The translations under genes and the position numbers were made by a program. A DNA stretch of 64,000 nt. Origin: Rhabdaerophilum sp. SD176. GTDB lineage: Bacteria > Pseudomonadota > Alphaproteobacteria > Rhizobiales > Beijerinckiaceae. Location of the stretch: positions 62,001 to 126,000 of the forward strand of contig NZ_JARJNS010000001.1 of the NCBI RefSeq assembly GCF_030143245.1, written 5' to 3'. The notes under the pieces were generated by a model. It searched no databases. It was not told the origin of the DNA and was given only the letters and a program-made list of their open reading frames with translations. Below, piece after piece: positions 1-64,000 of the stretch. Every line of letters starts with the position of its first letter. Within the stretch, counting starts at the first letter, position 1.

Positions 1-410
1 GAATTGGCCGGAACCTGCACGCCCGGCGGGTCCTCGTTCATCAGGGCAAGAGGGGTGTAGCTGGTCGGGTTGAGATCGGTCAGGCCCTGATGGTGCATCA
101 TGGTGATTTCCACTGTGATCATCCCGATCGTGTAGCCATCCGGCGCCGCGGTCGCGATCGCCGAATGCCCCACGACGCCCGAGCCACCGGTACGGTTGAC
201 GACGCTGACCGGCTGCTTGAGGTCACGCTCGAGGATCGAGGCGACAATGCGCGCCGTCTGGTCGGTGCCGCCACCGGCACCCCACGGGCAGACCATGGTG
301 ATCGGTCGGGCCGGCCAGGCCTGCGCCCGCGCCGGGGCGACCCCGAGGCCGGCAGCAGCGCCGATGGCAGCGCCACCAGCCAGAATCGAACGGCGTGAAA
401 TCGGATCCAT
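1..410 (-). CDS. Bug/TctC-family periplasmic binding protein, 3' part missing
   Basis: The reading frame starts at 410 and runs off the left edge, giving about 136 residues. It begins with a signal peptide (RRSILAGG, then an Ala-rich core ending near ARAQA). The typical Bug/TctC opening follows: WPARPITMVCPWGAGGGTD, then a TGGSGVVG loop and a PDGYTIGM motif. This family binds carboxylates in the periplasm, classically for TctAB tripartite tricarboxylate transporters. The start is supported by GGAGG five bases upstream. It lies downstream of, and co-directional with, the uronate genes, separated by 150 bp with its own possible operator. No TctA or TctB gene is visible, and the ligand cannot be predicted. 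Confidence 0.88.
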   Translation of the reverse strand, partial: MDPISRRSILAGGAAIGAAAGLGVAPARAQAWPARPITMVCPWGAGGGTDQTARIVASILERDLKQPVSVVNRTGGSGVVGHSAIATAAPDGYTIGMITVEITMMHHQGLTDLNPTSYTPLALMNEDPPGVQVPAN

Positions 411-515
411 CGTTTCCTCCTTGAAAAGGCTCCCGGGCCCCGGTTCCAGCCGGAATCCCATCGAGTTCCTGGTGTTTCGTTCCCGCGAGGCCGGATCTTT
501 CGTCCGGCTCTCAAG

Positions 516-525
516 TGTGATCACA
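516..525. promoter_or_regulatory. Perfect 10-bp palindrome TGTGATCACA, candidate operator
   Basis: The palindrome lies 105 bp upstream of the Bug-family gene that starts at 410, in the only sizeable gap of that strand's run of genes. It has no spacer between its halves, so it is not a CRP site (TGTGA-N6-TCACA). The form fits FCD-type GntR operators better. The regulator is not established. A short inverted repeat (GCCGGA/TCCGGC, 490-508) lies next to it. Confidence 0.35.
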
Positions 526-560
526 GCATACTGCATTCACGGTTTTGGGTGTCAACCGGC

Positions 561-1961
561 TCAGAGACGGTAAGCCTCCTTGGCGAGCCGGTAGGCCAGA
601 TCATGCGCCAGGCCAAAGGCCTCGTCCTCGTCGAGCCGGTGCGTCACGACGCGTTCGGCGAGGAAGGCGCAATCGACGCGCCGGGCCACATCGTGCCGGG
701 CCGGGATCGACGGGAAGGCGCGGGTATCGTCATTGAACCCGACCGTATTGTAGAAACCGGCCGTTTCCGTCGTCAGGTCGCGGAAGCGCCGCATGCCATC
801 GGGTGCATCGAAGAACCACCAGGCCGGCCCGAGCTTCAGGCAGGGATAATGCCCGGCCAGAGGCGCGAGTTCGCGCGAGTAGCTTGTCTCGTCGAGCGTG
901 AAAAGGATGACCGACAGGCGCGGATCATTGCCATGCGCATCGAGCAGCGGCTTGAGCGCGCGCACATAATCGGTGCGCTGGGGAATATCGGCGCCCATAT
1001 CCCGCCCGAACTGCTCGAAAAGGGCGGCATTGTGGTTGCGGAACGAACCCGGATGGATCTGCAGGACAAGCCCGTCCTCCAGGCTCATCCGCGCCATTTC
1101 CGTCAGCATCTGGGCGCGGAACAACTCGGCATCCACGGCGCTGACGCCTGGCTTCAGCACGCGCTGGAACAGGGCGGAGGCTTCATCCGGGGCGAGATTG
1201 GCCGTGGCCGCGCTGGCATGGCCATGATCGGAGCTGGTCGCGCCGAAGGTCTTGAAATAGGCGCGGCGCGCCTGATGCGCCCGGAGATATCCAGCCCATG
1301 TACCGGTATTCTCGCCGGCAAGCGCACCAAGCTGCTCGACATTCTCGCGGAAGCCGCGGAATTCCGGATCGACCACCGCATCGGGCCGATAGGCTGGCAC
1401 CACACGGCCCGTCCAGCCGGATTCGCGGATCATCCGGTGCCAGCCGAGATCATCCAGCGCGCCATCGGTAGTGGAAATCACCTCGATCCTCATCCGCTCG
1501 AACAGGGCCCGGGGCCGGAAGGCCTCGCTGCGCAACGCGGCCTCGATCACGTCGTAATGATGGTCGGCATTGTCCGGCGTGAGGCGCTCGGTCAGGCCGA
1601 ACAGCGTCTCGAAGGCGTGGTCGATCCAGATCCGCGTTGGGGTGCCGCGGAACAGGAAATAATGCTTCGCGAAAAGCCGCCAGATCTTGCGCGGGTCCTG
1701 CTCGACCGGCGCGCCATCGAGGCGGGGAATGCCAAGATCCTCGAGCCGAACGCCCTGCGAGTGGAGCATGCGGAAAATATAATGGTCCGGCACCACGAAG
1801 AGCCGGGCAGGGTCGGGGAACGGCGCGTTCTCCGCATACCAGCGCGGATCGGTATGGCCATGCGGCGAGATGATCGGCAGATCCTTCACCGTGGCATAGA
1901 GCGCGCGCGCGACATCACGCGTAGCGGGATCGGCGGGAAAAAGGCGGTCAGGATGGAGCAT
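561..1961 (-). CDS. uxaC: Uronate isomerase (glucuronate/galacturonate isomerase)
   Basis: This 466-residue protein has the length and sequence of UxaC, an amidohydrolase-superfamily enzyme that interconverts D-glucuronate/D-fructuronate and D-galacturonate/D-tagaturonate in the cytoplasm. The N-terminal metal motif HGH is at residues 34-36, followed by TDPRWYAENAPF. The family segments FDAPDGMRRFRDL and GFNDDTRAFPSIPARHDVARR are present. It follows kduD by 9 bp and kduI further upstream on the same strand, so the three probably form one transcript controlled by the GntR gene at their head. uxaB, uxaA, kdgK and kdgA are absent from the window, so later steps of the pathway must be encoded elsewhere. 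Confidence 0.95.
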   Translation of the reverse strand: MLHPDRLFPADPATRDVARALYATVKDLPIISPHGHTDPRWYAENAPFPDPARLFVVPDHYIFRMLHSQGVRLEDLGIPRLDGAPVEQDPRKIWRLFAKHYFLFRGTPTRIWIDHAFETLFGLTERLTPDNADHHYDVIEAALRSEAFRPRALFERMRIEVISTTDGALDDLGWHRMIRESGWTGRVVPAYRPDAVVDPEFRGFRENVEQLGALAGENTGTWAGYLRAHQARRAYFKTFGATSSDHGHASAATANLAPDEASALFQRVLKPGVSAVDAELFRAQMLTEMARMSLEDGLVLQIHPGSFRNHNAALFEQFGRDMGADIPQRTDYVRALKPLLDAHGNDPRLSVILFTLDETSYSRELAPLAGHYPCLKLGPAWWFFDAPDGMRRFRDLTTETAGFYNTVGFNDDTRAFPSIPARHDVARRVDCAFLAERVVTHRLDEDEAFGLAHDLAYRLAKEAYRL

Positions 1962-1970
1962 GGACTTGGC

Positions 1971-2732
1971 TTACCGGGCTAGCCACCCGCCATCGACGGG
2001 CAGGGTGATGCCGTGGATGTAGCGGGCGGCGTCTGAGGCGAGGAACACGGCGGCCCCGCCAAGATCGGCAGGGTCGCCCCATTGCCCGGCGGGAATCCGG
2101 GCGAGGATGGCCGAGTGACGCTCCGCATCGTTGCGCAGCGCTTCGGTATTGTTGGTCACGAAATAGCCGGGCGCAATCGCGTTGACATTGATGCCATGTG
2201 GCGCCCATTCGCAGGCGAGCAGCTTGGTCAGGCCGGCGAGCCCGCTTTTCGAAGCGGTGTAGGAAGCGACGCGCACGCCCCCCTGGAACGAGAGCAGGGA
2301 CGCAATGTTGATGATCTTGCCGGCCTTGCGCGGCACCATGTGCCGGCCGGCGGCCTGCGCGAGAAAGAATGCCACCTTGAGATTGGTGTCGATCACGGCA
2401 TCCCAGTCAGCTTCCGTGAAATCCAATGCATCGGCGCGGCGGATGATCCCGGCATTGTTGACGAGGATATCAAGCTGTCCGGTCCAGCCGAGAACCTCCT
2501 CGACAATCTGCGCGGCAGGCGCCGGCGTCGACAGATCGGCCCGGATGGCAAGATGCGCTGCTCCGAGCGCATCGAGAAGGGCCTCTGTCTCGTCCATCGC
2601 GGAGCGACCCACCAGGGCAACACGGGCACCGGCGGCGCCGAGGGCGACGGCAATGGCTTGTCCGATACCGGTATTCGCACCGGTGACGATGGCCGCGCGG
2701 CCATCAAGGCGAAAGCTTGGGAGAGCAGCCAT
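1971..2732 (-). CDS. kduD: 2-dehydro-3-deoxy-D-gluconate 5-dehydrogenase
   Basis: This is a classical short-chain dehydrogenase of 253 residues. The cofactor loop TGANTGIG is at 17-24, NNAG near 92-95, and the catalytic Tyr/Lys pair is Y158/K162 (YTASK). The sequence is close to KduD, which reduces 2,5-diketo-3-deoxygluconate to 2-keto-3-deoxygluconate in breakdown of unsaturated uronates from pectin or glycosaminoglycans. It sits 9 bp after kduI and 9 bp before uxaC on the same strand. The kduI neighbour makes KduD a better assignment than a generic SDR. Confidence 0.92.
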   Translation of the reverse strand: MAALPSFRLDGRAAIVTGANTGIGQAIAVALGAAGARVALVGRSAMDETEALLDALGAAHLAIRADLSTPAPAAQIVEEVLGWTGQLDILVNNAGIIRRADALDFTEADWDAVIDTNLKVAFFLAQAAGRHMVPRKAGKIINIASLLSFQGGVRVASYTASKSGLAGLTKLLACEWAPHGINVNAIAPGYFVTNNTEALRNDAERHSAILARIPAGQWGDPADLGGAAVFLASDAARYIHGITLPVDGGWLAR

Positions 2733-2741
2733 GGCGACGCC

Positions 2742-3593
2742 TCAGAACAGCGTCGGTACGGGAACAGCATCCATGTCGGTGAAGGTCTGATTGTCGCCCG
2801 CCATCGACCAGATAAAGGCATAGGCTGAAGTGCCTGACCCGCAATGGATCGACCAGGGCGGCGAGAGGATCGCCTCGTGGTTCCGCACCACGAGATGGCG
2901 CGTATGGTCCGGGCGGCCCATGAAATGGAACACGGCCTGGCCTTCCGGGAGGTCGTGATAGAGATAGGCCTCCATCCGCCGGTCATGCGTGTGCGGCGGC
3001 ATCGTGTTCCAGACGGAGCCAATATGCATCGCGGTCCGACCCATCACCAGCTGGCAGGTCGGGAAGGCACCGGGATGCATATATTTCGTCAGCGTACGGC
3101 GATTGGCGCTGGCTTCGGCGCCGAGTTCGTCGCCCTGCAAGGCGCCGATCTTCATCAAATGCGCCGGATAGGCATGGTGGGCGGGAGCCGAATTCGCATA
3201 GAACAGGGCCGGTTCCTCGGGCCGCGCACTTTCGATCAACACGTTATGCGTGCCCATCGGCAGGTAGAGCGCGTCATGGCGCCCGAGTTCGTAGGTCTTG
3301 CCGCCGGCACGCACGCGCCCGGCCCCGCCCAGATTGAACAGGCCGATCTCGCGCCGGGCGAGAAAATCCTCGGCCTTGACCAGCTGGGCCAGTTCCGGAC
3401 CGAAGGCGAGGGGGCCCTTTGTCGGCATCAGCCCCATCAGGATCATGCGGTCATAATGGGTGTAGACGGCCTTTATCCGGCCTGGCTGGAACAGCCCGGT
3501 CACCAGGAAATGCTGCCGCAGCTCCGCTGTTGACATGCCTTCCGCATGTTCCGGATGGATGGCGTGGCGAATTTCGATATCGATGGCGCTCAT
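2742..3593 (-). CDS. kduI: 5-keto-4-deoxyuronate isomerase
   Basis: This 283-residue cupin protein isomerises 4-deoxy-L-threo-5-hexosulose uronate to 2,5-diketo-3-deoxygluconate, the substrate of KduD. The metal ligands of the family are visible: HTHDRRME around 201-208 (two His and a Glu) and a late His near 250 (WSIHCGSG). The start is the ATG at 3593, with AGGAA ahead of it. An in-frame TTG six bases upstream is less likely. It is the first enzyme gene after the GntR regulator (54 bp gap). A kduI-kduD pair implies supply of unsaturated uronates, although no pectate lyase or unsaturated glucuronyl hydrolase is in the window. Confidence 0.95.
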   Translation of the reverse strand: MSAIDIEIRHAIHPEHAEGMSTAELRQHFLVTGLFQPGRIKAVYTHYDRMILMGLMPTKGPLAFGPELAQLVKAEDFLARREIGLFNLGGAGRVRAGGKTYELGRHDALYLPMGTHNVLIESARPEEPALFYANSAPAHHAYPAHLMKIGALQGDELGAEASANRRTLTKYMHPGAFPTCQLVMGRTAMHIGSVWNTMPPHTHDRRMEAYLYHDLPEGQAVFHFMGRPDHTRHLVVRNHEAILSPPWSIHCGSGTSAYAFIWSMAGDNQTFTDMDAVPVPTLF

Positions 3594-3647
3594 GGGCAAT
3601 TCCTAGCTGTTTCCGGTCCCGGATCGGCGGGGTTTGTCCCCGCCGGC

Positions 3648-4340
3648 TTATTCGAAATAATCGGCCCGCTCCGCCAGAACGCGCGGCAGGTCCCGCAGGA
3701 TCTCCATCAAATGGTGCCGCATGGCGTAATCGGCTTTTTCCGGGTCCCGCTGGTCGATCGCATCGACGATGGCGCGGTGCTGCTCCACGAGAATGCGCAT
3801 GGAATCGCGATCCTGCAGGGTGAGATGACGGACCCGGTCCATATGGGCCTTCACATCCAGCACCATCTGCCAGATCATCTCGCAATCGGCGCCGGTGGCA
3901 AGGGCGGCATGGAACTGCGAATCCGCTGCCGTGATGGTCATGTAGTCGCCCTCGCTGGCTGCCCGGGCCTGTGTTTCGAGGATCGCGTCGATGCTGCCCC
4001 GGATCACGGGGTCGAAACGCTCGCAGGCCCGCTGCACGATGGCGGATTCGAGAGCCTCTCGGGCGATCCGCACCTGCATCATGTGACGGGTGGAAATCCG
4101 AGTCACGATCGTGCCGCGCTGCGGCAGGACCTGGACGAGGCCGATCCGGCTCAGCGAGATGAGCGCCTCGCGCACCGGCTGACGGGACACATCATAGCGG
4201 GTGGCGATCTCGCCCTCGGACAACCGCGTTCCAGGCGGAAATTCCATCGAGATGATGGCCTGCCGCAAACGATCGGCCACGCCGCGTGTGGCGCTGGGCG
4301 CCTTGGAATGGCCGAGGGGAAGTGGGGTCGGGGCGTTCAT
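3648..4340 (-). CDS. GntR-family (FCD) regulator of the uronate/TRAP locus
   Basis: This 230-residue FadR/FCD-type GntR repressor has a winged-helix domain at about 15-80 (LSEGEIATRYDVSRQPVREAL) and an all-helical FCD ligand domain at about 90-220, with the metal-binding Asp/His pattern (DSQFHAAL, EQHRAIVDAI, MRHHL). It heads the kduI-kduD-uxaC run and is divergent from the hydratase-dctPQM run. The shared 109-bp intergenic region is therefore the natural place for its operator, so it probably controls both arms and senses a uronate-derived intermediate. It is not a close match to ExuR or UxuR by eye, and the ligand is unknown. Confidence 0.9.
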   Translation of the reverse strand: MNAPTPLPLGHSKAPSATRGVADRLRQAIISMEFPPGTRLSEGEIATRYDVSRQPVREALISLSRIGLVQVLPQRGTIVTRISTRHMMQVRIAREALESAIVQRACERFDPVIRGSIDAILETQARAASEGDYMTITAADSQFHAALATGADCEMIWQMVLDVKAHMDRVRHLTLQDRDSMRILVEQHRAIVDAIDQRDPEKADYAMRHHLMEILRDLPRVLAERADYFE

Positions 4341-4370
4341 GATCTGACAGTTATATTCCCTCTTGATCTA

Positions 4371-4386
4371 CCATACAAGTCCATAC
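4371..4386. promoter_or_regulatory. Direct repeat CCATAC with 10-bp period in divergent promoter region
   Basis: CCATAC occurs at 4371-4376 and again at 4381-4386, exactly one helical turn apart, between the GntR gene and the hydratase gene. TGACAG (4345-4350) and CTGTCA (4398-4403) flank it as an inverted pair, and the latter gives a TTGACA -35-like hexamer on the minus strand. The region is AT-rich relative to its surroundings. It is a candidate binding site for the adjacent GntR protein. Confidence 0.35.
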
Positions 4387-4449
4387 TATCGTGATGACTG
4401 TCAACAAATGAGCTCCCCTTGGGGGTGGCGAGAACAAGCGGGAACGGGG

Positions 4450-5271
4450 ATGCAACGCAGCCTGGCCGAGCAGGGACCGAGCGCGGATGAGGCAATCGCC
4501 TCGGCATTCCGTGCCGCGCGCCTTGATGCCCGCGCCTTGCCGGGCTTCCCTGGCATCGTTCCCGCCACATTGGCCGAGGCTTACCGCGTCCAGGATGCCG
4601 CGATTGCCGGTTTTCCCGATCAGGTCGCCGGTTGGAAGATCGCCGGTATTGCCCCGGAATGGCGCGACAGGCTGGGCGCCGCCCGGCTGGCCGGCCCCGT
4701 CATGAGACGGCAGGTGCGATTTGCCTCGAATGGCACCGAAATGCCGTTCCCGGTCTTCCCGGACGGGTTTGCTGCCGTCGAGGCCGAATTCATCCTCTGC
4801 CTCGGCCAGGACATCCCGGACGATCTGACCGCCAGCGAGGATGGATTGCTGCCCTATGTCGGAGCACTGCATGCCGGTGTCGAGACGGCCGGCTCGCCCT
4901 TTGCCGGGATCAACGATCTGGGACCCTGCTCGGTGATTTCCGATCTCGGAAACAATTCCGGCATCATTGTCGGCCCGGCCATTTCCGGTTGGGAAAACCG
5001 TGACTGGGCCCGGCTCACGGCGCGATGCAGCATCAATGGCGAGCTGGCGGGCGAGGGCAGCGCGGCCCGTGTCATGGATGGCCCGCTGGCCGCTTTCGGC
5101 TTTCTTGTCACGCATTTGCGGGCACGCGGCTACGCGCTGAAAGCCGGGGACTACATCTCCACGGGCATGACGACGGGCATCCATCTCGTGGCACCCGGAG
5201 ATCTCGCGGAATTCGAATTCGCCGGCGGAATCCGTTTTTCCGCGCGGGCGGTATCGGCACGGCCTGTCTAG
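4450..5271 (+). CDS. 2-keto-4-pentenoate hydratase-like protein (FAH superfamily)
   Basis: The product has 273 residues and resembles MhpD-type hydratases of the fumarylacetoacetate hydrolase superfamily: GWKIAGIAPEW, VEAEFILCLGQDI (acidic metal-binding stretch), HAGVETAGSPF, and the C-terminal GDYISTGMTTGIHLVAPGD. Such enzymes hydrate or dehydrate 2-keto acids using Mg2+. The ATG at 4450 is preferred because GGAACGGGG precedes it; the in-frame ATG at 4408 lacks a ribosome site and lies in the regulatory region. It is followed 54 bp later by dctP. In a uronate locus it may act on a 2-keto-3-deoxy acid rather than an aromatic-pathway intermediate, but that is inference. Confidence 0.8.
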   Translation: MQRSLAEQGPSADEAIASAFRAARLDARALPGFPGIVPATLAEAYRVQDAAIAGFPDQVAGWKIAGIAPEWRDRLGAARLAGPVMRRQVRFASNGTEMPFPVFPDGFAAVEAEFILCLGQDIPDDLTASEDGLLPYVGALHAGVETAGSPFAGINDLGPCSVISDLGNNSGIIVGPAISGWENRDWARLTARCSINGELAGEGSAARVMDGPLAAFGFLVTHLRARGYALKAGDYISTGMTTGIHLVAPGDLAEFEFAGGIRFSARAVSARPV

Positions 5272-5325
5272 GCCGGAACGGCAAGGGAGAGGCGGGAACA
5301 AACCCGCATTCAAGGAGGAAAGACC

Positions 5326-6306
5326 ATGATTTCTCGTCGTATGTTCAAGGGTGTCGCGCTGGCGGCCCTCATGTCACTGGGCGCCGGTGCAGCTGCGCAG
5401 GCGCAGACGCTTCGTTCGACCGACATCCATCCGGATGGCTACCCGACGGTCGAGGCCGTCAAGTTCATGGGCAAACTGCTCGAACAGCGCAGCAACGGCC
5501 GCATCAAGATCAACGTTTTCCACTCGGCCCAGCTCGGCCAGGAAAAAGACACGATCGAGCAGACCCGCTTCGGCGTCATCGACATGAACCGCATCAACAT
5601 GGCGCCGTTCAACAACCTCATCCCGGCGACCAATGTGCCGTCGCTGCCCTTCATCTTCCGCTCGGTCGACCATATGCGGAAGGTCATGGACGGCCCGATC
5701 GGCGACAGCATCCTGAAGGAATTCGAGAAGCATGACCTTGTCGGTCTGGCATTCTACGATTCCGGCGCCCGCTCGTTCTACAATTCCAAGCGCCCGATCA
5801 CGAAGCCGGACGACATGAAAGGCCTGAAGATCCGCGTCCAGCAATCGGACATGTTCATCAGCCTCGTCTCGGCGCTCGGCGCCAACGCCACGCCGATGAA
5901 TTTCGGCGAGGTCTATTCCGGCCTGCAGACCGGCCTGATCGACGGCGCCGAGAACAACTGGCCGTCCTATGAATCGACCAAGCATTTCGAGGTGTCGAAA
6001 TTCTACTCGATGACCGAACATTCGCTGTCGCCGGAAGTGCTGGTCATGTCGAAGAAGAGCTTCGACAAGCTCTCCAAGGAAGATCAGGCGCTGGTCAAGG
6101 CGGCCGCGAAGGAATCCGTTGCCGAGATGCGCAAGCTCTGGGATGCGCGTGAAAAGGCCTCGGAAGCCAAGGTCAAGGCCGGCGGCGCGGTGGTCAACAG
6201 CGTCGAGAAGCAGCCCTTCATCGACGCGATGAAGCCTGTCTACGAGAAGTTCGTAAAGGATCAGGCCCTGAAGGATCTCGTCGCCAAGATTCAGGCCGTG
6301 AAGTAA
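5326..6306 (+). CDS. dctP: TRAP transporter substrate-binding protein
   Basis: This 326-residue DctP-family periplasmic protein carries a signal peptide ([18 protein letters not shown], cleavage near AQA-Q). Family features follow: an [16 protein letters not shown] start, the [13 protein letters not shown] segment, the [14 protein letters not shown] segment with the carboxylate-binding Arg, and [26 protein letters not shown] lies nine bases before the ATG. It delivers an organic acid to DctQM, and the surrounding genes point to a uronate or related sugar acid. A terminator-like hairpin directly follows, which usually gives the binding protein a higher level than the membrane subunits. Confidence 0.95.
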
Positions 6307-6316
6307 ACACAGACTG

Positions 6317-6352
6317 CGGGCGGCATCCTGACGGGATTGCCGCCCGTTTTTT
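6317..6352 (+). terminator. Rho-independent terminator/attenuator between dctP and dctQ
   Basis: The 9-bp perfect stem CGGGCGGCA/TGCCGCCCG (6317-6325 and 6338-6346) has a 12-nt loop and is followed by six T residues. It lies inside an operon, so it probably gives partial termination after dctP. Confidence 0.85.
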
Positions 6353-6370
6353 CTCCCGGGCGAGGTCACC

Positions 6371-6865
6371 ATGCACGCGCATTTGCGAGCACTGTCGCGT
6401 TGGCTGGCCAACGCTTCCATCATCATTTCAGCGGTTGGCCTCGTTGGCATGACGCTGGCCGTCGCCTGGCAGGTCTTCGGCCGCTATGTTCTGAACAACA
6501 GCCCGACCTGGACCGAGCCTTTGTCCATCCAGTTGATGGGCTGGTTCATCCTGCTCGGCTCCGCCGTCGGCATCCGCGAGAATTACCATCTTGGCTTTGA
6601 TGTTCTTCGCGTCGTCTCACCGCGTCCGATCCAGCGCATCATGGCCGCGATTTCGATGATCGCCGTCATTGGCTTCGGTACCGCGATGGCCGTCTTCGGC
6701 CTCGATCTGGTTATCGGAACCTGGACCGCGACCCTGCCGGTCCTTGGCTGGCCCGGGGGCGTGGATTTCATGCCGCTTGTCGCCGGCGGCATCCTGATCG
6801 CGTTCTTCGCGCTCGAACAGCTCTGGCTCGTCATTACCGGGAACGATGAAGGGATGGCATCATGA
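6371..6865 (+). CDS. dctQ: TRAP transporter small permease subunit
   Basis: This 164-residue membrane protein has four predicted helices and the DctQ hallmark segments VAWQVFGRYVLNNSPTWTEP and IREN(Y)HLGFDVL. It forms the inner-membrane translocator with DctM. Its stop overlaps the dctM start by four bases (ATGA), indicating translational coupling. It begins 64 bp after dctP, past the hairpin. Confidence 0.95.
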   Translation: MHAHLRALSRWLANASIIISAVGLVGMTLAVAWQVFGRYVLNNSPTWTEPLSIQLMGWFILLGSAVGIRENYHLGFDVLRVVSPRPIQRIMAAISMIAVIGFGTAMAVFGLDLVIGTWTATLPVLGWPGGVDFMPLVAGGILIAFFALEQLWLVITGNDEGMAS

Positions 6866-8148
6866 CCATCGAATTGATGATCCTGTTCGGCTCCTTTGTC
6901 GCCCTGCTGCTGATCGGCACTCCGATCGCCTTCTGTCTCGGTGTTTCATCGCTGATCACCGTTCTCTACATGGGCATGCCGCCGCTGGTGGTCTTCCAGC
7001 GCCTGAATTCGGGCATCTCGGCCTTCTCGCTGATGGCCATCCCCTTCTTCATTTTTGCCGGCGACCTGATGATCCGGGGAGGGATCGCGGAGCGACTTGT
7101 CCGCTTTGCCGGGTCGCTGTTCGGGCACATGCATGGCGGGCTCGGGCAGGTGAATGTCGCGGCCTCTACCCTGTTCGGCGGTATTTCCGGCTCGGCCGTG
7201 GCGGATGCCTCGGCGATTGGCGGGCTCATGATCCCGCAAATGGAAAAGCGCGGCTATGATCGTTCCTTTGCCGTCAGCCTGACCGCCGTTTCGGCCGTGA
7301 TCGCCCTGCTGATCCCGCCTTCGCACAACATGATCATCTACTCGCTGTCAGCGGGTGGCTCGATCTCCATCGCCGATCTCTTTACCGCCGGGATTCTTCC
7401 CGGCCTCCTGCTCGCGGCCGCTCTCATGGCGACAACCTGGTATCAGGCGAAGAAGAAGGGCTATCACGGCGAGCCCTTTCCCGGCTGGCAGCAGATCGCG
7501 GTCTACGCGGTCGCGGCGATCCCCGGCATCATCCTGATCGGCATCATCTTCGGCGGCGTCCGGTCCGGTGTGTTCACGGCCACCGAGAGCTCCTGCATTG
7601 CCGCGGTCTATGCCTTCCTCGTGGCTACATTGGTCTATCGCGGAATGGACTGGTCCGGCTTCCTTGAGGCGACCTACGGCGCCGTCCGGACGACGGCCAT
7701 GGTTCTCCTGGTCATCGGCTGCGCAGCCTCGTTTGGCTGGTTGCTGGCGCTGTTCCAGGTTCCTGCGGCCATGGTCGCCTTCATGAAGTCGATCTCGGAC
7801 AATCCGATTGTTGTCTTCCTGTTGATCAACCTGCTGCTGCTGTTCCTCGGAACCTTCATGGACATGTCGCCGCTGATCATCATCACGACACCCATCTTCC
7901 TGCCGGTCGTGACGGCCTTCGGAATGGACCCCGTGCATTTCGGCGCCGTGCTGATCCTCAATCTCGGGATCGGCCTGTGCACACCGCCGGTCGGTTCGGT
8001 CCTCTTCGTCGCCTGCGCGATCGGCCGGATCTCGATCTGGGACGCGATGCGGACGATCTGGCCGTTCTACGGCGCAGCCTTCGCCGTCCTGATGCTGGTC
8101 ACCTATGTTCCGGCCATTTCGCTCTGGCTGCCGAGCGTGTTCCGCTAA
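6862..8148 (+). CDS. dctM: TRAP transporter large permease subunit
   Basis: This 428-residue DctM-type protein has about 12 hydrophobic helices and the family motifs GGISGSAVADASAIG, LLIPPSHNMIIYSLSAGGSIS and GTFMDMSPLIIITTPIFLP. It is the sodium-coupled transport subunit working with the dctP and dctQ products. Its 3' end overlaps the convergent amidohydrolase gene by four bases, tail to tail, so no spacer terminator exists there. Confidence 0.96.
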   Translation: MTIELMILFGSFVALLLIGTPIAFCLGVSSLITVLYMGMPPLVVFQRLNSGISAFSLMAIPFFIFAGDLMIRGGIAERLVRFAGSLFGHMHGGLGQVNVAASTLFGGISGSAVADASAIGGLMIPQMEKRGYDRSFAVSLTAVSAVIALLIPPSHNMIIYSLSAGGSISIADLFTAGILPGLLLAAALMATTWYQAKKKGYHGEPFPGWQQIAVYAVAAIPGIILIGIIFGGVRSGVFTATESSCIAAVYAFLVATLVYRGMDWSGFLEATYGAVRTTAMVLLVIGCAASFGWLLALFQVPAAMVAFMKSISDNPIVVFLLINLLLLFLGTFMDMSPLIIITTPIFLPVVTAFGMDPVHFGAVLILNLGIGLCTPPVGSVLFVACAIGRISIWDAMRTIWPFYGAAFAVLMLVTYVPAISLWLPSVFR

Positions 8149-9011
8149 CCGCGTATCGGGCGCTTCTGCATCCGCGCCTCGAACAGGGCGCGGGCATTGC
8201 CGTGGGCGATCTTCGCGGCAATGTCCGGCGGCAATTGCCGGAGCCAGCCGCGATACTGGGCCATGATGTCGCCATAGCTGGCCCAGCGCTCGTTGATCCA
8301 GGTATCGGAGCCAATCAGGAAACGATCCGGATAGCGCGTGAAGAGATCCCGCCATTCCGGCGTCAGCTGTCCGCCCGCGCCGGTAATGCCGGAGCGGTAG
8401 GACAACTCGCCCCAGAGATCGGGATGCTTCTTCAGCAGGGCCTCGACGCGCTCGGGCGCCAGCCCGAAGCCGGTATGCGCCCAGATCACCCTGGCCTTCG
8501 GATTGTGCCGGTAGAGATGCTCGACCGCCTCCTCGTCCGCATGGGCATGGAGGTAGAGATCGTGCTCGACCGCGAAATTCACCGTCTTGCGGACGACCTC
8601 CGTTGCCGCCGCCCGACCACTGAGATGGAATTCGCCGATCCCGATATAGTAGCCGCGCCGGAACTCGGCCTCGATCAGCTCGAAAATGACGGGGTTCGAG
8701 AACCAGCTCTGCACATCCGGCCGGACCCGGTAGGGGCGGATGAAGGGCACGACCCAGAGATCGTCGCGCGGGCTCCCGACCAGCGCATGGGTGCCGTCAT
8801 TCGGCCGGCTTGTCGCGAGGATACCGGTCACGCCATGCTGCCGGAACAGGGCATGCACCTGCTCCAGCGTGAAATAAGGCGTCGGCTCCCAGTTATAGTG
8901 CAGATGCGCGTCGAAAATCGGGATCGGCCGCTCGCCCTGGGCGAGGAGCGAGGGGATGCCGAGACCCGCAAGAACGATGACGGCCCGGCTCAGAGATCGC
9001 ATCCACGACAT
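8145..9011 (-). CDS. Amidohydrolase_2-type metal-dependent hydrolase with signal peptide
   Basis: The protein has 288 residues if started at the ATG at 9011, which opens a plausible export signal (MSWMRSLSRAVIVLAGLGIP, then SLLAQG). The mature part is a TIM-barrel amidohydrolase: DAHLHYN metal motif near the N-terminus, GIGEFHLSG, HAHADEEAVEHL, VIWAHTGFGL and LIGSDTWIN with the late catalytic Asp. The substrate is unknown. It is third in line behind malonyl-CoA decarboxylase and malonyl-CoA synthetase (59 bp after the latter), so it may hydrolyse an extracytoplasmic precursor that yields malonate or a related acid. An upstream in-frame start would hide the signal peptide and is less likely. 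Confidence 0.7.
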   Translation of the reverse strand: MSWMRSLSRAVIVLAGLGIPSLLAQGERPIPIFDAHLHYNWEPTPYFTLEQVHALFRQHGVTGILATSRPNDGTHALVGSPRDDLWVVPFIRPYRVRPDVQSWFSNPVIFELIEAEFRRGYYIGIGEFHLSGRAAATEVVRKTVNFAVEHDLYLHAHADEEAVEHLYRHNPKARVIWAHTGFGLAPERVEALLKKHPDLWGELSYRSGITGAGGQLTPEWRDLFTRYPDRFLIGSDTWINERWASYGDIMAQYRGWLRQLPPDIAAKIAHGNARALFEARMQKRPIRG

Positions 9012-9070
9012 GGTCAACCTGCTTCCATTTCGAAAACCCGCCCGGACACCATGTCGGCAGCCAGACGCCG

Positions 9071-10585
9071 TCACCGCGAATAAACATCCTTGTAGGTCTC
9101 GCGCAGGATGTTCTTCTGCACCTTGCCCATCGTGTTGCGCGGCAATTCATCCACGATAATGACACGCTTGGGCAGTTTGAATTTGGCCAGCCGGCCCTCA
9201 AGTGCCTTCATGATCGCCTGTGAATCCAGCGTCGCGCCCTTGCTGGGCACGACGACAGCCGTGACGCCTTCGCCGAAATCCTTGTGCGGAACGCCGATCA
9301 CCGCGCTCTCGTTGACACCGGGCATACCATCGATCTCGCCCTCGATCTCCTTCGGATAGACATTGTATCCGCCGGTGATGATGAGGTCCTTGCCGCGCCC
9401 GACGATATGGACATAACCGCGCCCGTCGACCTTGCCGAGATCACCGGTGATGAAGAAGCCGTCATCGCGGAACTCCGCCTTGGTCTTCTCCGGGTTTTGC
9501 CAGTAACCCTTGAAGACATTGGGCCCGCGCACCTCGATCATCCCGATCTCGTCGGCCCCGAGAAGAGTGCCTGTCTCCGGGTCTGTAATGCGGATTTCCG
9601 TGCCCGTCAGCGGGAAGCCGACCGTGCCGGCCCGCCTGTCGCCCTCATAAGGGTTCGAGGTATTCATGTTGGTCTCGGTCATGCCGTAGCGCTCGAGAAT
9701 GGCCTGTCCGGTCCGCGCCTCGAAATCGCGGTGCGTTTCCGCAAGCAGCGGCGCCGAGCCGGAAATGAAGAGCCGCATATGGGCCGTCGCTTCGCGGGTC
9801 AGTCGCGCATCGTCCAGCAGGCGCACATAGAAGGTTGGCACACCCATCATCGTCGTCGCACTCGGCAGGTGCCGGAACACCTCGTCGGCATCGAATTTCG
9901 CCAGGAAGATCATCGAGGCGCCGGAAAACAGCACGACATTCGTTGCCACGAACAGCCCATGCGTATGGAAGATCGGCAGGGCGTGGAGCAGCACATCCTT
10001 CGCCGTGAAGCGCCAGGTCTCTACAAGGACGCGGGCATTCGACGCGAGGTTCTCGTGGCTGAGCATCGCCCCCTTGGATCGGCCGGTCGTTCCGGACGTG
10101 TAGAGGATCGCGCCAAGATCATCCGGACTGCGTGGCACATCGGCAAAATCGGTCGAGGCCGCCGCCGCCTTCGTGGCCAGCGTGCCATCGCCTTTCGTGC
10201 CCAGCGTCTCGAGGGCAGCCCCGGCCGCCTTCGCAACCGGGGCAAGCGCCTCCGCCTGCTGGGGCGCGCAGACAAAGACACGCGGCGTCGCGTCGCCCAG
10301 GAAATACTCGATCTCCGCCGGCGTATAGGCATTGTTCAGCGGCAGAAAGATCGCGCCGGCGCGGATGGCCGCGAGATAGACCATCAGCGCCTCGATGCTC
10401 TTGTCGACCTGCACGGCCACGCGGTCACCCGGTTGGACCCCGAGCGCCACCAGCGCATGGGCATAGCGCGCTGAAAGGGCAAGCACATCGCCATACCGTA
10501 CCATCCGCCCATCCGCGAGCGTGGCGAAAGGCGTGCCGGCTTCGGGCATGCGCGCGCGGATCTGCGAGAAGAGATGGTTCGACAT
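9071..10585 (-). CDS. matB: Malonyl-CoA synthetase
   Basis: This 504-residue AMP-forming acyl-CoA ligase shows the P-loop-like YTSGTTGRSKGAMLSHENL, the YGMTETNMNTSNPY segment, GDLGKVDGRGYVHIVGR, the hinge GRGKDLIITGGYNVYPKEIE and the C-terminal PRNTMGKVQKNIL with the catalytic Lys. It closely resembles MatB, which activates malonate with ATP and CoA. It lies 41 bp downstream of the malonyl-CoA decarboxylase gene, the classic matAB order, so malonate is converted to malonyl-CoA and then to acetyl-CoA. A methylmalonate role is possible for some relatives. Confidence 0.93.
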   Translation of the reverse strand: MSNHLFSQIRARMPEAGTPFATLADGRMVRYGDVLALSARYAHALVALGVQPGDRVAVQVDKSIEALMVYLAAIRAGAIFLPLNNAYTPAEIEYFLGDATPRVFVCAPQQAEALAPVAKAAGAALETLGTKGDGTLATKAAAASTDFADVPRSPDDLGAILYTSGTTGRSKGAMLSHENLASNARVLVETWRFTAKDVLLHALPIFHTHGLFVATNVVLFSGASMIFLAKFDADEVFRHLPSATTMMGVPTFYVRLLDDARLTREATAHMRLFISGSAPLLAETHRDFEARTGQAILERYGMTETNMNTSNPYEGDRRAGTVGFPLTGTEIRITDPETGTLLGADEIGMIEVRGPNVFKGYWQNPEKTKAEFRDDGFFITGDLGKVDGRGYVHIVGRGKDLIITGGYNVYPKEIEGEIDGMPGVNESAVIGVPHKDFGEGVTAVVVPSKGATLDSQAIMKALEGRLAKFKLPKRVIIVDELPRNTMGKVQKNILRETYKDVYSR

Positions 10586-10626
10586 GGGCGTTGCTCGTTG
10601 GTTTGCGGGGTCGCGGGCGCGACCGA

Positions 10627-12000
10627 TTATCGTTTGGCGCTGCGTGCGACTGCCACATCGCGCGAGGCTTGTATACTTTTTGCCGCCTTCAGCATGGCCG
10701 GCGAGGCCACCACTTCCTGATGCGTGGCGAAACGCTCGTGGTTCTCCTCGATGGCGCCGAGATCGTAGAGATAGTTGACCATCGCACCATAGCTCTCGCG
10801 CCAGCCCTTGGCCGAACGGTCGGCCAGCAGGTTCAGGCGATCGAGCCGCGCGCCGTTGCCGAGATGGAACCGCGCGACGGGATCGACGATCCGTCCCCGG
10901 CCGGTCCGGGCCTCGACAAAATACCGCGCAAGAATAGCTTCGAAGCAGGACGGGAGCGATGGAAGACTGGCGGTCTCGGACTGCAGATCCGAAAGGGACG
11001 CCATGGCCTGCCGTTCCTCCTCGCTCAGCAGCGGGCTCTCGGTGGACCGGGCCTCGTCCAGCCAGCGCCGGAAGCCCGGCACCGGAGAGAGCGTAACGAA
11101 AGTGTCGAGTTGCGGCAATTCGCGGCGCAATTCATCGACCACCTGCTTGATCAGGAAATTGCCGAAGGAAATCCCGGCCAGGCCCTTCTGGCAGTTGGAA
11201 ATCGAGTAGAACACCGCCGCCTGCGCCTCACCGGGGGGCAAAGGTGCCCGGCCTTCGGCGAGGATCGGGTCGATGGCGGCCGGTTTGTCCCGCGTCAGCG
11301 CCACCTCGACGAAGATGAGCGGCTCGTCAACCAGAGCCGGGTGGAAGAAGGCGAAACAGCGTCGATCGACCGGTTCGATCCGCCGGCGCAGGTCGTCCCA
11401 GCTCTCGATGGCATGCACGGCCTCGTAACGGATGATCTTTTCCAGGATATGGGCCGGGCTCGACCAGTCGATGCGGCGCAGCACAAGGAACCCCCGATTG
11501 AACCACGAAGAGAAGAGATGCACGAAATCACGGTCCAGCGCGGCAAGCTCGGGAACCGATCCCATGGCGTCGAGCAGGTCCTCGCGCATGCGGACCAGCG
11601 CATGCGTGTTGCCGGGCGCAAGGTTCAGCCGGCGCAGCACTTCCTGCCGTGGCGGCTCGACCACCTGCAGCAGGGCGTGATGCGTCTCCGCGTTGGGATC
11701 GGCATCGTAGGTCGCAAAGGCCTTGCGGATGGCGTCCGGATCATCCGCAAACTTCGTGGCCAGCACCTGAAGCAGCGCGATCCGTTCATCAGCCGGCAGA
11801 TCCCGGTACCGGCCCATGATTTCGCGGGCAAGGCCGACGCCAGAGGCTTCGCCGCGCGTCGAAAGCAGGGCACGGATGAGCGTCGGCAGGGCACTGGCAT
11901 CGGCCCGCGCAGCACCGGCACCGAGGCCGAGTCGGTCAGCCAGATGGCGCCCCTGCTCCGCGACAGAGGAGAGGAGGTCCTGCAGGAAGCCGATATTCAT
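10627..12000 (-). CDS. matA: Malonyl-CoA decarboxylase
   Basis: This 457-residue MCD-family protein decarboxylates malonyl-CoA to acetyl-CoA and CO2 in the cytoplasm. It shows the helical N-terminal domain followed by the acyltransferase-like catalytic domain, with the family blocks SISNCQKGLAGISFGNFLIK and FVTLSPVPGFRRWL and the late SYGAMVNYLYDL. The ATG at 12000 is chosen because GGAGGGG precedes it. The frame also extends upstream to 12081, across the operator and into the start of the divergent regulator gene, which is implausible. It begins an operon with matB and an amidohydrolase. Confidence 0.94.
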   Translation of the reverse strand: MNIGFLQDLLSSVAEQGRHLADRLGLGAGAARADASALPTLIRALLSTRGEASGVGLAREIMGRYRDLPADERIALLQVLATKFADDPDAIRKAFATYDADPNAETHHALLQVVEPPRQEVLRRLNLAPGNTHALVRMREDLLDAMGSVPELAALDRDFVHLFSSWFNRGFLVLRRIDWSSPAHILEKIIRYEAVHAIESWDDLRRRIEPVDRRCFAFFHPALVDEPLIFVEVALTRDKPAAIDPILAEGRAPLPPGEAQAAVFYSISNCQKGLAGISFGNFLIKQVVDELRRELPQLDTFVTLSPVPGFRRWLDEARSTESPLLSEEERQAMASLSDLQSETASLPSLPSCFEAILARYFVEARTGRGRIVDPVARFHLGNGARLDRLNLLADRSAKGWRESYGAMVNYLYDLGAIEENHERFATHQEVVASPAMLKAAKSIQASRDVAVARSAKR

Positions 12001-12049
12001 GTCAGGATCCCCTCCGCTGAACATGCTGCTTGCATGCGTCGAACACTTC

Positions 12050-12061
12050 CTTGTATACAAG
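12050..12061. promoter_or_regulatory. Perfect palindrome CTTGTATACAAG, MatR-type operator
   Basis: The 12-bp palindrome lies in the 62-bp gap between divergent malonyl-CoA decarboxylase (start 12000) and the GntR gene (start 12063). It matches the TTGTATACAA form recognised by many FCD GntR proteins and, as I recall, the operator reported for MatR of Rhizobium leguminosarum. It contains a TATACA hexamer that could be a -10 element on the minus strand. It ends one base before the regulator's start codon, consistent with autoregulation. Confidence 0.75.
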
Positions 12062-12062
12062 A

Positions 12063-12734
12063 ATGATGAGCGATGATGCAAGCGCCCTGAGTACGGCCCA
12101 GCGTCTCCGGCAGGAGATCGAGAACGACATTGCAGCCGGTCTTCTCATCCCGGGCGAACGGCTTGACGAGGTTTCGCTGGCCAATCGCTTCCAAGTTTCC
12201 CGCACCCCGATCCGCGAGGCGCTCCAGCAGCTGGCCATGGCCGGCATGGTCGAGATCCGCCCGCGGCGGGGCGCGGTTGTCGCCAGCCTGACGCCGGAAC
12301 GGCTCTACGAGATGTTCGAGGTGATGGCGGAACTCGAGGCCATGTGCTGCCGGCTTGCGGCCCGGCGGCTCGGGCCGTCCGATGCCCTTGCGCTGGAACG
12401 GGCTCACCGGTCCTGCGAGGCCGTCCGGCATGACCATGACGCCTATTACCGGGCGAACGAAGTGTTCCATCAGGCGATCTACGCCGCCTCCGGCAATACG
12501 TTCCTGGCCGAGCAGGCTCGCCTCCTGCAGCGGCGTCTGCAACCCTACCGGCGCCTGCAGCTCCGCGTCCGCAACCGCGTCCAGAACTCGTTCTCCGAGC
12601 ATGAGCGCATTCTCGCCGCACTGATGGCAGGAGAGGGCGAGGAAGCCGCCGGCATCATGCGACCCCATGTGCAGGTTCAGGGCGAGCGCTTCAGTGATCT
12701 TATTGCCAGCCTCAAACTGCTGGGTGCCGCGTAG
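12063..12734 (+). CDS. matR: GntR-family (FCD) regulator, MatR-like
   Basis: This 223-residue FCD-type GntR protein has a winged helix at about 5-75 (LDEVSLANRFQVSRTPIREALQQL) followed by a helical effector domain (ELEAMCCRLAARRL, NEVFHQAIYAASGN, HERILAALMAGEGEEAAGIMRPH) with the metal-site His residues. It is divergent from the malonate operon and shares a perfect palindromic operator with it, so it is most likely the malonate-responsive MatR. The start may be the ATG at 12063 or the next codon at 12066. No strong ribosome site is present, because the operator occupies that place. Confidence 0.85.
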   Translation: MMSDDASALSTAQRLRQEIENDIAAGLLIPGERLDEVSLANRFQVSRTPIREALQQLAMAGMVEIRPRRGAVVASLTPERLYEMFEVMAELEAMCCRLAARRLGPSDALALERAHRSCEAVRHDHDAYYRANEVFHQAIYAASGNTFLAEQARLLQRRLQPYRRLQLRVRNRVQNSFSEHERILAALMAGEGEEAAGIMRPHVQVQGERFSDLIASLKLLGAA

Positions 12735-12751
12735 AGACCAGCACGTTGCAA

Positions 12752-12776
12752 TTTGAATTTTGAATTATAAACTGAC
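12752..12776 (+). promoter_or_regulatory. 25-bp AT-rich element (copy A), tandem TTTGAAT then TATAAAC
   Basis: TTTGAAT is repeated twice without spacer (12752-12758 and 12759-12765) and followed by TATAAACTGAC. A second copy matching at 21 of 25 positions lies on the opposite strand at 17478-17502, before the FAD/Fe-S dehydrogenase operon. The block TTTGAATTATAAA is a pseudo-palindrome of the FCD-operator type. It ends 38 bp before the ATG of the Bug-family gene at 12815 and may include its -10 region. Confidence 0.6.
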
Positions 12777-12814
12777 TGCAAGACAGGCCGGAAAGGCCGA
12801 TAAAGGAGGAAACG

Positions 12815-13816
12815 ATGACGAAGCCAACGGGACTCACACGACGTCTGCTGACCACAACCCTCGCTGCGGCCGGCCTGATCGGACTGGCCGGGATCGCCTC
12901 TGCCCAGCAGGGCTGGCCAAGCCGGCCGATCACGCTGGTCAATCCTTTCCCCGCCGGCGGGGGCACCGATGCCTTCGCCCGGCCATTGGCGCAGCAGCTG
13001 GATACCCAGCTGAACCAGCGCGTGATCATCGAGAACCGCGGCGGGGCAGGCGGCACGGTCGGCGCGGCGGCTGCAGCGAAAATGACGCCGGATGGCTACA
13101 CCTTCTTCGTCGGCGCGGCCCACCATACCATCGCACCGGCCATCTACCCCAACCTGACCTATGATCTCGAGAAGGATTTCGTGCCGATCGCCGTGATCGC
13201 CATGCCGCCGCAGATCATCTCGATCTCGCCCAAGGCGCTGCCCAACGTGAAGACCCTGAAGGACTTCATCGATTATGCGAAGGCCAATCCGGGCAAGGTC
13301 AACTTCGCGTCGGCCGGCAACGGCACCACCCACCATCTCGCCGGCGAGCTGTTCAAGAATGTGGCCGGCGTGAACCTTGTCCACGTGCCGTATCGCGGTG
13401 CAGGCCCGGCCATGCAGGATCTCGTCGCGGGGCAGGTTCATGTGATGTTTGACGGGCTCGGCACGTCAGCCCCGCAGATCCAGGGCGGAAATCTGGTCGG
13501 CCTCGCTGTGGCTGCTTCGAAGCGCTCGGGATCGGTTCCGAATGTCCCGACAGCCGAGGAAGCCGGCGTGAAGGGCTACAACGTATCGACCTGGTATGCC
13601 GTCTGGGCCATCAAGGGAACGCCGCCGGATATCGTCGAGCGCATGAGGACCGAAATCCTCAAGGCATTCCAGGCCGAGCAAATCAAGGCCACATGGGCGC
13701 GGAACGGCTCGGACATTCCCAACCTGACCGGCGAGGCCTTCGGGAAGTTCGTCCGCAGCGAAATCGAGCGCTGGGGTCAGGTCGTGAAGGCAGCCAATGT
13801 CAAGGTGTCCAACTGA
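12815..13816 (+). CDS. Bug/TctC-family periplasmic binding protein
   Basis: This complete 333-residue tripartite-tricarboxylate-type binding protein has a signal peptide (RRLLTTTLAAAGLIGLAG, cleavage near ASAQ) and the family motifs WPSRPITLVNPFPAGGGTDA, ENRGGAGGTVGA, PDGYTF, and FASAGNGTTHHLAGELF followed by VPYRGAGPAMQDLVAGQVHVMFD. AGGAGG stands five bases before the ATG. There are no TctA/TctB genes nearby, as is common for orphan Bug proteins. Its upstream element is shared with the dehydrogenase operon at 17426, so its ligand may be a 2-hydroxyacid oxidised by that enzyme. Malonate, from the adjacent locus, is the alternative. Confidence 0.93.
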   Translation: MTKPTGLTRRLLTTTLAAAGLIGLAGIASAQQGWPSRPITLVNPFPAGGGTDAFARPLAQQLDTQLNQRVIIENRGGAGGTVGAAAAAKMTPDGYTFFVGAAHHTIAPAIYPNLTYDLEKDFVPIAVIAMPPQIISISPKALPNVKTLKDFIDYAKANPGKVNFASAGNGTTHHLAGELFKNVAGVNLVHVPYRGAGPAMQDLVAGQVHVMFDGLGTSAPQIQGGNLVGLAVAASKRSGSVPNVPTAEEAGVKGYNVSTWYAVWAIKGTPPDIVERMRTEILKAFQAEQIKATWARNGSDIPNLTGEAFGKFVRSEIERWGQVVKAANVKVSN

Positions 13817-13831
13817 CAGGAAGCCGATGCA

Positions 13832-13857
13832 CGCGCGCGGGCTCAGCCCCGCGCGCG
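13832..13857. terminator. GC-rich hairpin between convergent genes
   Basis: CGCGCGCGGG (13832-13841) pairs perfectly with CCCGCGCGCG (13848-13857) across a six-base loop. It lies just after the Bug-family stop and before the stop of the convergent GntR gene. No T-run follows, so it may act as a transcript-end stabiliser or Rho-aided stop for both directions. Confidence 0.55.
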
Positions 13858-13861
13858 GGCC

Positions 13862-14530
13862 TCACACGCCATAGGCCGCGGTGATGACGTCCTTCTTGCC
13901 GCGGATATGGTCCCGGACGACACGCGCCAGCCCCTCGCCATCCCGGGCGCGCAGCAATTCCGCCATGATGCGATGCTCGTCCATGGCCCGGCGCCATTGC
14001 TCCGGCGTCTTGTGCGCGGTGTAGCGCATCCGCTGGATCCGGCTCGACAGGTTCGAATAAATGCTGGCGAGGGTGGCGTTCCGCGCGGCCTGCATCAGCG
14101 CTTCATGAATCTCGCGGTTGAGCGTGAAATAGGATGCCTCATCTCCGCGCTTGTAGGCCTTTTCCATGATCATCGTCTTCGCCTCGATGACGTCGATCTC
14201 GGCATCGGTGATGGATCGGCAGGCCAGTTCCGCCGCCGTCGCCTCGAGCCCGGCCACGACCTCGATCATTTCCTCGATTTCGGACTGGCTGACATGGCCC
14301 ACGCGCGCACCGCGATTGGGCAGCAATTCGAGCAGGCCTTCCGTCGCGAGGATCTTGATGGCCTCACGCAATGGCGTGCGGGAAATGCCGAACCGCTCGC
14401 ACAATTCGATCTCGTTGATCCGTTCGCGTGGCTCCAGCTCACCGCTGAGGATGAGTTCGCGCAGCCTTTCGGCCACCTCGTCGTGGAGATAGCGGCGGTG
14501 AATTCCGTCAACGGCAGCAATGCGGTTCAT
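13862..14530 (-). CDS. GntR-family (FCD) regulator, third of the window
   Basis: This 222-residue FadR/FCD-type GntR regulator has a winged helix at about 10-80 (RINEIELCERFGISRTPLREAI) and a helical FCD domain with NREIHEALMQAARN and MDEHRIMAELLRARDGEGLARVVRDHI. The ATG at 14530 gives the family's usual length; the frame extends further upstream only into the dehydrogenase gene. It starts 7 bp after the FAD/Fe-S dehydrogenase stop, so it is its operon partner. Since the same 25-bp element occurs before that operon and before the Bug gene on the other side of this regulator, it is the likely binder of both sites. Confidence 0.9.
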   Translation of the reverse strand: MNRIAAVDGIHRRYLHDEVAERLRELILSGELEPRERINEIELCERFGISRTPLREAIKILATEGLLELLPNRGARVGHVSQSEIEEMIEVVAGLEATAAELACRSITDAEIDVIEAKTMIMEKAYKRGDEASYFTLNREIHEALMQAARNATLASIYSNLSSRIQRMRYTAHKTPEQWRRAMDEHRIMAELLRARDGEGLARVVRDHIRGKKDVITAAYGV

Positions 14531-14537
14531 CGCTGTC

Positions 14538-17426
14538 TTATACTTTCGCACCAAGCGCCTTGTCGAGGAGCCGGACGACGTGAATAGCCTTGCGGGACGT
14601 GCCATCCACGATCTGATGCCGGCAGGAGGTGCCATCGGCCACGATGATCGCCTCCGGAGGCGCTTTCCGGACTGCCGGAAGCAGCGAAAGCTCGGCCATG
14701 GCGAGCGAAACATCGATTGTCTCGCTCTGGTACCCGAAGCTGCCGGCCATGCCGCAACAGCTTGATTCGACAACCTCCAGCCGGATACCGGGAATGGCGC
14801 GGAGGCAGGTCTCGACAGCCCCCATCGCATCAGCCGCTTTCTGGTGGCAATGCCCGTGCAGCAGGACCGGCACGCCGCCCTGATCCGACAGCGGCAGCGC
14901 GATCTGGCCCGCCTTGAGGTCCTCCGCCAGAGCCTCCTCGACCAGCCGCGCGGCACGGCCAATCGCGCGGGCCTTCTCGCCCGGCAGGACAGCGACCATC
15001 TCGTCCCGCAAGGTCAGCAGGCAGGAGGGTTCCAGCCCGACGATCCGTGCACCCCTGACAACGAAGGGGTACAGCGCCTCGACCAGCCTCTCGGCTTCCT
15101 TGCGGGCCTCCGCCACCTGGCCGAGCGACAGGAAGGTGCGACCGCAGCAGAGCGGGCGCGAGCCACCCGATGGTTGGACCCGGTGCAGGCGATAGCCGGC
15201 TGCGAGCAGGACGCGGCGGGCCGCATCGAGATTTTCCGGCTCGAAGTAGCGGTTGAACGTATCCCCGAACAGCACGATGTCCTTGCCGTCACCCCTGAGA
15301 TCCGAAGGCTGTGCGAAGACATCGCTCTCCTGCCACGGCTTCTGCCATTCCGGCAACGAGCGGCGGGCGGAGAGTCGCGTGAAGCGTTCGAGCAGGGCCG
15401 CGAGCCGTGGCATGCGGTTGGGCAGGTTGGCGAGGGCGGGAATCCGGCTGACAAGTGGCGCATAGCGCGGCAGGAAGGCGATCAGCCGGTCGCGCAGGGT
15501 CATGCCATGGCGCGCCGTATACTGATTGAGGAACTCGGTCTTCATCCGCGCCATGTCCACGCCGGTCGGGCATTCCCGCTGGCAGGCCTTGCAGCCGACA
15601 CAGAGCGCCATCGTTTCTTTCATCTCGGGCGAAAGGAACGCATCCGGCCCCAATGCACCGGACAAGGCGAGCCGCATCGAATTGGCGCGCCCGCGGGTCA
15701 GATGCTGCTCCTCGCCGGTCACGCGGTAGGAAGGGCACATCGCGCCGCCGGCCAGCTTCCGGCAGGTGCCGTTGTTGTTGCACATCTCCACCGCAGCGGC
15801 GAACCCACCCCATTCCTGCCAGTCGAGATTGGCCGGGGCGGGCAGGGTGGTGGCATACCCTTCCGGATAGCGCATCAGGTCGCGGTCATCGAAGCGCAGA
15901 GGCCGGACGATCTTGCCCGGGTTGAGCCTGTTCTCCGGGTCGAATGCGTCTTTCACTGTCTCGAAGGCGCGGGTCAGGCGCGGGCCGAACATCGGCTCGA
16001 CGAATTCGGAGCGCGAGATCCCGTCACCATGCTCACCGGAATAGGAGCCTTCGAAGCGCCGCACCAGTTCGACGGTTTCCTCGGCGATGGCGCGCATCGC
16101 CTTCACGCCGGCTTCGGTTTTCATGTTGAGGATCGGCCGCACATGGAGGCATCCGACCGAGGCATGCGCATACCAGGTGCCGCGCGTGCCATGTTTCTCG
16201 AAAACCGCCGTTACCGCATCGGTATAGTCGGCGAGCCGGTCGAGCGGCACGGCGCAATCCTCGATGAAGGAGACGGGCTTCCCGTCCCCCTTCATGGACA
16301 TCATGATGTTGAGACAGGCCTCGCGCACCTCCCAGACCGTCTTCTGCGTGGCCGCATCCAGCACCTCGACCACCGCATCCGGAAAGCCGTGATCAGCCAT
16401 GCAGCGGTCGAGATCCTTCAGTTTTGCCTGCAGGGCCGCGAGATCCTCGCCGGCGAACTCCACCAGGAGAAGGCAGTTCGGTGTTCCCCGGGTGATCCGG
16501 GCCAGCGTGTTCCGGAAGAGCGGGATATCCGCCCCAAGCACGATGACGTTGTTGTCGACCAGCTCGACAGCTGCCGGCCCGAGCGCGACGAGATGCTGTG
16601 TCGTTTCCATCGCCGCGCGGAAATTCGGGAAGTGACAGACACCCAAGACCCGGTGCGCGGGCAGGGGCGTCAGCGCAAGGTCTATGGCGGTAAATCCCGC
16701 TAGCGTTCCTTCCGAGCCGACCAGCAGATGGGCGAGGTTCGGCCGGGGTTCGATCAGCGCGTCGAGGTTATATCCACCAACGCGGCGTTGCACCTTGGGG
16801 TAGCGGAGGCGGATCTCTTCGGCTTCCGATTGCGCCAGCGCGAGCATCCGCGCCCCGAGCGGCGAGGGCGGGCCGGCATCGAAATGCATGGCCGAGGCAT
16901 CCACCGAGAGTGCGTCGATGGCCCGAACATTGTCGACCATCTTGCCGAAGACCAGCGAGCGCGCGCCGCAGGAATTGTTGCCCGTCATCCCGCCGATCGT
17001 GCAGCGCGTGGCGGTAGAGGGCTCGACCGGAAAGAACAGCCCGTCCTTCCTCAGGCGGGTGTTCAGCCGCTCCAGCACCATGCCGGGCTGGACGCGGATC
17101 CGCCGGGCGCCGGGGTCGTAGTCCAGCACCGCATTGAAGAAGCGCGAGCAATCGACGATCAGCCCGTTGCCGATCGGCTGGCCGTTCTGCGAGGTGCCGC
17201 CGCCCCGGAAGATCACCGGGACGCCGTGTTCCTTTGCGATCACCAGCGTTGCAGCGATATCATCCGCCGTCCGCGGGAAGACCACGCCTTCGGGAATGAT
17301 CTGGTAGACCGAGGCATCGGTGGCATAGCGCCCGCGCGTGAAACTGTCGAAGCGGACTTCTCCGGAAATGGCCTGGGACAAACGCCGTTCAAGGCCAAGA
17401 TTGCGCGCGCCGATCGTGCCATGCAT
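14538..17426 (-). CDS. FAD-binding and Fe-S 2-hydroxyacid dehydrogenase (YdiJ/D-lactate or D-2-hydroxyglutarate dehydrogenase type)
   Basis: This 962-residue fusion of a GlcD-like flavin half and a GlcF-like iron-sulfur half has a PCMH FAD domain at about 40-270 (VIFRGGGTSQNGQPIGNG, STATRCTIGGMTGNNSCGAR) and an FAD-oxidase C domain at about 300-540 (SYSGEHGDGISRSEF). A first Cys set follows (NNNGTC...AMCPSYR, near 545-560), then CVGCKACQRECP near 607, and two CCG domains (CCGRTFLSLG near 759, CCGMAGSFGY near 890). Such enzymes oxidise D-lactate, D-2-hydroxyglutarate or glycolate-like acids and pass electrons to quinone or an acceptor. It is followed by a GntR gene and is divergent from a glyoxylate aminotransferase. 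That pairing hints at glycolate/glyoxylate or another 2-hydroxyacid, but substrate choice cannot be read from sequence. Confidence 0.88.
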   Translation of the reverse strand: MHGTIGARNLGLERRLSQAISGEVRFDSFTRGRYATDASVYQIIPEGVVFPRTADDIAATLVIAKEHGVPVIFRGGGTSQNGQPIGNGLIVDCSRFFNAVLDYDPGARRIRVQPGMVLERLNTRLRKDGLFFPVEPSTATRCTIGGMTGNNSCGARSLVFGKMVDNVRAIDALSVDASAMHFDAGPPSPLGARMLALAQSEAEEIRLRYPKVQRRVGGYNLDALIEPRPNLAHLLVGSEGTLAGFTAIDLALTPLPAHRVLGVCHFPNFRAAMETTQHLVALGPAAVELVDNNVIVLGADIPLFRNTLARITRGTPNCLLLVEFAGEDLAALQAKLKDLDRCMADHGFPDAVVEVLDAATQKTVWEVREACLNIMMSMKGDGKPVSFIEDCAVPLDRLADYTDAVTAVFEKHGTRGTWYAHASVGCLHVRPILNMKTEAGVKAMRAIAEETVELVRRFEGSYSGEHGDGISRSEFVEPMFGPRLTRAFETVKDAFDPENRLNPGKIVRPLRFDDRDLMRYPEGYATTLPAPANLDWQEWGGFAAAVEMCNNNGTCRKLAGGAMCPSYRVTGEEQHLTRGRANSMRLALSGALGPDAFLSPEMKETMALCVGCKACQRECPTGVDMARMKTEFLNQYTARHGMTLRDRLIAFLPRYAPLVSRIPALANLPNRMPRLAALLERFTRLSARRSLPEWQKPWQESDVFAQPSDLRGDGKDIVLFGDTFNRYFEPENLDAARRVLLAAGYRLHRVQPSGGSRPLCCGRTFLSLGQVAEARKEAERLVEALYPFVVRGARIVGLEPSCLLTLRDEMVAVLPGEKARAIGRAARLVEEALAEDLKAGQIALPLSDQGGVPVLLHGHCHQKAADAMGAVETCLRAIPGIRLEVVESSCCGMAGSFGYQSETIDVSLAMAELSLLPAVRKAPPEAIIVADGTSCRHQIVDGTSRKAIHVVRLLDKALGAKV

Positions 17427-17477
17427 GCGATAATTCCTCCCGTCGCCAAGGCTAGCCGATGACGGCTCTTGCGAAAA

Positions 17478-17502
17478 GTGAATTTATAATACAAAATACA
17501 AA
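17478..17502 (-). promoter_or_regulatory. 25-bp AT-rich element (copy B), tandem TTTGTAT then TATAAAT
   Basis: Read on the minus strand it is TTTGTAT twice, then TATAAATTCAC. It matches copy A (12752-12776) at 21 of 25 positions, with both differences in the tandem units being T for A. It ends 51 bp before the dehydrogenase start and lies 55 bp before the divergent aminotransferase start, so it may serve both. The surrounding 131-bp gap holds nothing else I recognise. Confidence 0.6.
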
Positions 17503-17557
17503 ACATCGAAATCAGGCCCTGCGCGGCCACCAGACCGAACGGATAGGGAGATACGCC

Positions 17558-18748
17558 ATGGTCGAGACAGGCCGTCATTTTCTGCAGATTCCGGGACCAA
17601 CCAATACGCCACTGCCGGTCCTTGCAGCCATGGCCAAGCCGACGATCGATCATCGTGGCCCCGAATTCCAGAAGCTCGGCCTCGACGTACTGGCGCGCAT
17701 CAAGCCGATTTTCGGCACAAGGAACCCCGTCATCATTTATCCTGCATCGGGCACGGGCGCCTGGGAAGCCGCGCTTGTCAACGTGCTCTCTCCGGGCGAT
17801 CAGGTTCTGATGTTCGAAACCGGCTGGTTCGCCACGCTCTGGAACAAGATGGCGACCAAGCTCGGGATCAGGGCCGAGTTCATCCGCTCGGACTGGCGTG
17901 CCGGCGCCGATGCCGCGGCCATCGAGGCGCGCCTCCGCGAGGACAAGGGCCATGCGATCAAGGCAGTCTGCGTGGTCCATAACGAGACCTCGACCGGCTG
18001 CGTGACCAACGTCGCGGCTGTGCGTGCCGCCATCGACCGGGCCAATCACCCGGCTCTGCTGATGGTGGACACGATTTCCTCGCTGGCCTCGATCGATTAC
18101 CGCCATGACGAATGGGGTGTCGATGTTACCGTGGCCGGATCGCAGAAAGGGCTGATGCTGCCGCCGGGCCTTTCCTTCAACGCCATATCGGACAAGGCGC
18201 TCGCCGTCTCGAAGACCAATGCCTTTCCGCGTTCCTTCTGGGACTGGCACGAGATGATCGCGATCAACGACAAGGGCTTCTTTCCCTACACGCCTGCCAC
18301 GAACATGCTTCAGGGCCTCAAGGTGGCGCTCGACATGCTCGAGGCCGAGGGCATGGCGAATGTCTTCGCCCGGCATGATCGCGCCGCCGAGGCCACCCGC
18401 CGCGCGGTGCGCCACTGGGGCTTCGAAACCGTGTGCCGCCAGCCCTCGGACTACTCGTCCTCGCTGACGGCGGTCATGCTGCCCGAGGGCCATTCCGCCG
18501 ATGCCCTTCGCAAGACCATCCTCGAACGCTCGAATATGAGCCTCGGCAACGGCCTTGGCATTCTCGCCGACAAGGTGTTCCGGATCGGCCATCTCGGCGA
18601 TTTCCATGATCTGATGGTGACCGGCACCCTGTCCGGCGTCGAGATGGGCCTTGCCGCCTGCGGCATCCCGCACCGGCCGGGCGGCGTGCAGGTGGCGATG
18701 ACCCATCTGCTGGGCAACGGCGCCCCGGTGGCGGAAGCGGCGGAATAG
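17558..18748 (+). CDS. Serine-glyoxylate / alanine-glyoxylate aminotransferase (class V)
   Basis: This 396-residue fold-type I PLP enzyme contains QIPGPTNTPLPVL, PASGTGAWEAALVN, HNETSTGCVTNV, MVDTISSLASID and the Schiff-base Lys in VTVAGSQKGLMLPPG (near residue 196). It is close to SgaA of the serine cycle and to alanine-glyoxylate transaminases, which convert glyoxylate to glycine. GGGAG lies eight bases before the ATG. It is divergent from the 2-hydroxyacid dehydrogenase operon with a common regulatory gap. If that enzyme makes glyoxylate, this one would use it. No other serine-cycle genes are present. Confidence 0.88.
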   Translation: MVETGRHFLQIPGPTNTPLPVLAAMAKPTIDHRGPEFQKLGLDVLARIKPIFGTRNPVIIYPASGTGAWEAALVNVLSPGDQVLMFETGWFATLWNKMATKLGIRAEFIRSDWRAGADAAAIEARLREDKGHAIKAVCVVHNETSTGCVTNVAAVRAAIDRANHPALLMVDTISSLASIDYRHDEWGVDVTVAGSQKGLMLPPGLSFNAISDKALAVSKTNAFPRSFWDWHEMIAINDKGFFPYTPATNMLQGLKVALDMLEAEGMANVFARHDRAAEATRRAVRHWGFETVCRQPSDYSSSLTAVMLPEGHSADALRKTILERSNMSLGNGLGILADKVFRIGHLGDFHDLMVTGTLSGVEMGLAACGIPHRPGGVQVAMTHLLGNGAPVAEAAE

Positions 18749-18758
18749 CCGTTGACCC

Positions 18759-18789
18759 CATGCCCCGGGGCCTGCAAGACCGGGGCATG
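18759..18789 (+). promoter_or_regulatory. Inverted repeat carrying both candidate start codons of the next gene
   Basis: CATGCCCCGG (18759-18768) and CCGGGGCATG (18780-18789) form a perfect 10-bp stem with an 11-nt loop, 11 bp after the aminotransferase stop. The ATG at 18760 (left arm) and the ATG at 18787 (right arm) are in frame with the flavoprotein gene, so folding would mask initiation. It may also act as a weak transcript end for the aminotransferase. No T-run follows. Confidence 0.5.
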
Positions 18790-20004
18790 ACATCCGATCC
18801 CCTTCTCATCATCGGCGGCGGCCCGGCAGGCCTGATGGCCGCCGAAACCCTGCTGGATGCCGGCCGACCGGTCCATCTTTACGAACGCATGCCCTCGCTC
18901 GGGCGCAAATTCCTCATGGCGGGGCGCGGCGGGCTCAACCTGACCCATGCCGAGGATCTTTCCCGGTTCCTCACGCGCTATAGCGAGGTCTCGCCCCTGC
19001 TGCTTGAGGCGATCCGGGCCTTCCCGCCCAACGCGATCCGGCACTGGTGCGAGGATCTCGGCCAGCCGACCTTCATCGGCAGTTCCGGCCGCATCTTCCC
19101 GGAGGCGATGAAAGCCTCGCCTTTGCTGCGCGCCTGGCTGCGCCGGCTGGAAGCCAAGGGCCTTGTTGTTCATCTCCGCCATCGCTGGCTGGGCTGGAAC
19201 GAGGCGGGAGACCTCCGCTTCGAAACGCCAGAAGGCGAGATCACCGTGCCTGCTGCACCGACCCTGATGGCCCTCGGCGGCGCTTCCTGGCCACGCCTCG
19301 GCGCCGATGGCGGCTGGACCGGCCCGCTCGGCGCGCTCGGCCATGCCATCACGCCGCTGGAGCCCTCGAATGTCGGCATCCGGGTCAAGTGGTCGCCGTT
19401 CATGGCCAAGGTGGCCGGCGAGCCGCTGAAGCGCATCGTGGTCCGGATCGGCGGGTTCGAGGCCCCGGGCGAGGCTGTGATCACCCGGCAGGGGCTGGAG
19501 GGCGGAGCAATCTACGCCGCGTCCGCCGCCCTTCGCCGCGCTTTGGCCCAGAATCGGACGGCAACGCTCGAAATCGACCTCCGGCCCGATTTCCGGCCCG
19601 AATGGATCGCTCATCGCCTGCGCGAGGGACGAAGCAAGGATTCCTGGACCTCGCGCCTGCGCAAGGCGGCAGGGCTCCAGCCCGCAGCCATGGCCCTGCT
19701 CAACGAATGCGGGCGTCGGATTGGCCTTGCCCCGGGCGATCATGAGGGCTGGGCCGGCCTCGTACGCGCCGCGCCGGTTCCGGTGGAGGGCTTCTGCGGG
19801 CTCGATCGAGCGATCTCGACAGCCGGCGGCGCGGCATTTGATGGCCTCGACCAAAACTGGATGGTCACATTGCGGCCCGGTTTGTTCCTGGCCGGCGAGA
19901 TGCTCGATTGGGATGCCCCGACGGGCGGCTACCTGCTGCAGGCCTGCTTCGCCTCCGGGCGGGCGGCAGCTCTCGGCATGCTCCGCCACGCAGAAGCCGG
20001 TTGA
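18787..20004 (+). CDS. HI0933/BaiN-like FAD-dependent oxidoreductase (TIGR03862-type flavoprotein)
   Basis: This protein of about 405 residues has an N-terminal Rossmann FAD motif LLIIGGGPAGLMAAETLLDAG, then the family segments GRKFLMAGRGGLNLTH and GSSGRIFPEAMKASPLLRAWL. The C-terminal block GLFLAGEMLDWDAPTGGYLLQACFASG reads out FAD binding. The family is conserved but of uncertain function; dehydrogenation or tRNA-related roles have been proposed for relatives. The ATG at 18787 places the Rossmann strand at the usual distance; 18760 would add nine residues. Its stop directly abuts the stop of the convergent ABC-F gene. Confidence 0.85.
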   Translation: MTSDPLLIIGGGPAGLMAAETLLDAGRPVHLYERMPSLGRKFLMAGRGGLNLTHAEDLSRFLTRYSEVSPLLLEAIRAFPPNAIRHWCEDLGQPTFIGSSGRIFPEAMKASPLLRAWLRRLEAKGLVVHLRHRWLGWNEAGDLRFETPEGEITVPAAPTLMALGGASWPRLGADGGWTGPLGALGHAITPLEPSNVGIRVKWSPFMAKVAGEPLKRIVVRIGGFEAPGEAVITRQGLEGGAIYAASAALRRALAQNRTATLEIDLRPDFRPEWIAHRLREGRSKDSWTSRLRKAAGLQPAAMALLNECGRRIGLAPGDHEGWAGLVRAAPVPVEGFCGLDRAISTAGGAAFDGLDQNWMVTLRPGLFLAGEMLDWDAPTGGYLLQACFASGRAAALGMLRHAEAG

Positions 20005-21816
20005 TCAGCCTGCTGCTTCCTCGCGCAGGATCTCGAGTTCGAGCCAGCGCTCCTCCATCTTGCCAAGTTCGGCATGGGCCTTTTCGAGCAGGGCCATCGT
20101 CTCGTCGAAGGTCTTGCGATCGCGAGCATAAAGCTCCGGATCGTCAAGCCGCACCTGCAGCTTGCCGATCACGACCCGCAGCTTCTCCATGGCGGAGGGC
20201 AGGCTTTCCAGCTGGTTGAGCTGCTGCAAAGTCAGCTTCTTGCGGGCTGAAGCAGCAGGCGAGGAAACCGGCCTATCCGATTCGGCCGACTCGGCTTTCG
20301 CCGCCTTGGGCTTGTCCAGAACGATCTCCGCACCGCGCTGGGTGAGCATGTCGCTGTAACCGCCGGCATAGACTCGCCATTTCCCGTTGCCCTCCGGCAC
20401 GATGACACGCTCGACGATCCGGTCGAGGAAATCGCGGTCATGGCTGATCAGCAGCACCGTGCCGGCATAGGAATCGAGCAATTCCTGGAGCACATCGAGG
20501 GTCTCGAGGTCGAGATCATTGGTCGGCTCATCCAGAACCAGCAGGTTGGACGGCCGCGCCAGCGCACGGGCCAGCATCAGCCGAGCCCGTTCGCCGCCGG
20601 ACAGGACTTTCAGTGGCGTCCGCGCCTTTTCCGGCGGAAACAGGAAGTCCTTCATATAGCCAATGACGTTCTTTGGCTGGCCGTTGATCACAAGGGTATC
20701 CGTGCCGCCGCCGGTCAACGCGTCAGCGAGGCTCGTTTCCGGATCGAGCGAATCCCGCCTTTGCTCAAGTGAGGCAATGGCAAGCCCGGCCCCGAGCCGG
20801 ATCAGCCCGGAATCCGGCTCCAGCGTGCCGGTCATCAATGAAAGCAGGGTGGTCTTGCCGGCGCCATTCGGACCGACAAGGCCGATCCGGTCGCCTTTCA
20901 GGATCCGGATCGAGAAATCCCGCACGATCGCCCGCTCGCCATAGCGCTTCGCCAGCCCCTCAGCCTCGATGACGAGCTTGCCGCCCTTGTCCTCCTCGGA
21001 CGCGACCAGCTGCGCCGCGCCGGCCGCGCGGACATGATCGCGCTTCTCGCGCCGCAGGGTATGGAGATTTTCCAGCCGCCGGACATTTCGCTTGCGCCGC
21101 GCGGTAACGCCATAGCGCAGCCAATGTTCCTCGTCGGCGATCTTGCGGCCGAGCTTGTGCTGCGCGGCCTCTTCCTCGGCAAGGATCTGATCACGCCAGG
21201 CCTCGAAATGGCCGAAACCGCGGTCGATCCTCCGCGTCGTCCCGCGATCGAGCCAGATCGTCGCGCGGGAAAGGCGCTCGAGAAACCGGCGGTCATGGCT
21301 GATCAGGACGAGGGCGGCCTGTCGACCGAGCAATTCCTGCTCGAGCCACTCGATTGCCGGCAGGTCGAGATGGTTGGTCGGCTCGTCCAGCAAAAGCACG
21401 TCCGGCTGTGGCGCCAGCACGCGGGCAAGGGCAGCCCGGCGTGCCTCGCCGCCTGAAAGGCCGGAGGTCGGCTCCTGCCCGGTCAGGCCCAGCGCCTCCA
21501 GCAGGAACCGCGCGGCGTGATCGCCTTCATCCGGCGGAAGATCGGCGGCCGCAAAGGCGAGGGTGGTGGGATAGGCGGAGAAATCCGGCTCTTGCGCCAG
21601 CACCCCGATCCGTATGCCTGGCTGGACAAAGCATGTGCCGGCATCGGCTTCGACCTGCCCCGCGGCAACCTTGAGCAGTGTCGACTTGCCTGAACCGTTC
21701 CGCCCGACAAGGCAGATCCGCTCGCCGGGCGAAACGGAAAGATCCGCGCCGTCAAGCAGGTTCTTTCCGCCGAAAGTCAGGCGGATACCGGTCAACTGGA
21801 TCAGGGGTGGCGGCAC
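20005..21816 (-). CDS. uup: ABC-F family ATPase, Uup type
   Basis: This 603-residue soluble ABC-F protein has two ATPase cassettes: Walker A GRNGSGKST near 38-46 and GPNGAGKTT near 320, signatures LSGGEARRAALA and LSGGERARLMLA, and Walker B LLLDEPTNHLD and LVLDEPTNDLD. A charged linker (TARRKRNVRRLENLHTLRRE) separates them. The C-terminal domain (about 520-603, KKLTLQQLNQLESLP onward) is the Uup coiled-coil DNA/RNA-binding part. Uup proteins act on ribosomes and affect precise excision of transposons. There are no transmembrane segments. It is monocistronic, and no resistance function is implied. Confidence 0.9.
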   Translation of the reverse strand: MPPPLIQLTGIRLTFGGKNLLDGADLSVSPGERICLVGRNGSGKSTLLKVAAGQVEADAGTCFVQPGIRIGVLAQEPDFSAYPTTLAFAAADLPPDEGDHAARFLLEALGLTGQEPTSGLSGGEARRAALARVLAPQPDVLLLDEPTNHLDLPAIEWLEQELLGRQAALVLISHDRRFLERLSRATIWLDRGTTRRIDRGFGHFEAWRDQILAEEEAAQHKLGRKIADEEHWLRYGVTARRKRNVRRLENLHTLRREKRDHVRAAGAAQLVASEEDKGGKLVIEAEGLAKRYGERAIVRDFSIRILKGDRIGLVGPNGAGKTTLLSLMTGTLEPDSGLIRLGAGLAIASLEQRRDSLDPETSLADALTGGGTDTLVINGQPKNVIGYMKDFLFPPEKARTPLKVLSGGERARLMLARALARPSNLLVLDEPTNDLDLETLDVLQELLDSYAGTVLLISHDRDFLDRIVERVIVPEGNGKWRVYAGGYSDMLTQRGAEIVLDKPKAAKAESAESDRPVSSPAASARKKLTLQQLNQLESLPSAMEKLRVVIGKLQVRLDDPELYARDRKTFDETMALLEKAHAELGKMEERWLELEILREEAAG

Positions 21817-21879
21817 GGCAGGTTTCCAAGCGAGAAGACGGGCGTTCTACCTGCCGGCCAGCGTCGTGTCGAGGCAAGC

Positions 21880-22281
21880 TCAGCCGAAATGGCGGGCAAT
21901 CGCTACGGCACCTGCCGAGGTCACGCCCGAAACGAAGGCGCCCCAGCTCATATCGATCAGCGCGATCCGCAAGGTGAACCCTTCGAGCGTTGCGAGGTTG
22001 GTCAGGTCATAGGTGCCATAGGCCACAAGGCCGAAAAAGGCGCCATAGGCAAGCGCCCGGAAAACGCTGCCGCTTTCATGGGCGGGCAGGAGCACGAAAA
22101 CGGTCAGGCCGATCACGTAGAGGACATAGAACGCCAGGGCTGCGCCGACGTTGAATTCCTTTTTCAGCAGGCCGCCGATCTCCGCCTGATAGAGGTTCTT
22201 GGCGACAACGCCGAGCCAAAGGAGATCGATCACCAGCAGGATGATGGCGGCGCTCGCGACAAGGATGAGGGTGGATTTCAT
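21880..22281 (-). CDS. DUF2177 family membrane protein
   Basis: This 133-residue protein has four hydrophobic helices and the DUF2177 pattern: an N-terminal helix followed by DLLWLGVVAKNLYQAEIG, a central GAFFGLVAYGTYDLTNLATL, and the C-terminal helix IALIDMSWGAFVSGVTSAGAV. Function is unknown. It is divergent from the urea transport operon, separated by about 270 bp that include the sigma-54 promoter, and shows no link to it beyond position. Confidence 0.85.
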   Translation of the reverse strand: MKSTLILVASAAIILLVIDLLWLGVVAKNLYQAEIGGLLKKEFNVGAALAFYVLYVIGLTVFVLLPAHESGSVFRALAYGAFFGLVAYGTYDLTNLATLEGFTLRIALIDMSWGAFVSGVTSAGAVAIARHFG

Positions 22282-22496
22282 GACGGACCTCGCTGTGTGT
22301 CTCTACGCATCGGACTGACATCCGGATCTTCCAGCAAATGGGCAGACGGGCTCCCCGGGAGATCAGCCCCGACCGCGGATGAACAATCCGCACAAGTTTC
22401 AGGCAGGCGCCCCTTTTTTGTGCATCGCAGCGCGCCGCCTGCCCGAAAAGGCAGCGGCGCCCGGTTGTAATACCCCTGTTTCATCCTGCCCGGTTT

Positions 22497-22513
22497 TTGG
22501 CACGCGAAATGCT
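22497..22513 (+). promoter_or_regulatory. Sigma-54 (RpoN) -24/-12 promoter of the urea operon
   Basis: TTGGCACGCGAAATGCT has the invariant GG (22499-22500) and GC (22511-22512) separated by exactly 10 bases and fits the TTGGCACG-N4-TTGCW consensus with one mismatch (A for the first T of TTGCW). Transcription would start near 22524, giving a short leader before urtA at 22551. NtrC would be the expected activator. I see only a GTGCA-type half-site upstream (around 22430), not a convincing full NtrC box. The rest of 22282-22496 holds no gene. Confidence 0.78.
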
Positions 22514-22550
22514 GCATTGCATCGTCTCATCCAACGGGGGTTCCAACATC

Positions 22551-23843
22551 ATGACACTGACGCGCCGCTCACTCCTTGCTTCTTCGGCCATGGCGGCTGC
22601 CGCCGCGACCTTGCCCGCTATTCCGGCCTTCGCCCAGTCCGGCGACACGATCAAGGTCGGCATCCTGCATTCGCTCTCGGGCACGATGGCGATCTCCGAA
22701 ACGACCCTGAAGGACGTCATGCTCATGCTCATCGACGAGCAGAACAAGAAGGGCGGTCTTCTCGGCAAGAAGCTCGAGGCGGTTGTCGTTGATCCGGCCT
22801 CGAACTGGCCGCTCTTCGCCGAAAAGGCCCGCGAGCTGATCACCCAGCACAAGGTTGCCGCGACCTTCGGCTGCTGGACCTCGGTGTCGCGCAAGTCGGT
22901 TCTGCCGGTCTTCAAGGAACTGAACAATATCCTGTTCTACCCGGTGCAGTATGAGGGCGAGGAATCCGAGCGCAACGTGTTCTACACCGGCGCCGCCCCG
23001 AACCAGCAGGCCATTCCGGCAGTTGATTACCTGATGTCGAAGGATGGCGGCGAAGTGAAGCGCTGGGTCCTGGCCGGCACCGACTACGTCTATCCGCGCA
23101 CGACCAACAAGATCCTTGAAGCCTACCTCCTCGCAAAGGGCGTGGCCAAGGAAGACATCATGATCAACTACACGCCGTTCGGTCATTCGGACTGGCAGAC
23201 CATCGTTGCCGACATCAAGAAGTTCGGCTCGGCCGGCAAGAAGACCGCCGTGGTCTCGACCATCAACGGCGACGCGAACGTGCCGTTCTACAAGGAACTC
23301 GGCAATGCCGGCATCAAGGCGACGGACATTCCGGTTGTTGCCTTCTCGGTCGGTGAGGAAGAGCTTGCCGGCATCGACACCAAGCCGCTGGTCGGCCATC
23401 TCGCCGCGTGGAACTACTTCCAGTCGGTGAAGAACCCGGCCAACGAAGCCTTCATCAAGCAGTGGAAGGCCTACAAGAAGTCGGACAAGGCCGTGACCAA
23501 CGATCCGATGGAAGCCCATGTGATCGGCTTCAACATGTGGATCAAGGCCGTCGAGAAGGCCAAGTCGGTCGCCCCGGATGCGGTGATCGATGCGATCGTC
23601 GGCGTCGAGGTTCCGAACCTCACCGGCGGCATCTCGAAGATGCTCCCGAACCACCACATCACCAAGCCGGTCCTGATCGGCGAAATCCGCGCCGACGGCC
23701 AGTTCGACGTGGTCTGGCAGACCAAGGACCTCGTGCCGGGCGATGCCTGGACCGACCATCTCGAGGGCTCCAAGGACCTCGAGGCCGACTGGGTCAAGCT
23801 GAAATGCGGCAACTACAACACCAAGCTGAAGAAGTGCGGCTGA
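22551..23843 (+). CDS. urtA: Urea ABC transporter, substrate-binding protein
   Basis: This 430-residue type-I periplasmic binding protein has a twin-arginine-like signal (LTRRSLLASS, cleavage near AFAQ). The mature sequence has UrtA hallmarks: VGILHSLSGTMAISE, DPASNWPLFAEKAREL, FYPVQYEGEESERN and a long C-terminal half with ITKPVLIGEIRADGQFDVVWQT. It binds urea for UrtBCDE. The start at 22551 is chosen because the frame upstream runs into the sigma-54 promoter. It is the first gene of a co-directional urt-ure unit and is followed by a hairpin. Confidence 0.96.
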   Translation: MTLTRRSLLASSAMAAAAATLPAIPAFAQSGDTIKVGILHSLSGTMAISETTLKDVMLMLIDEQNKKGGLLGKKLEAVVVDPASNWPLFAEKARELITQHKVAATFGCWTSVSRKSVLPVFKELNNILFYPVQYEGEESERNVFYTGAAPNQQAIPAVDYLMSKDGGEVKRWVLAGTDYVYPRTTNKILEAYLLAKGVAKEDIMINYTPFGHSDWQTIVADIKKFGSAGKKTAVVSTINGDANVPFYKELGNAGIKATDIPVVAFSVGEEELAGIDTKPLVGHLAAWNYFQSVKNPANEAFIKQWKAYKKSDKAVTNDPMEAHVIGFNMWIKAVEKAKSVAPDAVIDAIVGVEVPNLTGGISKMLPNHHITKPVLIGEIRADGQFDVVWQTKDLVPGDAWTDHLEGSKDLEADWVKLKCGNYNTKLKKCG

Positions 23844-23870
23844 TCCTCGCCGCCTGATCCTGCACATCCA

Positions 23871-23892
23871 CCGGCCGGGTTCACCCGGCCGG
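23871..23892 (+). terminator. Hairpin between urtA and urtB
   Basis: CCGGCCGGGT (23871-23880) and ACCCGGCCGG (23883-23892) form a near-perfect long stem with a tiny loop, 27 bp after the urtA stop. No T-run follows. Such hairpins behind binding-protein genes stabilise the upstream transcript or lower downstream expression. Confidence 0.6.
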
Positions 23893-23944
23893 TTCCCCGG
23901 CCTGCCCGCCGGGCTGTCCGAGACCGTGCCTTCGAGAGGCTCCC

Positions 23945-25576
23945 TTGCGCATCATCTGCTTGCCCCTGATTGCCCTCCGCCGGCTCGCCTCCTGCCTGCT
24001 TTTCGGCCTTGTCCTGATCCTTTCGGCCCAGACACAGGGGGCTCTGGCCGGTCCCCTCGACGAGGCTGCCGCGCTTTTCGCCAAGGACAGTTTCACCGAT
24101 ACCGCGCGGGCCATCGAACTTCTGGCAGATTCCGGAGCCGAGCATGCCGGCCCCGCCATCGAGGCACTGAATGACCGGCGCCTCTTCGTCGCCGCTGACC
24201 AGTCCGTGTATTTTCGCGACCCGACAGGCGCTTTCATCGCTCTCGCCACCGGTCAGAAGCTTCCGGCGGAACCAGCGGGCGGAACCGGCGTCCGCGTCAA
24301 CAACCGCATCCGGGGCGCCATCAACACGGCGCTCGGCACGTTGACCCTGCAGTCGCCCGACCCGGCGAAGCGTCGCGCCGCTGCCGAGGCGGTGTTCAAG
24401 TCGCGCTCGCCAGACAGCGAGACCGCCTTGCAGGCGGCCATGCAGAACGAAAAGATCGCAGCCATCAGGGAGATCCAGCAAACCGCGCTGGCGGCGATCA
24501 TCGCCACCTCGCCGAACCGCAGCGATATCGACCGCCTCGCCGCGATCGAGGTTCTGAAGGAACGCGGCGACCGCGAAGCCCTGACACCGCTGAACCAGAT
24601 CCCGGACAGCGCCAGCGCCAATGTGAAGGATGCCGCGAAGGCCGCTGCCCAGACGATCAATAACCGGCTTGCTACCTGGTCGGCTGTGCAGAATGCCTGG
24701 TATGGCGTCTCGCTCGGCTCCGTTTTGCTGCTCGCCGCGATTGGCCTTGCCATCACGTTCGGCGTCATGGGCATCATCAACATGGCCCATGGCGAGATGG
24801 TGATGATCGGGGCTTACGCCACGTTCATCATCCAGGAAATCATCCGCCAGAATGCGCCCGGGCTTTTCGAATACTCCCTCGCCATTGCCATCCCCGCCGC
24901 CTTCATCATCGCCGGCCTGATCGGCATTGCGATGGAGCGGTTGGTCATCCGGCATCTCTATGGGCGGCCGCTGGAAACGCTGCTCGCCACCTGGGGCATC
25001 TCGCTCATTCTCATGCAGGCAATCCGGACCCTGTTCGGCCCGACCAACCGCGAGGTCGGCGCCCCGGCCTTCATGTCCGGCTCCTTCCGGATCGGCCTGA
25101 TCGATATCACCTATGGCCGCGTCTGGATCGTCGGCTTCGCGCTTGTCGTCTTCTTCGCGGTGCTGGCGCTGCTGCGCTTCACGCCGCTGGGCCTGCAGAT
25201 GCGCGCCGTGACACAGAACCGCCGCATGGCCGCCTCGATGGGCATCCGCACCGCCCGCGTTGACGCGCTGACCTTCGGCCTCGGCTCCGGAATTGCCGGG
25301 CTGGCCGGCGTCGCGCTGAGCCAGATCGACAATGTCAGCCCCAATCTCGGCCAGAGCTACATCATCGACAGCTTCATGGTTGTGGTTTTCGGCGGGGTGG
25401 GCAATCTCTGGGGGACGCTGGTCGCGGCTTTGTCGCTCGGGATCGCGAACAAGTTCCTTGAACCCTTTGCCGGTGCCGTGCTCGGCAAGATCGCACTGCT
25501 GGTCTTCATCATCCTCTTCATCCAGAAGCGTCCACGCGGCCTGTTCGCGCTGAAGGGCAGGGCGGTGGAACAATGA
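23945..25576 (+). CDS. urtB: Urea ABC transporter, permease UrtB
   Basis: This 543-residue protein has a signal segment, then a roughly 230-residue periplasmic helical repeat region typical of UrtB (DEAAALFAKDSF, IEALNDRRLFVAADQSVYFRD). The LivH-like permease follows with about eight helices (GVMGIINMAHGEMVMIGAY, ERLVIRHLYGRPLETLLATWG, GLGSGIAGLAGVALSQIDNV). The likely start is the TTG at 23945, with GAGAGG ahead of it. The stop overlaps the urtC start (ATGA). Confidence 0.95.
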   Translation: MRIICLPLIALRRLASCLLFGLVLILSAQTQGALAGPLDEAAALFAKDSFTDTARAIELLADSGAEHAGPAIEALNDRRLFVAADQSVYFRDPTGAFIALATGQKLPAEPAGGTGVRVNNRIRGAINTALGTLTLQSPDPAKRRAAAEAVFKSRSPDSETALQAAMQNEKIAAIREIQQTALAAIIATSPNRSDIDRLAAIEVLKERGDREALTPLNQIPDSASANVKDAAKAAAQTINNRLATWSAVQNAWYGVSLGSVLLLAAIGLAITFGVMGIINMAHGEMVMIGAYATFIIQEIIRQNAPGLFEYSLAIAIPAAFIIAGLIGIAMERLVIRHLYGRPLETLLATWGISLILMQAIRTLFGPTNREVGAPAFMSGSFRIGLIDITYGRVWIVGFALVVFFAVLALLRFTPLGLQMRAVTQNRRMAASMGIRTARVDALTFGLGSGIAGLAGVALSQIDNVSPNLGQSYIIDSFMVVVFGGVGNLWGTLVAALSLGIANKFLEPFAGAVLGKIALLVFIILFIQKRPRGLFALKGRAVEQ

Positions 25577-26715
25577 TCACCTCCGCGATCCTTGCCCGGC
25601 TCGACCTGCGCGGCCGGCTTTTCCTCGGCGCCATCCTTGCGGCTCTGATCCTCGTGCCGGTGCTGAACCTCGTCGTGCCCGCCGGCTCGCCGCTCCATGT
25701 GCCGACCTGGCTGGTCAGCCTGCTGGGCAAATATCTCTGCTACGCCATCCTCGCTCTCGCGCTGGATCTCGTCTGGGGGTATTGCGGCATCCTCAGCCTC
25801 GGCCACGGCGCCTTCTTCGCGCTCGGCGGCTATGCGATGGGCATGTACCTGATGCGCCAGATCGGCACCCGCGGTGTCTATGGCCACCCGGTCCTGCCGG
25901 ATTTCATGGTCTTCCTGAACTGGAAGGAACTGCCCTGGTTCTGGTACGGCTTCGACATGTTCCCGTTCGCCCTGCTGATGGTTTTCCTCGCGCCGGGCAT
26001 TCTCGCCTTCGTTTTCGGCTGGTTCGCCTTCCGCAGCCGCGTCACCGGCGTCTATCTCTCGATCATCACGCAGGCGCTGACCTATGCCCTGATGCTCGCC
26101 TTCTTCCGGAACGATATGGGTTTCGGCGGCAATAACGGTCTGACCGACTTCAAGGACATTGTCGGGTTCCCGGTCCAGGCGCAGGGCACGCGCGTGGCGC
26201 TCTTCGCCCTGACGCTGATCGCCCTGGCTGGCAGCTATATTCTCGCCCGCGCCATCGTCACCTCGAAAGCCGGCAAGGTGCTGGTGGCAATCCGGGACGC
26301 CGAGAGCCGCACGCGCTTCCTCGGCTTCCGGGTCGAGCGCTACAAGCTCTTCGTCTTTACGCTCTCGGCCATGATGGCCGGTCTCGCCGGGGCGCTTTAC
26401 GTGCCCCAGGTCGGCATCATCAACCCGAGCGAATTCGCGCCCGGCAATTCGATCGAGGTCGTGATCTGGGTGGCGGTCGGCGGACGCGGCACCCTGGTCG
26501 GCGCGGCAATCGGGGCAGTGCTCGTCAATTTCGCCAAGACCACCTTCACCACCGGGGCGCTGGCACCCTACTGGCTGTTCGCCCTCGGGGCCCTGTTCGT
26601 GCTGACGACGCTCTACATGCCCAAGGGTGTGATCGGCACCTATGCCGAATGGCGCGAGAAGCGCCGCGAGCGGGCGAGCCTTGCCGCCCATGCCGCCAGC
26701 AAGCCGGCGGAGTGA
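25573..26715 (+). CDS. urtC: Urea ABC transporter, permease UrtC
   Basis: This 380-residue LivM-like permease with about ten helices includes LDLVWGYCGILSLGHGAFFALGG, RSRVTGVYLSIITQALTYAL, NNGLTDFKDIVGF and VWVAVGGRGTLVGAAIG-like segments near the end, all typical of UrtC. It pairs with UrtB to form the transmembrane channel. It overlaps urtB by four bases, and urtD begins three bases after its stop. Confidence 0.95.
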   Translation: MITSAILARLDLRGRLFLGAILAALILVPVLNLVVPAGSPLHVPTWLVSLLGKYLCYAILALALDLVWGYCGILSLGHGAFFALGGYAMGMYLMRQIGTRGVYGHPVLPDFMVFLNWKELPWFWYGFDMFPFALLMVFLAPGILAFVFGWFAFRSRVTGVYLSIITQALTYALMLAFFRNDMGFGGNNGLTDFKDIVGFPVQAQGTRVALFALTLIALAGSYILARAIVTSKAGKVLVAIRDAESRTRFLGFRVERYKLFVFTLSAMMAGLAGALYVPQVGIINPSEFAPGNSIEVVIWVAVGGRGTLVGAAIGAVLVNFAKTTFTTGALAPYWLFALGALFVLTTLYMPKGVIGTYAEWREKRRERASLAAHAASKPAE

Positions 26716-26718
26716 ACC

Positions 26719-27471
26719 ATGAACCTGCCGGTCACCTCCTTCCTGCTTTATCTCGACGGCGTCTCGGTCGCCTTCGACGGCTTCCGCGCGATCAATTCGC
26801 TCGCCTTGACGATCCTGCCGGGCGAAATGCGCGCGATCATCGGGCCGAACGGCGCCGGCAAGACGACGATGATGGACATCATCACCGGCAAGACCCGGCC
26901 GGATACGGGCGATGTGCTGTTCAACGGCTCTGTCGATCTCACCCGGCTGGACGAGGCCGCCATCGCCAATCTCGGCATTGGCCGGAAATTCCAGAAGCCG
27001 ACCGTCTTCGACATGCATACCGTCGAGGACAATCTCCGCCTCGCGCTCAAGGCCGATCGCCGCGTCTTCCGGACCCTGTTCTGGAAGGACAGCGAGAGTG
27101 AACGCGAGAAGATCAACCGCATCCTCGCGACCATCCGGCTTGAACACTTGCGCGACGCCTCGGCGGCCAATCTCAGCCATGGCCAGAAGCAATGGCTCGA
27201 GATCGGCATGCTGCTCGCACAGGATCCGAAGCTGCTGCTGGTCGACGAGCCGGTGGCGGGGATGACCGACGCGGAAACCGAAGCCACGGCCCATCTCCTC
27301 AAGGAGATTGCGAAGGACCATTCGGTGATCGTCGTCGAGCACGACATGGCCTTCGTCCGCGAGCTCGGCGTCAAGGTCACCGTGCTGCATGAAGGCTCGG
27401 TCCTGGCCGAGGGGCCGCTCGACACCGTGAGCGCGGATCCCCGCGTCATCGAAGTCTATCTGGGGCGCTGA
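26719..27471 (+). CDS. urtD: Urea ABC transporter, ATP-binding protein UrtD
   Basis: This 250-residue LivG-like ATPase has Walker A GPNGAGKTT (about 48-56), the UrtD-specific GRKFQKPTVFDMHTVEDNL, signature NLSHGQKQWLEIGMLL, Walker B LLLVDEPVAGMTDAE and the H-loop VIVVEHDMAFV. It is one of the two ATPases that power urea uptake. It is packed between urtC and urtE, with one base between its stop and the urtE start. Confidence 0.96.
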   Translation: MNLPVTSFLLYLDGVSVAFDGFRAINSLALTILPGEMRAIIGPNGAGKTTMMDIITGKTRPDTGDVLFNGSVDLTRLDEAAIANLGIGRKFQKPTVFDMHTVEDNLRLALKADRRVFRTLFWKDSESEREKINRILATIRLEHLRDASAANLSHGQKQWLEIGMLLAQDPKLLLVDEPVAGMTDAETEATAHLLKEIAKDHSVIVVEHDMAFVRELGVKVTVLHEGSVLAEGPLDTVSADPRVIEVYLGR

Positions 27472-27472
27472 C

Positions 27473-28168
27473 ATGCTGAGCGTGGAAAATCTCGACCTGC
27501 ATTACGGCGCGGCCCAGGCGCTCCGGTCGGTGTCGGTGACGGCCGAGCTTGGCAAGGTCACCTGCGTGATCGGCCGCAACGGCGTCGGCAAGACCTCGCT
27601 CTGCCGGGCGATTACCGGCCAGCAGAAGGGCTCGCGCGGCAAGATCCTGTTCGATGGCGTCGATATCGGCTCCCTGCCGCCTTCGGAGCGGGCACGCGCC
27701 GGCATCGGCTTCGTTCCGCAGGGCCGCGAGATTTTCCCGCTCCTGACGGTCGAGGAAAACCTGAAGACCGGCTTCGCCCCGCTCAAGGTCGGCGACCGCT
27801 TCATCCCGGCGGAAATCTACGACCTGTTCCCCGTGCTGAAATCCATGCTCGGCCGGCGCGGCGGCGACCTGTCCGGCGGCCAGCAGCAGCAGCTTGCCAT
27901 CGGCCGCGCCTTGGTGATGCGGCCGCGCCTCCTCATCCTCGACGAGCCGACCGAGGGCATCCAGCCCTCGATCATCAAGGATATCGGCCGCGCCATCACC
28001 CATCTCGCCGGCCTCGGCACCATGGCCATCGTGCTGGTCGAGCAATATTTCGACTTCGCCCGGGAGCTTGCCGACAGCTTCATTCTGATGGAACGTGGCG
28101 AGGTCGTCATGGCGGGGGATGCGAAACGGATGGCCGAAGATGATGTCCGGCAACGCCTTGCGCTCTGA
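27473..28168 (+). CDS. urtE: Urea ABC transporter, ATP-binding protein UrtE
   Basis: This 231-residue LivF-like ATPase has Walker A GRNGVGKTS, GFVPQGREIFPLLTVEENL, signature DLSGGQQQQLAIGRAL, Walker B LLILDEPTEGIQPSIIKDIG and an H-loop Glu-Gln variant (VLVEQYFDFA) normal for LivF-type proteins. It completes the urea transporter. Its 3' end overlaps the start of ureD by 26 bases, linking transporter and urease genes in one transcript. Confidence 0.96.
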   Translation: MLSVENLDLHYGAAQALRSVSVTAELGKVTCVIGRNGVGKTSLCRAITGQQKGSRGKILFDGVDIGSLPPSERARAGIGFVPQGREIFPLLTVEENLKTGFAPLKVGDRFIPAEIYDLFPVLKSMLGRRGGDLSGGQQQQLAIGRALVMRPRLLILDEPTEGIQPSIIKDIGRAITHLAGLGTMAIVLVEQYFDFARELADSFILMERGEVVMAGDAKRMAEDDVRQRLAL

Positions 28169-29006
28169 CGGTGACGCGCTGCGCCTGCCGCCGGCCGTCC
28201 GGGTCGAGGCCCGGCTCCGGCTTGGTCTTGCGCATCTCGATGGCCAGTCCCGGCTGACGGAGCGCCACGAGGCCGGTGCCTTCCGCTTCCGCTTCCCGCG
28301 CGCTCATGGCCGTTCGCCCGAAGCCGTGCTGGTCAATGTCGCCGGAGGTCTTGCCGGCGGCGATTCCGTCTCGATCGACCTGAGGCTCGGCCCGGGCGCC
28401 GAACTGACGCTCTCAAGTGCGACGGCCGAGCGGATCTACCGCTCCGACGGCTCGGCCACACGGCTGAGCAACCGGCTGGACATCGGCCCGGATGCCCGCA
28501 TGCTCTGGCTGCCGCAGGAAACCATCCTGTTCGAGCAGGCGGCGCTGGAACGGCATTTCGAGATCGATCTCGCCGCAACCGGCCAGCTGGTTCTGGGCGA
28601 GATGCTCTATTTCGGCCGTGTCGCCTCGGGCGAAACCTTCACGCGCGGCGCGATCCGTGACCGTTGGCGCCTGCGCCGGGCGGGCCGGCTGGCTCTTGCC
28701 GAGGATCTCCGGCTCGATCTCGCCGGTGGCGGGGCCCTGCGCGATCCGGTCGCCCTCGGCGAGCATGTCGCCCTTGGCACGCTCCTTCTTGCCTTGCCCG
28801 ATCCACAGGACCTTCTGGAAGCGATCCGCGGCAACGTGGCCGAGGAACCCGGCCTCGAAATCGGCACAACCCTTGTCGATGGCCTTGTCTTGCTGCGCGC
28901 CGCCGGCAAGGATGCTGCCCTGTTGCGCCGCCAGCTTCTGCGGGTGGCGCGTTTCGTGCTCGGGCGGATCGGCATGCCCTATCCGCGCGCTTTCACCAAT
29001 GAATGA
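28143..29006 (+). CDS. ureD: Urease accessory protein UreD
   Basis: This protein of about 287 residues contains the UreD segments EAVLVNVAGGLAGGDSVSID, SATAERIYRS, WLPQETILFEQAALERHFEID, GEMLYFGRVASGETF and the C-terminal LGRIGMPYPRAF. UreD is the scaffold that binds apo-urease and recruits UreF and UreG for nickel delivery. The start is placed at 28143 (28140 is equally possible), inside the end of urtE. An 8-bp direct repeat (TGAGACCT, 29004-29011 and 29022-29029) spans the short gap to ureA. Confidence 0.93.
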   Translation: MSGNALRSDGDALRLPPAVRVEARLRLGLAHLDGQSRLTERHEAGAFRFRFPRAHGRSPEAVLVNVAGGLAGGDSVSIDLRLGPGAELTLSSATAERIYRSDGSATRLSNRLDIGPDARMLWLPQETILFEQAALERHFEIDLAATGQLVLGEMLYFGRVASGETFTRGAIRDRWRLRRAGRLALAEDLRLDLAGGGALRDPVALGEHVALGTLLLALPDPQDLLEAIRGNVAEEPGLEIGTTLVDGLVLLRAAGKDAALLRRQLLRVARFVLGRIGMPYPRAFTNE

Positions 29007-29033
29007 GACCTTTCAAGTGATTGAGACCTGCCG

Positions 29034-29336
29034 ATGAATCTGACGCCGCGCGAAAAGGACAAGCTGCTGATTGCGATGGCCGCCATCGTCGCCCGCCGCC
29101 GGCTGGAGCGGGGCGTGAAGCTCAACCACCCCGAATGCATCGCGCTGATCTCCGATTTCGTGATGGAGGGCGCCCGCGATGGCCGTTCGGTGGCGGAGCT
29201 GATGGATGCCGCCGCGAAAATCCTCACCCGCGATCAGGTCATGCCCGGCATTGCCGAGATGATCCACGATATCCAGGTCGAGGCCACGTTCCCGGACGGG
29301 ACCAAGCTCGTCACTGTCCATGATCCGATACGTTAG
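29034..29336 (+). CDS. ureA: Urease gamma subunit
   Basis: This 100-residue protein matches the full length and sequence of Ure[21 protein letters not shown], then [29 protein letters not shown] and the C-terminal [18 protein letters not shown]. Together with UreB and UreC it forms the cytoplasmic nickel enzyme that splits urea to ammonia and carbamate. It starts 27 bp after ureD, and hupE follows rather than ureB. Confidence 0.97.
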
Positions 29337-29369
29337 GAATGATCAACAACATCCTATGAAGGCTGAGAA

Positions 29370-29966
29370 ATGACCAGGATATCATCGCTTTTCCGCCCCA
29401 ACGCATTCTCGCGGCTCATGCTCGCCACCGGCCTGACGCTGCTGGCCGCGCCCGCCTTCGCCCATGGCGGGGAAGGTGGAGGCTTTGCCGCCGGCTTCCT
29501 GCACCCGGTTGGCGGGGCAGACCATGTCCTCGCCATGCTGGCTGTCGGCCTATGGGCGGCCTTCCGGGGTGGCAAGGCCATTCTCGGCTGGCCGGTGGCC
29601 TTCGTGGCGGCGATGCTCGGCGGCTTCGCCCTGGCACCGTTCTTCGGCGCGCTGCCCAACCTCGAGGCCATGATCACCTCGACCGTCATCCTGCTCGGCG
29701 GGGCGCTGGCCCTCGGCTTCCGGGCGCCCGTCGTGGCGGGCGCGGCGCTGATCGCGCTGGCGGGTGCAGCCCATGGCTATGCCCATGGCCTTGAAATGCA
29801 GGGCAATGCGCTGGCCTTCGGCGGCGGTTTCGCCTTGGCCACAGCGGCTTTGCATGGCGCTGGCATAGCGATCGGCCTCGGCCTGACGCGGCTGGCCTCC
29901 TTGCGGCTCCTGCAGGCAGCTGGCGGCCTCGTGGCGGCGGCGGGCCTTGTTCTGGCGATGGCGTGA
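29370..29966 (+). CDS. hupE: HupE/UreJ family nickel permease-like protein
   Basis: This 198-residue protein has a signal-like N-terminus (cleavage near AFAHG) and about six membrane helices. The family metal motif is visible as [15 protein letters not shown], with the later HGYAHGLEM His cluster. HupE/UreJ proteins import nickel or cobalt across the inner membrane, here for urease. Its place between ureA and ureB is a known arrangement in alphaproteobacterial urease operons. Confidence 0.9.
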
Positions 29967-29973
29967 GGCAGCG

Positions 29974-30279
29974 ATGATCCCCGGTGAAATCTTCCCCAAG
30001 GATGGCGACATCGCCCTCAACGAGGGCCGCGAAACGCTGACGCTTACAGTCTCCAATACCGGCAACCGGCCGATCCAGGTCGGCAGCCATTACCATTTCT
30101 TCGAGACCAATAACGGCCTCCGCTTCGACCGCGACAAGGCCCGCGGCTTCCGGCTGGATATTCCCGCCGGCACCGCCGTCCGCTTCGAGCCGGGCCAGAC
30201 CCGCGAGGTCCGTCTCGTCGCCATTGCCGGCAAGCGCGAGGTGTATGGGTTTCAGCAGAAGGTGATGGGGAAGGTGTGA
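29974..30279 (+). CDS. ureB: Urease beta subunit
   Basis: This 101-residue protein starts [20 protein letters not shown] and contains [40 protein letters not shown] and [11 protein letters not shown], the full UreB sequence pattern. GTGAGG precedes the ATG at 29974. Normally ureC follows directly; here a foreign-looking GIY-YIG gene starts one base after its stop. Confidence 0.96.
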
Positions 30280-30280
30280 G

Positions 30281-30610
30281 ATGTCAGGTCGTTGGAAAGT
30301 AATCTATAAAATTACTTGGCCCAACGGAAAGATATATATTGGATCAGACCTAACCGACTCCATCGGCTACTTCGGTAGCGTTTCAAATTCAGTAGTTGAA
30401 AAAGACTTCCCAACAAGGGAATCACGAAAACGCATTCAAATAATGAAAGAGATCATTTTTGAATCTGACCAAATGGAAGATCATGAAATCCGAGTGAAGG
30501 AATTCGAATTCATAGAGCTCTTTGGCTCGAACAATCCAGCGAAGGGATACAATCTTCGCCCCCGCTACAGGGAGCCTTCCGCTCAAGATTCCGCACATCA
30601 AGGTGATTAA
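30281..30610 (+). CDS. GIY-YIG nuclease-like protein inserted between ureB and ureC
   Basis: This 109-residue protein has the GIY-YIG core KVIYKITWPNGKIYIGSDLT followed by YFGS, a middle helical part, and a C-terminal EFEFIELFGSNNPAKGYNLR with the conserved Glu and the GYN(L) motif. It resembles a family of small stand-alone GIY-YIG proteins, and I see no DNA-binding extension. By my count the gene is about 42% GC (the first 260 bases about 39%), far below its neighbours, with AT-rich codons (ATA, AAA, ATT). It begins one base after the ureB stop and its TAA directly abuts the ureC ATG, so its last codons supply the ureC ribosome site (AAGGTG). This points to recent transfer into the operon. 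Catalytic activity is not proven. Confidence 0.85.
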   Translation: MSGRWKVIYKITWPNGKIYIGSDLTDSIGYFGSVSNSVVEKDFPTRESRKRIQIMKEIIFESDQMEDHEIRVKEFEFIELFGSNNPAKGYNLRPRYREPSAQDSAHQGD

Positions 30611-32317
30611 ATGGCTTCTATCCCCCGCACCCTTTACGCTGACATGTTCGGCCCGACCACGGGCGACCGGATCCGGCTAGCCGATACCGATCTCATCATC
30701 GAGGTGGAGAAGGATTTCACCACCTATGGCGAGGAGGTGAAGTTTGGCGGCGGCAAGGTCATCCGCGACGGGATGGGCCAGAGCCAGGTGACGCGCGCCG
30801 CCGGTGCGGTCGATACGGTGATCACCAATGCAGTCATCCTCGACCATTGGGGCATCGTGAAAGCTGATATCGGCCTGAAGGACGGGCTGATCGCCGCCAT
30901 CGGCAAGGCCGGCAACCCGGATATCCAGCCCGGCGTGGACATCATCATCGGCCCGGGCACCGAGATCATTGCCGGCGAGGGCAAGATCATCACGGCCGGC
31001 GCCTTCGACACGCATATCCATTTCATCTGCCCGCAGCAGATCGAGGAAGCGCTGATGGCCGGCATCACCTCGATGCTCGGTGGCGGCACCGGCCCGGCCC
31101 ATGGCACCCTCGCCACCACCTGCACGCCCGGCCCGTGGCATATCGCCCGGATGATCGAGGCGGCGGATGCCTTCCCGATGAATCTCGGCTTTGCCGGCAA
31201 GGGCAATGCCTCGCTGCCGGCGGCTCTGGAGGAGCAGGTGCTGGGCGGCGCCTGTGCGCTCAAGTTGCACGAGGATTGGGGCACCACCCCGGCCGCCATC
31301 GACAATTGCCTCAGCGTCGCCGATGCGATGGACATCCAGGTGATGATCCATACGGATACGCTGAACGAGAGCGGCTTCGTCGAGGATACGGTGGCTGCCT
31401 TCAAGGGCCGCACCATCCATGCCTTCCATACCGAGGGGGCAGGGGGCGGCCATGCGCCCGACATCATGAAGATTGCCGGGCTGCCGAATGTGCTGCCCTC
31501 GTCCACCAACCCGACGCGGCCCTTCACGGTGAACACGATCGACGAGCATCTCGACATGCTCATGGTCTGCCACCATCTCGATCCCTCGATTGCCGAGGAT
31601 CTCGCCTTTGCCGAGAGCCGCATCCGCAAGGAAACCATCGCGGCCGAGGATATCCTGCATGATATCGGCGCGCTCTCGATGATGTCCTCCGACAGCCAGG
31701 CCATGGGCCGGATCGGTGAAGTGATCATCCGGACCTGGCAGACAGCGGACAAGATGAGGAAGCAGCGCGGCAGCCTGCTTGGCGATGGCGTGAACGACAA
31801 TATCCGCGCCAAGCGCTATGTCGCGAAATACACGATCAACCCGGCCATCGCGCATGGCGTCTCGCGCCATATCGGCTCGGTGGAGAAGGGCAAGCTGGCC
31901 GATCTGGTGATCTGGTCACCGGCGTTCTTCGGCGTGAAGCCGGAAATGATCCTCAAGGGCGGCATCATTGCGGCCGCGCCGATGGGCGATCCGAATGCCT
32001 CCATCCCCACGCCGCAGCCCATGCATTACCGCTATATGTTCGGCGCCTATGGCAAGGCCCGCACCGGCTCCAGCCTGACCTTCGTCTCGCAGGCCGCGCT
32101 GGATGCAGGCCTGCAGGCCAAGCTCGGTGTCGCACGCCGCATGGTGGCGGTGGAGAATGTCCGCTCCGGCATCGGCAAGGCCAGCATGATCCATAACGGC
32201 GCCACGCCAACAATCGATATCGATCCCGAAACCTACCATGTCCGGGCCGATGGCGAGCTGCTGGTCTGCGAACCGGCAACGGTCTTGCCGATGGCGCAGC
32301 GTTACTTCCTCTTCTGA
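30611..32317 (+). CDS. ureC: Urease alpha subunit (catalytic)
   Basis: This 568-residue protein is full length. Nickel ligands and catalytic groups are in place: HIHFICPQQ (about 136-138), the carbamylated Lys in ALKLHEDWG (about 218), the histidine of [21 protein letters not shown], the flap His in MVCHHLDPS (about 320) and the Asp near [14 protein letters not shown]. No lesion is visible despite the foreign gene just upstream. AAGGTG before the ATG lies within that gene's 3' end. Confidence 0.98.
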
Positions 32318-32391
32318 CGTAGCGGATCAGACGGAAGGCCCTGCCGGGATCGTGATTGGCGATTGATGGAAATGAAGGCGATGACAACGGC

Positions 32392-33270
32392 ATGTCCAGA
32401 ATGACCTTCATGCCCGTGTTCGACCGCCAGGGCCGTTTCTCTTCGCTGAAGGCGGCGGTGCTTATCGCCGTGATCCTTCCCGGCCTCTGGATCAGCTGGC
32501 GGCTGGCGGCCGGGCAGATGGGCGCCAAGCCCATTACCGCCGCTCTGCACGAAACGGGGCTGTGGTCGGTCCGCCTTCTGCTGGTGACCCTGCTGATCAC
32601 CCCGCTCCGGGCCATGACCGGGCAGAACCGGCTGCTGCAGGTCCGCCGCATGCTCGGCGTTTCCGCTTTGGCCTACGCACTGATCCATCTCGGGCTCTAC
32701 GTGTTCGACCTGAAATTCGACCTCGTGAAGGTGGCGAGCGAGATCGTGCTGCGCTTTTACCTCACGATCGGCTTCGCGGCCCTGATGGCTATGGCGGCCA
32801 TGGGCGCGACCTCGTTTGACAGCAGCATCCGCAAACTCGGCGCTGAACGCTGGAACCGGTTGCATAGCCTGATCTATCCGCTGGCCCTGCTGACGCTCTG
32901 GCATGGCGCGCTGCAGTCCAAGATCGATGCCAGCGAGCATATTGTCATGACAGGTCTTTTCCTTGCGCTGATCGGAGCCCGGTTCCTGCGCCGGCAGGGC
33001 AAGCTGACGCCGCTCTGGCTGCTGGGACTCGCCATCGCAACGGCCCTTGCGACAAGCCTTGTCGAATTTGGCTGGTATGCGCTGGCGACCGGCTTTCCGG
33101 CCGGGCGCGTCTTCGCAGCCAATCTCTCATGGGATCTCGCACCAAGGCCCGCGCTGATCGCCGGCCTGCTCGCGCTGTCGCTCCCGCTCACGGCATGGGC
33201 AACACGATGGTTTTCCTCTGTACCCAAGCCGGGCTATACCGGAGCGAGACAACGAGGAGTGACAGGATGA
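32392..33270 (+). CDS. MsrQ/YedZ-like heme-binding ferric-reductase-type membrane protein
   Basis: This protein of about 292 residues has an initial helix, a six-helix ferric-reductase-like core ([62 protein letters not shown] with heme-ligand His residues) and about two more helices at the C-terminus. This matches MsrQ, the b-heme quinol partner of the periplasmic methionine-sulfoxide reductase MsrP. No msrP is in the window. It sits between ureC and ureE, and its stop overlaps the ureE start (ATGA), so it belongs to the operon. The start at 32392 is the best ATG; 32401 is possible. Confidence 0.8.
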
Positions 33271-33884
33271 TCCGCGCCGAAACCGTCATCGCCCGGGGGG
33301 ACTGGACCGGCACGCCGGCCGATACCGTGGTGCTTGACTATGATGACCGCCATCGCCGACGGATCACCATGGAAGGTGTTGGCGGCCTGTCCTTCCTGCT
33401 CGATCTGCCCGAGGCGATTGCCCTGCGCTCCGGCGACGCGATCCGGCTGGCCGATGGCCGCCTTGTCGAGGTGGTCGGCGCACCCGAGCCACTGGCGGAG
33501 ATCCGTGCCGAGAATGCCGAACATCTGCTCCGGCTGGCCTGGCACCTCGGCAACCGCCATCTGCCGGTCCAGATCGCCAATGGCAAGCTGCGCATCCGCC
33601 GCGACCATGTGATCGAGGCGATGGTCGAGGGCCTCGGCGGCAAGGTCCGCTCGATCGAGGCGGCCTTCGATCCGGAGGGCGGTGCCTATCTGCAGGCCAA
33701 CCGTGCGCATCACGATCACGGCCATCACGGCCATGGCCATCACCATCACGACCATGGCCATCAAGACCATGGCCACGATCACGGCCACACGCACGCCCAT
33801 GGCGAGGGCTGCGGTTGCGGACATGACCACCATCATGATCACCATGAGCATGCCCATCATGGCCATGCCCACAAGCATGACTGA
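33267..33884 (+). CDS. ureE: Urease nickel metallochaperone UreE with long His-rich tail
   Basis: This 205-residue protein has an N-terminal peptide-binding domain (about 1-75), a C-terminal metal domain ([21 protein letters not shown], including the conserved interface His) and a tail from about residue 149. The tail holds roughly 30 histidines plus a GCGCG motif. Such tails bind several Ni ions and act as a store. GAGGAG precedes the ATG at 33267. It overlaps msrQ by four bases and ureF by eight. Confidence 0.95.
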
Positions 33885-34563
33885 GACTGCCGAATTCCAG
33901 CGCCAGCACTGGTTCTCACCGGCCTTCCCGGTCGGCGGCTATGCCTATTCGCATGGAATCGAGAAAGCCGTGGAGACCGGCGATGTCACCGGGGGCGACT
34001 CCCTGACCCGCTGGATCGAGGGCATCCTGCGCCTCGGCGCCGGCCGCAATGACGCGATCCTGCTGGCCGAAGCCTGGCGCCGGGCCGGCGGGGAAGGGGG
34101 CGGTGCTGACCTTTCCGCTCTCCTCGATCTGGCGGAACTCGGGATCGCGCTCGGGCTTTCGCAGGAACGGCGCCTGGAAACCGCCCAACAGGGCGCGGCT
34201 TTCTATGCCCTTGTGGCCTCTTCCTGGCCGCATCCGGGCTGGATTGATTGGCCGGATGGCCGCGAACTGCCTTATCCGGTTGCGGTCGGGATTGCCGGCG
34301 CCATCCATCGCCAGCCGCTGAGGCCCTTGCTCGGCGCCTATCTGCAGGCCTTCGCCGCCAACCTGCTTGCGGCCGGCATCCGCCTCGCCGTGATCGGGCA
34401 GGCCGAAGCCCAGGCGCGGCAGGCCTCGCTGCTGCCGATTCTCTCTGCCCTGGCCGATGAAACCCTGACGGCTTCGCTCGACGATCTCGGCAGCATCGCC
34501 ATCCGGGGTGACCTGATGAGCCTGCGCCACGAAACCCAGATAACCCGCCTTTTCCGCTCCTGA
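33877..34563 (+). CDS. ureF: Urease accessory protein UreF
   Basis: This 228-residue all-helical protein contains the UreF landmarks [64 protein letters not shown] and the C-terminal [15 protein letters not shown]. UreF links UreD-urease to UreG and gates the GTPase. The ATG at 33877 lies within the last codons of ureE. Confidence 0.94.
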
Positions 34564-34588
34564 GGGCGGAGTTTTCAGGAGACAAGCC

Positions 34589-35206
34589 ATGCATGGTCCG
34601 CTTCGCGTCGGGATCGGGGGCCCCGTCGGCTCCGGCAAAACCACATTGACCGCCGCCCTTTGCGCGCAATTGCGCCATCGCTGCGATCTCGCGGTCATCA
34701 CGAACGACATCTATACTCGCGAGGATGCTGAAATCCTTTCCCGCCTCCAGGCCCTGCCGAGGGAACGGATCATGGGCGTCGAGACCGGCGGCTGCCCGCA
34801 TACGGCCATCCGCGAGGATTGCTCCATCAACCTTCACGCCATTGCCGAAATGCGGAAGCGCTTCCCGGCGCTCGAGTTGATCCTGATCGAATCCGGCGGC
34901 GACAATCTCGCCGCGACCTTCTCGCCTGATCTGGCTGATCTGACCCTCTATGTGATCGATGTCGCGCAGGGCGAGAAGATCCCCCGGAAGGGCGGACCCG
35001 GCATCACGCGGTCGGATATGCTGGTCATCAACAAGACAGACCTTGCGCCGCATGTTGGCGCGGATCTCGACGTTATGGCCCGCGATGCGGCGTCCCAGCG
35101 GGGAGTACGGCCCTTCGTCTTTACCAATCTCAAGACCGGGGACGGCGTTGCCGAGATCATCCGCTTCATCGAACAGCGCGGCGGTCTCGCGCTGAAAGCT
35201 GCCTGA
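34589..35206 (+). CDS. ureG: Urease accessory GTPase UreG
   Basis: This 205-residue SIMIBI-class GTPase has P-loop [11 protein letters not shown] (about 11-21), [11 protein letters not shown], the nickel CPH-type motif in [37 protein letters not shown] and [13 protein letters not shown]. It couples GTP hydrolysis to nickel insertion. It is the last gene of the urt-ure unit; a 117-bp gap without a clear terminator follows. Confidence 0.97.
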
Positions 35207-35323
35207 AGCGGAATTCCGGCGTTAGTTACAATCTTTTTGAGGGAAAAGGAAAATTTCCCAAGAGCACAGCTTTTCAATGATGGGCCATAGCGACTACATT
35301 GCCGGAGGGGAGGATGACATCGT

Positions 35324-36484
35324 ATGGCCGATCATGACCGGCACGCGCCTATCATGCGCCCGAAAGAGGGCCTGAAGAAAGCGTCATCGGTCGCGCCGTC
35401 GACGGAAGCGACGGCCTGTGCGCTTCTTGCCCCGGTCCATCAGCCCTGCGCGCGAGACACGGCACAAACTGCCACACCGTGGATGAGCACACAGCGGGCC
35501 CCCCTGCGCTATGCTGCGCTTGATCTTGGCACCAACAATTGCCGCCTGCTGATCGCCCGCCCGGATGGGCCGGCCTTCCGCGTCCTTGATGCCTTTTCGC
35601 GCATTGTGCGGCTGGGCGAAGGCGTCTCGCGGACAGGGGAATTGTCCGAGGCGGCCATGGAGCGGACACTGGAAGCGCTTCATATCTGCCGCCGGAAGAT
35701 GGACGAACGGCAGGTTATCCGTTCCCGCCTTGTCGCCACCGAAGCCTGCCGAGCGGCGCGGAATGGCCCTGAATTCCTTGAGCGCATCGCCCGCGAAACC
35801 GGGCTCAATCTCGAATTGCTGAACCGCGAGGGCGAAGCCCATCTGGCTGCCGCCGGCTGCGCGGCCCTGGCGGATGTGCAGGCCTCCAGCGTGGTCCTGT
35901 TCGACATTGGCGGCGGTTCAACCGAACTCGTCTGGCTTTCGGTCAAGAATTGCGGCCAGAAGGATATCCGCTCGCGCATCCGGGCCTGGACCTCACTGCC
36001 ACTCGGCGTGGTCACACTGGCGGAGCGCTATGGCGGCATCCATGTTTGCGGTCGCACCTTCGAGGCGATGGTGCGCGATTCAAGCGAAGCCCTTGCCACC
36101 TTCGCCGAGGAAGCGCGCGCCGCCACGGATGAGCCGGGCTTCCACCTGCTCGGCACCTCCGGAACCGTGACGACCCTCGGCGGCATTTTCCTCGGCCTCG
36201 AACGGTACGACCGGCGCCGCGTCGATGGCCTCTGGATGAAGAAGGACGAGGTGGACGGCGTGATGCAGGAGCTTCTCGCCATGAGCTATCGCGAACGCGC
36301 CGAAAACGGCTGTATCGGCCGCGAGCGGGCGGATCTCGTTCTGGCCGGCTGTGCGATCTTCGAGGCGATCCGCCGGGCTTTCCCGGCCCAGCGGGTCAGG
36401 ATCGGCGATCGCGGCCTGCGCGAGGGCATGCTGATGGAAATGATGCGCGAGGATGGGGTTCTCCGCCGGGCCGCGCCGCGCTAG
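35324..36484 (+). CDS. ppx: Ppx/GppA family phosphatase (exopolyphosphatase-type)
   Basis: This 386-residue protein has an N-terminal extension of about 60 residues of low-complexity character. The ASKHA phosphatase core follows: YAALDLGTNNCRLLIA, RIVRLGEGVSRTGELSE, ATEACRAARNGPEFLERI, LFDIGGGSTELVWL and LLGTSGTVTTLGGIFLGL. Family members hydrolyse polyphosphate or pppGpp. GGAGGGGAGG lies upstream of the ATG; an internal ATG at 35483 would give the bare domain. It is followed 10 bp later by rlmE, a usual alphaproteobacterial pairing. Confidence 0.88.
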   Translation: MADHDRHAPIMRPKEGLKKASSVAPSTEATACALLAPVHQPCARDTAQTATPWMSTQRAPLRYAALDLGTNNCRLLIARPDGPAFRVLDAFSRIVRLGEGVSRTGELSEAAMERTLEALHICRRKMDERQVIRSRLVATEACRAARNGPEFLERIARETGLNLELLNREGEAHLAAAGCAALADVQASSVVLFDIGGGSTELVWLSVKNCGQKDIRSRIRAWTSLPLGVVTLAERYGGIHVCGRTFEAMVRDSSEALATFAEEARAATDEPGFHLLGTSGTVTTLGGIFLGLERYDRRRVDGLWMKKDEVDGVMQELLAMSYRERAENGCIGRERADLVLAGCAIFEAIRRAFPAQRVRIGDRGLREGMLMEMMREDGVLRRAAPR

Positions 36485-36494
36485 ACCATTCATC

Positions 36495-37253
36495 ATGGTC
36501 GATTCCAAGAAGCCTTCCGGACGCGAAATGGCCGTTCGCCTGCGAACGGCGAACAAGCGCACGACATCACAGCAGAAATGGCTCGAGCGCCAGCTGAATG
36601 ACCCCTATGTCGCGAAGGCAAAGGCCGCAGGCTACAAGAGCCGCGCTGCCTTCAAGCTGCTGGAAATCGACGAGAAATATCACCTGCTGAAGCCCGGGAT
36701 GCGCCTCGTCGATCTCGGCGCCGCGCCGGGCGGCTGGTGCCAGGTCGCGGCGGAGCGGATCGGCCTTGCGGATCCGAGTGGCCGGCGGCGTGCCGGCATC
36801 TCGGCAGAGGCAGCGGCGCGGGCCCATATCGTCGCCATCGACCTGCTGGAGATTGACCCGCTGCCGGGCGTCGATTTCCTGCAGATGGATTTCACGCTGC
36901 CGGAAGTCGACGCGATCCTGAAGGAACGCCTCGGCGGCGAGGCGGATGGCGTCATGTCCGACATGGCCGCCAACACCACCGGCCACAAGAAGACCGACCA
37001 TCTCAAGATCATCGGGCTGGCGGAAATGGCGGTGGCCTTTGCCGAGGACGTGCTGGCGCCCGGCGGCTTCTTCCTGTGCAAGCTGTTCCAGGGCGGCGAG
37101 TCCGGCGAGCTGATCACCGATCTGAAGCGCAAATTCGCCACCGTCCGGCATGTGAAGCCGGCTTCCAGCCGGGCCGGGTCGAGCGAGGTCTATGTGCTGG
37201 CCACCGGCTTCCGGGGCCATTCCCCTGCAGCAGGCGAGGACGAGGGGGAATGA
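36495..37253 (+). CDS. rlmE: 23S rRNA (uridine-2'-O) methyltransferase RlmE
   Basis: This 252-residue FtsJ-family enzyme has KSRAAFKLLEIDEKYHLLKPG with the catalytic Lys, the SAM motif VDLGAAPGGWCQVA, the catalytic Asp/Lys in SDMAANTTGHKKTDHLK, and FLCKLFQGGES. It methylates U2552 of 23S rRNA. It carries an extra loop around residues 92-110 (PSGRRRAGISAEAAAR) relative to the E. coli enzyme, typical of alphaproteobacteria. The 3' end overlaps the following HAD gene (ATGA). Confidence 0.94.
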   Translation: MVDSKKPSGREMAVRLRTANKRTTSQQKWLERQLNDPYVAKAKAAGYKSRAAFKLLEIDEKYHLLKPGMRLVDLGAAPGGWCQVAAERIGLADPSGRRRAGISAEAAARAHIVAIDLLEIDPLPGVDFLQMDFTLPEVDAILKERLGGEADGVMSDMAANTTGHKKTDHLKIIGLAEMAVAFAEDVLAPGGFFLCKLFQGGESGELITDLKRKFATVRHVKPASSRAGSSEVYVLATGFRGHSPAAGEDEGE

Positions 37254-37909
37254 CCTTCCACGCGCTTGTCGATCTTGACGGCACGATCACCGATCCGCGC
37301 CCCGGCATTCTCGGCGCCTATCGCCATGCGCTGACGAGCCTCGGGCTCGAGGCCCCGCCGGCCGATGACCTGCTCTGGGTAATCGGGCCGCCCCTGCGCC
37401 ATTCTTTCCCGAAGCTTGGCGTGGTGCCGGAGCGGATCAATGATGCGCTGGAGCATTACCGTGCATTCTATCAGGCAGGCGCCATGTTCGACGCGCCGGT
37501 CTATACGGGCATGCCGGAAACCTTCGACGTGCTGCGTGCCGAAGGGGTCCGGCTGATCCTCGCCACATCGAAGCCCCATGTAATGGCGCGGCCGATCCTC
37601 GAACATTTCCGGCTCGACCATCATTTCCATGCCATCCATGGCTCGGAACTTGATGGCCGGAACGACGACAAGGGCGATCTCCTCGCCCATATCCTGGCCG
37701 AAGAGGGCGTCGACCCTGCGAAGGCGGTGATGATCGGCGACCGGCTCTTCGACGTGAAGGCAGCGCAGCGCCATGGCATCCCGTCGATCGGCGTACTCTG
37801 GGGCTATGGCGGCCATCACGAGCTGACCGAGGCGGGCGCAACCCATCTCTGCGCGGCGCCGGATGCGCTGGCGGCTCTTGTCACGGCGGTCCGGGCCGGA
37901 AGGGCCTGA
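37250..37909 (+). CDS. HAD-family hydrolase, phosphoglycolate phosphatase-like
   Basis: This 219-residue class I HAD protein has motif I LVDLDGTITD (nucleophile Asp near residue 8), motif II ILATSKPH, and motif III/IV KAVMIGDRLFDVKAAQRHGIPSIGVLWGYG. The helical cap is of the PGP/5'-nucleotidase type. It probably dephosphorylates small metabolites; the substrate is not defined. It is translationally coupled to rlmE by a four-base overlap. Confidence 0.85.
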   Translation: MTFHALVDLDGTITDPRPGILGAYRHALTSLGLEAPPADDLLWVIGPPLRHSFPKLGVVPERINDALEHYRAFYQAGAMFDAPVYTGMPETFDVLRAEGVRLILATSKPHVMARPILEHFRLDHHFHAIHGSELDGRNDDKGDLLAHILAEEGVDPAKAVMIGDRLFDVKAAQRHGIPSIGVLWGYGGHHELTEAGATHLCAAPDALAALVTAVRAGRA

Positions 37910-38143
37910 TTACTTCTCGGTATTCTCCGCCAGCCAGGTCTCGATTTCCTCGAGGCTGGCCGAAAACAGGTACTCCTTGTCGCCGAACACGATCTTCATC
38001 GTCTCGCCATCACGCAGCATATAGCCGCCATGCGCGAGCACGCGCTTGTCCGGCTTCTGTGCCTTCATCAGATGCAGACCATAGCGGGTCGCGACGCGGC
38101 GGACGCGACGTTCAACAGAGGGGAGGGCGTCTTTTCGGCTCAT
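37910..38143 (-). CDS. Small conserved-looking hypothetical protein
   Basis: This 77-residue basic protein contains RRVRRVATRYGLHLMKAQKP, then GGYMLRDGETMKIVFGDKEY and a C-terminal LEEIETWLAE. The pattern (an RLGL-like helix, a GGYxLxD strand, a final helix) is like small Hyphomicrobiales proteins annotated as hypothetical. Its stop abuts the stop of the HAD gene. Function unknown. The 185 bp upstream (38144-38328) hold no gene I can support. Confidence 0.6.
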   Translation of the reverse strand: MSRKDALPSVERRVRRVATRYGLHLMKAQKPDKRVLAHGGYMLRDGETMKIVFGDKEYLFSASLEEIETWLAENTEK

Positions 38144-38328
38144 GGCTTTTCGGAACCCGGGGCAGGGCTGGCATCGCCCCTCAATCCGCCTAGCCGACGC
38201 GCCCAGAGCTGGAAAGGGAGGAAGAACAGCCGGGCAGGATCCGTCCCCGGAATTCCTTCGGCCTCGGTCCTTATCCGCACCGGATCCGCCACACCAGCGG
38301 CCGGATTTGGCCTAACCGCATGGCCGGC

Positions 38329-39021
38329 CTAGGCCTTGGCGATAGCGATCAGGCGCTCCCGCACAAGCTCGACGCGTCCTTCGGGGCCACGGATATTCCC
38401 TGCAAGGAGATCATCGAAGTCAGGCTTCGTGAGTAAGTCAGCCACCGTGCGGGCAACAAAGCCTCGGATCTCAGGAGATGAACCGCGGATTTCGTCAACA
38501 AGTTCAGCGCGACCATCGACGACAACCAACACATCCTCCAGATCATGGCTCATGAGGATATCCCCTTGGCCGCGCCCCAGATAGGCTTCCAGTTTCGTGG
38601 CCATGAAGAGGGCGGGGACAAGCTTTTTGATTGGGTAGCCGTCCCTCAATTGGATCGTTTCTGCCGAGGCGATGCCCTGCGCGTACCATCGGTTGCTGAA
38701 GCCAAGGATGTCCGCGTCATCGGGCATGAAGTCAACCTTCAGACCGTTGAGCGACATCCGGCATGCAACTGTCTCGTCATGCGCCTCCTGAAATCCTTGC
38801 GCGCGCAGCTGGGCCTGCAGCTCCGCCCATGCCGCATAGCCTTCCAGATCCACAATCAGATCGACATCATCGGTGGCCCGGATATCTTCCAGAGTGACGG
38901 GGTCGGTAATGAACAGGGCAGTCGTGCATCCGCCCACGAAGACGAGACGCTCACGCAGGTCCGGACCGAGCGCATCTGCCACGGTTTGGAGCATGAAAAG
39001 CAAGCGACCGCTGACACTCAA
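38329..39021 (-). CDS. MNT-fold nucleotidyltransferase, putative toxin of a two-gene module
   Basis: This protein of about 230 residues is related to AbiEii/DUF1814-type nucleotidyltransferases. The catalytic signature is intact: VGGCTTALFI followed by RATDDVDLIVD (two Asp in D-V-D) and a third Asp in LKVDFMP. Further blocks are ALFMATKLEAYLGRG and LMSHDLEDVLVVVDGRAELV, which are conserved in these proteins. Family members transfer nucleotides to tRNA or protein targets. The start is a TTG at 39021 overlapping the partner's TGA (coupled translation); an ATG at 38994 is the alternative. It is the second gene of an apparent operon with the winged-helix gene. It is less GC-rich than its neighbours. 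Confidence 0.75.
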   Translation of the reverse strand: MSVSGRLLFMLQTVADALGPDLRERLVFVGGCTTALFITDPVTLEDIRATDDVDLIVDLEGYAAWAELQAQLRAQGFQEAHDETVACRMSLNGLKVDFMPDDADILGFSNRWYAQGIASAETIQLRDGYPIKKLVPALFMATKLEAYLGRGQGDILMSHDLEDVLVVVDGRAELVDEIRGSSPEIRGFVARTVADLLTKPDFDDLLAGNIRGPEGRVELVRERLIAIAKA

Positions 39022-39587
39022 GACTTCAGAAGCCCTTCTGCTAGAATTTCATCAGCGAGCTTGATCTCGCGCTGATTTCCCATCCGCAAGGCATCGGCAA
39101 GCGCGAGATATTCATACAGTCGCTTGTCTTTGAGAGCGGCTTCCGGGACGCTACCGAACAGGGGCGTAATGGCCTGGCCGAGATCGCGCCCGTCACTCTT
39201 GGGCCAGACATAAATCAATTGCCCTGCGCTGATCAGGCGATCCTTGAGCATGGCTGCCGAAAACGCAGTGGGCAAACCCCGCATCATGGCACCGGGTTTC
39301 ACCGGGAACGCAAACCGTAATCCGTGGATCAGAAAGTTGTAGAGAGAACGCCGTTGAGGCCTGGGTTTGCCTCGTTCTCGATCTTTGATGGCAAGCCCGG
39401 AAGCCAGACTACGGTTGATGGAGGCGCTGATTTCCGTTTTGCTGATCCCGAGGGATGCTTCGAGACTTCGAACCGAATAGGGGTCATCATCCGGAGCAGG
39501 TGCATGCGGATCGGCGGTGTCGGGATAGCGACTGTGCTCCATCAGGCATTGGAGCTTCAGCAGAACGACGATGTCTTGACTTTTCAT
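39018..39587 (-). CDS. Winged-helix DNA-binding protein, putative autorepressor/antitoxin
   Basis: This 189-residue protein has a helix-turn-helix near 38-65 (SVRSLEASLGISKTEISASI, then NRSLASGL). A conserved-looking region follows with FLIHGLRFAFPVKPGAMMRG, LPTAFSAAML, LIYVWPKSDGRDLGQAITPL and LYEYLALADALRMGNQREI. I know no assigned function. It is coupled to the nucleotidyltransferase by a four-base overlap. GAGAGG lies before its ATG. A perfect 24-bp palindrome 18 bp upstream overlaps the predicted promoter, so it probably represses its own operon, as antitoxins do. Confidence 0.72.
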   Translation of the reverse strand: MKSQDIVVLLKLQCLMEHSRYPDTADPHAPAPDDDPYSVRSLEASLGISKTEISASINRSLASGLAIKDRERGKPRPQRRSLYNFLIHGLRFAFPVKPGAMMRGLPTAFSAAMLKDRLISAGQLIYVWPKSDGRDLGQAITPLFGSVPEAALKDKRLYEYLALADALRMGNQREIKLADEILAEGLLKS

Positions 39588-39605
39588 CAGATGGCCTCTC
39601 GGGTC

Positions 39606-39629
39606 GTCCTTTGTCCTAGGACAAAGGAC
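39606..39629. promoter_or_regulatory. Perfect 24-bp palindrome, operator of the HTH/nucleotidyltransferase pair
   Basis: The dyad is centred on CCTAGG (39615-39620). Each arm reads GTCCTTTGTCCT, so GTCC itself is repeated within each arm. All 12 positions of each arm pair. On the minus strand a -35 TTGACG (39652-39657) and a -10 TACTGT (39628-39633) are 18 bp apart, and the palindrome covers the end of the -10 and the predicted start point. This is the geometry of autorepression. Confidence 0.75.
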
Positions 39630-39693
39630 AGTAATGCCGCGAAGCTTCTACCGTCAAGACCCGGGCTGAGCAGCCAGGCGTGACTTCGCCCCT

Positions 39694-41244
39694 TCACTCC
39701 CATTCGATCGTGCCGGGCGGCTTCGACGTGACGTCATAGACCACGCGGTTGATGCCCTTGACCTCGTTGATGATCCGCGTCGCGGCCCGGCCGAGGAAGT
39801 TCATGTCGAACGGGTAGAAATCCGCTGTCATGCCATCAACCGAGGTCACGGCCCGCAAAGCGCAGACATGGTCATAGGTGCGGCCATCGCCCATCACACC
39901 CACGGTACGAACGGGGAGCAGCACCGCGAAAGCCTGCCAGATCACGTCATACAGCCCGGCCTTGCGGATCTCCTCGAGATAGATCGCATCGGCCTCGCGC
40001 AGGATATCGAGCTTCTCGCGTGTGATTGCGCCCGGCACGCGGATGGCGAGGCCCGGGCCGGGGAAGGGATGGCGGCCGACAAACGCCTCCGGCAACCCAA
40101 GCTCGCGGCCAAGCGCGCGCACCTCATCCTTGAACAATTCACGCAGCGGCTCGACCAGCTTCATGTTCATGCGTTCCGGCAGGCCGCCGACATTGTGGTG
40201 CGACTTGATCGTCACCGATGGCCCGCCCGAGAAGGACACGCTCTCGATCACATCCGGGTAAAGCGTGCCCTGAGCCAGGAACTCCGCCCCGCCGATCTTG
40301 CCGGCTTCCTTCTCGAAAACCTCGATGAAGAGCCTGCCGATTGTCTTGCGCTTGGTTTCCGGGTCGCTGACGTCGTCGAGCGCCTGGAGGAACAGGGCCG
40401 AGGCATCCACATGAACCAGCGGAATGTTGTAGTGCCCGCGGAACAGACTGACGACCTGCTCGCTCTCGCCCTTCCGCATCAGGCCATGATCGACATAGAC
40501 GCAGGTCAGCTGGTCGCCGATCGCCTCGTGGATCAGCACGGCGGCAACCGACGAATCCACCCCGCCGGACAGGCCGCAGATCACCCGGCCCTTGCCGACC
40601 TGCGCCTTGATCTTGGCGATCATCTCGGCGCGATAGGCCCCCATCGTCCAGTCCGATTTCAGCCCGGCAATGCGGTGCACGAAATTGGCCAGCAGCTTCC
40701 CGCCATCCGGCGTATGCACCACTTCCGGATGGAACATCGTGGTGTAGATCCGACGGGCTTCGTCGGTGGCGATGGCGAAAGGCGCGTTTTCCGAGGTCGC
40801 CTTGACGACGAACCCCTCCGGCAGCTGTGTCACGCGGTCGCCATGGCTCATCCAGACCGGATAGCGTTTGCCGACCTCCCACAGGCCCTCGAACAGGGCA
40901 GAGCCCTCCCGGATCTCGATATCCGCCCGGCCGAATTCCGCCGCATGTCCGCCTTCAACCACACCGCCGAGCTGGACGGCGGCTGTCTGCTGGCCATAGC
41001 AGATGGCGAGAATCGGAATGCCGGCCTCGAACACCGATTGCGGCGCGCGGGGCGAACCCTCCCGCGTCACCGAATCCGGCCCGCCAGACAGGATCACCGC
41101 CTTGGGCCTGAGCCGCGCAAAGGCCTCTTCCGATTTCTGGTAGGGATGGATTTCGCAATAGACGCCTGTCTCGCGCACACGGCGGGCGATGAGCTGCGTC
41201 ACCTGCGAACCGAAATCGATGATCAGGACTGCATCGTGCGACAT
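39694..41244 (-). CDS. guaA: GMP synthase (glutamine-hydrolysing)
   Basis: This 516-residue enzyme has an N-terminal class I glutamine amidotransferase domain (ILSGGPDSV, nucleophile Cys in ILAICYGQQ at residue 82, later His in MFHPEVVHT). The ATP pyrophosphatase domain follows ([10 protein letters not shown] near 225), then a C-terminal dimer domain ending [13 protein letters not shown]. It converts XMP to GMP. It is the last gene of a guaB-rsmB-guaA run on this strand. The 3' end of guaA is a recognised island insertion site in many bacteria, and the HTH/nucleotidyltransferase module lies there. Confidence 0.97.
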
Positions 41245-41255
41245 GCGTTTTCCAA

Positions 41256-42566
41256 TCAGGCTGTGCGGCTGAGGGCCGCGATGAAAAATCCGTCAGTATT
41301 CGTGCGATGCGGCGTGAGCAGCAGGCCGAGGCCGCTGGCATCGCGATGTTCCGCCAGCGCCCCGAGGCCGCGCCTCTGCGCTTCTGCGGGGAGATCCTCG
41401 ACAGCGAAACCGGGATGCCGCGTGAGAAAGCCCTGGATCTGCTGGCCGTTTTCCTCGTCGAGCAGCGAACAGGTAATATAGACCAGCCGACCGCCGGGCC
41501 GGACAAAGCCAGCCGCATGATCGAGCACGGCCTGCTGTTCGCCGACCCGCAGCGCCAGCGAATTCGGCCGCATCCGCCATTTCGCATCCGGATGGCGGCG
41601 CCAGGTACCGGCGCCGGTGCAGGGCGCATCGACCAGCACGAGATCCATCTTGCCGGCGAGGTCATCGAGCGGCATCACGCCGTTGCGCGGCGTCCGGACC
41701 TGCACGTTCCGCACGCCGGCGCGTGTCAGCCGGTCATGGATCGGCGCGAGGCGCCGCTGGTCGCTGTCGGTCGCGAAGATCTGGCCCTTGTTGTTCATCT
41801 CGGCTGCAAGAGCCAAAGTCTTGCCGCCGCCGCCGGCACAGAGATCCAGCACCTGCTGCCCGGCTTCTGCGCCGGCGAGCAGGCTGACCAGCTGAGAGCC
41901 CTCGTCCTGGATCTCGACGGCCCCCTTGAGGAAGGCCGGCTCGGACTGGACATGCGGCACGCGGCCTTCCGCATTGGGAAGCAGCCGGAGCCCCAGCGGC
42001 GAGAGCGGTGTCGGTTCCGGCAGGAGGTGGCCAAGCGCCTCGAGCGCCTTCAGCCGGATGATTTTCAGCGCATTGACGCGCAGATCAACCGGTGCGCGCG
42101 CGGCCATGGCCGCCGCTTCCGCCACGCGCGCCTCGCCGAAGGCCGTGATCATGTTCGGCTCCAGCCATTCGGGGTAATCGCCCAGCACAGGCGCCGGTGC
42201 GCCGTCGAGGCTCGCCGCCTCGAGCGCGGCCATCTCGGCCTCCGAAAGCGGGGCAGGGGCAAAGCGCTCACCGGTGCAGAGGGCAGCAATCGCGGCCGGC
42301 TCCATGCCGCGCAGGCGCCGCATCATGCCGAAAAGGACGGCGCGGCCGGTCTCGCTGCCGGGTTCGCGCTGGCCCATCATCCAGGCGGAGGAGGCCTTCA
42401 CACGAAGGGCATCATGCACGAGATTGCCCACGGCATTCCTGTCGCCAGAACCGGCGTAGCGGTTGGCATTGCCCCAATCCTTCAGGATCGAGGCAAGCGG
42501 GCGCTTGAATGTGAGGATCTCTTCGAGAAGGCCGATCGCGGCCGACACTCTGGCGGCGGGGGTCAT
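41256..42566 (-). CDS. RsmB/NOP-family RNA (cytosine-5) methyltransferase
   Basis: This protein of about 436 residues has an N-terminal NusB-like helical region ([38 protein letters not shown]), then the SAM-dependent domain with [19 protein letters not shown] and [20 protein letters not shown] (PC motif). The catalytic Cys is in [13 protein letters not shown]. It methylates a cytosine in rRNA or tRNA, and the exact target is not certain. The ATG at 42566 has GGAG upstream. It precedes guaA by 11 bp. Confidence 0.9.
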
Positions 42567-42758
42567 GGCTCCGTAGGCCAAATGGCGGCGGCGAAGTCAA
42601 GCACTCTTCGAGGGAACCAAACGGTTTTTGCATTGCATCGCTGCGCCGGCAGTATTTTCTTCACATCATTCAGGCAGTCCCGGCCCCATGCCACGATCCT
42701 GCCACGTTTGAGGCGGAGGCGGATCGGGCTCGCCGATTGGCTTATCAGGAGTTCTCCC

Positions 42759-42905
42759 ATGTCGAAGATCCTTCGCGGCGCCGTTGCCGCTGTCCTTCTC
42801 TCCGCGCTTGCCGCCTGCGCCACGGCGCCGGCCGCCGATGCCCCGCCGGCTCCGGCCCGCAAGCTCGATGCGAAGACCCAGCTGGAATGCGGCAAGCGCT
42901 GCTGA
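42759..42905 (+). CDS. Very small lipoprotein
   Basis: This 48-residue protein comprises SKILRGAVAAVLLSALAAC and a short Pro/Ala-rich stretch (PAADAPPAPARKL), ending LECGKRC. A lipobox (LAAC) places the lipidated Cys near residue 20, so about 29 residues remain after processing, with two terminal cysteines. AGGAG stands before the ATG and a strong terminator follows, so it is a genuine stand-alone transcription unit. Function unknown. Confidence 0.75.
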   Translation: MSKILRGAVAAVLLSALAACATAPAADAPPAPARKLDAKTQLECGKRC

Positions 42906-42928
42906 ACCTTCGGCCCGCGCCGAAACGA

Positions 42929-42956
42929 AAAGCCCGCCAAATGGCGGGCTTTTTTG
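42929..42956. terminator. Bidirectional Rho-independent terminator
   Basis: AGCCCGCCA (42931-42939) pairs perfectly with TGGCGGGCT (42942-42950). It is followed by a seven-T run on the plus strand and preceded by four A residues, giving T on the minus strand. It ends the small lipoprotein transcript and, in the other direction, guaB. Confidence 0.9.
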
Positions 42957-42984
42957 TGCATGGATGCGCAACAGCGGCGGGGGG

Positions 42985-45920
<2,936 letters not shown>

Positions 45921-45976
45921 AATGTGTCCGTTGCAATCAGGAGGCCAGAGGTGCGGGCTCCGAACGGGAGAATGCC

Positions 45977-46573
45977 ATGACCAAACTGATTCCGCTGCTG
46001 CTCGGCCTCGTGATTTTTCTCGGCATGCATGCCTTCTCGCGCAATCGCGCTGCCCGGGCCAATCTGATCGCCTCCAAGGGCGAGGCCTTCTACAAGATGT
46101 TCTACTCGCTGGTCTCGGTGCTGGGCTTCGCGCTGATTGTCTACGGCTACGGATTCTACCGCAGCCAGGGCATGATCCCGGTCTGGGATCCGCCGCGCGG
46201 CCTCGGCCATCTCGCGCTCCTGCTGGTCTGGCCGGCCTTCATCCTCATGGCCGCCGCCTATCTCCCCGGCAGGATCAAGGCCCGGGCGAAACATCCGATG
46301 CTGGCAGGGGTAAAGCTGTGGGCTTTTGGCCATCTGCTCGCCAATGGCGATCTCGGCTCCATCCTGCTGTTCGGCACCTTCCTGGCCTGGGCTGTCTATG
46401 CCCGGATCGCCCTCAAGAAGGCCGAACGTGCCGAGGGCGCAGGTGTTGCCGTGGCTGTCGCCGGCTCGTCGCGCAATGACCTGATTGCCATCATTGCGGG
46501 AACCGCCGCCACGGCAGCCTTTGTCCTGTGGCTCCATACCCTGCTGATTGGGGTAGCGATTATCGGCCGTTGA
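45977..46573 (+). CDS. NnrU family membrane protein
   Basis: This 198-residue protein has about five membrane helices and the NnrU pattern LLGLVIFLGMHAFS, ANLIASKGEAFYKMFYSLVS, YGYGFYRSQG and HPMLAGVKLWAFGHLLANGD. The family is linked by name to nitrite/nitric-oxide metabolism and has been related to isoprenoid (carotenoid) isomerases such as Z-ISO; no such genes are nearby. It is followed 44 bp later by a TPR protein and der. Confidence 0.88.
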   Translation: MTKLIPLLLGLVIFLGMHAFSRNRAARANLIASKGEAFYKMFYSLVSVLGFALIVYGYGFYRSQGMIPVWDPPRGLGHLALLLVWPAFILMAAAYLPGRIKARAKHPMLAGVKLWAFGHLLANGDLGSILLFGTFLAWAVYARIALKKAERAEGAGVAVAVAGSSRNDLIAIIAGTAATAAFVLWLHTLLIGVAIIGR

Positions 46574-46617
46574 GGGTATGAGCCACATTCGCAATCGCTG
46601 AAACGGGAAGGATCGGC

Positions 46618-47292
46618 ATGTCGGATGTGTTCCGCGAGGTGGATGAGGAAATCCGCCGCGACAAGGCCACCGAGTTCTGGAAGAAGCACGGCACGAAGCT
46701 GGTTGCTGCCGCGCTGCTGATCGTGGCCGCGGTCGGCGGCTGGCGCTATTACGAGCATCGCACCTTCCAGCAGAGCGCCGCTGCGGGCGCCGCTTTCGAG
46801 CAGGCCATCGCCGATGCGGGTGCCGGCAAGGGCGACGCGCTGGCGGCTCTGGGCACGTTGGCGGAGCAGAAATCCGGCACCTATCCGGCATTGGCGCGCT
46901 TCCGTCTGGCGACAGAACTTGCCCGGACAGCAACGGACGATGCCGGCCTGGCCAATGCCGTCTCGGCATTCGATGCCCTGTCGAAGGATCAGACCCTGCC
47001 GGTGGAATGGCGCGAACTTGCGCAGGTGCGCGCTGCGCTGCTGCTGGTCGACAAGGGGCCCTTCGAAGAAGTCGAGAAGCGGCTCGGGCCGCTCTCCGGC
47101 GCGAACCAGGTCTATCGGCATTCCGCGCGCGAAGGCATTGCGATCGCAGCCTACAGTGCCGGCCGGTTCGACAAGGCGCTGGACGCGCTTCAGGCCATCA
47201 TTCTTGATTCGGAAGCGCCGCAGGGTCTGCGTCAGCGGGCCGAACTTCTTCTGGCCGTGGTCCGTTCCGGCCCGGTCGGCGGCAAGCCGTAA
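46618..47292 (+). CDS. YfgM-like membrane-anchored tetratricopeptide protein
   Basis: This 224-residue protein has a cytoplasmic head (MSDVFREVDEEIRRDKATEF), one transmembrane helix at about 28-43 (LVAAALLIVAAVGGWRY) and a periplasmic TPR-like domain (ALGTLAEQKSGTYPALARFR, ALLLVDKGPFEEVEKRLG, GRFDKALDALQAII). The pattern matches the TPR_21/YfgM family, often near bamB and der, where it works with periplasmic chaperones or SecYEG. It lies 9 bp before der; bamB is absent here. Confidence 0.85.
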   Translation: MSDVFREVDEEIRRDKATEFWKKHGTKLVAAALLIVAAVGGWRYYEHRTFQQSAAAGAAFEQAIADAGAGKGDALAALGTLAEQKSGTYPALARFRLATELARTATDDAGLANAVSAFDALSKDQTLPVEWRELAQVRAALLLVDKGPFEEVEKRLGPLSGANQVYRHSAREGIAIAAYSAGRFDKALDALQAIILDSEAPQGLRQRAELLLAVVRSGPVGGKP

Positions 47293-47301
47293 GCTGTCGC
47301 C

Positions 47302-48750
47302 ATGCCCTTCACGCTCGCGCTCGTGGGTCGGCCGAATGTCGGCAAGTCGACCCTGTTCAATCGCCTTGTCGGCAAGAAGCTGGCGCTGGTGGATGACCGG
47401 CCGGGCGTCACTCGGGATCGCCGGGCCGGGGATGCCCGCCTCGCGGATCTCGATTTCACCGTCATCGACACGGCGGGCCTGGAGGAGGCCGAGCAGGGCT
47501 CCTTGACGGCCCGGATGCGTGAGCAGACCGAAGCTGCAATCGCGGATGCTGATTGCGTGCTGTTCCTGATCGATGCGCGCGCCGGCATCACTCCGGATGA
47601 CCGGCATTTCGCCGAGATCGTCCGCCGGAGCACCAAGCCCGTGATCGTCGGGGCCAACAAGGCGGAAGGCAAGGCGGCCGAGCCCGGCATTCTCGAAGCC
47701 TATGAACTCGGCTTCGGTGAGCCAGTCCCGCTTTCCGCTGAACATGGCGAAGGGATGGGCGCGCTTTATGACGTGCTCCAGCCGATGGTGGATGCCGCCG
47801 TCGAGGAAGACCGGCTGAACGCCATGCCGGATATCCACGAAGCCGACCAGCCGGAATCGGACGAGGATGGTTCCGATGAAGCGGGAGAGGGCGAGGATGA
47901 CGGCGAGGGTGAGGCCGAGCGGTCAAACCGCGCCGTGCGCATCGCCATTGTCGGTCGTCCGAATGCCGGCAAATCCACGCTGATCAATGCCATGCTGGGC
48001 GAGGAACGGCTCCTCACCGGGCCAGAAGCCGGCATCACCCGCGATTCAATCGGCCTCGATTGGGAATGGCGCGGCCGCAAGATCAAGGTGTTCGACACGG
48101 CCGGCCTCCGGAAGCGGGCGCGGATCGAGGACAAGGTCGAGAAGCTGGCTGCAGCCGATGCCATCCGTGCGGTGAAATTCGCCGAAGTTGTCGTGGTCCT
48201 GCTCGATGCGACCATCCCGTTCGAGAAGCAGGACCTGACGATCGTCGACCTGTGCGAGCGCGAAGGCCGGGCTGTCGTGATCGGGCTCAACAAATGGGAT
48301 CTCATCGAGACACGCGGCGCGACCTTGTCGCGCCTCAAGGAAGACGCGACACGCCTGCTGCCGCAGATCCGGGGATGCCCCATCGTTCCGCTTTCGGGCC
48401 TTTCCGGGCAGGGAATTGACCGCCTCATGGAGGCGGTGATGCAGATCCATGCGGTCTGGAACCGCCGCGTCCCGACATCGAAGATCAACCGCTGGCTGTC
48501 CGGCGTGCTGCAAAGCCACCCGCCGCCCGCCGTTTCGGGCCGCCGCATCAAGATCCGCTACATGACGCAGCCGAAATCACGGCCACCGCATTTCGCGCTG
48601 TTCGGCAATCAGCTCGACGCCTTGCCGGAGAGCTACAAACGGTACCTCGTCAATTCCATCCGGGAAACCTTCGATCTGCCGGGGGTGCCGATCCGGATGA
48701 CGATCCGGACCACCGAAAACCCCTTCGACAAGGACAGGTCCTCTCGTTGA
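47302..48750 (+). CDS. der: Ribosome-assembly GTPase Der (EngA)
   Basis: This 482-residue protein has two tandem Era-like GTPase domains: first G1 GRPNVGKST (8-16) and DTAGLEEAE, second G1 GRPNAGKST (about 216) and [19 protein letters not shown] with NKWDLIE. A C-terminal KH-like domain ([35 protein letters not shown]) follows. An acidic insert (about 175-210, Glu/Asp/Gly-rich) separates the G domains. It is needed for 50S subunit maturation. Confidence 0.96.
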
Positions 48751-48756
48751 CCGGTC

Positions 48757-49116
48757 CTATTCGTTGAGATTCAGGATCGGGGTCACGAACCTGTCCTGGC
48801 AAGTATAGCAGCAGGTCTTGCAGCGATTGCGGCCATCCTTGCCAACACCCCAATATTCCTTCGAGCTGCCCCGCACCCAGGCGCCATAGCAGATCTTTTC
48901 GCCGGAAACGCAGGAGATCTTGTAGGTCTTCACGTCATAATCCCGGATCACCCAGACTTGGCCGCGCCCGGGCCATTCATGCTTCCGGTTCTGGGAATAG
49001 AAGGCAATATCGACTGCGTGCTTGTCGAAAGCGCGGACACGCCAGGTCATGGACTGGGCAGATGCGGCCTGGACCAGGCCGAACAGAACAAGCAACGCAA
49101 CAACGATACGCTTCAT
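48757..49116 (-). CDS. Secreted cysteine-rich hypothetical protein
   Basis: This 119-residue protein has a clear signal peptide (MKRIVVALLVLFGLVQAASA). The mature part contains KHAVDIAFYSQNRKHEWPGR, a YKISCVSGEKICYGAWVRG segment, and CKTCCYTCQDRF near the C-terminus. It has six cysteines, suggesting disulfides or a metal site. The ISC.SGEKICYGAW stretch resembles small alphaproteobacterial exported proteins of unknown function. It ends 6 bp from the convergent der gene and has its own upstream gap of about 70 bp. Confidence 0.7.
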   Translation of the reverse strand: MKRIVVALLVLFGLVQAASAQSMTWRVRAFDKHAVDIAFYSQNRKHEWPGRGQVWVIRDYDVKTYKISCVSGEKICYGAWVRGSSKEYWGVGKDGRNRCKTCCYTCQDRFVTPILNLNE

Positions 49117-49187
49117 GGAAGCCCCCCGACTTCAGTTTGACCAGTCAAGGGTAGGATACGCCAGAACGGTTTGCGAGCGCTTTTTTG

Positions 49188-49934
49188 TTATTCAGGCGCG
49201 CGGAACGCCATGACTTTCCGCTTCGGGAAATCGAACCATTTGCCTGTTTGCTGCCAGGCTGGCGTCGCCATCTCCACGAGATAGGGTGTGATCTCGTCCG
49301 GAGTGGGCAGCGTCATCGGATCCTCGCCCGGCGCCGCTTCCGCGCGCATCCGGGTCCGGGTCCGGCCCGGATTGACCAGCATCACCTTGATCGCCGAGAC
49401 ATTGCGGACTTCCTCCGCCCAATCGCGGCACATCAGGTCCAGCGCGGCCTTGGACGCTCCGTAAAGGCCCCAATAGGCGAAGGCGTTCGAGCCGGCCGAA
49501 GAGGAAAGGAACAGGGCCCGGCCTGCATCCGAGGCCCGCAACAGCGGGTCCATCGACCGGATCAGGCGGTAATTGGCGGTCACATTGACAGCCATGACCC
49601 GCTCGAAAACCTTGGGGTCGATATGGTTGAGCGGCCCGATCGTGCCAAGCATCGCACCATTGCCGACCAGGATATCGAGCCTGCCCCACCGCTCGTGGAT
49701 CGTCAGCCCGAGCCGATCAAGCGCGTCGTAGTCGGTCAGGTCGATCGGGACGAGCGTGGCAGTGCCACCAAGTGTGCGGATCTCGTCGTCCAGCTCCTCG
49801 AGAGCGCCGACCGTCCGGGCAACGGCGATCACATGCGCGCCGGCCTTGGCAAAGGCCTTGGCCGTTTCACGGCCGATTCCGCGTGAAGCCCCCGAAATGA
49901 GCGCAAGGCGCCCCTTGAGAATCTGCTCGGTCAT
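49188..49934 (-). CDS. Short-chain dehydrogenase/reductase
   Basis: This 248-residue classical SDR has ISGASRGIGRETAKAFAKAG near the N-terminus, LVGNGAML in place of the usual NNAG, SSSAGSNAFAYWGLYGASKAALD with the Tyr-x3-Lys pair, and NPGRTRTRMRAEAAPGEDP. The substrate is unknown. It starts 10 bp after purF on the same strand, an arrangement seen in many Hyphomicrobiales. The ATG at 49934 matches the domain start. Confidence 0.9.
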   Translation of the reverse strand: MTEQILKGRLALISGASRGIGRETAKAFAKAGAHVIAVARTVGALEELDDEIRTLGGTATLVPIDLTDYDALDRLGLTIHERWGRLDILVGNGAMLGTIGPLNHIDPKVFERVMAVNVTANYRLIRSMDPLLRASDAGRALFLSSSAGSNAFAYWGLYGASKAALDLMCRDWAEEVRNVSAIKVMLVNPGRTRTRMRAEAAPGEDPMTLPTPDEITPYLVEMATPAWQQTGKWFDFPKRKVMAFRAPE

Positions 49935-49944
49935 CTGGGTCCGC

Positions 49945-51426
49945 TCAGCTGGCTTCGGCCAGCAGCGAAAGCTGCTTGGCACCCTCGCTCACCAGATCGG
50001 TGATCGGTGTCGGGTAGTCGCCTGTGAAATAGTGATCGGTGAATTGCGGCGCGGCATTGTTGCGGCCGGTTTCGCCCAGCGCGCGATACAGCCCGTCAAT
50101 GGTAATGAAGGCGAGGCTCTCGACACCCAAATAGGCGCGCATATCCTCGAGGCTCATCTTGGCAGCCAGCAGCTTGTCCTGTTCGGGCATGTCGATGCCG
50201 TAGAAATCAGGGAAGCGGATCGGCGGCGAGGCGATCCGGAAATGCACCTCGGTGGCGCCGGCCTCGCGCATCATCTTGACGATTTTCCGTGATGTCGTGC
50301 CGCGTACGATGGAATCATCGACAAGCACGAGGCGCTTGCCCTCGATCACGGCGCGGTTGGCCGAATGTTTCAACCGAACGCCGAGTTCGCGGATCGATTG
50401 CGTCGGCTGGATGAATGTGCGGCCGACATAATGGTTACGAATGATGCCCAGCTCGTAGGGGATTGCCGAGTCCTGCGCGAAGCCAATCGCCGCAGGCACG
50501 CCGGAATCCGGCACCGGCACCACAACATCCGCCTCGACCGGGCTTTCCTGCGCCAGGGTCGCGCCGATCCGCTTGCGGACTTCATAGACGTTCCGGCCAC
50601 CGGCGATGGAATCGGGCCGGGCGAAATAGACATATTCGAACAGGCAGGGCCGGGGCGTGCGCGGCGCGAACGGACGCAGCGATTCCAGCTCGCCATGCTC
50701 GTCGATCACGATCACCTCGCCGGGGTCAACTTCACGCTCGAATTTCGCCCCGATAATGTCGAGTGCGCAGGTCTCGGAGGCGAAGATCGGGTGGCCGTCG
50801 AGCCGGCCGAGGACCAGCGGGCGGATGCCGAGGGGATCACGCGCACCGACCAGCTTCTTGTTGGTCATGCCGACAAAGGCATAGGCCCCTTCGATCTGCC
50901 CCAGTGCATCGATGAAGCGATCGATGAATCGGTTGCGCTTGGACCGGGCGACGAGATGCAGGATGACTTCGGTATCCGACGTGGCCTGGTAGATCGCACC
51001 CTCGGCGATGAGCTGCCGGCGCAATGTCAGGCCATTGGTGAGGTTGCCGTTATGGCAGACCGCAAAACCGCCGCCCGCCAGTTCGGCGAAAAGCGGCTGC
51101 ACGTTGCGGAGGATTGTCTCGCCTGTTGTCGAATAGCGGGTATGGCCGATAGCCACCGAACCCGGCAGCTGCTCGATCACGCTCGCCTTGGAGAAATTGT
51201 CGCCGACAAGTCCGAGGCGGCGCTCGGAATGGAACCGCCGGCCATCGAAGGAGACAATGCCGGCCGCTTCCTGGCCCCGATGCTGGAGGGCATGCAGCCC
51301 GAGGGCCGTAATCGTCGCCGCATCGGGGTGTCCGAAGATCCCGAAGACGCCGCATTCCTCGCGCGGATGATCGTCGTCAAGCCAATGATGATCGTCTTCC
51401 GCGTCGGGTCTGGCGGCATCCGTCAT
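49945..51426 (-). CDS. purF: Amidophosphoribosyltransferase
   Basis: This 493-residue Ntn-type glutamine PRPP amidotransferase has a 24-residue propeptide preceding Cys25 (PREECGVFGIFG), which becomes the N-terminal nucleophile after processing. It contains HALQHRGQEAAGIV, GHTRYSTTGE, CHNGNLTNG, and the PRPP loop LVLVDDSIVRGTTSRKIV. It catalyses the first committed step of purine synthesis. The start at 51426 is the first ATG; the frame's upstream TTG is unlikely. It follows cvpA, as in many bacteria. Confidence 0.96.
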   Translation of the reverse strand: MTDAARPDAEDDHHWLDDDHPREECGVFGIFGHPDAATITALGLHALQHRGQEAAGIVSFDGRRFHSERRLGLVGDNFSKASVIEQLPGSVAIGHTRYSTTGETILRNVQPLFAELAGGGFAVCHNGNLTNGLTLRRQLIAEGAIYQATSDTEVILHLVARSKRNRFIDRFIDALGQIEGAYAFVGMTNKKLVGARDPLGIRPLVLGRLDGHPIFASETCALDIIGAKFEREVDPGEVIVIDEHGELESLRPFAPRTPRPCLFEYVYFARPDSIAGGRNVYEVRKRIGATLAQESPVEADVVVPVPDSGVPAAIGFAQDSAIPYELGIIRNHYVGRTFIQPTQSIRELGVRLKHSANRAVIEGKRLVLVDDSIVRGTTSRKIVKMMREAGATEVHFRIASPPIRFPDFYGIDMPEQDKLLAAKMSLEDMRAYLGVESLAFITIDGLYRALGETGRNNAAPQFTDHYFTGDYPTPITDLVSEGAKQLSLLAEAS

Positions 51427-51458
51427 GGAACAACCTCGCGTTTCGGTCGCGTCGCCTG

Positions 51459-52019
51459 TCAAGGCTGCCGCGGCGCAGGCGTCTGGGTTTTCAACTCGTC
51501 GGTCAGTTGCTTCACCGTCCCGATCGACTCGTCAAGATTTTCCGGCAGCATAGACTTCAGGCGATCGAAGCTCGAGATCAGAATGGGGCGGAACTTCGCG
51601 TCGGCAACCCATTGCGGCTGCTGCTTGTCGCCGACGAGCAGCGTGAAGAACCCGAAGCCGATCACCGCCAGCAGGAACCCGCGCGCGACACCGAACAGGA
51701 AACCGAGCGTCCGGTCGAGCGCGCCGACGCGGCTGTCGAGGATGAAATCCGAAAGCTTCGACGTGATGATATAGGCAACGAACAGCGCGCCAAGGAAGAC
51801 CCCGCCCAAAGCGAGCCCGTTGACCAGCAGGGGTGGCTGCTTGACGATATATTGCATCACCAGCGGCGCGGCCTGCGGATAGGCGAGATAGGCCACGATA
51901 CCGGCCACGACCCACGAGCCGATCGCCAGCACTTCCCGCGTGAATCCGCGGACCATGGCCAGCAGGCCGGAAATCAGCACGATGCCGATGACGACCATAT
52001 CCAGAATCGAAATGGGCAT
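51459..52019 (-). CDS. cvpA: CvpA family membrane protein
   Basis: This 186-residue protein has four membrane helices, and the N-terminal SILDMVVIGIVLISGLLAMV, RGFTREVLAIGSWV, and central LDRTLGFLFGVARGFLLAV are diagnostic of CvpA. A cytoplasmic tail (LPENLDESIGTVKQLTDEL) follows. CvpA affects colicin V export and envelope stress; the purF linkage is widespread. It is 32 bp upstream of purF. Confidence 0.93.
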   Translation of the reverse strand: MPISILDMVVIGIVLISGLLAMVRGFTREVLAIGSWVVAGIVAYLAYPQAAPLVMQYIVKQPPLLVNGLALGGVFLGALFVAYIITSKLSDFILDSRVGALDRTLGFLFGVARGFLLAVIGFGFFTLLVGDKQQPQWVADAKFRPILISSFDRLKSMLPENLDESIGTVKQLTDELKTQTPAPRQP

Positions 52020-52167
52020 GGATTCCTCGTGATCTGTTCTTCAGAAGCGTGGGCCGCAGGACAAACCTTGGCAGCGACCATGCAGGCGCGGGTATAATCG
52101 CTTCAAAACCTCGCGTCACCCCGCAATGCGAAATTCCCGAGGATTTTCCGCTGCGCTGTGCGAAAAG

Positions 52168-53610
<1,443 letters not shown>

Positions 53611-53740
53611 AAGGTTCCCCGGCACAATCAACTGTGCCTCACGCAGCTGTGATTCGGCACTAACGAATTGCTATCGCTTGTCTAGCAAGCTTTCAGTCGT
53701 GGCGTCCATCCGGGCGTCGATGCCGGGGAGTGTTGCGTCG

Positions 53741-53965
53741 ATGGCGATTGAACTTGTGAATGGATATGCCTGCAGGGATTGCGGGGAAATCGCAATGGCA
53801 AAGCGGGGGATCGATCCGCAGCAGCCAAGCGGGATCGAAGGCCTCGGGGAGGCCGCCCGTAACCCTGGTAACGTCGTACCGGACGATACGGTTTCGGCGA
53901 TCGCAGACGATCCGCGGCCACGCGCGACGCTGGACTATGCCGCCACGCTGGACAAGCTTGTCTGA
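53741..53965 (+). CDS. Possible small protein of about 74 residues
   Basis: The frame from ATG 53741 encodes MAIELVNGYACRDCGEIAMA, then KRGIDPQQPSGIEGLGEAAR and a C-terminal acidic tail. It has a C-x2-C pair, and the LVNGYACRDC...AKRGIDP pattern recalls small Hyphomicrobiales hypothetical proteins. GGGGAG lies eight bases upstream. The frame is open much further 5', but that part overlaps radA and has no similarity. It lies between divergent radA and convergent alr. No domain can be named, and a non-coding reading is possible. Confidence 0.5.
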   Translation: MAIELVNGYACRDCGEIAMAKRGIDPQQPSGIEGLGEAARNPGNVVPDDTVSAIADDPRPRATLDYAATLDKLV

Positions 53966-53975
53966 TCGGGCGGAC

Positions 53976-55091
53976 TCAGTCGCCAAGGGTGACACGCCGG
54001 TAGCGCTTGCCAAGATTGGTCAGGATTTCATACCCGATCGTACGGCCCGCCACACCGACGCGATCGATATCGAGCGTGTCGCCGATCAGGGTCACGAAAT
54101 CGCCCGGCCTGAGCGAGGATTCGGGGACATCGGTGACGTCGATCGTGATCAGGTCCATCGAGACATTTCCGGCAAACGGGCATTCCCGCCCGGCCACGAT
54201 GGCGCTGCCACCGGGATGGTCTGGCCCGTTGCCGGCATTGCGAGGAAAGCCATCCGCATACCCGCAGGAAACGGTCGCAATCCGGCTGTCCCGCCGCGCG
54301 ACCCAGCGGCCACTATAGCCGACAGCCTCGCCTTCGGGGACGTGAAGGAGCTGGACCACCGGCGCCTCGAGCCGGATGACCGGCTTCATCGGATTGCGCT
54401 GGCCCGGCGTCGGATTGCCGCCATAGAGCGCATAGCCCGGTCGCGTGAGCTGGAAGAACGGCACGCCGGGAATGAAATGGCCGGAGGAGTTGCACAGGCT
54501 CGCGCCGACGGCCCGGTTCGGGCTTTCCGGTGCCTGGATCACCGCCTGCAGGGCCGAGAACCGGGCGATCTGCGCCTGCGTATCCGCCGACTGCGGCACT
54601 TCCGCCGAGGCGAAATGCGTCATGGTCAGCCCGATGCCTAGATCGGCCAGCCGTGTCGACCGCACAAGATCCATCCCCTCGTCAGGCCGCAAGCCGAGCC
54701 GGTTCATGGCCGTGTCGACATGCAAGGCAGCTGGCTCCGCGCCTTCAGGCCGCCCACGCCAGGCCGCGATTTCCCCGGCGGAGCCGAGCACCGGCCGCAG
54801 GCGGTGCGCGACATAGTCCTGCATCCGGCCGGCGGCAAACCCGTTCAGTACATAAATGGCGACATTGGGCGCCACGGCCCGGGCGCGGATGGCCTCGGAG
54901 AGGTGGGCGACAAAAAACGTACGGCATCCCGCCTTTACCAGCGCGGGTACGGCCGTCTCGATGCCAAGGCCATAAGCGTCGGCCTTGACGACAGCGCCGG
55001 TCTCCGCCGGCCCGGAAAGCCGGTCAAGCGTCAGCCAATTGGCCCTGAGGGCGGCGAGATCGATCGTGAGGCGGGCGGCATGGTCATCCAT
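53976..55091 (-). CDS. alr: Alanine racemase
   Basis: This 371-residue fold-type III PLP enzyme has the Schiff-base Lys at residue 36 (GAVVKADAYGLG), FFVAHLSEA, HVDTAMNRLGLRP, and the C-terminal domain with LTRPGYALYGG and the catalytic Tyr in VGYSGRW and SCGYADGFPR. The final VSMDLITIDVTDVP and GYEILTNLGKRYRR are typical. It makes D-alanine for peptidoglycan. AGGA precedes the ATG at 55091. It lies 70 bp downstream of dnaB on the same strand. Confidence 0.95.
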   Translation of the reverse strand: MDDHAARLTIDLAALRANWLTLDRLSGPAETGAVVKADAYGLGIETAVPALVKAGCRTFFVAHLSEAIRARAVAPNVAIYVLNGFAAGRMQDYVAHRLRPVLGSAGEIAAWRGRPEGAEPAALHVDTAMNRLGLRPDEGMDLVRSTRLADLGIGLTMTHFASAEVPQSADTQAQIARFSALQAVIQAPESPNRAVGASLCNSSGHFIPGVPFFQLTRPGYALYGGNPTPGQRNPMKPVIRLEAPVVQLLHVPEGEAVGYSGRWVARRDSRIATVSCGYADGFPRNAGNGPDHPGGSAIVAGRECPFAGNVSMDLITIDVTDVPESSLRPGDFVTLIGDTLDIDRVGVAGRTIGYEILTNLGKRYRRVTLGD

Positions 55092-55161
55092 TCGTCTATC
55101 CTGCCGCGGCCTCGCCTGAATTTCCATCGGGGATTTTGCCGATCCTGCCGCAGATTCCACG

Positions 55162-56646
55162 TCATTCGAGGCGTTCGGGCAAATAATCCTCTTTTGCCAG
55201 CGTCGAGAACCGCGTGACATTCGCGTCGAACTGCAACTGAACCGAGCCCGTCGGGCCGTGACGCTGCTTGCCGATGATGACCTCGGCCTTGCCATGCACG
55301 CGATCCATCTCGGTCTGCCATTTGAGATGGTCTTCCGTGCCCGGCTTGGGCTCCTTGTTCTGGAGGTAATATTCCTCGCGGAACACGAACATCACCACGT
55401 CCGCATCCTGTTCGATCGAACCGGATTCGCGCAGATCCGCCAGTTGCGGGCGTTTGTCATCGCGCTGCTCGACCTGACGGGAGAGCTGCGACAGCGCCAT
55501 GATCGGCACATTCAGCTCTTTGGCGAGGGCCTTGAGCCCGGTGGTGATCTCGGTCAGTTCCTGCACGCGGTTCTCGCCCTTCTTCGAAGCACCCGTCAGG
55601 AGCTGGAGATAGTCGACCACCAGGAAATCCAGCCCGTATTGCCGCTTGAGCCGCCGCGCCCGCGCCGCGAGCTGGGCAATGGAAATGCCGCCGGACTGGT
55701 CGATATGCAGCGGGATCGACTGCATCTCGGCCACGGCCTCGTGCAGCTTGCCGAATTCCTCGGGGCTGATATCGCCGCGGCGGATCTTGAACGAGGGGAT
55801 GTTGGATTGCTCGGCGACAATACGTGTCGCCAGCTGCTCTGCCGACATTTCGAGACTGAAGAACCCGACAATGCCACCCTCGACCGTCTTCATCAAGCCA
55901 TCGGCGGCGCGTTCGCCCCGCCAGGCCTTGGCGATATTGTAGGCGATGTTCGTGGCCAGCGCCGTCTTGCCCATGGCAGGGCGGCCGGCCAGGATGACAA
56001 GATCGGAGCGCTGCAAGCCACCCATCTTCTGGTCGAGATCATGCAGGCCCGTGGCCGTGCCCGACAGGCCACCATCGCGCTTGAAGGCCTCGCTCGCCAT
56101 ATCGATGGCGATCTTCAGCGCCGAAGCAAAACTCTGGAACCCGCCCTCGAAACGGCCGCTTTCGGCGAGGCCATAGAGCTTGCGCTCGGCATCCTCGATC
56201 TGCGCGCGCGGGCTTTCGTCGACAGGCGCGTCATAGGCGCGGTTGACCATGCCCTCGCCGATGCTGATCAGGTTCCGGCGCAGCGCGAGTTCATAGATCG
56301 TCCGGCCATATTCGGCAGCGTTGATGATTGTCGTCGCATTGGCGGCAAGGCGGACAAGATACTGCGGCACCGTCATCCCGCCGAGATCGAGATCCGGCAG
56401 GTAGGTCTTCAGCGTGATCGGCGTGGCCACCTTGCCGGCCCGAAGCAGCTTGGCGATGACCTCGAAAATCCGGCCATGCAGCGCCTCGAAGAAATGCCCC
56501 GGCTCGAGAAAATCCGAAACCCGGTCAAACGCCTCGTTGTTGACGAGAACTGCGCCCAGCAACGCCTGCTCGGCCTCCAGATTATGCGGGGCCAGACGGA
56601 GGGTTTCGGCTTCGGGCGCTTCAAGGCGGACGAGGTTCGACATCAA
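55162..56646 (-). CDS. dnaB: Replicative DNA helicase DnaB
   Basis: This 494-residue protein has an N-terminal primase-binding domain (PHNLEAEQALLGAVLVNNEA, then AGKVATPITLKTYL). The RecA-like helicase follows with Walker A GRPAMGKTALATN (about 220-227), FFSLEMSAEQLATRI, FLVVDYLQLL, ALSQLSRQVEQRDDKRPQLA and the arginine finger region KQRHGPTGSVQL. No intein is seen. It is transcribed in the same direction as rplI, from which a terminator separates it. Confidence 0.97.
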   Translation of the reverse strand: MMSNLVRLEAPEAETLRLAPHNLEAEQALLGAVLVNNEAFDRVSDFLEPGHFFEALHGRIFEVIAKLLRAGKVATPITLKTYLPDLDLGGMTVPQYLVRLAANATTIINAAEYGRTIYELALRRNLISIGEGMVNRAYDAPVDESPRAQIEDAERKLYGLAESGRFEGGFQSFASALKIAIDMASEAFKRDGGLSGTATGLHDLDQKMGGLQRSDLVILAGRPAMGKTALATNIAYNIAKAWRGERAADGLMKTVEGGIVGFFSLEMSAEQLATRIVAEQSNIPSFKIRRGDISPEEFGKLHEAVAEMQSIPLHIDQSGGISIAQLAARARRLKRQYGLDFLVVDYLQLLTGASKKGENRVQELTEITTGLKALAKELNVPIMALSQLSRQVEQRDDKRPQLADLRESGSIEQDADVVMFVFREEYYLQNKEPKPGTEDHLKWQTEMDRVHGKAEVIIGKQRHGPTGSVQLQFDANVTRFSTLAKEDYLPERLE

Positions 56647-56710
56647 ATTTGTCTATTTGTTCTTGGCGCGCATCATTGGCGCTGATCCCATGGAAACCAA
56701 GGTGGGCCAA

Positions 56711-56740
56711 ATAAAAAGCCCCCCGGTTTCCCGGGAGGCA
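56711..56740 (-). terminator. Rho-independent terminator after rplI
   Basis: On the minus strand GCCTCCCGG and CCGGGGGGC form a 9-bp stem (one G-T pair) around a GAAA tetraloop, followed by TTTTTATTT. It lies about 75 bp past the rplI stop and 65 bp before dnaB. Confidence 0.9.
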
Positions 56741-56815
56741 ATTGTCCCTGATTCCCACAGGAACTCACAGGCCGGCAAAAGAAATATCTTTCCGCTTGAC
56801 GGCCTGCGGCTCGAC

Positions 56816-57382
56816 TCACATTTCGGCGTTCGGGCCGGCTTCCGCCAGGGCTGCACCGATCTCGAGGCCGAGATCGTCCAGATTGTCGGCTTCGCGCTCG
56901 AGAACGTTCTCGCCACGGGCCTGGCGGTCAGCTTCCTCGACCGAGCGGGCAACGTTGATCGTCACCTTGACCGAGACTTCCGGGTGCAGGACGACGGAGA
57001 CATTGTGCAGGCCCAGCGTCTTGATCGGGGCGTTGAGCGCGATCTGGCTGCGGGCGACCGTGAAGCCACCGGCGGTGAGGATCTCGGCGAGGTCACGCGA
57101 CGAGACCGAACCGTAAAGCACGCCCGATTCGCCAGCCTGGCGGATCAGCGCGAAGGTCTGGCCGTCGAGCTTGGCGCCGACAGCATCGGCATCCTTGCGG
57201 CGCTCGAGGTTCTGGGCCTCGAGTTGGGCACGCTGGGCCGAGAATTTTTCCTTGTTGGATTCCGTAGCGCGGAGCGCCTTGCCACGGGCGAGAAGGAAAT
57301 TGCGGGCATAGCCGTCCTTCACGCGGACAACTTCACCCATCTGGCCCAGCTTGGCCACGCGTTCGAGCAGGATCACTTCCAT
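56816..57382 (-). CDS. rplI: 50S ribosomal protein L9
   Basis: This 188-residue L9 has the N-terminal rRNA-binding domain [20 protein letters not shown], then [17 protein letters not shown], the long connecting helix, and the C-terminal domain ([36 protein letters not shown]). It has an acidic C-terminal extension of about 35 residues beyond the E. coli length, common in alphaproteobacteria. It is part of the rpsF-rpsR-DUF2232-rplI operon. Confidence 0.97.
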
Positions 57383-57415
57383 GGTTTTACTCCTTTGAGG
57401 TCAGATTGCGGGAAT

Positions 57416-58360
57416 TCAAAGCCGCCCGCGGCGGAAATCGGTGATGTGATCGATCATGCCGATCACGAGGAAAATCAGCGCCGGCAGACCGAAGACGATC
57501 AGCGCAGCCCAGATGGCGGTGAGCATGAAGGCGCGTGATTCCATGCCGATTGTCCGGACATGCACGACGGCCAGCCCCTGCAGGATAAGCGCGAAGAGCA
57601 GCCCCAGCGCCATGATCGATCCGAACAGCCCGACATAGCCATCGCGCATCGAGGCAAAGAGCGCGAGGCCGAGCAGGATCAGCGTGCCACCCGGCAACCG
57701 GAAGCGGCGCAGGTCGGGCTTGACGAAAGCCAGCCGACGCGAACGGTCTGCCACGAGCAGCCCAATGGCAGCGCTGGCGATCAGCGTCACCAGCGTGATC
57801 AGGGCGGAAAGCGGCATGATGATTGCCGCCATCAGGTCGAAGATCCGGGCCATGTCCCCGGACGGGAGGGCAGGACCGCCACCCGGCATGCCGATCAGCG
57901 CGAAGACAGCCTCGACCGAGCGCCGGATCCGCTGCTGGAGCGCGGCAAAATCCGGTTCGATGAGAATGCCGGCGACAACGAACGCCATCGCGATATAGGC
58001 GATGAGGATCAGCACCAGCCGGCCGACCTCGATCCCGTCCCTTTCCGGACGGCCGGATAGCGGCGAGAGACGCGCTTCGGACATCCAGGCGAGGCCGAAG
58101 ACCGGCAGCGAGAAAAGCGTCGCGATGGCAAGCGCAGGCGGTGTGCCGGCAGCAGCCTGAATGATCAGGGCGGCGGAGAGCCCGGCAAGGGCTCCGGCAT
58201 AGGGGTGCCAGCCGAAAGCAACAATGAACAGCGGCGTCGGCGCGATCAGCGAGAGCAGGGCAGCCTGCATCGTTCCCGGGGTCAGGAAACCCGAGAGGAG
58301 CGCGGTGCCGAACCCGGCAATGACCGCAACAAGGAGGGCCTGGGAGAATCCCGCTGGCAT
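57416..58360 (-). CDS. DUF2232 family membrane protein
   Basis: This protein of about 314 residues has eight or so hydrophobic helices (ALLVAVIAGFGTALLSGF, PTPLFIVAFGWHPYAGALAG, LVLILIAYIAMAFVVAGIL, PLSALITLVTLIASAAIGLL). The position between rpsR and rplI is characteristic of the alphaproteobacterial DUF2232 gene. Function unknown. The ATG at 58360 opens the first helix; earlier codons of the frame read into the gap to rpsR. Confidence 0.85.
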   Translation of the reverse strand: MPAGFSQALLVAVIAGFGTALLSGFLTPGTMQAALLSLIAPTPLFIVAFGWHPYAGALAGLSAALIIQAAAGTPPALAIATLFSLPVFGLAWMSEARLSPLSGRPERDGIEVGRLVLILIAYIAMAFVVAGILIEPDFAALQQRIRRSVEAVFALIGMPGGGPALPSGDMARIFDLMAAIIMPLSALITLVTLIASAAIGLLVADRSRRLAFVKPDLRRFRLPGGTLILLGLALFASMRDGYVGLFGSIMALGLLFALILQGLAVVHVRTIGMESRAFMLTAIWAALIVFGLPALIFLVIGMIDHITDFRRGRL

Positions 58361-58513
58361 CGTGTCCTGCTGTCCCGCGAACCAGCCTCTCGGCTGGCGG
58401 TTAGAAGCGAGGTCACGGGCAGGCGACCGATCCTCGCTCCAGCAATACCGCCGGCGGTGTCCCGCCGGAAGCGACATGGCCTGCAAGCAGCCGGCGCTGG
58501 GCCGGCTGCCAGA

Positions 58514-58753
58514 TTACTTGATCACGTAGGGCAGGAGCCCGAGGAAGCGGGCGCGCTTGATCGCCTTGGCGAGTTCGCGCTGCTTCTTGGCCGAGACGGC
58601 CGTGATGCGCGACGGAACGATCTTGCCGCGCTCGGAAATATAGCGCGAGAGGAGCTTCACGTCCTTGTAGTCGATCTTGGGAGCGCCGGAGCCCGAGAAC
58701 GGGCAGGTCTTGCGGCGGCGGAAGAACGGGCGGCGGGCTGCAGTGGCGGACAT
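58514..58753 (-). CDS. rpsR: 30S ribosomal protein S18
   Basis: This 79-residue protein has [40 protein letters not shown] and the highly conserved [21 protein letters not shown], ending [12 protein letters not shown]. It binds S6 on the platform of the small subunit. Its ATG overlaps the rpsF stop by one base. Confidence 0.98.
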
Positions 58754-59190
58754 CAGACTTCCTCCTCGGCGCCGTCAAAACCGGCTTCACCGTCTTCGCG
58801 GTCCCGGCGACGCGGGCCACGATCGCCGCGATCACCACGATCGCCGCGCTCGCCGCGATCATCGCGGTCACGGCGCTGCAGCATCGCAGACGGGCCTTCC
58901 TCGAGTTCCTCGACCTTCACGGTCATGAAACGCAGGACATCTTCGTTGATCGCCATCTGGCGCTCCATCTCGGCAATCGCCGCAGCCGGCGCATCGAGAT
59001 TGAAGAGAGCGTAATGGGCCTTCCGGTTCTTCTTGATCCGGTAGGCGAGGGACTTGACGCCCCAGTATTCCACCTTGGCAACAGCGCCGCCATTCGCTTC
59101 GACGACCGCCTTGTAGGTCTCGGTCATCGCCTCGACCTGTTGCGCCGTCACGTCCTGGCGAGCCAGGAAAACGTGTTCATACAAAGCCAT
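58753..59190 (-). CDS. rpsF: 30S ribosomal protein S6 with charged tail
   Basis: The protein of about 145 residues starts [20 protein letters not shown] and carries [20 protein letters not shown]. The C-terminal tail from about residue 105 is a string of Arg-Gly-Asp-type units ([14 protein letters not shown]), encoded by tandem 9-bp repeats between about 58810 and 58865. Such tails are frequent in alphaproteobacterial S6. It heads the rpsF-rpsR operon and faces the divergent uracil-DNA glycosylase gene across 226 bp that hold no other gene. Confidence 0.97.
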
Positions 59191-59416
59191 TTGTGAGCCT
59201 TCTCTCAAGTTTTGGTTCCGTTGGCGCGAAGCCCTTCGAGCCTCGGAAGGCGCGAGAGATTTTCACGAAGGCGTTGACACAGGAGACCGGGTCCGGGAAC
59301 CCTACCGCCGCAACGCGACAGCTCTCCGTTCAGCCACCGGCCAAGCAGAAGTGCGCTCGATACGGGATCCGCCGCTGAAAATCAACGCCGAACTTGCCCG
59401 GACAGCAGGAAATTCG

Positions 59417-60004
59417 ATGGAGCCATTGCTCGCCCGCATCCGATCCTGCACGATCTGTCCGGACTTGCCGCTCGGGCCGCGCCCTATCCTGCAGGCGGAT
59501 CCGCGCGCGCGGATCCTGATCGTCGGGCAGGCACCGGGCCGGATCACGCATGCCAAGGGACGCCCGTTTGACGATCCCTCGGGCGAAAGGCTGCGGGGCT
59601 GGCTTGGCGTGGACCGCGAGCAATTCTACGATCCCGCGCTGTTCGCCCTCGTGCCGATGGGCTTCTGCTATCCCGGCACCGGGCGCGGCGGAGACCTGCC
59701 GCCCCGGCCGGAATGCGCCGCCACCTGGCGCCAGCCAGTTCTCGATGCCCTGCCGAACATCACCCTCACGCTCGTGCTCGGGGATTATGCCCAGCGTTGG
59801 CATCTCCCGGAACAGCGCGGCAAGAGCCTCGCCGAACGGGTCAGCCAGTGGCGGAACACGTGGCCACGCCTCGTGCCGATGCCTCATCCCAGCCCGCGCA
59901 ACCAGCGCTGGTTCCGTCAGCATCCCTGGTTCGAGGCCGAACTTGTGACGGCGCTCAGGGCGGAAACCGCCCGGATCCTCGCCGTTCCGGCGCGTCCGGC
60001 TTGA
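59417..60004 (+). CDS. Uracil-DNA glycosylase family protein
   Basis: This 195-residue UDG-superfamily protein opens with an N-terminal Cys pair (CTICPDLPLGPRP), and the active-site loop is GQAPGRITHAKGRPFDDPSG. Next come PMGFCYPGTGRGGDLPPRPE, LVLGDYAQRWHL, and the C-terminal PMPHPSPRNQRWFRQHPW carrying the conserved His. The combination fits a short UDG-like family distinct from canonical Ung, and substrate specificity is uncertain. AGGAAA lies before the ATG at 59417; earlier in-frame starts lie in the rpsF promoter region. Confidence 0.85.
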   Translation: MEPLLARIRSCTICPDLPLGPRPILQADPRARILIVGQAPGRITHAKGRPFDDPSGERLRGWLGVDREQFYDPALFALVPMGFCYPGTGRGGDLPPRPECAATWRQPVLDALPNITLTLVLGDYAQRWHLPEQRGKSLAERVSQWRNTWPRLVPMPHPSPRNQRWFRQHPWFEAELVTALRAETARILAVPARPA

Positions 60005-60073
60005 CTTCGCGGCAGGGCGGACGCATTCCCGCCTCCCATCGGCCGCGAATGAAAAGAGCTGGAGAAGGCGCGC

Positions 60074-61018
60074 ATGAGCAAGACCGCATTTCTGTTTCCG
60101 GGGCAGGGCAGCCAGGCCGTTGGCATGGGCAAAGCCCTCGCGGAAGCCTTTCCGGCCGCGCGCGCCGTTTTCGCCGAGGTGGATGACGCCCTCGGCCAGA
60201 AGCTCTCCACCCTGATGTTCGAGGGGCCGGAAGACCAGCTGACGCTGACCGCCAATGCCCAGCCGGCGCTGATGGCGCACAGCCTCGCGGTAATCCGCGT
60301 GCTTGAGGCCGAGAAAGGGCTCGACCTCTCCGCCTCTGTCGCCTTCGTCGCCGGCCACAGCCTCGGCGAATATTCCGCCCTCGCGGCTGCCGGCGCGCTG
60401 TCGATCAGCGATACCGCGAAGCTGCTCCGCATCCGCGGTGATGCAATGCAGGCGGCCGTCCCGGTCGGCAAGGGCGCGATGGCCGCACTGCTCGGCGCCG
60501 AATGGGACCTTGCCACCGAAATCGCCGAGATCGCCGCTACCGATACCGGCCTGATCTGCGATGTCGCCAACGATAATGGCGGCGGGCAGGTTGTCCTCTC
60601 CGGCGACAAGGCCGCCGTCGACCGCGCCTGCGAGATCGCCAAGGAGAAGGGCGTCAAGCGCGCCATTCCGCTGCCCGTTTCCGCGCCGTTCCATTCCACC
60701 CTGATGGCGCCGGCCGCCTCGGCCATGGAAGCCGCGCTTGCCACGGCAACGATCCGGGCGCCGAAAGTGCCGGTTGTCGCCAATGTCACCGCCGGCCCGG
60801 TGAGCGATCCCGAAGCCATCCGCCGCAACCTCGTTCTGCAGGTCTGCGGCTCGGTGCGCTGGCGCGAGAGCATGGTCTGGCTCGGCGGGCAGGGCGTGAC
60901 CCGCTTCGTCGAATGCGGCTCCGGCAAGGTGCTGACCGGCATCGCCAAGCGGCTGGTGGCTGGCAGTGAGGCGATCAATATCGGCACGCCGGAGGATGTG
61001 GCGGAGTATACCGCCTGA
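60074..61018 (+). CDS. fabD: Malonyl-CoA:ACP transacylase
   Basis: This 314-residue protein has MSKTAFLFPGQGSQAVGMGK at the start, the catalytic Ser in VAGHSLGEYSALAAAGAL (about residue 95), the Arg in LLRIRGDAMQ, and the His in LPVSAPFHSTLM. It loads malonyl groups onto AcpP and opens the cluster fabD-fabG-acpP-fabF for fatty-acid synthesis. Confidence 0.97.
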   Translation: MSKTAFLFPGQGSQAVGMGKALAEAFPAARAVFAEVDDALGQKLSTLMFEGPEDQLTLTANAQPALMAHSLAVIRVLEAEKGLDLSASVAFVAGHSLGEYSALAAAGALSISDTAKLLRIRGDAMQAAVPVGKGAMAALLGAEWDLATEIAEIAATDTGLICDVANDNGGGQVVLSGDKAAVDRACEIAKEKGVKRAIPLPVSAPFHSTLMAPAASAMEAALATATIRAPKVPVVANVTAGPVSDPEAIRRNLVLQVCGSVRWRESMVWLGGQGVTRFVECGSGKVLTGIAKRLVAGSEAINIGTPEDVAEYTA

Positions 61019-61064
61019 CTTCTCGCCGCCCCGCAATCCTTTTCCCTCTATTTCGGAGCACCCC

Positions 61065-61802
61065 ATGTTCGACCTCACCGGCAAATTCGCCCTCGTCACC
61101 GGCGCTTCGGGCGGCATCGGCGCCGCGATTGCGGAAGCCCTCCATGCGCAGGGCGCGACCCTGACCCTCTCCGGCACGCGGCGCGAGGCGCTCGAGACGC
61201 TGGCGGCGAAGCTGGGTTCGCGCTGCCATGTTGTCACGGCCAACCTGTCGGACCGCGCCTCGGTGGAAGCCCTGGTGCCGGAAGCCGAGAAGGCGATGGG
61301 CGGGCTCGACATCCTCGTCAACAATGCCGGCATCACGCGGGACAACCTCTTCATGCGCATGAAGGACGAGGAATGGGACCAGGTTCTCGCGGTGAACCTG
61401 ACCTCGTCCTTCATCCTCGCCCGCGCCGCCGTGAAGGGCATGATGAAGCGCCGCTTCGGCCGGATCATCGGCATCACCTCGGTTGTCGGCGTCACCGGCA
61501 ATCCCGGCCAGGCGAATTACTGCGCCGCCAAGGCCGGCATGATCGGCATGACCAAGAGCCTCGCTGCCGAAGTGGCCAGCCGGGGCATCACCGTGAATTG
61601 TGTGGCGCCGGGCTTCATCGAGAGCGCCATGACGGATGCGCTGAACGAGAAGCAGCGCGAGGCGATCATGGGGTCAATCCCCGCCGGCCGCATGGGCAAG
61701 GGCGAGGAGATTGCCTCCGCCGTGGCCTATCTTGCCTCGGTTGAGGCCGCTTATGTCAACGGCCAGACGCTGCACGTCAATGGTGGCATGGCCCGGATCT
61801 GA
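61065..61802 (+). CDS. fabG: 3-oxoacyl-ACP reductase
   Basis: This 245-residue SDR has VTGASGGIGAAIAEAL, LVNNAGITRDNLFMRMKDEE, ITSVVGVTGNPGQANYCAAK (Tyr/Lys pair) and the C-terminal YVNGQTLHVNGGMARI, all hallmarks of FabG. It reduces 3-ketoacyl-ACP with NADPH. The ATG at 61065 is chosen by family alignment, with GGAG nearby. It lies 46 bp after fabD. Confidence 0.96.
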   Translation: MFDLTGKFALVTGASGGIGAAIAEALHAQGATLTLSGTRREALETLAAKLGSRCHVVTANLSDRASVEALVPEAEKAMGGLDILVNNAGITRDNLFMRMKDEEWDQVLAVNLTSSFILARAAVKGMMKRRFGRIIGITSVVGVTGNPGQANYCAAKAGMIGMTKSLAAEVASRGITVNCVAPGFIESAMTDALNEKQREAIMGSIPAGRMGKGEEIASAVAYLASVEAAYVNGQTLHVNGGMARI

Positions 61803-61993
61803 TCGGGGCGCTGGGAAGGCCCCGCGCGGATTTCAAGACGGTTTATCCGGGCATTTTTTCCGCTTCTTGCCGCGCTGCACGTTGACTTTCGCTGCCGCGT
61901 TTGGAAGGGAAGGCGCCGGGTTGTCGTCTCCGGGTTCCATCCCGCGGGGCGATATTGTCCTGCACAACAGGTGTCTACAGAGAAGGGTTCACC

Positions 61994-62230
61994 ATGAGCG
62001 ATGTCGCTGAGCGCGTGAAGAAGATTGTCATCGAGCATCTCAGCGTCGATGCCGATAAGGTCGTCGAGGGCGCGAATTTCATTGATGACCTCGGTGCCGA
62101 CAGCCTCGATACGGTCGAGCTCGTGATGGCGTTCGAGGAAGAATTCGGCGTCGAGATTCCGGATGACGCGGCCGAGACGATCGTGACGGTCGGCGATGCC
62201 GTGAAGTTCCTCGAAAAGAACGCGGCCTGA
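61994..62230 (+). CDS. acpP: Acyl carrier protein
   Basis: This 78-residue acidic four-helix protein carries the phosphopantetheine attachment Ser37 in [19 protein letters not shown]. The N-terminus [20 protein letters not shown] and the C-terminus VKFLEKNAA are standard. GAAGGG precedes the ATG. The 191-bp gap upstream (61803-61993) includes a TTGACT hexamer at 61882-61887 that could be the -35 of a dedicated acpP promoter. Confidence 0.98.
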
Positions 62231-62253
62231 GCCAGAGGCTTCCGGGAAGCGTC

Positions 62254-63519
62254 ATGCTCCGTCGGGTTGTTGTCACCGGCCTCGGAATGGTCACGCCGCT
62301 CGGTTGCGGCGTCGAGGCCAGTTGGTCGGGCATCCTCGCCGGAAAATCGGCGGCAAGGCGAATCGAGACTTTCGATGTCTCCGACATTGCCGCCAAGATT
62401 GCCTGCATCATTCCTCGGGGCGAGGGGCCGAACGCCTTCCGTCCCGACGAGTGGATGGACCCCAAGGACCAGCGCAAGGTCGATGAATTCATCATCTTCG
62501 CGATGGCCGCAGCAAAACAGGCGCTGGATGACGCCGGATGGCATCCGTCCACCTACGACGATCAGGCCGCGACCGGCGTGATCGTCGGCTCCGGCATTGG
62601 CGGCCTGACCGGGATCAACGAAACCGCGCTCCTGCTCGCTGAAAAGGGTCCGCGCCGCGTTTCGCCCTTCTTCATTCCCGGCCGGCTGATCAACCTTGCC
62701 TCCGGTTACATTTCCATTGCTCATGGCCTCAAGGGCCCCAACCATTCGGTCGTGACCGCCTGCTCGACAGGCGCCCATGCGATCGGTGACGGCGCGCGGA
62801 TGATCGCCCTGGGCGATGCCGATGTGATGGTCGCCGGCGGAACGGAATCCCCGATCTCGCGCCTTTCCATGGCGGGTTTCGCAGCCTGCCGGGCGCTTTC
62901 GACTGCCTTTAACGATGATCCGGCACGCGCCTCCCGGCCCTATGACAAGGACCGCGACGGCTTCGTGATGGGCGAGGGCGCCGGTGTGGTGGTGCTCGAG
63001 GAACTCGAGCATGCCAAGGCGCGTGGTGCGCATATCTATGCCGAGATCGTCGGCTACGGCATGTCGGGCGATGCCTATCACATCACATCGCCCTCCGAGG
63101 ATGGCGACGGCGCCTATCGCTGCATGAAGGCCGCACTCAAGCGGGCAGGCCTCACGCCGGGCGACCTCGATTACATCAACGCCCATGGCACGTCGACGCC
63201 GCTCGGTGACGAGATCGAACTGGGAGCCGTGCTGCGGCTGCTTGGCAACCATGCCGGCAATATCTCGATGTCCTCGACGAAATCCTCGACCGGCCATCTC
63301 CTCGGCGCAGCAGGGGCCATCGAAGCCATTTTCTCCATTCTCGCGATCCGCGATCAGGTGGCGCCGCCGACCATCAACCTCGACAACCCGTCTGTCGAGA
63401 CGATGATTGATCTGGTGCCGCACGCGCCGCGCAAGCGTAAGATCGATGTGGCCCTGTCCAATTCCTTCGGGTTTGGCGGGACCAACGCCTCCCTTGTGAT
63501 GCGTCGTTTCGAGGTTTGA
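62254..63519 (+). CDS. fabF: 3-oxoacyl-ACP synthase II
   Basis: This 421-residue KAS II condensing enzyme has VVTGLGMVTPLGCGVEASW, the nucleophile Cys in VVTACSTGAHAIGDGARM (about residue 170), and the catalytic His residues in NAHGTSTPLGDEIE and SSTKSSTGHLLGAAG. It elongates acyl-ACP, and some members control cis-vaccenate content. It begins 23 bp after acpP. Confidence 0.97.
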   Translation: MLRRVVVTGLGMVTPLGCGVEASWSGILAGKSAARRIETFDVSDIAAKIACIIPRGEGPNAFRPDEWMDPKDQRKVDEFIIFAMAAAKQALDDAGWHPSTYDDQAATGVIVGSGIGGLTGINETALLLAEKGPRRVSPFFIPGRLINLASGYISIAHGLKGPNHSVVTACSTGAHAIGDGARMIALGDADVMVAGGTESPISRLSMAGFAACRALSTAFNDDPARASRPYDKDRDGFVMGEGAGVVVLEELEHAKARGAHIYAEIVGYGMSGDAYHITSPSEDGDGAYRCMKAALKRAGLTPGDLDYINAHGTSTPLGDEIELGAVLRLLGNHAGNISMSSTKSSTGHLLGAAGAIEAIFSILAIRDQVAPPTINLDNPSVETMIDLVPHAPRKRKIDVALSNSFGFGGTNASLVMRRFEV

Positions 63520-63528
63520 AGGGCATTC

Positions 63529-63558
63529 GCGGCGGATCCGCCGCACGTAACCCGTTTT
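63529..63558 (+). terminator. Weak hairpin after fabF
   Basis: GCGGCGGATCCGCCGC (63529-63544) is a perfect 16-bp palindrome nine bases after the fabF stop. A short T tract (63555-63558) follows after a gap. It could be a weak terminator or simply a stabilising stem, since mltG continues on the same strand. Confidence 0.3.
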
Positions 63559-63642
63559 CGCCATATTCCGAAGACATAGGCGGAGCATGGCTTTCAGAAT
63601 CGCAAGGGGCTGAAGTTCCTGCGACCAGTTAAAGGCGTCTCG

Positions 63643-64000
63643 ATGGCACCCAAGCCAGGCAAGGAAACAGGGTCGGAAAGCGGAGCAGCCGAGATCCGTC
63701 GGGGCTGGTTCGGCGGCCGTCGCCGGCCAGCCGAAGGCGAAGCGGTGGCCGCGCAGCCGGCACCACCACCGCCGCCCAAGAAGCGCAAGGGCGGGCTCGT
63801 CGCCCTGTTCTCCGGTCTGATGACGGCGACGCTGATCGCCGCCGTGGTGATTGCCGGTGGCATCGCCGTCGCACGGAAGGAATTTTCGAGCCCCGGCCCG
63901 CTCGTTGCCGACAGGTCGGTGATCATCGAACGCGGCTCCACGACCGAGGATATCGCCGAGCAGCTGGAACGGGAAGGTGTGATCTCGCGGCCGTTCCTCC
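63643..64000 (+). CDS. mltG: Endolytic murein transglycosylase MltG, 5' part only
   Basis: The frame opens at ATG 63643 and runs off the right edge after about 119 residues. It has a cytoplasmic Arg/Pro-rich head (RRGWFGGRRRPAEGEAVAAQ, then PAPPPPPKKRKGG), one transmembrane helix (LVALFSGLMTATLIAAVVIA) and the start of the periplasmic LysM-like region (VIIERGSTTEDIAEQLEREG). This matches YceG/MltG, which cuts nascent glycan strands to end peptidoglycan polymerisation. Position directly after fabF is the usual alphaproteobacterial order. Confidence 0.88.
   Translation, partial: MAPKPGKETGSESGAAEIRRGWFGGRRRPAEGEAVAAQPAPPPPPKKRKGGLVALFSGLMTATLIAAVVIAGGIAVARKEFSSPGPLVADRSVIIERGSTTEDIAEQLEREGVISRPFL

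Follow-up and report, generated by a model that had tools for sequence, protein, structure and literature searches.

The urease operon and its inserted gene

A urease operon is encoded on the plus strand of the window, by which we mean the complete stretch of 64,000 nucleotides that was analysed (Table 1). Between ureB and ureC an additional open reading frame is found which runs from ATG to TAA over 109 codons. Only a single base, a G, separates it from the ureB TGA, and its own TAA (30608-30610) directly abuts the ureC ATG. A preliminary description had reported a complete, low-GC reading frame of 109 residues, located one base past the ureB stop and directly adjoining the ureC start, and both its borders and its composition are confirmed. 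The names ureA, ureD, ureE and ureG are in part our assumption, and the product of the gene between ureC and ureE we take to be MsrQ/YedZ-like.

Table 1. Features of the urease operon in the window.
Feature	Position	Strand	Basis
ureD (part taken as query; the ORF starts further upstream)	28152..29006	+	named by position
ureA, urease gamma subunit	29034..29336	+	named by position
hupE/ureJ, between ureA and ureB; variable across the genus	29370..29966	+	PF04955, E 4.1e-41
ureB, urease beta subunit; stop codon forms the left border of the slot	29974..30279	+	ATG at 29974
Inserted gene, solo GIY-YIG-like protein, 109 aa	30281..30610	+	ORF, 67-sequence alignment, structure model, viral fold matches
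AAGGTG, Shine-Dalgarno-like run for ureC within the 3' end of the inserted gene	30600..30605	+	read from the sequence
ureC, urease alpha subunit; start codon (ATG) forms the right border of the slot	30611..32317	+	PF00449, E 9.4e-57; PF01979, E 1.5e-78
MsrQ/YedZ-like membrane protein gene, between ureC and ureE	32395..33270	+	ORF, genus comparison
ureE	33267..33884	+	named by position
ureG	34589..35206	+	named by position

In each of the 13 operons of the genus that were compared, ureC and ureE are separated by the MsrQ-like gene, and a further ORF which precedes it varies in presence. Another gene, for a protein of about 158 aa, is missing from the window but occurs in three near sisters and, as judged by eye, in G002; it is located between ureA and hupE (L256-L258) or between ureA and ureB (L263).

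The inserted gene has a GC content of 42.1%, compared to 65.5% in the 6 kb flanks, and a GC3 of 0.42, compared to 0.83 for ureB and 0.84 for ureC. A foreign origin cannot be concluded from composition alone: 78 of 80 relatives have a lower GC content than their own flanks, so that a low GC content is partly a trait of this nuclease family. According to the GC trend of the family, 51% would be expected in such a host, and the gene from the window falls about 1.8 standard deviations below this trend. It is a single-copy gene in its own genome. We consider the reading frame to be more than a chance ORF because it shares 59% identity over 93 aa with a relative from another family and because 16 residues are invariant among 67 aligned sequences. 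The AAGGTG run close to its end is a putative ribosome site for ureC, which the inserted gene would thus donate.

A divergent and bare GIY-YIG domain

GIY-YIG nucleases are characterised by two tyrosine motifs, a catalytic glutamate and a late asparagine, as known from I-TevI. In the alignment of 67 relatives, Y9, T12, P14-Y19, G21, D23, Y30, G32, S33, D42, E74 and I78 are invariant and N91 is kept in at least 90% of the sequences, so that the tyrosines (Y9, Y19), the glutamate (E74) and, nearly without exception, the asparagine (N91) of the hallmark pattern are present throughout the family. A catalytic arginine is usual in the first helix of these nucleases; the alignment has no invariant arginine column, and K17 is invariant and K10 nearly so.

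An AlphaFold2 model of the protein (mean pLDDT 89.5, pTM 0.79) has the order of elements E6-12, E18-23, H36-40, H46-49, E55-62 and H67-81, and this matches the beta-beta-alpha-beta-alpha order of the GIY-YIG fold. When the model was searched with Foldseek, 30 viral BFVD models were retrieved at E 1e-3 or better. Of the 19 that are named, 17 are GIY-YIG, intron, homing or putative endonucleases, and an intron-associated protein (E 1.2e-5) and a Seg-like protein (E 6.8e-4) are among the matches. The same search found no fold match in the PDB at E 0.001, and no nuclease relative was obtained among PDB chains by sequence or profile search. The window protein has no match to any Pfam family, including PF01541, which is matched by 11 of the 67 family members at E 0.1 or better (best value 6.1e-4). 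A PHROG family of homing endonucleases is matched weakly (E 7.6e-5). A T4 region used as a GIY-YIG yardstick has no gene that is labelled as such.

The elements of the nuclease fold span residues 6-81 of the 109 aa, and the last block of the tail has a mean pLDDT of 57. A separate DNA-binding domain was not found beside the nuclease domain, and the protein has about the size of a catalytic domain alone. From the motif residues and the predicted fold we call the window protein a divergent, bare GIY-YIG domain. Nuclease activity is likely rather than firmly predicted, because the usual catalytic arginine has no invariant counterpart.

A variable slot between ureB and ureC

ureB occurs in 14 of the 17 genomes of the genus and, with ureB of G011 being at a contig edge, 13 junctions including that of the window could be read. 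Six are empty, with 1-2 nt between the genes, and seven are filled, with ureB and ureC being intact. The fillings are of five unrelated kinds, each a single gene or a gene pair, and the GIY-YIG gene is found in the window alone. A 99-aa protein is encoded in G013 and G015 (with a diverged homolog of 43% identity in G016), a 113-aa protein in G012, a protein of about 129 aa in G001 and, as judged by eye, an AbrB/PIN-type pair in G003. G012, G013 and G015, which are among the nearest sisters and in which UreC is 98-99% identical to that of the window (G011 was not comparable there), hold two other kinds of filling. The ureB-ureC junction is thus a variable insertion slot, with unrelated genes in close relatives and nothing in others.

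The 99-aa filling (at the ureB-ureC junctions of L256, L258 and L262), which carries a WDPIG motif, is in turn a small gene of scattered occurrence, with homologs in 23 of 298 genomes of the family at E 1e-4, and no Pfam family is matched. Initial assignments of the 99-aa filling to a known DUF and of the 113-aa filling to acyl carriers were not borne out by Pfam.

The window region and G013 are syntenic over about 195 kb (190 kb aligned) and differ in ten segments of at least 150 nt. Three of these fall in the urease operon, and one other segment also differs in gene content. The ureB-ureC junction is the only place where two unrelated low-GC single genes have been swapped flush with the same neighbours. 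The flanks within ureB and ureC match those of the sisters. No raised SNP density was found among the sisters in ureB or ureC beside the slot; a long foreign ureB/ureC tract imported together with the gene was rejected on this ground. An old insertion that has been lost in the sisters is also unlikely, given the 1-2-nt junctions in six congeners and the unrelated fillings in six others.

Outside the genus, 100 stretches from the same family were taken from the matches listed (198 of 298 genomes match), and the ureC start was reached in 88 of them and not in the other 12. In 28 of the 88 the junction is filled (gap of at least 190 nt), and in 60 the gap is 150 nt or less. By eye, a PIN-type gene was recognised in 16 of the 28 and a DUF1003-like protein in four, with one of each having been checked with Pfam; toxin-antitoxin pairs are among the fillings of the slot. 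At the ureA-ureB junction, which served as control, gaps of more than 100 nt occur in 10 of 114 cases. The difference has a Fisher p of 4.5e-5, which should be taken as a guide only, given slightly different cut-offs and the relatedness of the genomes. At the level of the order, gaps above 190 nt were found in 15 of 28 ureB-ureC junctions, where the fillings are varied, and in 9 of 29 ureA-ureB junctions. The whole urease operon is loose, and ureB-ureC is more open than ureA-ureB without being the only such slot of the operon. We regard it as a docking place for travelling single genes because relatives leave it empty or have it filled otherwise.

Distribution of the nuclease gene and its other sites

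No homolog of the inserted gene occurs in the 16 other genomes of the genus. Among 99 relatives, 97 lack any homolog and the other two carry it between cas genes (L014 and L037 are on these same contigs); among 384 other genomes sampled from the class, three have one. Most relatives have urease without the nuclease gene. As a test of mobility, the preliminary description had proposed to look for clean empty junctions and a scattered occurrence, and both were found (six empty junctions of 13, and absence from all 16 congeners). The gene is not shared by all relatives, shows no amelioration in composition and has retained its motif residues. Mobility and recent arrival of the nuclease gene in the window are well supported.

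A scan of genome contigs from a collection of 84,980 species yielded 341 relatives. The best 80 of these 341 span many bacterial phyla and also archaea, e.g. Nitrosarchaeum and Methanosarcina. A tree of 67 rows places the window protein in a clade of 15 rows (SH-aLRT 92), and the 11 of these with an organism title are all from alphaproteobacteria. The window branch is long (1.28), and 39 of the 64 inner branches of the tree are open. A phage or plasmid vehicle was considered and dropped, with only 3 phage and 6 plasmid records at E 1e-5 and 42 viral contigs that are mostly distant.

The preliminary description had also suggested a search for relatives at other operon junctions, and such relatives turned up at cas3-cas5, cas8c-cas7, cas7-cas4 and hisH-hisA. 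Neighbours were scanned at 23 of the 80 loci, a non-random choice, and 10 of these 23 are in or beside cas operons, mostly of type I-C (L014, L037, L039, L043, L052, L060, L063, L090, L087 and L036). Seven alphaproteobacterial loci of the family are at the cas3-cas5 junction. The gene is located between cas8c and cas7 in L090, between cas7 and cas4 in L087, and before cas3 in L036. On a plasmid of Rhizobium sp. Q54 (L011, 3998-4274), an unannotated relative that is broken over several frames lies between cas3 and cas5. When 385 genomes were searched, 15 cas5c loci from 13 alphaproteobacterial genomes had no GIY-YIG match at the cas3-cas5 junction, and a role as a fixed part of type I-C CRISPR systems was therefore rejected. 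In L040, the gene is inserted between hisH (27 nt away) and hisA (13 nt away), a junction of 25 nt or less in 18 of the 23 genomes that have both genes together (27 searched). With simple ORF picking, both neighbours were obtained for 72 loci; in 34 the gene is co-directional with its neighbours on both sides, and in 7 it is within 60 nt of both. Members of one nuclease clade sit at several different sites. A gene for a DUF4357 protein is found directly 3' of the GIY-YIG gene in L020, L022 and L051.

Scars and flanking repeats

Among the best 80 of the 341 relatives, the closest is from an uncultured Pleomorphomonas (L013), which belongs to another family; it is the one that is 59% identical over 93 aa. 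Its GTG start overlaps the ureB TGA, so that it occupies the same ureB stop codon as the gene in the window. About 50 nt past the nuclease stop, a second ureB 3' end begins, with 92 nt at 98.9% identity. The last ten nt of this second end differ, and ureC follows some 50 nt further on. The downstream copy ends in codons that are frequent in other ureB genes of the family, and it is the upstream copy that deviates. A foreign origin of the new C-terminus of ureB is putative, with the two copies being 98.9% identical. This duplication rests on one genome; G735 was rejected as a second witness, as the two share 100% identity over 3,300 nt and G735 was taken to be the same genome. In the Pleomorphomonas family, the nuclease gene occurs in one of 20 genomes, and this is the L013 genome itself.

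Extra pieces of ureB were sought in 143 stretches and found in two, L013 and L215 (G528). In the latter, ureB is followed by a VapBC pair, then by a piece corresponding to ureB residues 32-99 at 51% identity, and then by ureC. This diverged 3' fragment (at about 915-1103 of the oriented stretch) directly precedes ureC. As it follows VapBC without a nuclease gene, scars of this type are not confined to the nuclease. In the window, no repeat above the level of shuffled sequence was detected, and no displaced ureB copy was found behind the inserted gene.

Among 90 loci, 7 have direct repeats on either side of the nuclease gene, compared to 8 of 742 control places (p 4e-4, with the control places within one locus not being independent). 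When L098, where the repeat is a tandem copy of the gene itself, is disregarded, 6 of 89 loci remain (p 0.002). The other 83 of the 90 tested loci have no flanking direct repeats. In L068, direct copies of 194 nt (95%; 5721-5914 and 6437-6630) flank the GIY-YIG gene. Both begin with an apparent minus-strand stop codon and perhaps represent a duplicated gene 3' end. The tandem GIY-YIG gene pair of L098 (1648-1971 and 2066-2365) is on a viral contig.

How the gene may have entered the operon

As the probable explanation we propose that the inserted ORF is a recently acquired solo GIY-YIG gene, a hitchhiking cargo that came into a pre-existing slot, the ureB-ureC junction of urease operons in this order, by recombination anchored in the conserved urease genes. 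Incoming DNA carrying ureB, or the end of ureB, together with the cargo would recombine homologously within ureB of the resident operon. If the second crossover is homologous and in ureC, no scar would be left, as at the window; if it is illegitimate, the 3' end of ureB would be retained as a second, displaced copy, as in Pleomorphomonas and in one genome with VapBC. Selection would retain only insertions with both urease subunits translated, and the cargo would provide the ribosome site of ureC. The nuclease may enhance its own transfer by cutting, although cutting is unnecessary to explain the placement. Apparent direct traces of anchored recombination are few (two ureB-end scars in 143 stretches) and lie outside the window, and the SNP density beside the slot shows no sign of a long imported tract. 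Furthermore, neither the recurrence of the nuclease family at this stop codon in another family nor the enrichment of direct repeats around it would be predicted for a purely passive cargo.

An alternative is a free-standing homing endonuclease. It would recognise the 3' end of ureB or the junction with ureC and cut empty alleles, whereupon repair would copy the gene in. The GIY-YIG fold, the motif residues and the PHROG match are consistent with it, as are the empty and filled alleles within one genus, the occurrence of the L013 relative, from another family, at this very ureB stop codon, and a second recurrent site at cas3-cas5 with seven alphaproteobacterial loci and the disrupted L011. However, unrelated genes occupy the same slot, even in sisters with 98-99% identity, and about 100 aa leave no room for a separate DNA-binding domain. 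With respect to a single cognate site the picture is mixed: the L013 relative shares the ureB stop codon, and other homologs are at other sites. Members of one clade are at several different sites, 97 of 99 relatives have no homolog and the other two have it elsewhere, and one of 20 genomes in the Pleomorphomonas family has it. We thus consider homing unlikely here. The preliminary description had weighed a selected landing site of a homing endonuclease against cargo acquired by chance. What stands is that the gene is a foreign, mobile and intact solo GIY-YIG gene; the proposal that ureB-ureC is the nuclease's own target is not supported as it stands, given the unrelated fillings in the sisters and in the order and a protein of about the size of the catalytic domain, although the L013 relative speaks for targeting.

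A bacterial counterpart of the mitochondrial mobile ORFs, in which the nuclease gene carries or duplicates the 3' end of the preceding gene and lands behind many genes, would account directly for the order in L013 (a ureB whose last codons are changed, then the nuclease gene, a second 3' end of ureB and ureC), for the copies around the gene in L068 and for the excess of direct repeats (7 of 90, or 6 of 89 without L098, vs 8 of 742). The same anatomy, with a GIY-YIG gene at atp9, is described for Glomus mtDNA (PMC3630166). Nevertheless, there is no duplication at the window and none in 83 of the 90 tested loci; the duplication of L013 rests on one genome and its copies are 98.9% identical, and a comparable scar is found behind a VapBC pair without a nuclease. 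This explanation appears rather improbable, more so than homing. Least of all do we expect a domesticated accessory gene that is kept for urease expression or defence. The 10 of 23 scanned loci (of 80, non-randomly chosen) in or beside cas operons and the toxin-antitoxin pairs in the urease slot would fit a defence role, but one of 17 genomes of the genus has the gene, most relatives have urease without it, and it is absent from cas3-cas5 in all 15 cas5c loci of 13 alphaproteobacterial genomes.

On a wider scale, it is a tentative and rather doubtful idea that bacteria and archaea harbour minimal mobile elements of this type. Each would consist of one GIY-YIG gene of about 300 bp that lands directly behind the stop codon of a gene within a core operon (urease, histidine or type I-C CRISPR), with the resident genes left undisrupted. 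In some cases, the end of the preceding gene would be duplicated, as in mitochondrial mobile ORFs. ureB-ureC would be one recurrent site, shared with other small genes.

Relation to known systems

Compact operons are considered to be entered by single genes frequently, but the event is seldom caught. Here, sister species with near-identical urease subunits display an empty junction and several fillings next to each other, and apparent scars are kept in two further genomes, so that the mechanism of scarless insertion into operons can be tested at a single locus. Should the nuclease be involved, it would represent a minimal mobile element that reaches metabolic as well as CRISPR operons. In the literature that was searched, which included few subscription journals, neither a preference of small solo GIY-YIG proteins for operon junctions nor the ureB-ureC slot is described. 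Extra ORFs between the urease structural genes ureA, ureB and ureC of Rhizobium meliloti were reportedly found by Miksch et al. in 1994; to our knowledge, a turnover of fillings between sister species and a nuclease filling have not been described for them.

Small solo proteins recorded as "GIY-YIG nuclease family protein", e.g. on Vibrio alfacsensis pSEA2 and Tistrella mobilis pTM1, have a similar size and motif pattern. Six plasmid records show 36.7-63.8% identity over the matched parts, and such proteins are scattered over phyla. Free-standing and intron-associated GIY-YIG homing endonucleases of phages resemble the window protein in fold and in being encoded by a single ORF. They differ in that the window protein has no additional DNA-binding part and its site is common to unrelated cargo.

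In the mitochondrial mobile ORFs of Glomus and Allomyces, an endonuclease ORF lies behind a host gene together with a displaced second copy of the 3' end (PMC3630166). The relative in L013 has a like anatomy with a putative foreign ureB end, whereas the window copy has no duplication. For Vibrio T6SS clusters, module displacement by homology-facilitated illegitimate recombination has been proposed (PMC5361080). There, an upstream anchor is conserved, a new module comes in and the old 3' part is pushed downstream, which is the likeness to the urease loci; in the latter, the anchor is a subunit of a metabolic enzyme and the cargo is unrelated to it.
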